This document shows, one piece after another, positions 1 through 39,658 of a stretch of DNA of 39,658 nt. Numbering within the stretch: the stretch's first letter is position 1; the number at the start of each line of letters is the position of its first letter. The position numbers were made by a program, and so were the translations under genes. The stretch comes from Pseudomonadota bacterium (GTDB taxonomy: Bacteria; Desulfobacterota; DSM-4660; Desulfatiglandales; B25-G16): the NCBI GenBank assembly GCA_030603345.1, contig JAUVXZ010000005.1, forward strand, positions 1 through 39,658, given 5' to 3'. The notes under the pieces are model-generated. The model was not told the DNA's origin. It worked only from the letters and a program-made list of their open reading frames with translations, and ran no database searches.

Positions 1-1548
1 TTTGATGGCTCTGCCGGGAAACCGGCGTATGTTGCCTATGAGGGCAAGATCTACGATGTTAGTGACAGCCCGAAATGGAAAGACGGCAGGCACTTTGGCA
101 AACATGCCGCCGGCTCAGACCTCACCCAAGCTCTCGCAGGAGCGCCTCATGGTCCAGAGGTCTTAGAAAGGGTTAGGTCTGTGGTTGAAATCTCTGAAAC
201 ACAGGATTCGACACCTAAACCGACCTCTGCCCGCAAGATCTTCATCGTTATGGCATATGCCAACCTGGTCATTATCTTCCTCATACTTGCCTGTATCAGT
301 GTGTGGCGCTGGGGTTTTCCGGTGAGATTAATCCCCGAAAGGAATCCCGCTGTCATTGCAGGCGCCACGTGTATCGAATGTCATAAGGCCGAAACACCGG
401 GTATTTACCATGGCTGGGCTCAGAGCGTTCATGCCAAGGTCGGGGTTCAATGTTATACCTGCCACAAACCTGATCGTAAAAAACCCTTTTTCAGTGGAGC
501 CCACCTGAAATACGATGCTACCGAGATATCACCTGTTGTCACGCCAAAGACCTGCGCTGGCTGCCATCCGAAGGAAGTCGCTCAGTATAACAAGAGCAAA
601 CACGCCCATACCCTGGAGATCATATGGAAGGTGGATAAATGGTTACAAGATAACATGAACAATGCCATAGAGCGTGCGACCGGATGCTACGCGTGCCATG
701 GCACCGTAGTGGAGATTTTAGATGGTCGTCCGGTACCTGGCACCTGGCCCAACGTTGGTGTAGGCAGGAAAAATCCCGATGGAACCCTCGGCAGTTGTAG
801 TAGTTGTCATACCCGGCATAGATTCTCCGTGGTAGAGGCCAGAAAACCTGAGGCCTGCGACCAGTGCCACCTCGGTCCGGATCACCCTCAGATAGAGATC
901 TACAACGAATCCAAGCACGGTACTATCTACCACGCCGAAGCTGATGAGTGGAACTGGTCTCCTGATGATGGCCGCTGGAAGGCAGGACGGGATTTCAGGG
1001 CCCCAACATGCGCTGTCTGTCATATGTCGGCCACTGGCAATGTTCCTGGAACCCATGACGTTACTCAGAGGCTTTCATGGGAAACCCAGGCTCCCTTAAC
1101 AGTCAGGCCCAGTGAGTTCAAACCGTTCCCCGCTGAAACAGACTGGAAGGTAGAACGGGCAAAGATGAAGAAAATTTGCCTCCAGTGCCATTCCCGGGCG
1201 TGGACCGATGATCACTTCTCAAATCTGGATCGTGTAGTCTTCAACTACAATGAGATCTACTTTAAGCCGGTCAAAACGCTGATCGATTCCCTATATGAGC
1301 ACGGGTTGCTTTCAAGGCAGGACTATTTTGATGAAGATCTCGAATGGGAATTCTATGAACTCTGGCACCACGAGGGTCGTCGTGCTCGAATGGGTGCTGC
1401 CATGATGGCCCCTGATTACACCTGGTGGCACGGGTTTTACGAACTAAAACACCGTTTCAATCACATCTTCAAAGCCGCTACTGACTTGAGAGAGAAAGGC
1501 AAAGGACATATCCATAAAAGATTTCCGGGGAAATATGAAAAGGAATAG
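1..1548 (+). CDS. Cytochrome b5-like domain / octaheme c-type cytochrome fusion (5' end outside window)
   Basis: The reading frame is open from base 1, so the gene starts outside the window; the GTG at 181 is only an internal codon. The first ~50 residues resemble a small cytochrome b5-type heme/steroid-binding domain (KPAYVAYEGKIYDVSDSPKW, then an HFGKHAAGSDLT segment). A single membrane helix follows (about bases 235-305), then a domain with eight CxxCH heme motifs: CIECH, CYTCH, CAGCH, CYACH, CSSCH, CDQCH, CAVCH and CLQCH. Eight hemes plus a C-terminal ARMGAAMM-PDYTWWHG-FYEL stretch resemble hydroxylamine oxidoreductase-like octaheme cytochromes. The protein is probably anchored in the inner membrane with its hemes in the periplasm, acting in redox of small nitrogen compounds or as an electron conduit. 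Substrate is not determinable. A hairpin terminator follows at 1591-1630. The heme count is seen directly; the HAO-like assignment is inference from the motif pattern. Confidence 0.85.
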   Translation, partial: FDGSAGKPAYVAYEGKIYDVSDSPKWKDGRHFGKHAAGSDLTQALAGAPHGPEVLERVRSVVEISETQDSTPKPTSARKIFIVMAYANLVIIFLILACISVWRWGFPVRLIPERNPAVIAGATCIECHKAETPGIYHGWAQSVHAKVGVQCYTCHKPDRKKPFFSGAHLKYDATEISPVVTPKTCAGCHPKEVAQYNKSKHAHTLEIIWKVDKWLQDNMNNAIERATGCYACHGTVVEILDGRPVPGTWPNVGVGRKNPDGTLGSCSSCHTRHRFSVVEARKPEACDQCHLGPDHPQIEIYNESKHGTIYHAEADEWNWSPDDGRWKAGRDFRAPTCAVCHMSATGNVPGTHDVTQRLSWETQAPLTVRPSEFKPFPAETDWKVERAKMKKICLQCHSRAWTDDHFSNLDRVVFNYNEIYFKPVKTLIDSLYEHGLLSRQDYFDEDLEWEFYELWHHEGRRARMGAAMMAPDYTWWHGFYELKHRFNHIFKAATDLREKGKGHIHKRFPGKYEKE

Positions 1549-1590
1549 ATCTCTCTTTTTTTCCACCCGTCTCTGAAAACTTCGATCTAA

Positions 1591-1630
1591 CAAAAGTGGA
1601 GCTCATCTCATCAGAAGATGGGAGCTTTTG
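1591..1630. terminator. Bidirectional hairpin terminator between convergent genes
   Basis: CAAAAG and AGCTC/ATCT in the left arm pair with AGAT/GAGCT and TTTTG in the right arm, with a few bulged bases. The A-tract on one side and T-tract on the other allow it to stop both the plus-strand cytochrome gene and the minus-strand NUDIX gene. Confidence 0.6.
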
Positions 1631-1678
1631 TCGTGATGCCTATCAACTTACCGGAAAATCTCCTGTGGCAAGACGCTC

Positions 1679-2584
1679 TCAGCATCCAATCGGCTTCCAT
1701 ACACCTTCATGATACCATACCCGGGAAAAGGGTGCTCCGACTGGGAGGACGGACTCTGAAAGTGTGTTGGGGTCGATTTCAAATTCCAGATGACGCATCG
1801 GATCCCATGGCTGGAGGATTACTGATCCCTCGGATAGGGGAATCAGACGAGGGAGGCGCGCCTCACCCCACGAGCGCGATTGGGCTTCCTTTTTCAAATC
1901 CTTTATGTCTGAATAGTGCAAAAGTTCCTGAAGGGTAATAAGGGCCGGTGGACTTAGGGGGATCTCACCTCGAAGGTTGCCGGCAAGCCCGTTTTCAGGG
2001 CTGATCCAAATCCCCTGTGTGGTTTCACGGGTGTCCGAAACGCATTCCTGTCCCTGGGGCATAAAAGTCATAAAGAATCGGGTATCGAAGCGGTACGGCA
2101 TAAGTTCAGGGGTGATCCAGTGTGCCCACCGTGCGAGCATAGTAAACGCTAGGGTCCACCCTTCAGACACCACCAACTCCTGGGCCCAGTCCTTGTGAAG
2201 CCCAGTGGTGCTCATACGCCGCTCACACACCCGGTCCAGATCACCCTTGGTCTGCTTACTCCTGTAGGCCAAAAGGACTCCGGCCTCCTCAAAGATCTCG
2301 CGGATGACTGCAACGCCAAAGGCGAAGACCTCTTCCTCGCTCAGTCCTCCACCAAGTCGTCGGGAAACCTCCTTGGGATCCATGTCCACATGTGCCTCCC
2401 ACAGCTCAGCATTCCCGTCTCCGGGGTCTACGGTGCCTCCAGGAAAGACGTAATTGCCGGGGAAAGAGCCACTTCCACCACTCCGCTTAAGGAGAAAGAC
2501 CTGGAGCTCCCCACCCTCCTCCCGTATCAGGATAACGGTGGAGGCTCTCCTCGGTTCCGTTGGCCTGTTACTGTCTTTTTTCAT
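1679..2584 (-). CDS. NUDIX hydrolase, NUDT19/RP2-like
   Basis: The protein begins with an ASTVILIREE strand and shows FPGNYVFPGGTVDPGD followed, after an insertion, by REIFEEAGVLL. This is the NUDIX box with an extended loop between the glycine and the REXXEE helix, as in the NUDT19/RP2-like branch, which hydrolyses CoA-type or other nucleoside-diphosphate-linked substrates. The substrate here is unknown. About 300 residues is normal for that branch, which carries a long C-terminal helical part. I prefer the ATG at 2584, twelve residues before the conserved strand; a GTG at 2602 is also possible, and neither has a good ribosome site. It is convergent with the cytochrome gene and divergent from the DUF3108 gene. 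Confidence 0.85.
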   Translation of the reverse strand: MKKDSNRPTEPRRASTVILIREEGGELQVFLLKRSGGSGSFPGNYVFPGGTVDPGDGNAELWEAHVDMDPKEVSRRLGGGLSEEEVFAFGVAVIREIFEEAGVLLAYRSKQTKGDLDRVCERRMSTTGLHKDWAQELVVSEGWTLAFTMLARWAHWITPELMPYRFDTRFFMTFMPQGQECVSDTRETTQGIWISPENGLAGNLRGEIPLSPPALITLQELLHYSDIKDLKKEAQSRSWGEARLPRLIPLSEGSVILQPWDPMRHLEFEIDPNTLSESVLPVGAPFSRVWYHEGVWKPIGC

Positions 2585-2715
2585 GGTTACGCAGACTACC
2601 ACAGCCGGGTTCCAATCGCAAGCTTGTGCTCTTACAAATACCTCGCCTCACCCCTTGACATTTGCTATGATACCACCTCACACGACCATAACCTGAGACC
2701 ACTGAGGCGCCACCC

Positions 2716-3693
2716 GTGAATGCACCAGCTTTGGACAGAGATCACAGCAGACCGCTACTATCTCTGATTGCTCTCTTCGTTACCATAGCACTCATGATCA
2801 CCCTATACCGTGCCGGAATAACGAGCGCCGCCACGAAGCCTCTGGCCTTTTCCCCAGGTGAAAAGCTCACGTTCCAGGTCCGGTGGAGCTTTATTCCAGC
2901 TGGAGAGGCCGTTCTCCAGGTGCGCCCCATAGAAACCATAGATGGTGTGAGGGCCTATCACTTTGTGATGACGGCACGAACCTATCCCCTCATCGATCTC
3001 TTTTACAAGGTCCGCGACCGAATCGATTCCTATACTGATTCCCAGATGACCCACACCCTGCTCTATAAGAAGCAGAACAGGGGGAGAACCACCAGAGACA
3101 TAGTGGTGACCTTTAACTGGGAAAAACAAGAGGCCCAGTATTCTAACAACGGACAAAAGGCATCACCCATCTCCCTGGTGCCAGGTTCTTTTGACCCCCT
3201 GTCCATTTTTTATGCCTTTCGCCGCTATGACCTCGCCGAAAACTTGGTGATCCAAGCCCCCGTTGCCGATGGAAAAAAGTGTGTCATGGGCAAGGCAACG
3301 GTGATCAAACGAGAAACCATTACCGTGGTCAGTGGAACCTACGATACCTATCTCGTGGAGCCTGACCTCAAGCATATCGGCGGGGTATTCCAGAAAAGCC
3401 CCCATGCGAAACTAAAGATATGGGTCACGGCAGATAGCAGACGCATTCCCGTTAAAGTTAAGAGTAAGGTAGTGGTGGGCAGTTTTGTAGCAGAGCTTAT
3501 TAAACGTAGACAGAGTAAGGAAGAGGGTAGCCGTTCACGGGTTCAAAGGTTCAATGGTTCAAAGTTCACTAAAAGCCCGCCTGCCATCCCTGCTCGCCAT
3601 AAGTCTGGCGGGCTGGCCTACAAGCAAGGTCAACGAAAGAAAGATAACCCTGAATCCCGATTTCATCGGGAAACCGTGAACCCTGAACTGTGA
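2716..3693 (+). CDS. DUF3108 domain-containing envelope protein
   Basis: A GTG start gives a protein with an N-terminal signal/anchor helix (about residues 14-31), then the DUF3108 pattern: FSPGEKLTFQVRWSFIPAGEA, DSYTDSQ, PGSFDPLSIFYAFR, and a C-terminal LKIWVTADSRRIPVKVKSKV segment. DUF3108 proteins are exported, beta-rich and of unknown function. The family domain ends near residue 265. From about residue 273 to the stop the coding sequence is the 3534-3692 repeat cluster, giving a basic, low-complexity tail unlike the rest. The native stop was therefore probably lost. Product name is family knowledge; the tail interpretation is inference. Confidence 0.85.
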   Translation: MNAPALDRDHSRPLLSLIALFVTIALMITLYRAGITSAATKPLAFSPGEKLTFQVRWSFIPAGEAVLQVRPIETIDGVRAYHFVMTARTYPLIDLFYKVRDRIDSYTDSQMTHTLLYKKQNRGRTTRDIVVTFNWEKQEAQYSNNGQKASPISLVPGSFDPLSIFYAFRRYDLAENLVIQAPVADGKKCVMGKATVIKRETITVVSGTYDTYLVEPDLKHIGGVFQKSPHAKLKIWVTADSRRIPVKVKSKVVVGSFVAELIKRRQSKEEGSRSRVQRFNGSKFTKSPPAIPARHKSGGLAYKQGQRKKDNPESRFHRETVNPEL

Positions 3694-3697
3694 ACCC
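3534..3697. repeat. Intergenic repeat cluster (GGTTCA motifs and hairpins) absorbed into a gene end
   Basis: Left end: repeated GTTCA units (ttcacgggttcaaaggttca and onward). Right end: the inverted version (gtgaaccctgaactgtgaac). Between them are two hairpins: GCCCGCC...GGCGGGC (about 3573-3613) and CCCGAT-TTC-ATCGGG (about 3656-3671). The arrangement is that of a small non-autonomous dispersed element. Confidence 0.6.
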
Positions 3698-3781
3698 TTA
3701 CGGAAGAGGTGAGTATCGAGACACAGTAGTAAGGGAACAGGGATAGTGAGGACAAAATAGAGTTGTCTTAGAGGAGTAACC

Positions 3782-5185
3782 ATGCACGTAACCAAGGATA
3801 TTGCTGACTTCGCTGCTAGAACAGATTATGAGGATCTACCTTTATTCGTAGTACAAGAAACCAAGAGGCTCTTTCTCGATACTGTGGGGTGCGCCATCGG
3901 TGGTCTCAGCACACAGAAGGGGAAAACTGCCATACACCTGGCGCATTCACTCGGGGGCCCAGCAGAGGCAACCATCCTGGGAACAGGCGATAAGGTATCA
4001 GGCGCCTCATCTGCTTTTGCTGCAGGCGAACTGATAAATGCCTTGGATTACGAGGCACTCCTTTCCCCGCCCGACCACGCTACCCCTTATGTACTGCCAG
4101 CTCCATTAGCCATTGGAGAAACAAAGAGGGTCTCAGGAAAGGAGTTAATCATCGCTACAGCTGTGGCTCATGAGCTGGCAACACGAATAGGCTCCAGTCT
4201 GATCTTTGGCCGCCGGTTCGCAGTCGAACTGCCAGAAAGAGGGGTGGTAATGTCTCTCCCTACACCTGGATATGGCCTCTGTTCCTTTGCCGGAGCAGCG
4301 GCTGGGGGCAGGCTGCTCGGTTTGTCTGCAGACCAAATTGCTCATGCCATGGGTATAGCAGGCTATGTTGCCCCTGTTCCCATGCTCACGAAATTCGCCA
4401 CGACTGTTCCTGTATCCATGGGAAAATATCTCTCGGCAGGATTCTTGTCACAGGCACAGGTGCTCGCAATCCTCTCTGCGGACATGGGTTACACTGGAGA
4501 TACCCAGGTTCTGGACAGTGACTATGGCTTCTGGAGGGCCTTTGGCTGCGATGGATGGAAGCCTGAGTATATTACAGAAGGATTGGGTCAGGTCTGGCAT
4601 TTCCCTGAGAGGATATTTTATAAGACCTTCCCCTGTTGTGGTGCTATGCAGAACACCCTTGCCCATTTCCACAGCATCATCGCCCAGTATGACCTAAACC
4701 CTGATGATATAACAGAGGTAATAGTGAAACTCAATCTCCTGGCCGAACTCCCTGCATGGCAAACCACTCAGATAGAGACTCACGTCGGCCTTCAGTTCAG
4801 TGTCCCTTACATTTTCTCCATTGCAGCTCACCGCATTGAAATAGGCCCGTCTTGGCAGACGCCGGAGATTTTCACACACCAGGGCATCGCTGAATTTACC
4901 AGCAAAGTTAAAGTCATTACAGATCTCGACGATGAGGCCCGCCAAAGGCCTGATGTTGAGGTAGTAACCGGTACAGGCCCAGCCAAAAAAACCTACTCAA
5001 AGAAGGGGCTTGCACTCGGTCATCAAATGACCGATACAGAGCTTGTAGAAAAATTTGAAAGAAACACCCGTTCAATCCTTGACCAAGACCAAATACAAGA
5101 AGCCATTACGGTCATCCAGACCTTGGAGGATTGTAACGATATCACACAGCTCTTTGCCTGCATTTCACCTGCCAAACCCGGATAA
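3782..5185 (+). CDS. MmgE/PrpD family protein
   Basis: This 467-residue protein matches the MmgE/PrpD superfamily (2-methylcitrate dehydratase, cis-aconitate decarboxylase and relatives) over its full usual length. Visible family features are an all-helical N-terminal domain with FLDTVGCAIGG, the ILGTGDKVSGASSAFAAGELINALDYE stretch with PPDHATPYVLPAPLA, and a C-terminal domain starting at KTFPCCGAMQN. The ATG has a clear ribosome site (GAGGAG, eight bases upstream). No citrate synthase or other methylcitrate-cycle gene is nearby, so a role in propionate oxidation cannot be assumed; many members act on other hydroxy acids. It is followed directly by a broken MFS gene on the other strand. Confidence 0.88.
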   Translation: MHVTKDIADFAARTDYEDLPLFVVQETKRLFLDTVGCAIGGLSTQKGKTAIHLAHSLGGPAEATILGTGDKVSGASSAFAAGELINALDYEALLSPPDHATPYVLPAPLAIGETKRVSGKELIIATAVAHELATRIGSSLIFGRRFAVELPERGVVMSLPTPGYGLCSFAGAAAGGRLLGLSADQIAHAMGIAGYVAPVPMLTKFATTVPVSMGKYLSAGFLSQAQVLAILSADMGYTGDTQVLDSDYGFWRAFGCDGWKPEYITEGLGQVWHFPERIFYKTFPCCGAMQNTLAHFHSIIAQYDLNPDDITEVIVKLNLLAELPAWQTTQIETHVGLQFSVPYIFSIAAHRIEIGPSWQTPEIFTHQGIAEFTSKVKVITDLDDEARQRPDVEVVTGTGPAKKTYSKKGLALGHQMTDTELVEKFERNTRSILDQDQIQEAITVIQTLEDCNDITQLFACISPAKPG

Positions 5186-5189
5186 ACCG

Positions 5190-5509
5190 GAAATCCCTGG
5201 CCTAGACCCCTGGCCCAGGCCGGCTAATAACATGACCGGGTATCCCCAGCGATCCCCGAGGGGGGCAAAGAACAATCCCGATATGCCGGTAATCTGATTC
5301 GCCGCAATCAGCCGAGTGACAGCTGTCAAGGGTACTCCCAGACCCCGACTCAGCGCCGGGGCAAACGGATATGGGAAGCGGCGTGCAGTACTGAGAAACA
5401 GCCAGCTCAAAGTGGCCACCCCGATCTGCCAGATCAGGCATGAATTTACCTTAGCCGCTGCAATATCCCTTGGTTGCTTGGACGTAAGAATTCCCCACTG
5501 CCTTGCGTT
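5190..5509 (-). pseudogene. Amino-terminal remnant of an MFS transporter
   Basis: Read on the minus strand, the open frame gives TSKQPRDIAAAKVNSCLIWQ, then a first membrane helix (IGVATLSWLFLS), a loop, a second helix (IAANQITGISGLFFAPLGDR) and the MFS loop-2 motif GDRWGYPVMLL. It then ends at the 3' end of the neighbouring MmgE/PrpD gene, so roughly ten of twelve helices are missing. Upstream the frame meets a stop at 5510-5512 with no ATG, so the 5' end is also decayed (a GTG at 5419 lies inside helix 1). This is a deletion remnant. Confidence 0.7.
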
Positions 5510-5512
5510 TCA

Positions 5513-5828
5513 GCCTTTCGAAACGCCCTGCAAAAGAAGATAAATTGATGGTAAAAACTATCTTTTTGAAGGGGGGATAATAAGAAGAACACGGTTGTGT
5601 GTCAAGTACACAGCCCAATCATGATGTTCCAATAAAGCAGACTGCACCAAGCCTTTTACGAGAACGTTTCCGGCATCAATCCGAATTCTATTTTATACCC
5701 GTTCTCAGCAAGGGCTTATCGAGCATATGAGAGGAGATGCATGAGGTTCATAAGCCTCTACCCTGACGCTCGGCAATGACTAACATACCCGTTTTCTAGA
5801 CAGCAGATACGACCAAACAGAAAACCAT
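5513..5828. other. Non-coding spacer
   Basis: I see no convincing gene, RNA or repeat in this stretch. It lies between the MFS remnant and the terminator of the small lipoprotein gene and may contain further decayed sequence. Confidence 0.5.
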
Positions 5829-5853
5829 GGGCCCACCTTTACAAGGAGGGCCC
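5829..5853 (-). terminator. Strong hairpin downstream of the small lipoprotein gene
   Basis: On the minus strand GGGCCC-T-CCTT and AAGG-T-GGGCCC form a stem closed by a three-base loop with one T-T mismatch, followed by ATGGTTTTC. It begins 25 bases after the stop codon at 5879. Confidence 0.65.
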
Positions 5854-5878
5854 TTCCATTTAGCGTTATCCAAAAAGA

Positions 5879-6100
5879 CTATTCCGCAGGGATATAAGGG
5901 GTCTCGATTCCCCACCAGCCTTGTTCCTGAGACTTTTTTGCGGTGTCTGCAGTGGGATTTTTGTATCCAAATAAACTGAATTTGAGGTGATCCCAATTTT
6001 TATACATGGAATCGTGCTGCCAGAACCCAGACTCTCTTGCTCCAGCTCCACACCCGTAAAGAAACAAAGCCATCAAAAGCAACAAAAATAACTTTTTCAT
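5879..6100 (-). CDS. Small predicted lipoprotein (73 aa)
   Basis: The N-terminus MKKLFLLLLMALFLYGC is a textbook lipoprotein signal: two lysines, a leucine-rich core and lipobox LYGC with the lipidated cysteine at residue 17. The mature peptide is about 57 residues, rich in W, K and Q (FWQHDSMYKNWDHLKFSLFG), and matches no family I recognise. A GGAGG motif and a second GAGAGG lie just upstream of the ATG, and a strong terminator lies downstream, so this is a stand-alone transcription unit. Function unknown; presumably membrane-tethered in the cell envelope. Confidence 0.7.
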   Translation of the reverse strand: MKKLFLLLLMALFLYGCGAGARESGFWQHDSMYKNWDHLKFSLFGYKNPTADTAKKSQEQGWWGIETPYIPAE

Positions 6101-6748
6101 CCTCTCATGCCTCCTTTTTGAATTTATTGAAAATTGAACATGATGCCCAAACCATGTTCAGGTTCACTCATGCCACCAATGCCATGAGCGCCACCCTCAG
6201 GAAGAGGACTTTGCCTATGGCCTTAACATCTATGGCATCTGCCTGAGTAATGCAAAAAATGACAAGATGGGAAAGGGGTCGTTCTGTTATTTCAATAGGC
6301 CTAAAGAGTGCTGATTTCAAGAAAAACTAACATTAAGGATCAGTATTGTCAAGTTTTCTGTGCAGAATCTCTGTCCTCCGATTTCTTTAAGAATCGGCAA
6401 ATTCATAGAGCAAGCAGTTGAGCATACGAGTGAGAAGTTTAACCCATAGCAACATTTCAGAAAAAATCGCATATCGCCAAAATGGACTACTTTTTTTTGG
6501 TTGGAATATGGCCCCTGGGAAAAACAAAAATCTCACTAAAGGCTCCGCGACTAGTTGCCGATACTTTAAGTATTCAGGGGTGGTACCCTTAGATTCCAGA
6601 TTCCATGCTGTCATAAGTCAAGAAAAGGTTCTTAGACCTTGGAAAAGCTCCAATGAAAGATGTGCCGAGATGAGTGAATGTCACACATGGGTTTCAACAA
6701 AGCAGGCACGCCTGATGATCATTTCGAAAAAAAAGAAAGAGAGAGAAA
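6101..6748. other. Non-coding spacer
   Basis: It separates the divergent small-lipoprotein gene and the three-lipoprotein operon. Short open frames (6037-6246 plus, 6387-6614 minus, 6418-6756 plus) have no ribosome site or recognisable composition. The promoters of both flanking units should lie here but I cannot place them firmly. Confidence 0.5.
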
Positions 6749-7411
6749 ATGAGTGACAACAGAAAAAGATTCCTTTCCGCTTTTGCCTGTCTCTGTTTTT
6801 TAATCACCGTATTTGGGTGCGCCTCACCAGCATACCGTACTCACTCAGAATTTGAGGTGAGGGTTACAAATATAGGAATACCGATACTTGTGCTTTCTGA
6901 TATCAAAATCTATGAGCTTTCGCCAGGTGGTGTAGTCGAGCTAAGAGATGACTGGGGTGTAATCGGCAAGCACAATCTCCTGAGTGCAATTTTAGCAAAC
7001 TTGCAGGATAAACACTACAACGTAAAGCCATTAATTACCGATAAGGGGATAGAGAAAGAGGTGGAAGAGATTCAAGCTCTTCACAAGGCTGTGAATAGGT
7101 CTATTCAGTTGCACACGTACGGTCCACAGCTATTTCCAGAGAAACTGAGAAATTTTGATTATTCCTTAGGTTCTATTGAAAGAATCCTAAAAAAATGCGA
7201 AGCAGATTCACTGATATTCGTTGATGCCCTTGGTTACATATCCACGAATAAGCCAGAGGCATCTGTAAGTGTCTGTGTTTCAGATTCATCCGGAACCATT
7301 GTCTGGTATTGTGTGAAGGGTTCTCTGGGTGAGTATGACCTTAGAGATCTTGAAAGCGCGACAGAACTCGTGAAAGATATTCTCTCTTGTTTCCCAGAGG
7401 TGACTGGATGA
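6749..7411 (+). CDS. Uncharacterised lipoprotein, first gene of a three-gene operon
   Basis: The N-terminus has a basic start (MSDNRKR), a hydrophobic core and the lipobox VFGC, lipidated at Cys24. A GAGAGA motif precedes the ATG. The mature domain alternates strands and helices: a central hydrophobic strand SLIFVDALGYIS, then a strand ending GTIVWYCVKG, then a helical SATELVKDILSCFP end. This layout resembles CsgG/LpoB-like or GNA1162-like lipoprotein domains, but I cannot name a family with confidence. The stop overlaps the next ATG (ATGA at 7408-7411), so it is translationally coupled to an M48 protease and then a third lipoprotein, suggesting joint work in the envelope. Confidence 0.75.
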   Translation: MSDNRKRFLSAFACLCFLITVFGCASPAYRTHSEFEVRVTNIGIPILVLSDIKIYELSPGGVVELRDDWGVIGKHNLLSAILANLQDKHYNVKPLITDKGIEKEVEEIQALHKAVNRSIQLHTYGPQLFPEKLRNFDYSLGSIERILKKCEADSLIFVDALGYISTNKPEASVSVCVSDSSGTIVWYCVKGSLGEYDLRDLESATELVKDILSCFPEVTG

Positions 7412-8583
7412 GATACTTCTTCTTACTATTGATTTTATGCTCCCTGATAGCCGGTTGTTTAACCACCAGCCTTCCTCCGGTAACAGAAGATTTCGGGCTT
7501 GAGGATGATGAAAAAAGGCTGTGGCAACGGTCAAAGGAAGAGCAAAGAGTTTTAAACAACAGTGGGCTAGTATACCGAGATAATGAGATTGAAGATTATC
7601 TGAACAAAATCGCAGGAAACCTCCAGACACCTGAGATCCTGGCACGGATTCCCTTCAGAATAATAGTCATCAAGAATCCCTATTTGAATGCCTTTGCGTT
7701 TCCGAATGGTGTTATTTATATCCATACCGGAATCCTTGCACGAATGGATAATGAGGCTCAGCTTGCAACCCTTTTAGCTCATGAGATGACACATTGTACC
7801 CATAGGCATGCTCTAAGAGCTTTTCGGGATCGCAAAAACAAGGCCATCGATCTTGCCGCTGTTCAGGAAAGCCAAATTGGGTGTGATGGGGCCGTTGATC
7901 TATTAGCTCTTCTCGGTTCAACTGGTTGTATGGCTGCGGTGACTGGTTATTCCCGGGAGTTCGAGACTGAGGCCGATATGGTTGGTATTAGGTTGGTTTT
8001 ACAAGCTGGCTATGACCCGAATGAAGCGCCAAAGATTTTTGAACATCTAACAAAAGAGCTCGCGGAAGAAAAGTTAAGAGAGCCCTTCTTTTTCGGAACT
8101 CATCCAAAGCTTCAGGACCGAATTGAGAACTATAGAAATTTCCTTGATACCCGATATCAAGGAAAAAGGACAGGGACCAAAAACTCGGAAGTTTTCCTTA
8201 CAAAGCTCCATAAGGTAATACTGGACAATGCCTTTTTGGATCTAAAAGCAGGAAGGTTTTCCACTGCACAGAGAGGTGCCAAGAAATATCTGAAGACCAA
8301 ACCGAACGATCCCAGGGCGTATTATCTCTTAGGTGAAATTTCCAGGCAGAGGAAAAAACAAAATGATACAGATAGAGCGAAAGCCTACTATAAAAAGGCC
8401 CTTTCTATCGAACCATCCTATCCAGACCCACTCAGAGCGATAGGATTACTCTATTACAAAGAGGGGAAAAAGACCCTTGCAAAGAGATCTTTTGAGTCAT
8501 ACTTGTCCCTTTCACCACATGCACCAGATAGGGCATATATCAAGCAATATTTAGCACAATGCAACGAAAAAAAAGGATCATGA
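7408..8583 (+). CDS. M48 family metalloprotease with C-terminal TPR repeats, lipoprotein (BepA-like)
   Basis: Start chosen at the ATG at 7408, which overlaps the upstream stop and has AGAGG ahead of it; a more upstream ATG at 7387 would displace the signal peptide. Residues 1-17 are a lipoprotein signal ending LIAGC. The zinc site is HEMTH (His125, Glu126, His129) with the third ligand Glu in EFETEAD (about residue 188). The segment NAFAFPNGVIYIHTGIL before it is typical of M48. The last ~110 residues form TPR-like helices (DPRAYYLLGEISRQ, YKKALSIEPSYPDPLRAIG). This architecture is that of BepA/YfgC, a periplasmic protease/chaperone of outer-membrane assembly; the lipid anchor here is a variation. 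Catalytic residues are intact. Confidence 0.9.
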   Translation: MRYFFLLLILCSLIAGCLTTSLPPVTEDFGLEDDEKRLWQRSKEEQRVLNNSGLVYRDNEIEDYLNKIAGNLQTPEILARIPFRIIVIKNPYLNAFAFPNGVIYIHTGILARMDNEAQLATLLAHEMTHCTHRHALRAFRDRKNKAIDLAAVQESQIGCDGAVDLLALLGSTGCMAAVTGYSREFETEADMVGIRLVLQAGYDPNEAPKIFEHLTKELAEEKLREPFFFGTHPKLQDRIENYRNFLDTRYQGKRTGTKNSEVFLTKLHKVILDNAFLDLKAGRFSTAQRGAKKYLKTKPNDPRAYYLLGEISRQRKKQNDTDRAKAYYKKALSIEPSYPDPLRAIGLLYYKEGKKTLAKRSFESYLSLSPHAPDRAYIKQYLAQCNEKKGS

Positions 8584-9137
8584 AAAGGCTTCTTTTATTA
8601 CTCCTGTTACTATTACTTATCACTGCCTGCGCTCCCTGGATGCAAGGTAGAGGCTTATATGAGTCTCCAAAACATAGCTTTACTCTCGACATCCCACAAA
8701 AATGGATGAGATTGAATACCGATAAACATCTGCTCATAAGCAGGGATGGGCCTTTCTTACAGTATGTCCTCGTTCAAGAGCGTCATTTTGATCAACCCTT
8801 CAGGCACACAAAAAAGAGATTTCAGAGGGGAATGTTGCCTCAAGAGGCGGCAGAGGTCATCCTTGATGAAATCAGCTCTGACCGATCTGTCTTCAATTTT
8901 TCGGTGATCGAAAATACTCCTGCAACAGTAAACCGATATGAAGGGTTTAAGATCGTATTCAAATACAGAAATAAAGATGGCTTAGGGTTCAAAACCATCT
9001 ACTATGGCGTTATTATGGGGGAAAGGTTCTATAGCATACGCTACAACGCTGCTGAACGATATTACTTCGAAAAAGATCTACAAACCTTTGAAGGAGTGCT
9101 CAACACCTTTACCATAACCGGAGCCCACGCAGCGTGA
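8580..9137 (+). CDS. Lipoprotein with PsbP/DUF1795-like domain
   Basis: Start chosen at 8580 (MKRLLLLL...), which overlaps the previous stop as ATGA and has AAGGA upstream; the ATG at 8559 would add a charged stretch ahead of the signal. The leucine run ends in lipobox LITAC. The mature part reads HSFTLDIPQKWMRL at the start and ends in a YYFEKDLQTFEGVLNTFTI segment, the beginning and end seen in PsbP/Mog1-like domains. Such lipoproteins are often of unknown function. Third gene of the coupled lipoprotein operon. Confidence 0.75.
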   Translation: MKRLLLLLLLLLLITACAPWMQGRGLYESPKHSFTLDIPQKWMRLNTDKHLLISRDGPFLQYVLVQERHFDQPFRHTKKRFQRGMLPQEAAEVILDEISSDRSVFNFSVIENTPATVNRYEGFKIVFKYRNKDGLGFKTIYYGVIMGERFYSIRYNAAERYYFEKDLQTFEGVLNTFTITGAHAA

Positions 9138-9217
9138 GAAGCGAAATAAACTCATATTGAAAGTGGTGAACATTAACTACTTCCCCCTTAAAAGCCCCAA
9201 ACAGCCAACTGCGGCAC

Positions 9218-10372
9218 TCACTCACGGCTGCTCCACAACAAAACCGAACATACCAGGGTCACTGCAAGTGCAACTGCACCCGCCGTGGTAAAACTGACGG
9301 AGAAGCCGTACTGGTCAATCAGATAACCCATAATCAGCGTCAGCACGCCACCTCCTTCCATGTTCCCGAAGAAGTAGATACCCAGCACCGTAGAACGGCG
9401 ACGCTGTGAGGTCTGCCCAACAATGTAAGCCTCTGCAACCGGCATGCGGACATATATGGTTATTCCCATAACCAGCAACAACAATACGATGCCCCAGCGG
9501 TACGGCGCCAGATTAAGAAGGTAGATGAGGGGGCCGGTAATAGTACATACCGTCAGTATCACCGGCACCCTGCCCCAGCGATCGGAGAGATAGCCTCCAA
9601 TAGGGCCTACCCATAGGCCCGCTGAGTATATTATAGCTATCAGTGCTGCAGCTGTCGCCTTGGGAATAAGGAAGTGGTCGACCAAAAATAGCGGGACAAA
9701 CGAGATTGTGGAATAAAGAACCGCATGGGTGAAGGTGCTCAGGAATATGATATATGCCAGTCGGCGGAAGCGCCTTGGATCAGGTGTTTCCTCGTCATAG
9801 GTCTTGGTAGTCTGTGACTGGACTTTCTTTGCTACTAACCGCTGACCCAGGAGCACATATAATAAAACTCCGAATGCAGCAGTGGGGACAGCCAGGGTGA
9901 TGAATGCGCCGCGCCAGCCCCAGGTGGCGCCGATGCCAGCGGCCATGAGGGGGGCTAAGAAAAAGCTGACGCCTCCCCCAATCATATGCAATCCCAGTGC
10001 CCTGCCCAGGTTCTCCGGCTTAACCGAAGCAGAGATCAGCGGAGGAACAGCTGGATGGTAGCCTCCGGCAAGCAGGGCCATTACCACGAGGAAGACTATC
10101 ATCGTTAGGTAGGTGTGCGAAAGGCCGACCAAAAGACCGGCCAGGGCCACGCCGAGTATGCCCGTGGTTATGAGTATCCGAGGCCCCACCCGGTCACCGA
10201 GTAAACCGGCGGGCACCTGACCCATGCCATATGCCAGAATGAACGCCGAGATCACGAATCCGGACTGGGTGTAATCGAGGCCAAAATCGCTGCGGATCAT
10301 CGGCAGGAGCGGTACGGGGAGTGCGGTCAGCAGATGGTGGGCGAAATGTGCCAAGACAAAGAGGGGCAGCAA
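9218..10372 (-). CDS. MFS transporter (12-helix)
   Basis: The protein shows alternating hydrophobic helices and the MFS loop motif twice: GDRVGPRILI after helix 2 and SDRWGRVPVI after helix 8. There is a long loop between the two halves (AKKVQSQTTKTYDEETPD). The usual start codons put it at TTG 10372, which begins inside helix 1 and has no ribosome site. An in-frame ATT at 10408, four bases after GGGGA, would add MKTEDVRSFFSG, a more natural cytoplasmic N-terminus. Substrate unknown. It lies downstream of the DUF89-MoaD pair on the same strand, 133 bases away, so it could be co-transcribed. Confidence 0.87.
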   Translation of the reverse strand: MLPLFVLAHFAHHLLTALPVPLLPMIRSDFGLDYTQSGFVISAFILAYGMGQVPAGLLGDRVGPRILITTGILGVALAGLLVGLSHTYLTMIVFLVVMALLAGGYHPAVPPLISASVKPENLGRALGLHMIGGGVSFFLAPLMAAGIGATWGWRGAFITLAVPTAAFGVLLYVLLGQRLVAKKVQSQTTKTYDEETPDPRRFRRLAYIIFLSTFTHAVLYSTISFVPLFLVDHFLIPKATAAALIAIIYSAGLWVGPIGGYLSDRWGRVPVILTVCTITGPLIYLLNLAPYRWGIVLLLLVMGITIYVRMPVAEAYIVGQTSQRRRSTVLGIYFFGNMEGGGVLTLIMGYLIDQYGFSVSFTTAGAVALAVTLVCSVLLWSSRE

Positions 10373-10505
10373 TCCGGAAAAAAATGAGCGGACATCTTCT
10401 GTTTTAATGGTTTCCCCTTTCCGTATGATCTGCTCGTTCTGAGCACAACGTCCACAATACCCAGGCTGTTGCCCAAATGGAAATCCCTTTCCTCTTTTGC
10501 ATCGT

Positions 10506-10787
10506 TTAACCGCCGGCGATAGGAGGAAATATTGATACCTTATCCCCTTCTTTCAGTTCTGTTTCGACTCCATCAAGGTGCTGGATGTGTCTCCCATTTT
10601 TCAAAATAATGACATAGGGTTTTATTTTGCCATTATCAAAGATCTTTTTCCGGCGCTCTTCGGTGTTGAAAATGAGACCTAGAAGCTCCCCAATACTAGT
10701 TCCGGGTTTTACCGCAACTTCCATCGCGTTTGTCCCGAAGATATCCCTGAATGTTGCAAAGAATTGTACGTTTATCCTCTGTATCAC
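10506..10787 (-). CDS. MoaD/ThiS-like sulfur carrier protein
   Basis: A beta-grasp ubiquitin-like protein: INVQFFATFRDIFG as the first strand, VKPGTSIGELLGLIF, an ILKNGRHIQHL strand, then ELKEGDKVSIFPPIAGG with the C-terminal Gly-Gly used for adenylation and thiocarboxylation. Start chosen at GTG 10787, whose GTGA overlaps the stop of the DUF89 gene, giving the family's usual ~93 residues; the open frame runs further upstream to 10874 but that part lies inside the other gene. It probably delivers sulfur for molybdopterin or tungstopterin synthesis or a related pathway. An AOR-family enzyme, which needs such a cofactor, is encoded 10 kb away. No MoaE or MoeB gene is in the window. Confidence 0.88.
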   Translation of the reverse strand: MIQRINVQFFATFRDIFGTNAMEVAVKPGTSIGELLGLIFNTEERRKKIFDNGKIKPYVIILKNGRHIQHLDGVETELKEGDKVSIFPPIAGG

Positions 10788-11680
10788 CAGCACCTGCCTT
10801 TCGAATGACCGTCGTACCAAAGTGCCCAGTAGCTCTCTGGTGGGGCTTCTAGATAATCTTGGATGGGCCTGCACTTTGCCTTAAAGAGAAAGAACACTGG
10901 ACTGGGTAGATCCCTAGGATACATGGACTCAAAATTCGCCATCCCCTTAGCCAACATAAGGTCTGCCTGGTCAACAAGATCAAGAAATTCCTTTGAAACA
11001 TGTTCCCAATCTATCCCCACTCCATCCGTTCCGGTGTCTGCCACCTCAGAAAACCGCCTCTCCAGACTACTTACCTTGAGCTCAGCCCTGGTCACATCGT
11101 TCAGCGAAGGGCCACCCTTCACCACCAAAACCGTTCGCGCGGCCCGGTCTCGAATGTATTCATAGAGTGGCTGATCAAAGTAAATCTCGCCAGCATTGTC
11201 AGTTAGGTAGAGGACCAAGCCCGGACCTTCTGAGAGGAAACTCTCTAGTCGGGCAACATCATCGTGGAAAAAGGAAAGGCCTTTTTGGGTCTGGTCTGGA
11301 ATGTGAGAAAGGGCCTTATCAGGATCCATGAAAAAATCCAAGCTATTACCCAAAACCGCCAGGCTCATGCGTGAACGCAGATCTTCTCCCACATACCTTT
11401 CCAGTTGTGAAAAAACTCTGTTGGCCTGTGCCATTTCCTCGGCCTTGAATTGGGCATAGGGGTCTGACACCCGTGAGCGGCGTTTGATCTCCCTGAGGAT
11501 CCGATTGGCCGCCTCAGGGGAGGTGAGGCCCCTCCGCTCTGCATCGATCAGGATTTCACGAGCCACAGCCTCAGCTTCTACCACGAATTGAGCATCTTCC
11601 CCGGCAACCTGTGTGGCCGCCTGCTGAGCCAGATCCATCAAGCAATCAACGCATTGGGGAAAGGGTTTGAAGGGTTCCAC
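10784..11680 (-). CDS. DUF89/ARMT1-like metal-dependent phosphatase family protein
   Basis: The start is GTG with a strong GGAGG site seven bases before it. The N-terminus FPQCVDCLMDLAQQA carries the CxxC seen in prokaryotic DUF89 proteins. Family motifs follow: a SLAVLGNSLDFF segment, LYLTDNAGEIYFD (metal/phosphate site, Asp and Asn), VVKGGPSLNDVT and LAKGMANFES. DUF89 proteins are metal-dependent phosphatases thought to remove damaged or overflow phosphometabolites. Length, ~298 aa, is normal. The gene overlaps the MoaD-like gene by four bases, implying coupled expression. Confidence 0.88.
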   Translation of the reverse strand: MEPFKPFPQCVDCLMDLAQQAATQVAGEDAQFVVEAEAVAREILIDAERRGLTSPEAANRILREIKRRSRVSDPYAQFKAEEMAQANRVFSQLERYVGEDLRSRMSLAVLGNSLDFFMDPDKALSHIPDQTQKGLSFFHDDVARLESFLSEGPGLVLYLTDNAGEIYFDQPLYEYIRDRAARTVLVVKGGPSLNDVTRAELKVSSLERRFSEVADTGTDGVGIDWEHVSKEFLDLVDQADLMLAKGMANFESMYPRDLPSPVFFLFKAKCRPIQDYLEAPPESYWALWYDGHSKGRCW

Positions 11681-12085
11681 CGTTTAGCCTCCTTATAAAG
11701 ACTTTTTTTGCCTTTTGATCCTATCAGAGCCAAACCTTAATTCAAGAAAAAAAGACAGGTAAGAAAATGGCTCTCCCCAGGATCCGGTAATCTCCTGTGA
11801 GATGCAACCTCAAGTGGTGGAAGCCTATCCTTTTATTCTACCACTTAATCTTTTGAAATCCTTTCAGTTGAACTGTCACCACGGGAACACTTTTGAACGA
11901 TACCAATCTTTTACCTTTGATTTTTTATTTTGCAATGTTACTACTGAGAGCATCAAATAGCTTGCAATATCGGGAGGGGCATGAGGTTTTTTCTGTTGTG
12001 ACCATCCTAGACCCTTCTCGGTTATGTCCAATGCAAACAATAATATGCTCTGGTTAGTGCATACTCGGAGTAAGGGAGGATTTCA
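11681..12085. other. Intergenic region between divergent DUF89 and PLP-enzyme genes
   Basis: It must hold both promoters. A 7 bp inverted repeat (AAGTGGT at 11812-11818, ACCACTT at 11840-11846) could form a weak hairpin. I do not recognise a SAM, SAH or other known riboswitch upstream of the PLP enzyme. Confidence 0.45.
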
Positions 12086-12157
12086 ATGAAAGATGAGAAA
12101 ACCGATACAGGATCATTAGTGTCAAATGGGAGGGTTACTCATGGCCAAAGTTTATAA
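12086..12157 (+). CDS. Possible leader peptide ORF (23 aa) overlapping the next gene
   Basis: An ATG with an excellent ribosome site (AAGGGAGGA, five bases upstream) starts a 23-codon frame, MKDEKTDTGSLVSNGRVTHG and three more residues, ending 17 bases inside the PLP-enzyme gene in another frame. The peptide lacks further Met and any Cys, so it is not a classical amino-acid attenuator for the downstream enzyme. It could couple translation to the next gene. Could also be chance. Confidence 0.35.
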   Translation: MKDEKTDTGSLVSNGRVTHGQSL

Positions 12158-13298
12158 ACATCTCGAAACCAGACTTATTCACGCCGGTGAACCTGACCCA
12201 CCTATCGAAGGTGCAGTCAGTATGCCGATTTTTCAGTCTTCTACCTTTGAATACAGCGGGGCCACCAGTTACCATGATCTCAAATACATTCGCCTGAATA
12301 ATACGCCGAACCACGTTGCCTTGCATCAAAAGCTGGCGGCCTTAGAGAACGCCGAGGCAGCGCTGGTGACTGCCAGCGGTATGGCGGTAATTTCAACTAC
12401 CCTTCTAACCCTTCTCTCTTCGGGGGATCACGTGCTGGCACAAGACTGTCTGTATGGCGGGACACATGATTTGATCACCAAAGATCTTCCCACCTTGGGC
12501 ATCTCATATGATTTCATCGATGCTGACAATCCGGATTCCTGGGAGCACCAACTCCACCCCAATACCAAAGCGATCTATGTTGAAACAATGACCAACCCAC
12601 TGCTCCAGGTCGGAGATCTCAAAACGGTTGTTGAATTTGCCAACGCCCGTGGCCTGGTTTCTGTGATCGATAATACCTTTGCCAGCCCTGTCAATTTCCG
12701 ACCACCTGAATGGGGTTTTGACCTCTCGCTCCACAGTTGCACCAAATACCTCAACGGTCATTCGGACATTGTAGCCGGCGCTGTCATCGGATGCACCGAT
12801 CTGATCGAGAAGATCACTCACAAACTCAACCACCTGGGCGGTTCCCTCGATCCCCACGCCTGTTTTCTGCTGCATCGCGGTCTGAAAACACTTGCCGTGC
12901 GGGTAAAATATCAGAATGAGAGCACGATCAAGATTGCTCTGTTCCTAGAAAAGCATCCGGCAGTCAAAAAAGTTAATTATCCGGGCCTTGAAAGCCATCC
13001 CAGGTACCAGCGTGCCTGCGAACTATTTGATGGTTTCAGTGGTATGTTGAGTTTCGAACTGAAAGGCGGTGTCAAGGCAGCGGAGCGCTTTATACAAAAT
13101 ACGACAATACCATTCGTCGCCCCAAGTCTCGGGGGCGTGGAAAGCCTCATCACGCGACCGGTCACCACATCTCACTCAGGCATGTCTCCCGAAGACCGGA
13201 AAAAGCTGGGAATTTCCGAAAGTTTAATCCGGGTATCGGTAGGAATAGAAGCAACTGAAGATATTATTGAGGATTTTGATCAGGCCTTGAAGGCTTAG
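12141..13298 (+). CDS. Cys/Met metabolism PLP-dependent enzyme (cystathionine gamma-synthase/lyase type)
   Basis: Start at 12141 because GGAGGG sits seven bases upstream; an ATG at 12126 would place that site inside the gene. The 385-residue protein has the fold-type I motifs of the trans-sulfuration family: ETRLIHAGEP at the N-terminus, an ASGMAVIS segment, YVETMTNPLLQV, VIDNTFASPV, and the cofactor lysine in HSCTKYLNGHSDIVAG, with GGVESLITRP and SVGIEATEDIIEDFDQAL near the end. The family covers cystathionine synthase and lyases, methionine gamma-lyase and homocysteine synthase; sequence alone does not settle which. It is alone on this strand, followed by a good terminator, with a possible leader ORF upstream. 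Confidence 0.9.
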   Translation: MAKVYKHLETRLIHAGEPDPPIEGAVSMPIFQSSTFEYSGATSYHDLKYIRLNNTPNHVALHQKLAALENAEAALVTASGMAVISTTLLTLLSSGDHVLAQDCLYGGTHDLITKDLPTLGISYDFIDADNPDSWEHQLHPNTKAIYVETMTNPLLQVGDLKTVVEFANARGLVSVIDNTFASPVNFRPPEWGFDLSLHSCTKYLNGHSDIVAGAVIGCTDLIEKITHKLNHLGGSLDPHACFLLHRGLKTLAVRVKYQNESTIKIALFLEKHPAVKKVNYPGLESHPRYQRACELFDGFSGMLSFELKGGVKAAERFIQNTTIPFVAPSLGGVESLITRPVTTSHSGMSPEDRKKLGISESLIRVSVGIEATEDIIEDFDQALKA

Positions 13299-13337
13299 CG
13301 TTAACCAGGCCTTCGGTGTACTTTTTGGTTTATTTGG

Positions 13338-13370
13338 GCCGCTTGTTTTTCGTCAAGCGGCTTCCTTTTG
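13338..13370 (+). terminator. Rho-independent terminator of the PLP-enzyme gene
   Basis: GCCGCTTG (13338-13345) pairs perfectly with CAAGCGGC (13354-13361), followed by TTCCTTTTG. It sits 40 bases past the stop and close to the end of the convergent MFS gene, so may serve both. Confidence 0.75.
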
Positions 13371-13382
13371 GATCAATTCTTC

Positions 13383-14630
13383 TTAGGCCTTCCTTCCTTT
13401 TAGTGTCAAAGCGAGGAAAACACCTACAATGAGGAGGGCTGCTGCAGTCAGAAAGGAAGACGTATAAGCGCCAGTATGCGCAATCAACATCTGCGATGAC
13501 CTGCCCATGACGAATCCTCCCACTCCCCAAGCGGTAAACACAATTCCGTAGTTGATGCCAAAATTCTTCAGACCCCAGCTGTCCTTTGTCAAAGAGGGGA
13601 AGAGCGAAAGATTGGTTCCATAGTTGAAACCAATGAAGGTTGCCACCAGGACAAGAACAACAGCACTCGACTTTTCAGCCCCTACAATGGGAATAGCCAC
13701 AAGCATGAGAATCGTCTGAACACCCAGCATGATCATAAGTGTCGCACGCCGGCCAATCTTGTCCGATAGGATTCCTGCGATGATCCGACCGCCTGCATTT
13801 CCAATGGCCAAAATGGCCACGACCAAAAAAGCCAATTCCCCCATGCTCTTTTTGGCCATCCCTGCCAGACTTCCTATCACCATGAGCCCTGCCCCAGCCC
13901 CTATGAAGTAGATGAGCCATATAGTATAGAAGGCCCGTGTCTTCAACATCTCCGATGGTTTGGCCTCAATTTCTGCAATGTCCGAAGAAACAGTTTGGCT
14001 GACATTGACACCAGCACCTTCAGGGACATAACCTGCCGGGGGATTCACAAGGAGCATGGCAAGTCCGCACACGACCACCAGGAAGGCTATCCCGAAAAAT
14101 AGCATGGCCTTCTGCAATCCCCAAATACCAAGAAAATATTGTGCCAGGGGCGCAATATACAAAGAGGCAAGGCCAAAACCACAAACCACCAGCCCAGCAA
14201 TCAATCCAGTTTTTGCAGGAGGAAACCATTTCAGCGCTGGCGGGGTTGCTGCAGCATAGCCGAAGCCAATACCTGCGCCTGCCAGCACGCCAAATCCCAG
14301 AACCCAGGCAACATAGTTTGTGGTCTGCGAAATCCAAATGAAGCCCAGTCCCACGAGGACACCACCCATTAAAGCGGTCCTCCTGGGCCCAAATCGATCC
14401 TGACACTTTCCGGCCAGAATCATTATAAAGGCAAAGACAATACAGCAGATAGCGTACGGGTCATTCAACGAGGCAAGATCCCAGTTGAAGGCCCCTTCGC
14501 CTCCTTCCTCGATAGATTGCCTGATTGCCCCCTTGAAGATGCTCCACGTATAGAGAATACCGAGGGCAAGGTTAATTCCTGTTCCACTGAAAGTAACGGT
14601 CCAACCCCTGTTCTTCATCATTTGTGACAT
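13383..14630 (-). CDS. OFA-family MFS transporter (oxalate/formate antiporter-like)
   Basis: The N-terminus GWTVTFSGTGINLALGILYT-WSIF is characteristic of the OFA branch of the MFS, as are GKCQDRFGPRRTALMGG in loop 2 and a GFGYAAATPPALKWFPPAKTG segment around helix 5. Loop 8 carries SDKIGRRATLMIM. Twelve hydrophobic segments can be traced over 415 residues, the normal size. OFA members move small carboxylates such as oxalate, formate, lactate or pyruvate; the substrate here is unknown. The ATG is preceded by GGAGA at a good distance. Monocistronic, convergent with the PLP-enzyme gene. Confidence 0.9.
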   Translation of the reverse strand: MSQMMKNRGWTVTFSGTGINLALGILYTWSIFKGAIRQSIEEGGEGAFNWDLASLNDPYAICCIVFAFIMILAGKCQDRFGPRRTALMGGVLVGLGFIWISQTTNYVAWVLGFGVLAGAGIGFGYAAATPPALKWFPPAKTGLIAGLVVCGFGLASLYIAPLAQYFLGIWGLQKAMLFFGIAFLVVVCGLAMLLVNPPAGYVPEGAGVNVSQTVSSDIAEIEAKPSEMLKTRAFYTIWLIYFIGAGAGLMVIGSLAGMAKKSMGELAFLVVAILAIGNAGGRIIAGILSDKIGRRATLMIMLGVQTILMLVAIPIVGAEKSSAVVLVLVATFIGFNYGTNLSLFPSLTKDSWGLKNFGINYGIVFTAWGVGGFVMGRSSQMLIAHTGAYTSSFLTAAALLIVGVFLALTLKGRKA

Positions 14631-15453
14631 AATGTTCTCCTTCAGCTCGTTACACTATTAAGGATGAAACTCAACTCCTCGCGGAAGTCTTCACCAGAAC
14701 TCCAGAGGGTGCTCCAGGGAAAAACCCAAATAAGCAGGCAAATAAGTTGGCAACAAGGACTGGCACTGATTTACCTGTCGCTCACTTGATAGGGAATGTT
14801 GCACCATCCGCACAACAAGGCATCTTTTGATAGGACTGTGTAAAGCGCTGAAGAGCCCTCTTCTCATATGCGCTGTAATGCCTCCGATGCCAATTTTAGT
14901 AAGTTGTGCAAAGGCATTAAGAAGTCCGTCAAGAGATATCTTGCCAAAAAAATCTTCTTAGGTCCTTTTGATTCTTAACTTACGTCGCCTGGTAAAGAAA
15001 GCCCAGAGACTGGTAAACCCGGTGGCATTAAAGCCGAGTTTATTTATTTAGTCAGATAGGATCAATGAGGCAACTTACTCAAAAACAAAAATACCACACC
15101 CATTCATGAATGGGGTGGCTTTATTTTCTGTCTATTCCCTATCCCTCGTAGGGCAAATTACCTAGTTTCGTGAAATAGGAAACGAAAAAGGGATCTTAAG
15201 ACAGTGGCGTCTCTTGAGACTGAAAGAGGTATTTGTGCTTATACCCTATTAATGGTGAAATGATGACGGATAAGGCCTTGTGCTATCATATTTTTCTCCT
15301 TACTCTTTCGCCATATTTAAAGCACGCCCTACAATAGTATCATAATGGTCCCATCAGTATTTGGCACTCTCCCCCATGTGAGAACCGTTGGAATCAGGGA
15401 TGGTGGCCAAAGAGATATGAATTGAACCCTTTCGATCAAGTCTTTCTGTCTGA
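14631..15453. other. Large non-coding region with candidate structured RNA
   Basis: No open frame of note. It holds a run of three small adjacent stems at 14988-15035 (CCTGG/CCCAG, ACTGG/CCGGT, GGC/GCC, each loop A-rich) followed 58 bases on by a palindromic terminator at 15094. Together they could be the 3' part of a small RNA on the plus strand. I match it to no known RNA family. The remainder looks unstructured; the OFA transporter promoter should lie near 14640-14750. Confidence 0.4.
15094..15128. terminator. Palindromic hairpin with T-rich flank on both strands
   Basis: The stem around CCCATTC-ATGAATGGG (15094-15118) is followed by CTTTATTTTC on the plus strand and TATTTTTGTTTTTG on the minus strand. 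On the minus strand it could end the RND operon (stop at 15454); on the plus strand there is no annotated gene for it to end. Confidence 0.6.
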
Positions 15454-18400
15454 CTAATCTCTTCCGACCCCCCTAATTGAGCCATATAAGGTAGGAACAA
15501 AGAAGAGGGTGAAAAGGGCGGATACCAACATCCCTCCGATCACTACCCGAGCCATAGGGGCATTCATCTCCGATCCTTCTCCGAACCCGACGGCCATGGG
15601 GGCAAGGGCCAGGGCTGTGGTGCAGGTGGTCATCAGGATTGGACGAAGCCGTCTCCTGCCTCCCAAGAGAATCGCCTCTTCCAAGGATTTCCCTTCTTTC
15701 CTCAATCGGCTGATGCAGTCTATCAAGACAATCCCATTGTTGACCACGATTCCGATAAGAAGGACCCCTCCGATAAAAACAGGGATCGTGACATTCATGT
15801 GGAGGATTAAAATCGCCAGAATAACGCCAATTGAGGCAAACGGTACCGTGAACATGATCACAAAGGGCTCCGAAAGGGACTCAAACTGGGAGGCCATAAC
15901 CATGTATACCAGAACAATTGCGAGAATAATGGCAAACAGGAGACCTCCAAAGGCCTCCTTTTGCTTTTCGTGCTCACTTGCAAAATCGAGGCGAAAGTTT
16001 TGAGGTATCTCCAGATTATGGATCCTCTCTGCAATATCCTGAACCACGTGCCCAAGATCTCGTCCCTGGATCCCTGCTCTCACCGTGATCAACCGCTGCT
16101 GATTTCTGCGCTCGATTTCTGTAGGTCCTTTCCCCTCGATGATACGCGCAAACCCTTTCAAGGAGATCTCCTTCCCACCCGGCCGGGTGATGAATATATC
16201 CAGGATATCATCGAGCCTCCCGCGATCCTCTTCCCGTAAACGCACAACGATATCGAACTCATCACCCCCCTCCCTGTACTGAGAGGCTACTGTTCCCTCC
16301 ACGTTGGTACGGATGGCTTGAAGAATTCTTGAAATCGGAAGACCCATTGTGGCTGCCTTGGACCTGTCTATGCTTATTCTGAGCTCGGGCCGATTGTCCT
16401 CAAGGCTGATCCTTGGATAAATGACCCCCTCCACGCTCCTTATCCTCCTTACGATGTCTTTAGCAAGGGCCTTACCCTTGTTGAGGTCGTAGCCCCGGAC
16501 GTCTATCTCGAGCCTCTCCTCCCTTCCCTGTCCGAGAATTCTCATGTACATGGATCTTCCCTCGGAAATCCGAACCGTTGCATCGGGAATATTGGCCAGT
16601 TCTGGCCTCAGGCCTGCCGCAATCTCCCTCGTGGAGCGCTTTCTATCCTTTTTGTCAACCAGAAAGGCCCGGAAAAAGGCCGTGTGAGATCCTCCTCCTC
16701 GACGCCAGCTGCCCCCTGAGCGGGCAAACATCCCCTCGACCTCCGGAATATTACGATTGATTATTTTCTCCACCTCTCTGGTGACCTGATCCGTGATCTC
16801 GAGACGGGTTCCCACCGGCATCTCAATAGCCCCGTTAATAATTCCCTCGTCGATCTCGGGAAAGAGCTCAGTTCCAACGCCCTTAAGATGGAAAGTTCCA
16901 AAGGCCAGAGCCAGGACGAAAACCGATCCACTCAAGACCGTTTTTCTGTGTTTCAGGCACCATCCCAGGCACTTCAAATATCCTTCATAGAAACGAGCTT
17001 TGGCCTCTGTCGACTCTTTTTTGTGAACTCGCAATACCTGAGATGAAAGCATGGGGATTAAGCTCAGAGCCACCACTAAAGATGCCAGAAGGGCGAAGGT
17101 GACGGTGAGGGCCATTTGCTTAAACATCACGCCTTCTATGCCCCTCAAAAACAGGAGGGGAAGAAATACGCAGATGGTCGTTAAGGTAGAGGCAGTGATG
17201 GCCATCCCCACCTCCTGGCTGCCCTTCAGGGCTCCTTCTATGGCTCCCCTTCCCTCTTCTCGATGCCTAAAGATGTTCTCAAGAACCACAATAGAGCTGT
17301 CTAGAATCATCCCAATTCCAAGCGCTAATCCGCCGAGGGACATCATGTTGAGACTCAGCCCCATCAACTCCAAGAGAAAGAAGGTAGACCACACGGCGAT
17401 CGGTATGGAGCTAGCGATGATCAATGTGCTTCGCGTGTTTCTGAGGAAGGCGAATAGCACTATTACCGCAAGGATACCCCCAATAAAGGCGACCTGTTTG
17501 ACCTGTCGTATCGACTTTCTGATGAAATCCGCTCCATCAATAATAACCGACAAGGTCACCCCCTGAGGAAGGTCCCGTTTGAGCCTAGGAATAATTTCGA
17601 GAACCCTGTCGGAGATCTGAACGGTGTTGCTTCCCGACTGTTTCCTGATAGCCACAACCACACCGAGCTCACCGTTAATCCTGGTGTGGGTGCGACGCTC
17701 CTTAAAGCCATCCTTCACATCTGCAACCTGCTTCAGGTAGATGGGCCTACCCTCCTTGATGCCCACAATGGTATTTTCTATCTGCTCCAAACTCGAGAAT
17801 TCTCCCATGGGACGAATCAGCCATTCCCTTCTACCCGCCTCGAGACGGCCCCCCGGCAGAGAGAGATTTTCTGCCTTCAGGATGTCAACCAAAACATCGA
17901 TGGACAGACCAACTGAGCGGAGCTTCTCTCCCTGTACCTCCACCTGGATCTCCCTCTCCAGGCCTCCCCATATATCAACGGCTGCCACTCCTTCAATCTG
18001 TTCGAGATCATACTTAATCCGGCCGTCTGCCAGATCTCGCAGCTTGGATTTATGCAGTGGACCTCTCAAGGAAATAATGAGGATAGGGCGGTTTGAGGGA
18101 TCGTATTTATAAAGAAAGGGGTCGTCTGCATCTTCGGGCAGAAAACGGCGAATCCGATCCAGTTTCTCCCGAATATCATTGGCTGATTCTGCCAGGTCCG
18201 CCCCCCAGTTGAAATCCACCGTTACTGTGGAGCCATCTTCAGCGGAGGTAGCGCGCACATCCTTGACATTATCAATGGTGCTGACCGTTTTCTCGATCCG
18301 CTCAGTAATAAGCGATTCGATTTCCTGCGGCCCGGCTCCCTCGTATTTGGTGTAGATAGTGATGGACGGGTAGGTTATATCCGGCAAGATATCTATGGGA

Positions 18401-18495
18401 AGACGCAGCAAGGCAATGGACCCAAAGATCAGGAGGGCTAAGAAAAACATCGACGTAGTAATTGGTCTTCGAACGGCCAGATCCGAAAGGTTCAT
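15454..18495 (-). CDS. RND-family efflux pump permease (AcrB/MdtB-type)
   Basis: A 1013-residue inner-membrane pump with the duplicated RND layout: helix 1 after SDLAVRRPITTSMFFLA, a periplasmic porter domain from IDILPDITYPSITI, helices 2-6 with GGLALGIGMILDSSIVVLEN, a second helix and porter half beginning after HLKGVGTELFPEIDEG, and helices 8-12 with GGVLLIGIVVNNGIVLIDCI and RRRLRPILMT. The helix-4 proton-relay site has one acidic residue (LDSS) where AcrB has two (DD), so subfamily assignment is open. It exports drugs, lipids or other amphiphiles with the adaptor encoded just upstream, whose stop overlaps this ATG by four bases. No TolC-type channel gene is in the window. Confidence 0.95.
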   Translation of the reverse strand: MNLSDLAVRRPITTSMFFLALLIFGSIALLRLPIDILPDITYPSITIYTKYEGAGPQEIESLITERIEKTVSTIDNVKDVRATSAEDGSTVTVDFNWGADLAESANDIREKLDRIRRFLPEDADDPFLYKYDPSNRPILIISLRGPLHKSKLRDLADGRIKYDLEQIEGVAAVDIWGGLEREIQVEVQGEKLRSVGLSIDVLVDILKAENLSLPGGRLEAGRREWLIRPMGEFSSLEQIENTIVGIKEGRPIYLKQVADVKDGFKERRTHTRINGELGVVVAIRKQSGSNTVQISDRVLEIIPRLKRDLPQGVTLSVIIDGADFIRKSIRQVKQVAFIGGILAVIVLFAFLRNTRSTLIIASSIPIAVWSTFFLLELMGLSLNMMSLGGLALGIGMILDSSIVVLENIFRHREEGRGAIEGALKGSQEVGMAITASTLTTICVFLPLLFLRGIEGVMFKQMALTVTFALLASLVVALSLIPMLSSQVLRVHKKESTEAKARFYEGYLKCLGWCLKHRKTVLSGSVFVLALAFGTFHLKGVGTELFPEIDEGIINGAIEMPVGTRLEITDQVTREVEKIINRNIPEVEGMFARSGGSWRRGGGSHTAFFRAFLVDKKDRKRSTREIAAGLRPELANIPDATVRISEGRSMYMRILGQGREERLEIDVRGYDLNKGKALAKDIVRRIRSVEGVIYPRISLEDNRPELRISIDRSKAATMGLPISRILQAIRTNVEGTVASQYREGGDEFDIVVRLREEDRGRLDDILDIFITRPGGKEISLKGFARIIEGKGPTEIERRNQQRLITVRAGIQGRDLGHVVQDIAERIHNLEIPQNFRLDFASEHEKQKEAFGGLLFAIILAIVLVYMVMASQFESLSEPFVIMFTVPFASIGVILAILILHMNVTIPVFIGGVLLIGIVVNNGIVLIDCISRLRKEGKSLEEAILLGGRRRLRPILMTTCTTALALAPMAVGFGEGSEMNAPMARVVIGGMLVSALFTLFFVPTLYGSIRGVGRD

Positions 18496-19763
18496 GGGTT
18501 TTTGTGTCTCCGGATAACCTTTACGGGCATCCCATCTCTGAGCTCATAGTGTCCTGCTACGATAACCTCGTCCCCTTCTCGCAACCCCCTCAGAACCTCC
18601 ACGAATTGCTCTCCCTCAAGCCCGAGAGTGACCTCCCTGAGTGATGCCCGACCGCTGTCATGGATGAAGACCCTCGCGGGATCACTTTCTCTCAACAGGG
18701 AGTCTTTGGAGAGCAAGAGAACCTGCTCGCGCCTCTGGACAACGAGATTTACCCGGGCAAACATGCCCGGCTTTAGTCTATAATCCCTGTTGTCAACCTG
18801 AATCTCCACGTCGGCCGTTCTGCTATTAGGATCGACAGTGGGGCTAATGCATGTTATTTTCCCCTTAAAGATCTCTTCTCTGTAAGCATCCACAGAAATG
18901 TCGGCAGTAGCCCCACAGTGGAGCTGAGCGAGTTCGCTCTCCACAACCTGAACAACGGCTTTGACACGATCCATGGCCACGATCCTCACGATTGGAGTGG
19001 TCTTGCTAACAAGCGCACCTTTATCCACAAACCTCTTGCTAACAACCCCGCTAATAGGAGCGCGGATAGTAGTGTTCTTTAACTGCATCTCGGCCAGCCT
19101 CACCGAGGCCTCAGCCTGACGAATCTGTGCAAGGAGTGCATCCCGGTCCTCCTGCCTCGCTCCCTTTTTTAACAGGGTTAGTTTCTCACTTGCTGAGCTG
19201 TATTCAGCCTCATTGAGGGTCACTTTTAGCATGGCTTCATCGAGGAGCTGTTGAGAGATATAATCCCTGTCCTTAAGCTTTTTTAACCTCCGGTAGTTGT
19301 CAAGACTGGTCTCCCAGCTGGCCTTAGTCTGGCGGACCAGTTGCTCGGCCTGGGCAATCTCCTCCGGTCTGGCCCCGGTCTCCATCTGCGCCCATCTGGC
19401 GCGCAGTACATCAAGGGCAGCCCCGTCTTCCTGCAGCTCTGCCTCCTTTTCCTCCCTCTCCACCATGGCAATGATCTGGTCTGCCTCTACCCTGTCTCCC
19501 TGATTCACCCTGATTCTCTCCAGAATGCCAGATACCTTTGAGAATACATCCACCGTCGCCTCAGCTACAATACTGCCGGTCAGATACAAATGGCGCTCCA
19601 GTGTGCCCCGAGGCAGCTCTACAGTCTCTACCGGGATTACCCTTTGGCGGTTCCCAACCGCTGGTGCACTCGCCTTTGTCTCCTTTCTCGACTCCGCTCC
19701 GGCCCAGTAAAGAGCAGCCCCCAAAAGAATCAATATTCCTACGAAAATCAGGGCCTTCTTCAC
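18492..19763 (-). CDS. RND efflux periplasmic adaptor (HlyD/AcrA-like)
   Basis: The GTG start follows AAGGAG/GAAGG. An N-terminal hydrophobic helix (FVGILILLGAALYWAG) has no lipobox, so the protein is membrane-anchored or secreted. Domains in order: beta-barrel/lipoyl start (VSGILERIRVNQGDRVEADQ), a long coiled-coil hairpin (about residues 110-215, rich in E, Q, A, L), second lipoyl half (TIRAPISGVVSKRFVDKGAL), beta-barrel and the membrane-proximal end (GLREGDEVIVAGHYELRDGM). It bridges the permease encoded downstream to an outer-membrane channel. First gene of the operon; no repressor gene adjoins it. Confidence 0.94.
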   Translation of the reverse strand: MKKALIFVGILILLGAALYWAGAESRKETKASAPAVGNRQRVIPVETVELPRGTLERHLYLTGSIVAEATVDVFSKVSGILERIRVNQGDRVEADQIIAMVEREEKEAELQEDGAALDVLRARWAQMETGARPEEIAQAEQLVRQTKASWETSLDNYRRLKKLKDRDYISQQLLDEAMLKVTLNEAEYSSASEKLTLLKKGARQEDRDALLAQIRQAEASVRLAEMQLKNTTIRAPISGVVSKRFVDKGALVSKTTPIVRIVAMDRVKAVVQVVESELAQLHCGATADISVDAYREEIFKGKITCISPTVDPNSRTADVEIQVDNRDYRLKPGMFARVNLVVQRREQVLLLSKDSLLRESDPARVFIHDSGRASLREVTLGLEGEQFVEVLRGLREGDEVIVAGHYELRDGMPVKVIRRHKNP

Positions 19764-20046
19764 CCTTCTTTCTCCTTTATCTTCAGATTCATCAATTTCT
19801 CGCCAGTTATGTGGGAAAATTCCTTGTTTCGGAACGTCACGCCAGCTTCAGCCATAAGATATTCTCGTTACTAATAAACAACGGATTTTACACCATATGG
19901 GATCCTTAAAGCTACTAAAAACGCTCATATACAATAGGTTGCACGTGCTATGACAGCAAAATTAGAGGGGAACATCAATAAAGTCAAAAGAAAAATGCTG
20001 TGATTGATGAGTGACTTCTTGCACTGTTGGCAGAGATAATGGAGCG
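19764..20046. other. Promoter region of the RND operon and spacer
   Basis: About 280 bases lie between the end of the minus-strand 20084 gene and the adaptor start, with the RND promoter expected here. I cannot identify a firm promoter or operator. Confidence 0.4.
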
Positions 20047-20066
20047 GAGGGTGGGGAGACACCCTC
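20047..20066 (-). terminator. Hairpin downstream of the 20084 gene
   Basis: GAGGGTG and CACCCTC form a perfect 7 bp stem with a six-base loop, 18 bases past the stop codon. No clear T-tract follows (CGCTCCATTATC), so it may terminate weakly or protect the 3' end. Confidence 0.45.
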
Positions 20067-20083
20067 GCCGCGGTGCACTCCCT

Positions 20084-20689
20084 TTAATGAGGCTTAACCT
20101 GCAGAAAGACATTTCTATCTGCCCAGTTGATTTCCTTCAACCTTTTTAAATCGATTTTTTCACCATCCAGCTTAACCCCCTTGCACCCTGCCCAGAAATC
20201 ATCTGGCTGTCTTTTGAACAAATCTGAGAGGTCCTTTCCCTTGACCCAAATACCGCGTTTAAGGAAAGATGGTCCCAGCTCTTTAAGGAGCAAATTGAAA
20301 AGCTTCAGGAAAATCATGCCCTCATGATGTGGCTCAGGGGCAGCTTCCTCTCTGTGAGAGATCTGGCTGCGCATTGGGGCATAGTAACCTCCCCTTCGCA
20401 ATGTGGCCCCAGCAAGTCCTGGCAAGGCGGCAGAAAGGGCCAAGGTTGATCCCTCCTTGACAGTGGCAGAATCCACATTATCGACAGGCTTGCCATCCAG
20501 AAAAATGGTCTGAATTCTGTTCTCAACATATTCCGGGCTCAAGCCAAGTTGCTGGCAGAGTAATGACTCGATGGTGGAACCTACCTCTGCCTTCACCATG
20601 AAACCCTGCTGCACAAGCAGAAAAAACCTCGGGATGAGGTCATCCTCCAGACACAAACAAAGGTTCGTAGCGGAAAAGAATGGAAACAA
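20084..20689 (-). CDS. Uncharacterised AOR-linked protein, possible beta-grasp N-terminal domain
   Basis: Start taken as TTG at 20689, with GGGGA six bases upstream; the ATG at 20599 would delete what looks like the first strand. Residues 20-95 follow the order of a MoaD/ThiS-like beta-grasp fold: a strand pair FFLLVQQGFMVKAEVG, helix TIESLLCQQLG, strand IQTIFLDGKPVDN, then VKEGSTLALSAALPGLAGAT. The sequence continues with LRRGGYYAPMR (LRRGG at residues 97-101) and a second, charged ~95-residue domain ending DRNVFLQVKPH, so it is not a free Gly-Gly carrier. It lies 74 bases after an aldehyde:ferredoxin oxidoreductase-family gene on the same strand, so may assist that enzyme. The fold assignment is my inference from the pattern; the function is unknown. 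Confidence 0.6.
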   Translation of the reverse strand: MFPFFSATNLCLCLEDDLIPRFFLLVQQGFMVKAEVGSTIESLLCQQLGLSPEYVENRIQTIFLDGKPVDNVDSATVKEGSTLALSAALPGLAGATLRRGGYYAPMRSQISHREEAAPEPHHEGMIFLKLFNLLLKELGPSFLKRGIWVKGKDLSDLFKRQPDDFWAGCKGVKLDGEKIDLKRLKEINWADRNVFLQVKPH

Positions 20690-20709
20690 TTTTTTCCCCA
20701 GATAAGAGA

Positions 20710-20738
20710 ATGGGGAGACCCGGCACAGGTCTCCCCAT
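20710..20738 (-). terminator. Perfect 11 bp hairpin between the AOR and downstream gene
   Basis: ATGGGGAGACC and GGTCTCCCCAT pair perfectly around a seven-base loop, 25 bases after the AOR stop. There is no T-tract, so it may reduce or stabilise rather than fully stop read-through into the 20084 gene. Confidence 0.5.
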
Positions 20739-20762
20739 CTATACAGAAGAGAGCCTTATCCC

Positions 20763-22499
20763 CTACCAGTTAAAGAAGGTATCCAGATCCTCATCCTTCA
20801 CCTGGAACGTGAGGTTGTGAGGCGGTAGGGACTCCTTCTTGAAGAATTCAGGCAGCCGGTCGTGTTGGGCAGTAAAACCGGCCCTGGTATTGAAGTCCCT
20901 CTCGTTCTTGAGAATAGATTTGCCCAGCTCGGTCACATCATCGGCATTCAGGTTCAACCCATAAAAGGCATTGATCATATCAATCAGTGCTTGAAATGTG
21001 TCAGGCTGGTCCAGAACTGGAAAGGCAACGAAGAGACACATACCTGTGGCATCAACAGCAGCAGTGGCAATCTGGAGGTTTCTGGAAAGTTCCACCTGGC
21101 CTTCTGGCTTCAGTGGATCAACGCTTCCCCCGACGTTCAGAACATTGGTCGCTACAGCATAACCCGCAGTATGATCTGCCCCCATGGTGCTGGTAGCATA
21201 GGTGACCCCGATGCCATGGATCGCGCGAGGATCATAGGCCGGAAGTGCCTGACCTTTGACAACTGGGACCCTCTCCACACCAAACACCTTGCCGGTTACG
21301 GCTGCTCCATTTCCCAGGATACGTCCTAGGGGGGTCCCTTTACCCACTTCCTTCACAAGATTAATGGCCGCCTCGGCATCTCCAAACTTTGCCAGGCCAG
21401 CCTCCATGGCCACCCCAATGGTGGCGCCCATCTCGATGGTATCCAGGCCGTAATCATCATCCAGGCGGTCCAGCATCGCAATAGAGTCCAGATCATCTAT
21501 CCCACAATTTCCACCGTGCGCCCAGACCGTCTCATATTCCGGCTGTTTGGTCAGGTAATTGCCGTCTTTGTCCACGTAAATGCCGGAGCACTTGATAACG
21601 CAGCCCCTGTGACAGCCATGGGTGGCGGATCCACCCCTAGCTGTCTCCGTTTCAGCCTGGGTTTCCCCGCTAATCTTCTGACACGTATCAAAGCGGCCCA
21701 ACTTGAAGTTTTTTGTCGGGTATCCCCCGGCCTCGTTGATCACATTGGTCAATACGTTGGTCCCATAGGCGGGAAGTCCCTCACCGCTAACAGGATGTTT
21801 TTTGAGACCTTCAACCCACGCCTTATTGGCTTCTTTGAATTTCTCAGGATCCTTCGGGCTTCGCATCTTCATCCCGGTGTCATCAAGCACGATGACCTTT
21901 ACACCCTTGGCGCCCATGACAGCACCTACTCCTCCTCGGCCTGCATGCCGGGTTGGTCTCAGCTCCATGTCTGTGCATGCCACAGAGGCTGCAGACATCT
22001 TCATCTCACCAGCGGGTCCGATGCAGATGCACGCGATTTTATCCCCATATTCACCTTTTATCTTGTCCACAAGGTCGTAGTTGCCCAGCATCTTGAGGCC
22101 ATTATCGGGGGTTATTTTTACCCCATCCTTGTTGATGAACACCTTGTAAAGGGTATCATCTTTGGGTTTCCCTTCCAGGACTATAGCTGCATAGCCTAAC
22201 CTGGCCAGAACCTGAGAAGCCTGCCCCCCTGCGTTTGCCTCTTTGATAGTACCCGTGAGTGGGCTCTTACAGCCTACCGAAATCCTCCCTGACATGGCCC
22301 CAGTTGTTCCGCTCAGCAAGCCAGGGGCAATGACCAGTTTATTATTTTCCCCAAGCGGATGGCATAGCGGATCTACTTCCTTAGAAATCACTGCGGAAGT
22401 CAATGCTCTGCCCCCCAGGCCCGAATAATCCCGCAGGGGTTCCTCAGTGGCTTTAGGACCGCCTTCTGCTCCCATGTTGATTCTTAATATCTTGTCCAT
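20763..22499 (-). CDS. Aldehyde:ferredoxin oxidoreductase (AOR) family tungsten/molybdopterin enzyme
   Basis: Start at the ATG at 22499, preceded by GGAGG; the open frame runs back to 22577 without a site. The 578-residue protein has the AOR signature: ILRINMGAEG at the start, RDYSGLGGRALTSAV, APGLLSGTTGAMSGRISVGC (pterin loop), and the [4Fe-4S] ligands C296, C300, C304 in GCHRGCVIKC with a fourth Cys in ATGMCLFV near residue 507. The first spacing is C-x3-C rather than the C-x2-C of Pyrococcus AOR, a known variation in related clades. It oxidises aldehydes or reduces acids with ferredoxin, or a related substrate. A candidate promoter with an overlapping palindrome lies at 22652-22691. Confidence 0.93.
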   Translation of the reverse strand: MDKILRINMGAEGGPKATEEPLRDYSGLGGRALTSAVISKEVDPLCHPLGENNKLVIAPGLLSGTTGAMSGRISVGCKSPLTGTIKEANAGGQASQVLARLGYAAIVLEGKPKDDTLYKVFINKDGVKITPDNGLKMLGNYDLVDKIKGEYGDKIACICIGPAGEMKMSAASVACTDMELRPTRHAGRGGVGAVMGAKGVKVIVLDDTGMKMRSPKDPEKFKEANKAWVEGLKKHPVSGEGLPAYGTNVLTNVINEAGGYPTKNFKLGRFDTCQKISGETQAETETARGGSATHGCHRGCVIKCSGIYVDKDGNYLTKQPEYETVWAHGGNCGIDDLDSIAMLDRLDDDYGLDTIEMGATIGVAMEAGLAKFGDAEAAINLVKEVGKGTPLGRILGNGAAVTGKVFGVERVPVVKGQALPAYDPRAIHGIGVTYATSTMGADHTAGYAVATNVLNVGGSVDPLKPEGQVELSRNLQIATAAVDATGMCLFVAFPVLDQPDTFQALIDMINAFYGLNLNADDVTELGKSILKNERDFNTRAGFTAQHDRLPEFFKKESLPPHNLTFQVKDEDLDTFFNW

Positions 22500-22651
22500 A
22501 AACGTCCTCCTTCCCCCCCGCTTATAGTAATATGTTTCTGTAAGTGTTCTCACCCCAGCAAGCTGGGCCAAAATCATGCCTGACAGAGTGAAATGTATAT
22601 GCTAATGACCCCAATTAGAGTGACTACCGCCACTCCTCCCAAATGTCAAGA

Positions 22652-22691
22652 AAAATAGGAATATTAATAACTTATGTCAATTCCGACATAA
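22652..22691 (-). promoter_or_regulatory. Candidate AOR promoter overlapped by a palindrome
   Basis: On the minus strand TTGACA (22675-22680) is followed after 17 bases by TATTTT (22652-22657). An inverted repeat TTATGTC-aattcc-GACATAA (22672-22691) covers the -35 box, the place where a repressor or activator could bind. The 5' leader would be about 145 bases. Confidence 0.5.
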
Positions 22692-22768
22692 ATCTTTATG
22701 CATTCCTACCTCTTATATTATACGAGTTAGGTAACAGAGCCTCTCGCCTTCCCTTTCTGTCACTGTTC

Positions 22769-25477
22769 CTATTTCACCATAATCCTCGCATCTACAACCC
22801 AGTAACCCTCTCCCCGCGGCATTACCTTTACCGGGTTAAAGTCGAGCTCTGCAATTTGTGGAGTATCTTCTATCATGGCCGAGAGCCTCAGTAGTAAATC
22901 CTCCACGGCAGAGGTATCGGCGGGCGGCGAACCCCTGAACCCATCAAAGAGCTTTCTCATCTTGATAGAGCCCACCAGTTCCTTGGCATCGGAATCGGTA
23001 AGAGGGTGCAGTCTGACGGCCACGTCCTTCATCAATTCTGCATATATTCCTCCAAGGCCAAACATGATGAGCGGACCGAAGGATGGATCCTCCGTCATTC
23101 CAACGATCGCCTCTGTTCCACCGGTTACCATGCGCTGCACAGTAACGCCCTCCATCTCATCCTCACGGTTAATCTCGGCAAGCTTGGCCTTAATATCATT
23201 AAAGGCTCTCTCCACCTCACTCTCTGATGTGAGGTTCAGCTTCACTCCACCGACATCGGTCTTATGAGTAATGCTAGGGGAGGCCAGCTTAACTGCAACG
23301 GGGAATCCTACCCTTGAGCCTGCCGCAGCTGCCCCGGCTGCCGTCTCGCTCATGATTGTCACGGCAAAACGTACGCCATAACAGCTCAGCAGGTCGGCTA
23401 TCTCCTGTGCAGAGAGCCAGAGCGGCCTCTGAGCGCTCTGGGTCATTGCTTTCTCAATTGTCTTTCGAGCCTTTTCTCGCTTGACACCACGAATCTTTGG
23501 AATGATTCCCTTGGCCCTCCTCAGCCATTCGCTATACTCAACTGCCCTGGCCAAGGCCGAGACTGCATCCTCGGGGAAGGGATAAGAGGGCACAAACTTC
23601 TCCCTGAAATCCAGCTTTGCCTTGAAACCCTTTTGACCCATGAAACAGGCCAACAGAGGCTTTCGCTGCCGCATGAAGAGAGGAGCTACTCGCCGTATGC
23701 TATCTTCCATAGCCTTCGGGGGGACGACTACCGGCGGTACAAATATGATAATAACGGCATCAGTGTCCTTGTCACGGGCTAGGAGCTTTAATACACCTTC
23801 GTACTCCTCCTCTGTGGCGCCGCCGGTCAAATCGAGGGGGTTATGAATCCCGATATCCCGCTTGCTGATTGCGCTTATTTCCTTTCTCATCTCTGGAGAG
23901 AATTCCGGCAGCACGAGGCCGTGGTTCTCGCAGGCATCAGCAGCAAGTATACCTGGACCGCCTCCATTGGTTACTATAACTATCCTTCTGCCCTTGGGCA
24001 GTGGTTGGTTTGAGAGCATAGTAGCCACATCGAAAAGCTCCTCCAAAGTGTTTACCCTTATCATGCCGGCCTGGCGAAACAACGCATCTGTGGCTATCTC
24101 CGAGGTAGCCAGGGCCCCTGTGTGGGACGAGGCAGCGCGGGATCCTGCAGGGCTCGTGCCACTCTTGACTGCGACTATCGGCTTGGTTGCTGAAACCCTC
24201 CGAGCAATACGCGCAAACTTACGCGGGTTGCCGAAGGACTCCAGGTACAGCAAGATAACCTTTGTTGCCGGGTCCTGTTCCCAGTATTGGAGGAGATCAT
24301 TTGCAGATATGTCGGCACGATTGCCCACGCTCAAGAAGGTGGAGATGCCCATATTAAGGTTGTTGGCATAATCTAGGATAGCCAGCCCTAATCCACCGCT
24401 CTGCGAGAGGAAAGCAACATTACCCGGTGGGGGGTAAACCGGTGAAAAGCTGGCGTTCAAATTTATGGCGGTGTCGGTATTGATTATCCCCATGCAGTTT
24501 GGACCTACGAGCCGCATGCCGTGACCCAGGGTAATATCGCGGAGCTCCCTTTCGCGATGGGCCCCCTCGGGCCCTCTCTCCTTGAACCCATCGGATATGA
24601 CCACTATAGCGTGCACTCCTTTGCGCCCGCATTCGTCTGCTACCCTGGTGACAAGCGGGGCAGGCACCACAATAACCGCCAGATCCACATTGCCCGGGAC
24701 CTCGACTATTGAAGGATAGGCCTTCACCGACAGTACCGCTTGGGCATTAGGGTTAACCGGGTAAAGGATTCCGGAAAAGCCGTTTTCCATTATGCACTTG
24801 AAAAGAAGCTGCCCAATGCTGCCTGGCTTTGTTGAAGCACCGATGACCGCCACGGATTTTGGGTATAGGAGGGAACGAAGTGAGGCCACTGTTGAGATAC
24901 GCTCCCTTTCCTCCTCTCTCTTGAGTACCTTTTTGGTTCGGCCAATAGGGAGGGTGACGTGATATACACCCTCCTGAAGTTCGCTGGTAATGTGGAAGCC
25001 GTAATCCCTGAAAACGGTCATCATTTCTTCATTTTCAGCCAGCACATCTGCTTCGAAGGTGGTGATGCCGTTTTCTCGCGCTACATTAGTCAGCCACTCC
25101 ATGAGCTTGGTTCCGATACCCTTTCCTTGATAGGCATCCTCGATGACCAAGGCCACCTCCGCTGAATGTTTAATGGGCAGACGGTAGTAACGCCCGATGG
25201 CCACTATATCCTGACGCTGATCCCCCAGTACTTCGGCTACAAACGCAAAGGTATTGATGTAGTCCACCGTACAGAACCGAATAGCCTCCTCCATGGTCAA
25301 CTTGGGCAAAGAATGGAAGCGCAGGTATTTGGTGCGGCGGCTGAGCCGGGAAACAAACGCAAGCCAGGAATCAGTATCCTCGCTTCTGATCGGCCTCAGC
25401 ATCATTCTTGAGCCATCCTTCAGAAGCACCTCCGTCTCATACTGTGATGGGTATGCCCTATCAACTTGTCCAGCCAT
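22769..25477 (-). CDS. GNAT acetyltransferase / NDP-forming acyl-CoA synthetase fusion
   Basis: Two enzymes in one 902-residue chain. Residues ~15-180 form a GNAT domain (LLKDGSRMMLRPIRSEDTDS, and the acetyl-CoA loop EDAYQGKGIGTKLMEW). From ~200 follows the acetyl-CoA synthetase (ADP-forming) fold: CoA-binding SLLYPKSVAVIGASTKPGSI, PVNPNAQAVLSVKAYPS, GPNCMGIIN, and the catalytic His in RAASSHTGALATSE. The C-terminal ATP-grasp part carries a FPVAVKLASP segment, THKTDVGGVKLNL and MFGLGGIYAELMKDVA. The ribosome site is GAGGAG. Relatives with the same pair of domains acetylate or succinylate lysines of central enzymes (Pat-like), but they usually place the GNAT domain last; here it is first. With the catalytic His present, synthetase activity is possible. 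Confidence 0.9.
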   Translation of the reverse strand: MAGQVDRAYPSQYETEVLLKDGSRMMLRPIRSEDTDSWLAFVSRLSRRTKYLRFHSLPKLTMEEAIRFCTVDYINTFAFVAEVLGDQRQDIVAIGRYYRLPIKHSAEVALVIEDAYQGKGIGTKLMEWLTNVARENGITTFEADVLAENEEMMTVFRDYGFHITSELQEGVYHVTLPIGRTKKVLKREEERERISTVASLRSLLYPKSVAVIGASTKPGSIGQLLFKCIMENGFSGILYPVNPNAQAVLSVKAYPSIVEVPGNVDLAVIVVPAPLVTRVADECGRKGVHAIVVISDGFKERGPEGAHRERELRDITLGHGMRLVGPNCMGIINTDTAINLNASFSPVYPPPGNVAFLSQSGGLGLAILDYANNLNMGISTFLSVGNRADISANDLLQYWEQDPATKVILLYLESFGNPRKFARIARRVSATKPIVAVKSGTSPAGSRAASSHTGALATSEIATDALFRQAGMIRVNTLEELFDVATMLSNQPLPKGRRIVIVTNGGGPGILAADACENHGLVLPEFSPEMRKEISAISKRDIGIHNPLDLTGGATEEEYEGVLKLLARDKDTDAVIIIFVPPVVVPPKAMEDSIRRVAPLFMRQRKPLLACFMGQKGFKAKLDFREKFVPSYPFPEDAVSALARAVEYSEWLRRAKGIIPKIRGVKREKARKTIEKAMTQSAQRPLWLSAQEIADLLSCYGVRFAVTIMSETAAGAAAAGSRVGFPVAVKLASPSITHKTDVGGVKLNLTSESEVERAFNDIKAKLAEINREDEMEGVTVQRMVTGGTEAIVGMTEDPSFGPLIMFGLGGIYAELMKDVAVRLHPLTDSDAKELVGSIKMRKLFDGFRGSPPADTSAVEDLLLRLSAMIEDTPQIAELDFNPVKVMPRGEGYWVVDARIMVK

Positions 25478-26197
25478 ATCTAACTCCTCTTTGTTGCGTT
25501 AATCATTATAATAATTCATATACAAAAGATTAATCAAATCTAAATGATAGAGACCAAGATAATACTAACCAAAAATATTTGAAATTTTCATAGTATTTCT
25601 CAAGCCGGACAACACCAAACCAAGGAATTACAAACCTATAATTTCAAATGTAAAAGCTCAAATGCCAAACAAAATCCAAATGCCTAAATCCAAAATGCAC
25701 CTACCCAGAATGTTGCTTTTAAATTAAAGTGAGTTTCTCTAATCAAACACCGGTCTCCTAACACCATATAACCTAATTTTGACATTGTGTATTTGTCATT
25801 CATTGGACATTTGGATTTTGGAATTTGACATTTTTTCATTATGCTGATGATTTACCGTAATACTTAAAATCTAAGAGATAATCTCTCAGGATGAGCATGT
25901 AAGAATCTATATTTGATAGAAGGTTCCTCAGTGGGTTAACAACCCTCAAGAGAAAAACTGAACGAGTGCAGAACCTCCCCTGGCAACGAAAGTAAAAAAG
26001 GATAAAATAATTTCAAAGGTAAGATTGTTTACAAAGATAAAACGAGGCTACCAAAATCAGCATATGTCAATTTGTTTTTCCTAAACAATCAAAGATAATT
26101 TATCAAAAACAGCACAGATATGATAGAAAAGAAAGAAATTTCGGCAAATACATATTGAATATTTCCTGGAAATCCCAAGAGCAACGGAGAGAAGCTA
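25478..26197. other. AT-rich spacer without genes
   Basis: About 720 bases of clearly higher AT content, holding the 25600-25850 repeat and otherwise nothing I can name. A TATAAT near 25505-25512 (minus strand) could be the -10 of the acyl-CoA synthetase gene, but the -35 is poor. Confidence 0.5.
25600..25850. repeat. AATGCCAAATCC-type intergenic repeat with inverted halves
   Basis: The left half has successive units such as aatgccaaacaaaatccaaa and ATGCCTAAATCCAAAATG. The right half has the complement (GTCATTCATTGGACATTTGG, then TTTTGGAATTTGACATTTT). The two face each other across ~80 bases, so the segment could fold into a long imperfect hairpin. It is a dispersed-repeat type, not a CRISPR array: units are unequal and lack regular spacers. 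Confidence 0.5.
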
Positions 26198-26497
26198 ATT
26201 TCTTTTGAAACTGAAATAGATAAAAAGGAAATAGATCGGCAGAAGCAGCGGGCCAGGAAACTGAGGCAATCTGCATGGTGGCAAAGAAAGGTGTCTAAGG
26301 GGATTTGCTATTACTGCGGCCGACATGTTGATCCGGGGGAGTTGACCATGGATCATATCGTCCCCCTTATTCGGGGCGGAAAAAGCACCAAAGGTAATCT
26401 TGTGCCTGCCTGCAAGGATTGTAACAATAAAAAGAAATATCTTCTACCTATTGAGTGGGATGAATACCTGCAAAGTCTCGCGCAGAGAGAACCGTGA
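26198..26497 (+). CDS. HNH endonuclease family protein, likely AUU start
   Basis: The core is a zinc-HNH: CYYCGRHV, then LTMDHIVPLIRGGKSTKGN, then CKDCNNKKKYLLP, with both CxxC pairs and the DH...N catalytic set intact. The first conventional start, GTG at 26291, sits only six residues before the first Cys. Upstream the frame stays open to a TGA at 26156 and encodes FETEIDKKEIDRQKQRARKL and onward, a charged helix typical of the N-terminus of this family, but has no ATG, GTG or TTG. The best start is ATT at 26198, with GGAGAG six bases before it, giving 99 residues. Function: nicking/cutting DNA, role unknown. Convergent with the zinc-ribbon gene (23 bases apart). Confidence 0.75.
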   Translation: MSFETEIDKKEIDRQKQRARKLRQSAWWQRKVSKGICYYCGRHVDPGELTMDHIVPLIRGGKSTKGNLVPACKDCNNKKKYLLPIEWDEYLQSLAQREP

Positions 26498-26520
26498 GCT
26501 ATGACCAAGTGTCACCAGTG

Positions 26521-26844
26521 TTACAGCGCCTTTCCGCAGTAAGGGCAGAAGGTAAAATCCGGATTTGTAGGTCTTCCACAAGAGGGGCATCTGTTCTCCC
26601 CCCGCATCTGCTCGAAATCCGTTCTATCCATTCTAGCGCCATGTTCGTCCATGACAGTGTTGCATTTTTCACACATCAAGAATGGGGTCCCCCGCTTGAC
26701 TGGAAACAGGGGGATAAAGAACAGGCTCACATAATGATCAACCCGCCTCTGGTACACACCCACATGACCACAGGCCGGGCAGGATCTCGGTTGCTTATCA
26801 ACTAAAACCGTCTTCGGTTGTATTCCCCCAATAAAGAAAAACAT
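26521..26844 (-). CDS. Zinc-ribbon protein
   Basis: A 107-residue protein with four Cys pairs: CPACGHVG and CEKCNTV bracket a hydrophobic FFIPLFPVKRG segment (the zinc_ribbon_15-like arrangement), then CPSCGRP and CPYCG at the C-terminus form a second ribbon. No enzymatic motif. Such proteins are usually cytosolic or membrane-associated adaptors of unknown role. No clear ribosome site precedes the ATG, but a perfect palindrome lies 19-40 bases upstream (26863-26884). Confidence 0.8.
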   Translation of the reverse strand: MFFFIGGIQPKTVLVDKQPRSCPACGHVGVYQRRVDHYVSLFFIPLFPVKRGTPFLMCEKCNTVMDEHGARMDRTDFEQMRGENRCPSCGRPTNPDFTFCPYCGKAL

Positions 26845-26862
26845 CGGTAATAGTGTCTATAT

Positions 26863-26884
26863 AGTATAAGTTTTTGCTTATACT
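26863..26884 (-). promoter_or_regulatory. Perfect palindrome ahead of the zinc-ribbon gene
   Basis: AGTATAAG and CTTATACT are exact inverted repeats (8 bp arms, six-base spacer), placed where a promoter of the zinc-ribbon gene should lie; CTTATACT itself contains TATACT, which could be the -10. A probable repressor or activator site. Confidence 0.45.
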
Positions 26885-26905
26885 AAACTACTTTCCCCTT
26901 CTTCA

Positions 26906-27028
26906 TCAATTGAAAAGTGTCCTACCCAAGATTTGATCAACCAATCGCCTCATCTGGGCTCTGAACTGGTCTGGCGGGCCGTTGATTCGACCGAGGGTTA
27001 TTTTAAATGAAGGCCAATTAGATTCTGA
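26906..27028 (-). pseudogene. Possible 3' remnant of an unidentified gene
   Basis: In an otherwise AT-rich gap, one minus-strand frame reads SESNWPSFKITLGRINGPPD and continues QFRAQMRRLVDQILGRTLFN to a TGA, 40 protein-like residues with GC-rich codons, bounded upstream by an in-frame TAA. No ribosome site or start. It looks like the end of a decayed gene, but no family can be named. Confidence 0.25.
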
Positions 27029-27409
27029 TTATTTCAGCCGCAACTCATCATAATAGCAGACGAATGAGATTCGTTGATATTATCTTGAAATATGTGTTTC
27101 CTATGGATATTTTTTCGCTGCCAAGGTTAAATCCGATCTCTTTTCCACGTGCTTCCTCCTTGTTGTCCTATTTATCCAATTTGCCCGATTCCCTCACTCA
27201 ATGGAGACAAATCTTTCAAGCATGCCGGTTCGGCCTGTCAAGCTAAATGTGTATTCCTGTTTTTACACACCTTTTCCTCCATGCTATTGTCCTGCTCTCG
27301 AAAATTCCGCGTATCCCTTTACAAGATGAAAACGGAGTGATATTAGGAATTAGACAAAAATTTCACCTATCTCTTTAACGATTTCGCCAAGGGTTTCGGA
27401 GGGATCATC
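27029..27409. other. Spacer upstream of the MoxR operon
   Basis: About 380 bases without recognisable genes; short frames at 27064-27246 and 27149-27340 are not protein-like. The promoter of the MoxR operon should be here but I cannot assign it. Confidence 0.4.
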
Positions 27410-28348
27410 TTGAATTTCGATTTGTGTGAAAGAATCGTAGAGAACATATCTAAAGTGATTGTGGGTAAAGACCGTTCTATTGAACTGCTGCTCGTGGCCC
27501 TTCTGGCGGATGGTCATGTGCTGATAGAGGATGTTCCGGGGCTAGGGAAAACCTTAATGGCCAAATCCCTGGCGAGAAGTATTGGCGGATCTGTTAAAAG
27601 GGTGCAATTTACCCCAGACCTATTGCCTGCGGATATTACGGGTTTTAATGTCTATAATCAGCAAACCGGCCAGTTTACATTTCAACCCGGGCCGGTTATT
27701 ACCAATATTCTTCTGGCTGATGAGATTAACCGCACTATTCCTCGCACCCAGGCCAGCCTGCTGGAGAGCATGGAGGAGCGCCAAGTAACCGTGGATGGCA
27801 AAACCTTTCCCCTTCCTCATCCTTTTTTTGTCATGGCAACCCAGAATCCCATTGAACTGGAAGGTACATTCCCCTTGCCGGAGGCGCAGCTGGACAGGTT
27901 TCTCCTTAAAATAAAGCTGGGGTATCCCGAGAAAGACGAAGAGATTTCGATACTGGAGCGCTTTCAAGAGGAAAACCCCCTGCTTGAGCTCGAGGCCGTG
28001 GCAAATCCTGAACAGATTACCGAACTGCAACAGGCACGGAAAAAAGTTCGTATCTCCTCTCCGGTACGGCAATACATAACAGACATTGTGCGGGCCACTC
28101 GCGGTCATAAGTCCTTGCGTTTCGGGGCCAGCCCACGAGGATCTCTCGGTTTAATGCGCACCGGTCAAGCACTGGCAGCCCTGCGAGGGCGTGAATATGT
28201 GCTGCCCGATGATATCAAGTATTTGGTGCGGCCCGTTCTCGCTCACCGATTGATTCTCAAAGAGGAAGAGCGGTTGCAGGAAAAAAAACAAGAGTATTTT
28301 CTAGAGGACATCATAAACCAGATACCAGTGCCTGCTCCCAGCGGGTAA
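27410..28348 (+). CDS. MoxR family AAA+ ATPase
   Basis: TTG start with GGAGGG six bases upstream; no better start exists. The 312-residue protein has the MoxR AAA+ set: Walker A EDVPGLGKTLMAKSLA, the RVQFTPDLLPADITG loop, Walker B ILLADEINRTIPRTQASLLE, sensor 1 FFVMATQNPIELEGTFPLPEA and the arginine-rich QLDRFLLKI. The C-terminal helical lid ends near residue 305. MoxR proteins act as chaperones that insert metal or assemble complexes, usually paired with a DUF58 protein, which is the next gene one base downstream. First gene of a three-gene operon. Confidence 0.95.
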   Translation: MNFDLCERIVENISKVIVGKDRSIELLLVALLADGHVLIEDVPGLGKTLMAKSLARSIGGSVKRVQFTPDLLPADITGFNVYNQQTGQFTFQPGPVITNILLADEINRTIPRTQASLLESMEERQVTVDGKTFPLPHPFFVMATQNPIELEGTFPLPEAQLDRFLLKIKLGYPEKDEEISILERFQEENPLLELEAVANPEQITELQQARKKVRISSPVRQYITDIVRATRGHKSLRFGASPRGSLGLMRTGQALAALRGREYVLPDDIKYLVRPVLAHRLILKEEERLQEKKQEYFLEDIINQIPVPAPSG

Positions 28349-28349
28349 A

Positions 28350-29555
28350 GTGAGGGTTATGGAGGCACAGGAACACAGATTGCCGACCCTCTTCATTATC
28401 CCACTGATCCAGTTTTTTGTGGGATTGCTGCTTTTTGTAGCCTTACTGCATGGCCAACGGGATCTCACTGTGTTGGCTTTTCTGGTTTTAGGTATGATGA
28501 TCGCCGCAAGACTCTGGAGCAGGTTAAGCCTTTCCGGCATAAAATCCTATTCAACAGTTGACGCGCAGAAGGTCTTTCCAGGAGAAACGCTCACCCTAAA
28601 AATGAGTGCTGAAAACGCGAAGCTTCTTCCGGTCTGGCTCCAGATGAAGGTGCCTGTGGATGGCGCACTGCATCCCTCCTCTAGGGAGACGACATTCGCA
28701 AAGGAAAGTGGCCTGTTGTGGTACCAAAGGGCGCAGTTCCAGTGGGAGTTAACTGCGCAACGGAGAGGAGTGCATGAAATAGGGCCGACCCAGGTGAAGG
28801 TGGCAGATCTCTTTGGGTTTTTCCCAAGGGAGAAAGAGGCCCAAGGGTCTCTCCATATCATTGTCTATCCACGACTCGTGCCGCTGAAACCCATTTCTTT
28901 ACCGAGGAGGGATTTGTTTGGTGTTCCAGGAGCCAAGAGCCCTGTGCGGGATCCCATCTACATACTCGGTACCAGGGATTACCAACATTGGCAGCCTGCC
29001 AGATATATTCACTGGAAGGCGAGTGCACGCCACAACCGGCTACAGGAAAAAATCTTTGAGCCTTCAGAGCAGGAGAAGGTACTGCTCGTCGTTGAGGTTG
29101 ATCAATTCGCACAAAATAGTGCGGGGGAGAGCTTCGAGCGCACCCTTGAAGTAGTGGCATCTTTAGCTGTTCGATTGGACCAGAGGGGTTACGCTTTGGG
29201 CTTGGTGACCAATGGTGTTTTTGTGGGAGGAGGCCCCACAATCCTTCCTATAGCAAGAGGTCCGCAGCAGTTGCCTGGTATTCTGGAGGCTCTCGCAAGG
29301 CTGCACATGGAACCCAATGGGGATCTCGTGGATATATTACGCAGTGGGTTAGGGTTGCCCTGGGGGGTGAGCTGTGTTCACTTCTCGTATGATCAGGATG
29401 GGGCAAGCCTCGCTACAGAGGGGTACTTTTCGCACCGGAAGGTACCCGTGGTGTTTGTGGTGAGCCAGCCCCGTTCTATCTCGGGAGAGGATAAAGCTCG
29501 GGGTAAGGTTTATAGCCTAGATGACATCTGTATCAAAAGGGCAGAGAGGAAATGA
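28350..29555 (+). CDS. DUF58 domain-containing protein
   Basis: Two N-terminal membrane helices (about residues 14-30 and 40-57), an immunoglobulin-like beta segment (VFPGETLTLKMSAENAKLLP), then the DUF58 signature GTRDYQHWQPARYIHWKASA (R-x-Y, W-K) with a vWA-like stretch VLLVVEVDQFAQNSAGESFE. The start is GTG 28350, one base after the MoxR stop; ATG 28359 is also possible. DUF58 proteins partner MoxR ATPases; the exact role is unknown. The gene overlaps the following DUF4129-type gene (ATGA at 29552-29555). Confidence 0.9.
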   Translation: MRVMEAQEHRLPTLFIIPLIQFFVGLLLFVALLHGQRDLTVLAFLVLGMMIAARLWSRLSLSGIKSYSTVDAQKVFPGETLTLKMSAENAKLLPVWLQMKVPVDGALHPSSRETTFAKESGLLWYQRAQFQWELTAQRRGVHEIGPTQVKVADLFGFFPREKEAQGSLHIIVYPRLVPLKPISLPRRDLFGVPGAKSPVRDPIYILGTRDYQHWQPARYIHWKASARHNRLQEKIFEPSEQEKVLLVVEVDQFAQNSAGESFERTLEVVASLAVRLDQRGYALGLVTNGVFVGGGPTILPIARGPQQLPGILEALARLHMEPNGDLVDILRSGLGLPWGVSCVHFSYDQDGASLATEGYFSHRKVPVVFVVSQPRSISGEDKARGKVYSLDDICIKRAERK

Positions 29556-30979
29556 AAAGCAAAAGAGCAGGCTTACTGTCTTTGGCCAGCGGGGGCATGG
29601 AACTGAGCTGGCTCTATGCGTGGGCCACCTTTATTATGACCTCCCTACTCCATCGCCCTTTTCCCTTGCCAGAGGCAATTGGCACATTTGCACTGGCGGC
29701 AATGCTTACCTCTGTTGTCCAGGGAAGGGGTTGGCGGGTGATCCTGATTTTAGGGCTCCAGGTGTTCGGTTTTCTAATCACCACCTCAAGGATTGTATAT
29801 GTGTTCAACTACTGGTCCTATCCTTTTGTAAGCAACGGGTGGCTCGTGGAGTTCCTCAGCAGACCGAGAGATCCACTGGAGTGGTTTATCCTCGCTGTTA
29901 TCCTTTTCTTTGCCCTCTTGTTTTGGGTGGGGGGAGTGACTTTAGCCCGGAGGTCAACAGCGTACCTCACCATTTGCACCCGCTTTGATCTGGGAGTGGC
30001 GGCCTTTTTTTGTCTTCTACTGATAAAATTACTTTTGCTGGTAAAAGGGGGTATCAAGGTGCCGGATCCCATGGCCGAGCTATTGCTGTTTCCATTTTTC
30101 GTGTTCAGTCTTTTGGCTATCGGCATGGCCCGGAATCGGAGTACTGCCCAGAGGGATTTTCTCTCAGGCTACCAGGGGATTGGTGTGATCGTGAGTTTTA
30201 CTGTGGTCGTTCTTTTATTTGGGACAGGCCTGGTATTGCTTTTTTTGCCCTACCTACGTTTGGTTGCCGAGATGGGGTATGGAGTGTTGAAGAGTGCGGC
30301 TGGACCATTAGAACCCATCTTGGTAACTATTTTGCGGTTTCTCTTTTTCCATAATCGAAGTCGACCGGAGACAGCATCTCCTTCATCTGGGGGAGATGAA
30401 ACAGAATTGGTGTCTTCGGCTGAGAGCAGCTGGTGGATGGAGCTAATGGAGAAAATATTCGGCTGGGGGTTCTTGGGCCTGGGTGGGTTGATCACACTCA
30501 TTATTTGTGGGTTGGGCGTGTGGTACCTATTTAGGTGGCTCTTCTCAAGGACCTCTATCAGCGAAAAGAAGCAGATCCAATGGGGTCTGATTCTATTGTG
30601 GGCCGCGAGACTGCGGGCAGTTCTTTTTCTCTTCTGGGGGAAAATAGTCAGAAAAGCGAAAGGCTACAGAGACGCAGCTCAGCTCTATAGTGCCCTGCTC
30701 GCATGGGGACACCATAGTGGTCTACCACATTTCTTAATTGACACCCCTACAGAGTATGGACTGCGTCTGAGGCGTCGGTTTCCCCCACTGAATAGAGAGG
30801 TAGAGGTGATAATTGAGGCCTTCAATCAAGAGGTGTACGGCGAAACAATGCTCGATGAGCGGCAATTGACCATGGCCAGGCTCGCATGGCGAAGACTGCG
30901 CAGCCCTCTCTATTGGCCTTCCAGGCTGAAGTCCTGGTTTCTCCGACCAGGTGAGAGAGAAGAGAGGGACGTCTATTGA
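29552..30979 (+). CDS. Membrane protein with DUF4129-like C-terminus
   Basis: A 475-residue integral membrane protein: about seven hydrophobic helices in the first 230 residues, a soluble acidic loop (~270-300), a further helix pair near 305-340, and a cytosolic C-terminal domain with a GYRDAAQLYSALLAWG segment, an EYGLRLRRRFPPLNREVEVI segment and the FNQEVYGE box seen in DUF4129 proteins. Genes of this type usually stand after MoxR and DUF58 and next to or fused with a transglutaminase-like (TgpA) protease; no transglutaminase catalytic triad is visible here. Last gene of the operon. Confidence 0.75.
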   Translation: MKSKRAGLLSLASGGMELSWLYAWATFIMTSLLHRPFPLPEAIGTFALAAMLTSVVQGRGWRVILILGLQVFGFLITTSRIVYVFNYWSYPFVSNGWLVEFLSRPRDPLEWFILAVILFFALLFWVGGVTLARRSTAYLTICTRFDLGVAAFFCLLLIKLLLLVKGGIKVPDPMAELLLFPFFVFSLLAIGMARNRSTAQRDFLSGYQGIGVIVSFTVVVLLFGTGLVLLFLPYLRLVAEMGYGVLKSAAGPLEPILVTILRFLFFHNRSRPETASPSSGGDETELVSSAESSWWMELMEKIFGWGFLGLGGLITLIICGLGVWYLFRWLFSRTSISEKKQIQWGLILLWAARLRAVLFLFWGKIVRKAKGYRDAAQLYSALLAWGHHSGLPHFLIDTPTEYGLRLRRRFPPLNREVEVIIEAFNQEVYGETMLDERQLTMARLAWRRLRSPLYWPSRLKSWFLRPGEREERDVY

Positions 30980-31503
30980 ATTATAGAAATCTTACCGTGG
31001 TATTACGCCGTGGTATTCATTCCTCGCTCAACCATTTTCTACATTGCATTGCAATTAACCAACCACAAAGTCCAGATACCTTGCCGAGACATTTAATATG
31101 GAAAAAATGAATATCTGATAAGAATATCAAAGCCTCAGGCTATGATCTGAATCCTTGCGTGTCGTATATCCAACTGAATCATGCGATTCCCACCATTAAC
31201 TAATTTCATTTAATGCCGATTGAAACCTGAAATTGCCAGCACCAAGAAAACCATGCTTATGTTCCCTCGCAAATAGTTCAATCGCAAAGTAGCTTTTGGT
31301 TTTCTTCTTACGGAAGATTGTATTTTGAACTAAACAGTTTTGTCACAAGAAGAAGCAGGCCAAAATCAAGTTGACCAAGCAGAAGTATAGGGCCTGATTA
31401 TTTTGAGCATATGAAAAGGATATCAGAACATCTGGGCGGGGTCTCAAATTCCGGATAATAGCAGATATTTCAGAGCGAGATAGGATTCGATTACAGTGCT
31501 AAT
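30980..31503. other. Non-coding spacer carrying the left direct repeat
   Basis: Contains one copy of the AbiE-flanking repeat (31067-31150); otherwise nothing I can identify. AT-rich compared with the preceding operon. Confidence 0.5.
31067..31150 (+). repeat. Left copy of an ~80 bp direct repeat flanking the AbiE cassette
   Basis: Matches 33652-33735 in the same orientation at roughly 85% by eye, with an identical 24-base core at 31108-31131. The core itself holds GAATATC twice, six bases apart. See the matching entry. Confidence 0.75.
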
Positions 31504-31669
31504 TTGTTCATTAATCTGTATTGTTCATTCATTGTGAACAATCATTTATTGTGAACAAAAATTTGTTTATCCTTAGAAATAAAATTATTAGGATAATATA
31601 ATAAGATAGTTATTGACATTTGTTCAGAAAATAATTATGTTCACAAAAAATGAACAGGTGCAAATAGCG
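31504..31669. promoter_or_regulatory. Array of TTGTTCA/TGAACAA operator-like motifs
   Basis: Copies of TTGTTCA or its complement lie at 31504, 31521, 31535 (complement), 31552 (complement), 31620, 31638 (TGTTCA) and 31651 (TGAACA). The copies at 31521-31541 and 31638-31656 form inverted repeats with seven-base spacers. The cluster straddles the promoter of the AbiE operon, suggesting binding sites for its own antitoxin, as known for AbiE systems. Confidence 0.6.
31613..31641 (+). promoter_or_regulatory. Promoter of the AbiE operon
   Basis: TTGACA at 31613-31618, 17 bases, TATGTT at 31636-31641, inside the operator array. Transcription would start near 31648, so the ATGs at 31613 (TTG) and 31637 are in or before the promoter and not in the message. 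Confidence 0.55.
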
Positions 31670-31690
31670 AACAAAAAGGGTAAGAATGCG

Positions 31691-32722
31691 ATGAGAACCA
31701 GAACCGCGGAAAACAAAATTCTACGTACAGCCTTGGAAAAGCTCGAAAAGACAACTGAATTAACAGCTGAAGCGTATCCTGAGGTTGATCCCGAGGGCCC
31801 AGATGCAGTGATTCGAATCACTTGGCAAGGTATGGAGTGGCATTTTGCAGCTGAGGTTAAATACACACTCACACCAGCAATGATCGGTGCAGCTGTTCAA
31901 CAACTACGGAGGCATATTGCAAAAGGCATTCTTGTTACAAAATATGTAACCCCGCAGGTAGCTGACATCTTAAAAGAAATGGGTACTCCATTCCTCGACG
32001 CAGCTGGCAACGCATACCTAAACGAGCCCCCTCTATTTGTTTTCATCAAAGGCAACAAGCCTCCTGAGAGAGATACCGAGAAGCCTCCAATCCGTGCTTT
32101 CCGTCCGACGGGACTACAGGTTGTATTTGCCCTTATATGCAATCCAGACCTAGAAAGGGCCCAATACCGGGAAATTGCCCAAGCTGCAGACGTCGCCTTA
32201 GGCACTGTAGGGTGGGTCATGCGGGATTTGAGACAATTGGGAAATCTGGTTGAAATGGGGAAACGGGGTCGGCGGCTAATTCAGAAGGAGAAACTGTTGG
32301 CGCGGTGGGCAACGGCGTATCCAGAACAACTAAGGCCTAAGAAGTTACTAGGGACATTCAAAGCCGCCAATACAGATTGGTGGAAGGAGACTGAGCTTCC
32401 CGGCCCAGAAACGTATTGGGGAGGAGAAATCGCAGCAGCCAAGCTCACACAACACTTGAAGCCGCAGACGGCGACGATCTACACCCGCGAACTCAAAGTG
32501 CTTTTTGAATGGCTAATAAAAAATAGAATAAGACAAGACCCGGATGGAAATATCGAGATCGTGAGGAAGTTTTGGAAATTCGAACCTGATTGGGAATACC
32601 CCAACTTGACTCATCCCGTCCTAATATACGCGGATTTGCTCGCTACTGCTGATGCTAGAAACATTGAGACAGCAAGGATAATCTATGACAAAGAAATTGC
32701 TCGACTTCTCAGGGAAGATTGA
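31691..32722 (+). CDS. AbiEi-like type IV antitoxin (nuclease-like domain plus winged helix)
   Basis: Start chosen at ATG 31691 because the promoter lies upstream and overlaps earlier in-frame starts (31613, 31637); a weak AAAGGG precedes it. The first part has an ITWQGMEWHFAAEVKYTLTP strand pair with EVK, reminiscent of the PD-(D/E)xK fold, then a LDAAGNAYLNEPPLFVFIKG segment. The middle carries a helix-turn-helix (REIAQAADVALGTVGWVMRD) and a WGGEIAAAKLTQHLKP region. This matches the AbiEi_2 type of type IV antitoxin. It should repress its own operon. The stop overlaps the toxin start by 38 bases. Confidence 0.8.
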   Translation: MRTRTAENKILRTALEKLEKTTELTAEAYPEVDPEGPDAVIRITWQGMEWHFAAEVKYTLTPAMIGAAVQQLRRHIAKGILVTKYVTPQVADILKEMGTPFLDAAGNAYLNEPPLFVFIKGNKPPERDTEKPPIRAFRPTGLQVVFALICNPDLERAQYREIAQAADVALGTVGWVMRDLRQLGNLVEMGKRGRRLIQKEKLLARWATAYPEQLRPKKLLGTFKAANTDWWKETELPGPETYWGGEIAAAKLTQHLKPQTATIYTRELKVLFEWLIKNRIRQDPDGNIEIVRKFWKFEPDWEYPNLTHPVLIYADLLATADARNIETARIIYDKEIARLLRED

Positions 32723-33578
32723 CAGATTCACCATTGAGCTTTTTGAGAACATAGCAAACGTAGCTGAATCTATGAGCGCTCCTTTCTTTGTTGTCGGTGC
32801 AACAGCACGAGACACTATTCTCAAATACGGCTACGGCATCGAGACAATCCGAGCCACTAATGACATAGATCTGGGCGTGAAAGTCTCTGATTGGGATCAG
32901 TATATCAAGCTAAGAGAGGCCCTGGTTGCAACGGCAAGATTCGAACCCACAAGGGAGCCCCAAAGGCTGAAATATCAGGGAAGTGTATTGATTGATATCA
33001 TCCCTTTTGGCGCGATTGCAGATCCGGGTGGATCATTCTCCTGGCCTCCGAATCACGAAGTCGAAATGAACACGCTCGGATTCGACGAATCATATAAACA
33101 TTCTTTGACAGTTAGACTGAAGAGAGAGCCGGATCTGTATGTCAAATTCGCAAGCCAAGCTGGCTTAGCTCTCATGAAACTGATTTCATGGGATGATAGG
33201 CATCCTGAAAGGAGTAAGGATGCTAAGGATTTAGGACTTTTAATGCGCAGTCACATTGATGCGGGAAATGAGGAACGCCTCTTTAAAGAAGAAGTAGACA
33301 TAATCGAGATTCTCCGAGAAAGTGGAAGTTATGACTACACGAGGGCCAGCGCGAGATTGCTTGGCCGGGATATTTCGGCGATTGCAAATCCCGAGACAAG
33401 GGAAAGGCTTCTGAAGATATTGGAAAAAGAGACTGGCGAGAGAGACCGCTACAGGCTTGTGGAGGACATGAGAGACATTTACGCGGCAGCCAGCTCAGAT
33501 TTTGGAGAGAACCTGGCCCTGCTCGAAGAACTCAAGGCCGGCATTCTAGAAGGACCTAGAATTGCTCGGAAGGGTTGA
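32685..33578 (+). CDS. AbiEii/AbiGii-type nucleotidyltransferase toxin
   Basis: Start ATG 32685 with AAGGA seven bases upstream, inside the end of the antitoxin gene. The nucleotidyltransferase signature is complete: FFVVGATARDTIL (glycine motif), then TNDIDLGV with the DxD metal pair, and the third acidic residue in SVLIDIIPFG. A helical C-terminal part (about 150 residues) follows. AbiEii toxins are thought to transfer NTPs onto targets such as tRNA and cause growth arrest, often protecting against phage. The adjacent AbiEi-like gene is the cognate antitoxin. Confidence 0.85.
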   Translation: MTKKLLDFSGKIDRFTIELFENIANVAESMSAPFFVVGATARDTILKYGYGIETIRATNDIDLGVKVSDWDQYIKLREALVATARFEPTREPQRLKYQGSVLIDIIPFGAIADPGGSFSWPPNHEVEMNTLGFDESYKHSLTVRLKREPDLYVKFASQAGLALMKLISWDDRHPERSKDAKDLGLLMRSHIDAGNEERLFKEEVDIIEILRESGSYDYTRASARLLGRDISAIANPETRERLLKILEKETGERDRYRLVEDMRDIYAAASSDFGENLALLEELKAGILEGPRIARKG

Positions 33579-33651
33579 ATGGGGCCAATCAATCGAACCA
33601 AGCTTGTGTTGTGTATTAAAGGGAAAACCATAAGAGCGAGACATCTGAATC

Positions 33652-33735
33652 AAAGTACAGATTTTGCCAAGACATTCAATATAGAAACAGTGAATATCTG
33701 ATAAGAATATCAAAACCTCAAGCTATGAGATGATA
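33652..33735 (+). repeat. Right copy of the direct repeat flanking the AbiE cassette
   Basis: Same orientation as 31067-31150; the shared 24-base core is at 33691-33714. The spacing between cores is 2583 bases and encloses exactly the operator array and the two AbiE genes. Confidence 0.75.
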
Positions 33736-33795
33736 TGGACCCAGATTCTAACTGAAAAACACAGATCCTCAGGGTCTTTATGCATACCATATTTC

Positions 33796-34099
33796 AACCG
33801 CAGATTAACAGCAGACCCAGGGACATTCTCCCCTGCTTTTGGACCTTCAAGCAATCAATTTTAACCGCGGACACACGCACATATACACGGACGTTTTGTT
33901 TGGCCGACCCTGGCCAAATAAAAGACGCATTCGCTTCACGAAATGTTCATGCTGCAGAGAAGGATACAGAGGCATGGCTTACCTATGCCCACTCCGTCCC
34001 GGCGGGACGAGAGTCCCTTCGGGTGAGGGCATGACGGTCAATATCCGGCCACAGTCGGCCGGACATTTGTCGGCGGTAGTCTGCGTCGATCTGCGGTTT
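33796..34099. repeat. ~300 bp element with inverted ends (AACCGCAGAT type)
   Basis: The left end AACCGCAGATTAACAGCAGA (33796) faces an inverted right end GTCTGCGTCGATCTGCGGTT (34079). Internal hairpins include a TCCGGCC/GGCCGGA pair (about 34042-34062) and a CGTCCCGGCGGGACG palindrome (about 33995-34011). The ends are of the AACCGCAGATTAAC-GCAG kind seen repeatedly in deltaproteobacterial intergenic regions. No transposase. Confidence 0.6.
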
Positions 34100-34139
34100 A
34101 TTGATTTGGGAAGGAGATATATGGAACAGCCGGATAAAT

Positions 34140-35303
34140 CTACCCCAGCAATTCAAAGGCAACGCGGCAATATGTCTCAACACCTGTCAATAGCACATCT
34201 TCATTCAAGTCAAATTTCGGGTTATGAAGGGGGGCACATCCCTCACGCCCCACACCGAGGAAGAAAAAGCACCCTTTCGACTTTTCCAGGTAGAATGCCA
34301 TATCCTCACCACCCATGGTCTGCTCAGGTTCAATAACCCGCTCTTCGCCAACCACATCTGCTGCGCATTTGCGAACCACCTCAGCCATGGATTCATCGTT
34401 TAGCAACGGCGGATATCCTTGCGTATATTTCAATTCGTAATCTGCACCCATTGACCCACACACGCCACGGACAATCTTTTCAACGCGCTCGGGCCAGGAA
34501 CTCCAGATGTCTCGATCAAACGTCCTTGTGGTACCGCACATTTCGGCTTCCCCAGGGATAACATTAAAGGTGGTGCCGGCTTGGAAACTGCCCACGGTGA
34601 CGACCGTTGGGCTCAAGGGATTCATCTGCCGGCTTGCAATGCGTTGTAGCGCGTTAACGACCTGGGTACCCACCTCAAGCGCATCGACGCACAGATGAGG
34701 CATGGCGCCATGGCCCCCTTTCCCAATAATTCTAATGTCAAAGCGATCCATGGCCGCCATGAGATACCCAGCCTTCACTCCTATGCTTCCCTCTGGTATG
34801 GCAGGCCACACATGACACCCTACGGAGAAATCCACGTGGGGATTTTCCATAACACCTGCCTCGATCATGGGTTTGGCACCCCCAGGGCCCTCTTCAGCAG
34901 GCTGAAACAAGAACTTGATGTTCCCATTCAGCTTATCCTTAACCTTGTTCAGAATCGTTGCAGCACCCAATACCATAGACATGTGGCCGTCATGGCCACA
35001 TGCATGCATTGCCCCCTCGTGGGTTGAAGCAAAAGGAAGGCCTGTTGCTTCGGTAACAGGAAGGGCGTCCATGTCGGAACGGATCATAAGGGTTTTGCCG
35101 GGACGCGTGAGGCTCATCAAACCCACGACACCAGTTTGTGCAATTCCCGTCTGTACTTCAAACCCCTGTCTCCCTAAGTAGTCCGCTACATAAGCAGAGG
35201 TTTTCTTTTCCGTGTAAGCAGGTTCCGGAATCAGATGTAGGTCTCGACGCAATTTAGTGATAAGGTCCTTATGTTCACGCACGAGTTTTGTAAAATCCAT
35301 CAT
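34140..35303 (-). CDS. M20 family amidohydrolase (N-acyl amino acid / aminoacylase type)
   Basis: Start chosen at 35303 (MMDFTKLVREHKDLI), with AAGGG eight bases upstream; the open frame extends 45 residues further to 35438 but that part is not family-like. M20D motifs: RRDLHLIPEPAYTE, RSDMDALPV, the metal-binding HACGHDGHMSM and FQPAEEGPGGAKPMIEAG, GKGGHGAMPH and MGGEDMAFYLEKSKG. All expected metal ligands (Cys, His, Glu-Glu, His) are present. Likely cleaves N-acyl amino acids or similar amides in the cytosol. It follows the SSS symporter and small membrane protein on one strand, so the operon may import and hydrolyse an amide. Confidence 0.9.
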   Translation of the reverse strand: MMDFTKLVREHKDLITKLRRDLHLIPEPAYTEKKTSAYVADYLGRQGFEVQTGIAQTGVVGLMSLTRPGKTLMIRSDMDALPVTEATGLPFASTHEGAMHACGHDGHMSMVLGAATILNKVKDKLNGNIKFLFQPAEEGPGGAKPMIEAGVMENPHVDFSVGCHVWPAIPEGSIGVKAGYLMAAMDRFDIRIIGKGGHGAMPHLCVDALEVGTQVVNALQRIASRQMNPLSPTVVTVGSFQAGTTFNVIPGEAEMCGTTRTFDRDIWSSWPERVEKIVRGVCGSMGADYELKYTQGYPPLLNDESMAEVVRKCAADVVGEERVIEPEQTMGGEDMAFYLEKSKGCFFFLGVGREGCAPLHNPKFDLNEDVLLTGVETYCRVAFELLG

Positions 35304-35411
35304 AGCAATACCCTTAACATTCGAGGTTGTCTCAAAACAGACGTCACCTACTAGCGTACTCCAGGTCCTGTCTAAATTGAAACGGGCTCTTAGGTTGCAG
35401 CATGATAGGTA

Positions 35412-35446
35412 GCCGGGCGGGATGAAGTCTCCCTTCATCCCGCCGG
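35412..35446 (-). terminator. Strong hairpin between symporter and amidohydrolase
   Basis: GCCGG(G)CGGGATGAAG and CTTCATCCCGCCGGC form a ~15 bp stem with one bulged G around a five-base loop, immediately after the SSS stop. No T-tract follows, so it may be a partial stop or an mRNA-stability element that lowers amidohydrolase expression. Confidence 0.5.
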
Positions 35447-35450
35447 CAGC

Positions 35451-36908
35451 TTACAAGGTGACAAACTTTTGGACGTGTTCCCTATCCATAGGTTTGGTGA
35501 GCAAGGAGACAACGATCAGAACGATGAAATTTAGGACCAGACCCTGGATTCCTGGATGGATGCCCCAGAACTTCGGGATGAAATGGAGTACGATCGCAAA
35601 ATTGAACAGCACACCTACAAGGATTCCACAGATTGCCCCGGCCTTTGTTGCCCTCGGCCAGAAGAATGTTGCCACAGCCAACGGGAGCAGCTGAACGATA
35701 GATCCGTAAGCCCCCAGCAGCAACGAAACCAGTGTCTGCCCACCAAAGATGGCCACCAGATACGAGGCCGCCCCGAAACCCACCACGGAAACACGGATCC
35801 ACAGGGTTGCCTGTTTGTCCGTGTGTTTTTCCTTTTTCAGGGGTTCCACAAGATCCTGGGCGAAGATCGAGCCCGCCGCGTGGGTGATGGTGTCCTGGCT
35901 GGACATAGCGGCGGCAAGGGCTGCGGCCAGAACCAATCCTACGATGATAGCAGGAAATTTTAGGTGCATAAACATCCACGGTAAGATCCGATCAGGAGCG
36001 CCCAATGCATCGGGAGTCACCTGCATAATTCCGGCAAATCCGATAAAGAGCACCGGTACCATAAAGATGGCGAAGGTGGGATACATAACGATGGTTTGCT
36101 TGAGCACCCTTTCGCTCTGCGCTGTGTACGCCTTCATAAACAAATGCGGCCACATGGAAAATCCCAGCACCGACACCAGCAATGCACTACTGAATGCGGC
36201 AAAGCTCATTTTGGTTCCAGGACCGACAAGCAGATGGGTCGGATTAGCCTCCATGATCTGCCGAAACATCTCCGAAGGCCCACCATAAAGCTTGAACGCA
36301 AAGTAGAGCCCGAGTACCCAGGCAATGACAATCATAAAGGCGCCCTGGAAGACGTTGGTCCAGGCCACACCTCGCACACCGCCATAGAAGACGTAGATGA
36401 CAACCACCACATAGGCGATGAGCGCCCCGGCCCAAAACGGTATGCGTCCTCCTGAAGCGATCTCAAAAATATAGGCACAACCCTTCATCTGCAACGTAAT
36501 ATACTGGATAAAAGCCAGTACAGAGACGATCGCAATGATCACAGACAAGGCATTGGATTGGAACCGATCCGTAAAGAGCTGCGCCTGGGTCACGTACTTA
36601 AATTTCTTGCCCGCCCGCAGCGCCCGGGGGCCCCACAGCCACCAAGGCACCAGGCCCAGAGCGCAGTATCCTAAGATATAGAAGGCTGCCGCCCCCTTGG
36701 AATAGGCCCACCCAGGTCCGCCCAGGTAGGCAAAGGCGCTAAAAATAGCACCTCCCATCAAGAAGTACATCACAAAAAACCCGAGGTTCCTGCTGGCCGC
36801 AATATATTCAACAACAGACCTTTCCCTGCCACGACCTCCCGCGGTTCCCAGAAACAGAATAAAGAGCAAATAGATAAAGATTATTATGGTAACCGTGATC
36901 CATGACAT
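35451..36908 (-). CDS. Sodium:solute symporter (SSS) family protein
   Basis: The 485-residue protein shows about thirteen membrane helices with the SSS patterns AASRNLGFFVMYFLMGGAIF and FSAFAYLGGPGWAYSKGAAA at the start, a QLFTDRFQSNA turn, the YVVVVIYVFYGGVRGVAWTN segment after helix 4, and AAAMSSQDTITHAAGSIFAQ. It imports an organic solute with Na+; the substrate is not evident, but the amidohydrolase downstream suggests an N-acylated or peptide-like compound. It shares a 1-base TAATG overlap with the small membrane protein encoded upstream, so the two are coupled. Confidence 0.92.
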   Translation of the reverse strand: MSWITVTIIIFIYLLFILFLGTAGGRGRERSVVEYIAASRNLGFFVMYFLMGGAIFSAFAYLGGPGWAYSKGAAAFYILGYCALGLVPWWLWGPRALRAGKKFKYVTQAQLFTDRFQSNALSVIIAIVSVLAFIQYITLQMKGCAYIFEIASGGRIPFWAGALIAYVVVVIYVFYGGVRGVAWTNVFQGAFMIVIAWVLGLYFAFKLYGGPSEMFRQIMEANPTHLLVGPGTKMSFAAFSSALLVSVLGFSMWPHLFMKAYTAQSERVLKQTIVMYPTFAIFMVPVLFIGFAGIMQVTPDALGAPDRILPWMFMHLKFPAIIVGLVLAAALAAAMSSQDTITHAAGSIFAQDLVEPLKKEKHTDKQATLWIRVSVVGFGAASYLVAIFGGQTLVSLLLGAYGSIVQLLPLAVATFFWPRATKAGAICGILVGVLFNFAIVLHFIPKFWGIHPGIQGLVLNFIVLIVVSLLTKPMDREHVQKFVTL

Positions 36909-37189
36909 TAGGTACCACCTCCTTCCGAGACATCCTTCGCTTCAGCGAAGTAAAGGATCAGAAGCACTACAAATTCAATTGCAATGAAAAGCACGATAAA
37001 GAACATGCCAAAAGGCATTCCCAGTACGAATGGTTCGACTGAATTAGCAAACAGCCAATAAAACGCCTGAATCAGGATGATCAGGCAAAGAATAATGAAA
37101 AAGATCATTCCCCTCGCTTTCACGCCCGGTGGGGTTCCCGGTCTAAAAACCGTGATTCCATAGCCGTCGTTCCCCTGATCGTTACTCAT
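36908..37189 (-). CDS. Small two-helix membrane protein, SSS partner subunit
   Basis: 93 residues with two hydrophobic helices (about 28-48 and 60-82) joined by a short loop, a hydrophilic N-terminus GNDGYGITVFRPGTPPGVKA and an acidic end. It has the layout of small proteins that accompany SSS transporters (like YhdT with PanF), though I cannot assign a family. The ribosome site is AAGGAGG. First gene of the operon, directly behind the promoter at 37236-37264. Confidence 0.7.
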   Translation of the reverse strand: MSNDQGNDGYGITVFRPGTPPGVKARGMIFFIILCLIILIQAFYWLFANSVEPFVLGMPFGMFFIVLFIAIEFVVLLILYFAEAKDVSEGGGT

Positions 37190-37235
37190 AGAAAGCCTCC
37201 TTTCATTTTTTTGGGTTTAATCACCTTGACAAGGA

Positions 37236-37264
37236 ACAATATTCAAAAAGATTCCTAATGTCAA
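37236..37264 (-). promoter_or_regulatory. Near-consensus sigma-70 promoter of the symporter operon
   Basis: Minus strand: TTGACA (37259-37264), 17 bases, TATTGT (37236-37241). The start point would be near 37229, giving a leader of about 40 bases before the ATG at 37189. Confidence 0.7.
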
Positions 37265-37428
37265 GGGTTACTCCCGATTTTGTTACCCCCGATTTCCAAT
37301 TACAGATTAATGCTCCCTTGTCTTGGCGGAACAGACCAAAATGAATCTGGGGGCAGGCATTCTGTAGTATCTGACAGTGTTCGGGGAACCCGGGATGCGA
37401 TGGTCAGTTAAGCAATAAATGCCGCATT

Positions 37429-37818
37429 CTAAGCGTCACTTGCGGAGATTTCAAAGATAACCGTTCCTCCGCCGGTAATTTCACACGGGTCAAGGCACTG
37501 GAGATAGGCTCTGTCACCTTTTGCTCCTGAAAGGCCCAGACTCTGTGGAGAAATCCCTCTAGAAAGGGCAACGTAGTATGGCATGAGGGAGGCCAGCGAG
37601 TGCATACACACTGTAGAGCTCTTTTTGGTATCCAGGATATAGCCTTCTCGTATAAGGATTGAGTCTCCAACACGGTAGACCGGGCATGTTCCTTTTATAT
37701 CTTTTACCTTAACAATAAGATCCATAGAGGGGACTCCGATACCAATCCATATATTATCAGCAACAAATATATAGTCCTTTTTAGCCTCTGCCAACCATTT
37801 TCTGAGCCTATTATTCAT
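37429..37818 (-). CDS. TIGR04076 family protein
   Basis: From residue ~32 the sequence follows the TIGR04076 pattern: VKVKDIKGTCPVYRVGDSIL, then TVCMHSLASLMPYYVALSRG, then AYLQCLDPCEITGGGTVIFE. The conserved Cys residues (in GTCPVY, VCMHSL and QCLDP) suggest a metal or cofactor site, though the family function is unknown. The first ~30 residues (MNNRLRKWLAEAKKDYIFVA) are an extension beyond the family's usual start. It is divergent from the ADP-ribosylglycohydrolase gene (62 bases between starts). Confidence 0.85.
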   Translation of the reverse strand: MNNRLRKWLAEAKKDYIFVADNIWIGIGVPSMDLIVKVKDIKGTCPVYRVGDSILIREGYILDTKKSSTVCMHSLASLMPYYVALSRGISPQSLGLSGAKGDRAYLQCLDPCEITGGGTVIFEISASDA

Positions 37819-37880
37819 ATTTTTCTCAGGAGGCTTTGTTTTGAAGAAATTGGCTATGTGCAGATAATATGATACGGTAA

Positions 37881-38822
37881 ATGAAAAACGTGACGATGAA
37901 CAATATCAAGGCAAAATACCTTGGTGGTATGGTTGGAAGCGCTCTGGGTGATGCCGTTGGTGAGCTTGCGTTCCGCTATCGCAGGAAAGACGAGCTTTGT
38001 GCCCAACTCGACCGATTGAAAGAATTCCGCTACACAGACGATAGCGCCATGGCCATTGGCCTTGCCGAGTCTATTACAAAAAAGGGTTGTCTTGATCAAC
38101 AAGACCTGGGAGAAACATTTAAAAGCAACTTCAGGAAGGAACCTTGGCGGGGTTATGCCTCTGGGCCGCCGACTATTTTCACCATGGTAGAACAATCGGG
38201 TATCACCTATGCTGAAGCTGCGAAAATGCTCTTTGGAGGTACAGGTTCCCTCGGCAATGGCGCTGCCATGCGGATTGTTCCTGTGGGGCTCTTCTTTCAC
38301 AACTCATCTGATCTCTATGAGATGGCACGTATGTCTGCCGCCGTCACTCATGCACATCCTGTTGGCATAGATGGTGCGGCAGTCCAGGCAAAGGCGATCG
38401 CTCTTGCGGTGAAACTCGACCCAAGGGAGACATTCCCACTTGAGGTGTTTATAGATACATTAATTGGTTTTGCCGGCACTCCCGAAATGAAAGAGAAAAT
38501 GCTACTTGTTCAAGAATTAATCAACGCAAATACAACTCCCTCCTTTGCAGCAGAGCAACTTGGTCGTAGCGTTGCCGTACATGAATCTATGCCGTTTGCT
38601 CTTTTTTCCTTTCTGCGGCATCCCAAGTCATTTGAGGACTGTCTCTTTTGTGCCATTTTGCATGGAGGAGACCGGGACACCCTGGGTGCCATGGCATGTG
38701 CCATTTCAGGGGCTTATGTAGGTATTAAGGCTATTCCCGAATCCTGGAGAGAAAAACTTGAGAATCGATCATACATCGAGGATCTAGCCGTAAGGCTTTC
38801 AGAGATCACGCCAGCCTCTTAG
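37881..38822 (+). CDS. ADP-ribosylglycohydrolase (DraG-like) family protein
   Basis: The 313-residue protein has the ADP-ribosylglycohydrolase fold: GGMVGSALGDAVGELA near the start, the first metal site YTDDSAMA, and the second site HGGDRDTLGAMACAISGAY near residue 260 (normally GGD[TCS]DT, here GGDRDT). Length is right for the family. It removes ADP-ribose from proteins or nucleotides; the target here is unknown. Start at 37881 or the ATG at 37896; neither has a strong ribosome site. A single gene between the TIGR04076 gene and etfA. Confidence 0.9.
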   Translation: MKNVTMNNIKAKYLGGMVGSALGDAVGELAFRYRRKDELCAQLDRLKEFRYTDDSAMAIGLAESITKKGCLDQQDLGETFKSNFRKEPWRGYASGPPTIFTMVEQSGITYAEAAKMLFGGTGSLGNGAAMRIVPVGLFFHNSSDLYEMARMSAAVTHAHPVGIDGAAVQAKAIALAVKLDPRETFPLEVFIDTLIGFAGTPEMKEKMLLVQELINANTTPSFAAEQLGRSVAVHESMPFALFSFLRHPKSFEDCLFCAILHGGDRDTLGAMACAISGAYVGIKAIPESWREKLENRSYIEDLAVRLSEITPAS

Positions 38823-38849
38823 CGAGCATTGACAGAATTTTGCCGTAGC

Positions 38850-38887
38850 ATAGGTAACTGCCAAGACGCAAAGGACACTGAGAACTG
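38850..38887. repeat. Short fragment of a dispersed intergenic repeat
   Basis: The stretch GGTAACTGCCAAGACGCAAA and GGACACTGAGAACT resembles the ACCGCAAAGACGCAAAGGACGC type of dispersed repeat, between two convergent genes. Only a fragment is present. Confidence 0.4.
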
Positions 38888-38893
38888 ATTTTC

Positions 38894-39658
38894 TTATCCT
38901 TTAGCGGTCTTTAATTCCTTAATAAGAGCCGGAACAATCTTGTTGACATCCCCAATAATACCGTAGTCGGCAAAGTTGAAGATATCAGCCTTTGGATCGG
39001 TATTGATGGCTACAATGCAGTCACTGTTTATCATACCGGCTGAGTGCTGTATGGCACCTGAAACACCGCAACCTATATAGAGTTTTGGTTTGATTGTCTT
39101 TCCTGTCTGACCAATCTTATAATCCTCAGAAATCCAGTCCTCATCTACCGGTAGGCTCGTTGCCCCCAATTGAGCCCCCAAGAGACCAGCCAATTCCCTC
39201 AGCGTTTCAAATCCCTGTGCATCACCAACACCCATCCCGCCAGCCACAACCTTATCTGCCTCCTCTAAAGACACTCCATCAGGAGTTGAACTAACAGTCT
39301 TAATAACCTTGACCCTGGTATTCCCCTCTTTTACCTTTACATTTACGTAAATGAGCTCCCCTTTCCTTTCTCTATCTTGAGCCTTTAATTCCATGACACC
39401 TGGTCTCATGGTTACCATCTGGGGCCGTCGATAAGGGCAGATAATGTCTGCCATGAGGTTCCTGCCAAAGTAAGGCTTTGAGGCCACTATCAAGCCTGTT
39501 TCGTTGTCAATATCCAGCTCGGTGCAGTCCGCTGTACATCCTGTATTTAACCGTGCAGCAATCCGTGGCGCCAAATCTCTTCCGATACACGTTGCTCCTA
39601 TCAAGAGTATCTCAGGCTTTTCCTTGAACGCCTGTTCAACAATAATATCGGTGTAGAC
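38894..39658 (-). CDS. etfA: Electron transfer flavoprotein alpha subunit (5' end outside window)
   Basis: The frame stays open to the window edge, adding VYTDIIVEQAFKEKPEILLI before GATCIGRDLAPR, so the N-terminal region is missing. The FAD-binding C-terminal half is complete: VVAGGMGVGDAQGFETLREL, QTGKTIKPKLYIGCGVSGAI, then IQHSAGMINSDCIVAINTDP and FNFADYGIIGDVNKIVPALI. This is the ETF alpha subunit, which with EtfB carries electrons from acyl-CoA dehydrogenases to a membrane acceptor, or bifurcates them. The gene for EtfB should lie just beyond the right edge. Confidence 0.93.
   Translation of the reverse strand, partial: VYTDIIVEQAFKEKPEILLIGATCIGRDLAPRIAARLNTGCTADCTELDIDNETGLIVASKPYFGRNLMADIICPYRRPQMVTMRPGVMELKAQDRERKGELIYVNVKVKEGNTRVKVIKTVSSTPDGVSLEEADKVVAGGMGVGDAQGFETLRELAGLLGAQLGATSLPVDEDWISEDYKIGQTGKTIKPKLYIGCGVSGAIQHSAGMINSDCIVAINTDPKADIFNFADYGIIGDVNKIVPALIKELKTAKG

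Follow-up and report, generated by a model that had tools for sequence, protein, structure and literature searches.

We analysed a window of 39,658 nucleotides, which is contig C54 of the draft genome G000 (3.33 Mb, 330 contigs). A two-gene operon of the AbiE type lies there between two direct copies of a short repeat. The features of the locus are as follows.

30980-31066, forward strand: left extension of the full repeat unit, lacking to the left of the right copy
31067-31150, forward strand: left direct copy of the repeat core
31151-31504, strand not applicable: non-coding left arm of the cassette, about 350 bp between the left copy and the operators
31505-31673, forward strand: operator array, two sets of TGTTCA-TGTTCA-TGAACA-(T/C)GAACA with spacings of 17, 13 and 17 bases
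31691-32722, forward strand: AbiEi-type antitoxin gene (PF09952 AbiEi_2, 143.8 bits; 343 aa from the ATG)
32685-33578, forward strand: AbiEii-type nucleotidyltransferase toxin gene (PF08843 AbiEii, 29.3 bits for a cut-off of 22.5)
33652-33735, forward strand: right direct copy of the repeat core
33736 to about 33813, forward strand: right extension of the full repeat unit, lacking to the right of the left copy

The AbiEi-family antitoxin gene is directly followed by the AbiEii nucleotidyltransferase gene, which overlaps it by 38 bases, and this is the arrangement by which AbiE systems are recognized. We read the operon 31691-33578 as a putative AbiE-type (type IV) toxin-antitoxin pair, the activity of which we infer from its sequence. 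AbiE systems are further characterized by phage resistance and by a toxicity that is neutralized with no contact between the two proteins, which would be predicted for this pair as well. Upstream of its ATG, the abiEi frame stays open as far as a TTG at 31613 within the operator array, and the ATG at 31691 has a counterpart ATG in the homolog of the genome G047 (84% identical); the AbiEii proteins of the window and of G047 are 82% identical. The TGTTCA/TGAACA inverted repeats are predicted operators of the AbiE type, and related motifs were found upstream of the homologs in G047, G008, G043 and G070. The cassette is flanked on the left by a MoxR-DUF58-DUF4129 gene set and on the right by an M20 peptidase gene and a sodium:solute symporter gene. 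Between the copies, family matches were obtained for two genes only, AbiEi and AbiEii, with no mobility gene, transposase or integrase, as the original prediction had said of the integrase. That the copies enclose exactly the operators and the genes was right for these elements, but the non-coding left arm lies inside as well. This arm contains, at 31172-31469, another intergenic repeat family that is 79% like intergenic DNA in G006, and it is missing both from the empty site of G004 described below and from the AbiE locus of G047.

The two copies are 2.58 kb apart. Gapped comparison aligned 31066-31145 with 33651-33728 in the same orientation at 86% identity over 80 bp (E = 1.9e-22, the two 1.5-kb flanks being compared with each other only), and the ungapped 70-mers 31081-31150 and 33664-33733 are 87% identical. 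The longest exact run common to both is 24 bases (TGAATATCTGATAAGAATATCAAA), and the direct repeat was thus recovered at the positions first proposed, with its identical core. The repeat core contains an imperfect inverted repeat, with arms of about 15 bp on either side of a centre of about 12 bases. A reading as an RNA hairpin was dropped, since the consensus fold is without any compensatory pair, and an Rfam scan of 30900-34200 gave no match. A viral origin of the repeat was rejected because its pattern found no match in viral contigs.

How often such pairs occur was estimated from a 907-kb sample of the genomes G000, G004 and G047, a control devised after the pattern had been noticed. Pairs of at least 60 bp and at least 80% identity, 1-6 kb apart, were retained. 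Twelve direct pairs fitted in the whole sample; 3 of 7282 random 2-kb windows were bounded by one. Intergenic regions were also taken in pairs with 1-3.5 kb between them, and 4 of 382 such pairs were bounded in this manner, at the highest rate in G000 (3/56, two of them overlapping each other). Direct pairs are rare in the sampled DNA, and the match between the two copies of the window lies well above the chance level.

The original prediction proposed to look in relatives for a site that lacks the cassette and has one repeat copy, and the sister genome G004 has such an empty site. This genome matches positions 27125-31145 of the window at 97.3% and positions 33651-34297 at 94.6%, and the two alignments overlap on one 80-bp repeat copy (L027 9895-9974), where no AbiE operon is present. 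The region of the empty site (L027 9324-14320) is gap-free; a scaffold gap stops the alignment on the right, and synteny is seen up to position 34297. On the aligned sequences, the cassette is a present/absent unit with boundaries inside the repeat. A second empty site in G001 was considered and rejected, its copy sitting between other genes. G002 was unusable for defining the ancestral state, since similarity at its locus breaks off just past the DUF4129 gene; synteny with G002 is lost at position 30951, and no outgroup retains the cassette site.

The repeat copies that bound the cassette are each part of a longer unit. In G001 (L034, 76%) and G004 (L119, 74%), single copies at loci unrelated to this one align with positions 30956-31145 along 188 bp. 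Positions 33664-33813 align with a copy that stands alone at another unrelated locus, in G002 (L032, 81%), and shorter stretches match in L069 and L118. The single copies at L034 and L119 carry both extensions, whereas those of the window carry one each, the left copy the left one and the right copy the right one. The half-units on the two sides are complementary, and therefore the operon interrupts a once-intact repeat unit.

Searching at the DNA level and with a profile built from 15 copies, we detected six copies of the repeat in G000, 11 in G004, two in G002 and one in G001. In G003 no copy was convincing, and four other genomes of the family have weak relics. A pattern scan with one genome per species (G004 being CP070673.1, bin73, and G002 being Meg19_1012_Bin_230) gave one further genuine copy beyond the genus, on a contig labelled Planctomycetes DG_23 (LIZR01000154.1, L069). 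This contig also carries other intergenic repeat families of the genus and is possibly misbinned. An Arcobacteraceae match from the same scan was discounted, its flanks having no similarity to the repeat. As judged from these searches, the repeat is a low-copy dispersed intergenic family almost restricted to the genus. More generally, the intergenic DNA of the genus (G000-G004, for example at L035 and L010) is pieced together from many dispersed repeat families, which follow one another in varying order.

Elsewhere, the copies mostly adjoin unrelated genes, among them a histidine kinase (contig C174), a transposase (C27), RsgA, a CNNM/CorC-type transporter and aconitase X. The copy on contig C94 of G000 (L010, 1579-4803) has a DarT/NADAR pair on one side and a DRT-like reverse transcriptase on the other, and that on contig C149 (L035, 603-7628) is surrounded by a ParB-methyltransferase gene, tandem tyrosine recombinases and a KAP-NTPase/FGE-sulfatase fusion. 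A second and different AbiE pair, AbiEi_4/AbiEii, is preceded in G004 by a copy of the repeat at a distance of about 200 bp (L119), where the repeat unit is intact and present on one side only. This pair (L119 5445-7246, at 1.842 Mb in G004) is found beside an unusual ATP synthase gamma gene, and its AbiEii frame is interrupted by an internal TAA. The stretch between two copies of G004, one at 290.7 kb and one at 298.0 kb, is about 7 kb long and includes a gene set read as a TRAP-type transporter. No further pair of copies brackets a small cassette, and the repeat as a regular boundary of cargo was dropped for that reason. The suggestion that it is a dedicated cassette repeat or attachment site did not hold, given a dispersed family whose other copies are mostly next to unrelated genes.

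We then compared the operon with its relatives. No homolog of the window AbiEi was found in four congeners, two of these genomes being only 55-68% complete. The closest homologs are in G047, from another family (84% amino-acid identity), and then in G008 (62%), and DNA similarity to G047 is restricted to positions 31548-33568 (87%). From this distribution, the operon is most likely foreign and horizontally acquired, which forms part of the best explanation proposed below. The AbiE operon of G047 is bounded by 117-bp direct repeats of 88% identity (L063 7598-7714 and 9878-9994), and that of G008 by 70-bp direct repeats of 93% identity (L043 4-73 and 2390-2459), so that the idea of a repeat-bounded cassette extends to AbiE relatives in two other genera. 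The bounding repeats of G000, G047 and G008 surround homologous operons and are mutually unrelated in sequence; therefore they are host DNA and not cassette ends. The repeat of G047 has no full copy beyond its own two in the genome, and that of G008 is dispersed in G008. The more distant relatives G070 and G061, which have full flanks, show no bounding repeats, and three further relatives are cut by contig ends in this comparison. Among still more distant AbiE-type loci, one of 25 short loci (L049) has a direct repeat pair, of 149 bp at 79%.

Other genes were seen in similar surroundings. On contig C33 of G000, a lone AAA_14/DUF4143 gene (3342-4562 of L230) lies within a 73-bp direct repeat of 88% identity (L230 3178-4757) that is unrelated to the repeat of the window, and on contig C7 of G047 two direct repeats of 69 bp and 94% identity enclose a HEPN-domain gene (L211 18389-19577). 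Upstream of the AbiE operon of G047, the stretch 7366-7597 of L063 resembles, from its translation alone, the remnant of a PIN-domain (VapC-like) gene.

The best overall explanation, to which we give about an even chance, is that the operon entered, and can leave, by recombination between dispersed repeat copies. An incoming DNA piece or circle bearing the operon and a diverged repeat copy would recombine with the resident copy, a hybrid copy would be left on each side of the operon, and a cross-over between the two copies around it would bring back the empty site with its one copy. We infer a gain in the window lineage and a RecA-type route. One of the movements originally envisaged, in which the cassette is lost or gained as the copies recombine, fits these data, and the other, insertion by a site-specific process, was not borne out. 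Repeat recombination is favoured because the right core resembles copies elsewhere (93-95% identity) more than its partner (88% to the left core). Moreover, the two cores differ at 7 of 60 columns, and the probability of at least seven differences is 0.002-0.03 if the cores diverge as much as the flanks do from G004 (2-5%). The copies thus do not look like a fresh duplication, and their sequences favour recombination of diverged copies over a recent target duplication. The single copy of G004 best fits a hybrid, left-like and then right-like with a switch near TTGCC, at few informative sites. This copy is only 83-88% like either core of the window; therefore the core either changes rapidly or is converted between copies, and such conversion blurs the hybrid test. 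An old duplication followed by conversion might also have given copies as diverged as these. Two observations sit badly with repeat recombination: the bounding repeat of G047, with no further full copy, fits it poorly, and the relatives G070 and G061, free of bounding repeats, count against it.

Alternatively, a process that may be linked to replication or repair could have duplicated about 70-120 bp of host target DNA upon insertion, the copies diverging since and the dispersed repeat being merely an intergenic target. We consider this rather unlikely, although several points speak for it. The repeats around the homologous operons measure 80, 117 and 70 bp and are unrelated in sequence, the G047 repeat has no other full copy in its genome, and the AAA_14/DUF4143 gene of G000 lies within a 73-bp repeat that is again a different one. 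For restriction-modification (RM) systems, target duplications "in the order of 100 bp" have been described (PMC3874152). What it explains less well is that the window copies are 86-88% identical while the flanks are about 2-5% from the empty-site genome, that the right core is nearer to copies at other loci than to the left core, and that the bounding repeat of G008 is itself dispersed. A cassette that predates the split of G000 and G004 and was deleted in G004 by recombination between the copies is less probable still. Such a deletion would be expected to leave the same left/right hybrid copy, as G004 fits, and the copies are indeed more diverged than the flanks of the two species; however, AbiEi homologs are missing from all four congeners (with the incompleteness given above), and the complementary half-units show an operon that interrupts a formerly intact unit. 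Parsimony and this interrupted unit favour gain in the window lineage over loss in G004.

That the repeat core is the site of a tyrosine recombinase encoded elsewhere, for example by the tandem pair beside the C149 copy, is very unlikely in our view. The imperfect palindrome of the core and the two tandem phage-integrase-family genes about 270 bp from that copy are in its favour, but the palindrome shows no compensatory changes, the recombinase homologs of G004 are not near repeat copies of G004, linkage to a recombinase is seen at one copy only (C149), most copies are without a cargo pair, and the AbiE relatives lie within unrelated repeats. Finally, intergenic repeats might flank the operon by chance, or the contig might be misassembled across repeats, given intergenic DNA crowded with dispersed repeats and a draft in 330 contigs. 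This is the least probable reading, since G004 lacks precisely the repeat-to-repeat stretch and bounded windows are rare (3/7282); besides, a 24-base exact identity is presumably too short for contig joining at usual k-mer sizes.

Among known systems, the minimal mobile elements of Neisseria are cassettes bounded by conserved genes and exchanged by homologous recombination without mobility genes, and Correia repeat enclosed elements have terminal inverted repeats. The cassette resembles both in having no mobility genes and in occurring in a genus rich in small intergenic repeats, but it is bounded by two short-repeat copies instead of conserved genes, and terminal inverted repeats are not seen at it. 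With no transposase between the copies and bounding repeats that are direct and not terminal inverted, it does not have the form of a transposon, IS or MITE. In pdif modules and integron cassettes, toxin-antitoxin pairs are bounded by short recombination sites. A toxin-antitoxin pair between short repeats is alike, but no dif- or attC-like core was seen by eye, no integrase lies between the copies, and the AbiE loci of different genera have no common repeat, homologous cassettes being bounded by unrelated ones. AbiE operons are known on mobile elements (PMC3985639). As in that type IV toxin-antitoxin and abortive-infection system, the operon has a bicistronic AbiEi-AbiEii organization, inverted-repeat operators upstream and a sporadic, horizontal distribution; it differs by its AbiEi_2 (PF09952) antitoxin and by a toxin little above the AbiEii cut-off.

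The closest precedent comes from RM genes, for which insertion with target duplications was deduced from genome comparison (PMC3874152, PMC1643837), in Helicobacter pylori by Nobusato et al. 2000, as related in PMC1643837 and PMC3874152. In both cases, a small addiction-type module without transposase is present or absent among close relatives, a direct repeat of about 100 bp surrounds it, and a single copy marks the empty site, here in the close relative G004; the target sequence also differs among insertions of the same cargo (G000, G047 and G008). In contrast to the RM insertions, an AbiE toxin-antitoxin pair is carried here, the sequence found twice is a member of a dispersed family, and the copies are 86% identical with independent affinities. 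We found no report of AbiE or other toxin-antitoxin operons inserted with long target duplication in the part of the literature covered.

Altogether, the feature is genuine and the event is of an already described sort. More tentatively, and with doubts that outweigh our confidence, AbiE pairs, the AAA_14/DUF4143 gene and the HEPN gene may move across the order as autonomous cassettes of 1-3 kb, with direct repeats of about 70-120 bp, into unrelated intergenic targets by a shared transposase-free process. If true, this would extend the RM insertion precedent to toxin-antitoxin operons in this order of Deltaproteobacteria. The broader question is how chromosomal toxin-antitoxin and defence modules travel without a surrounding mobile element, and it is testable here because of the documented empty site and the two further AbiE occurrences bounded by unrelated repeats.
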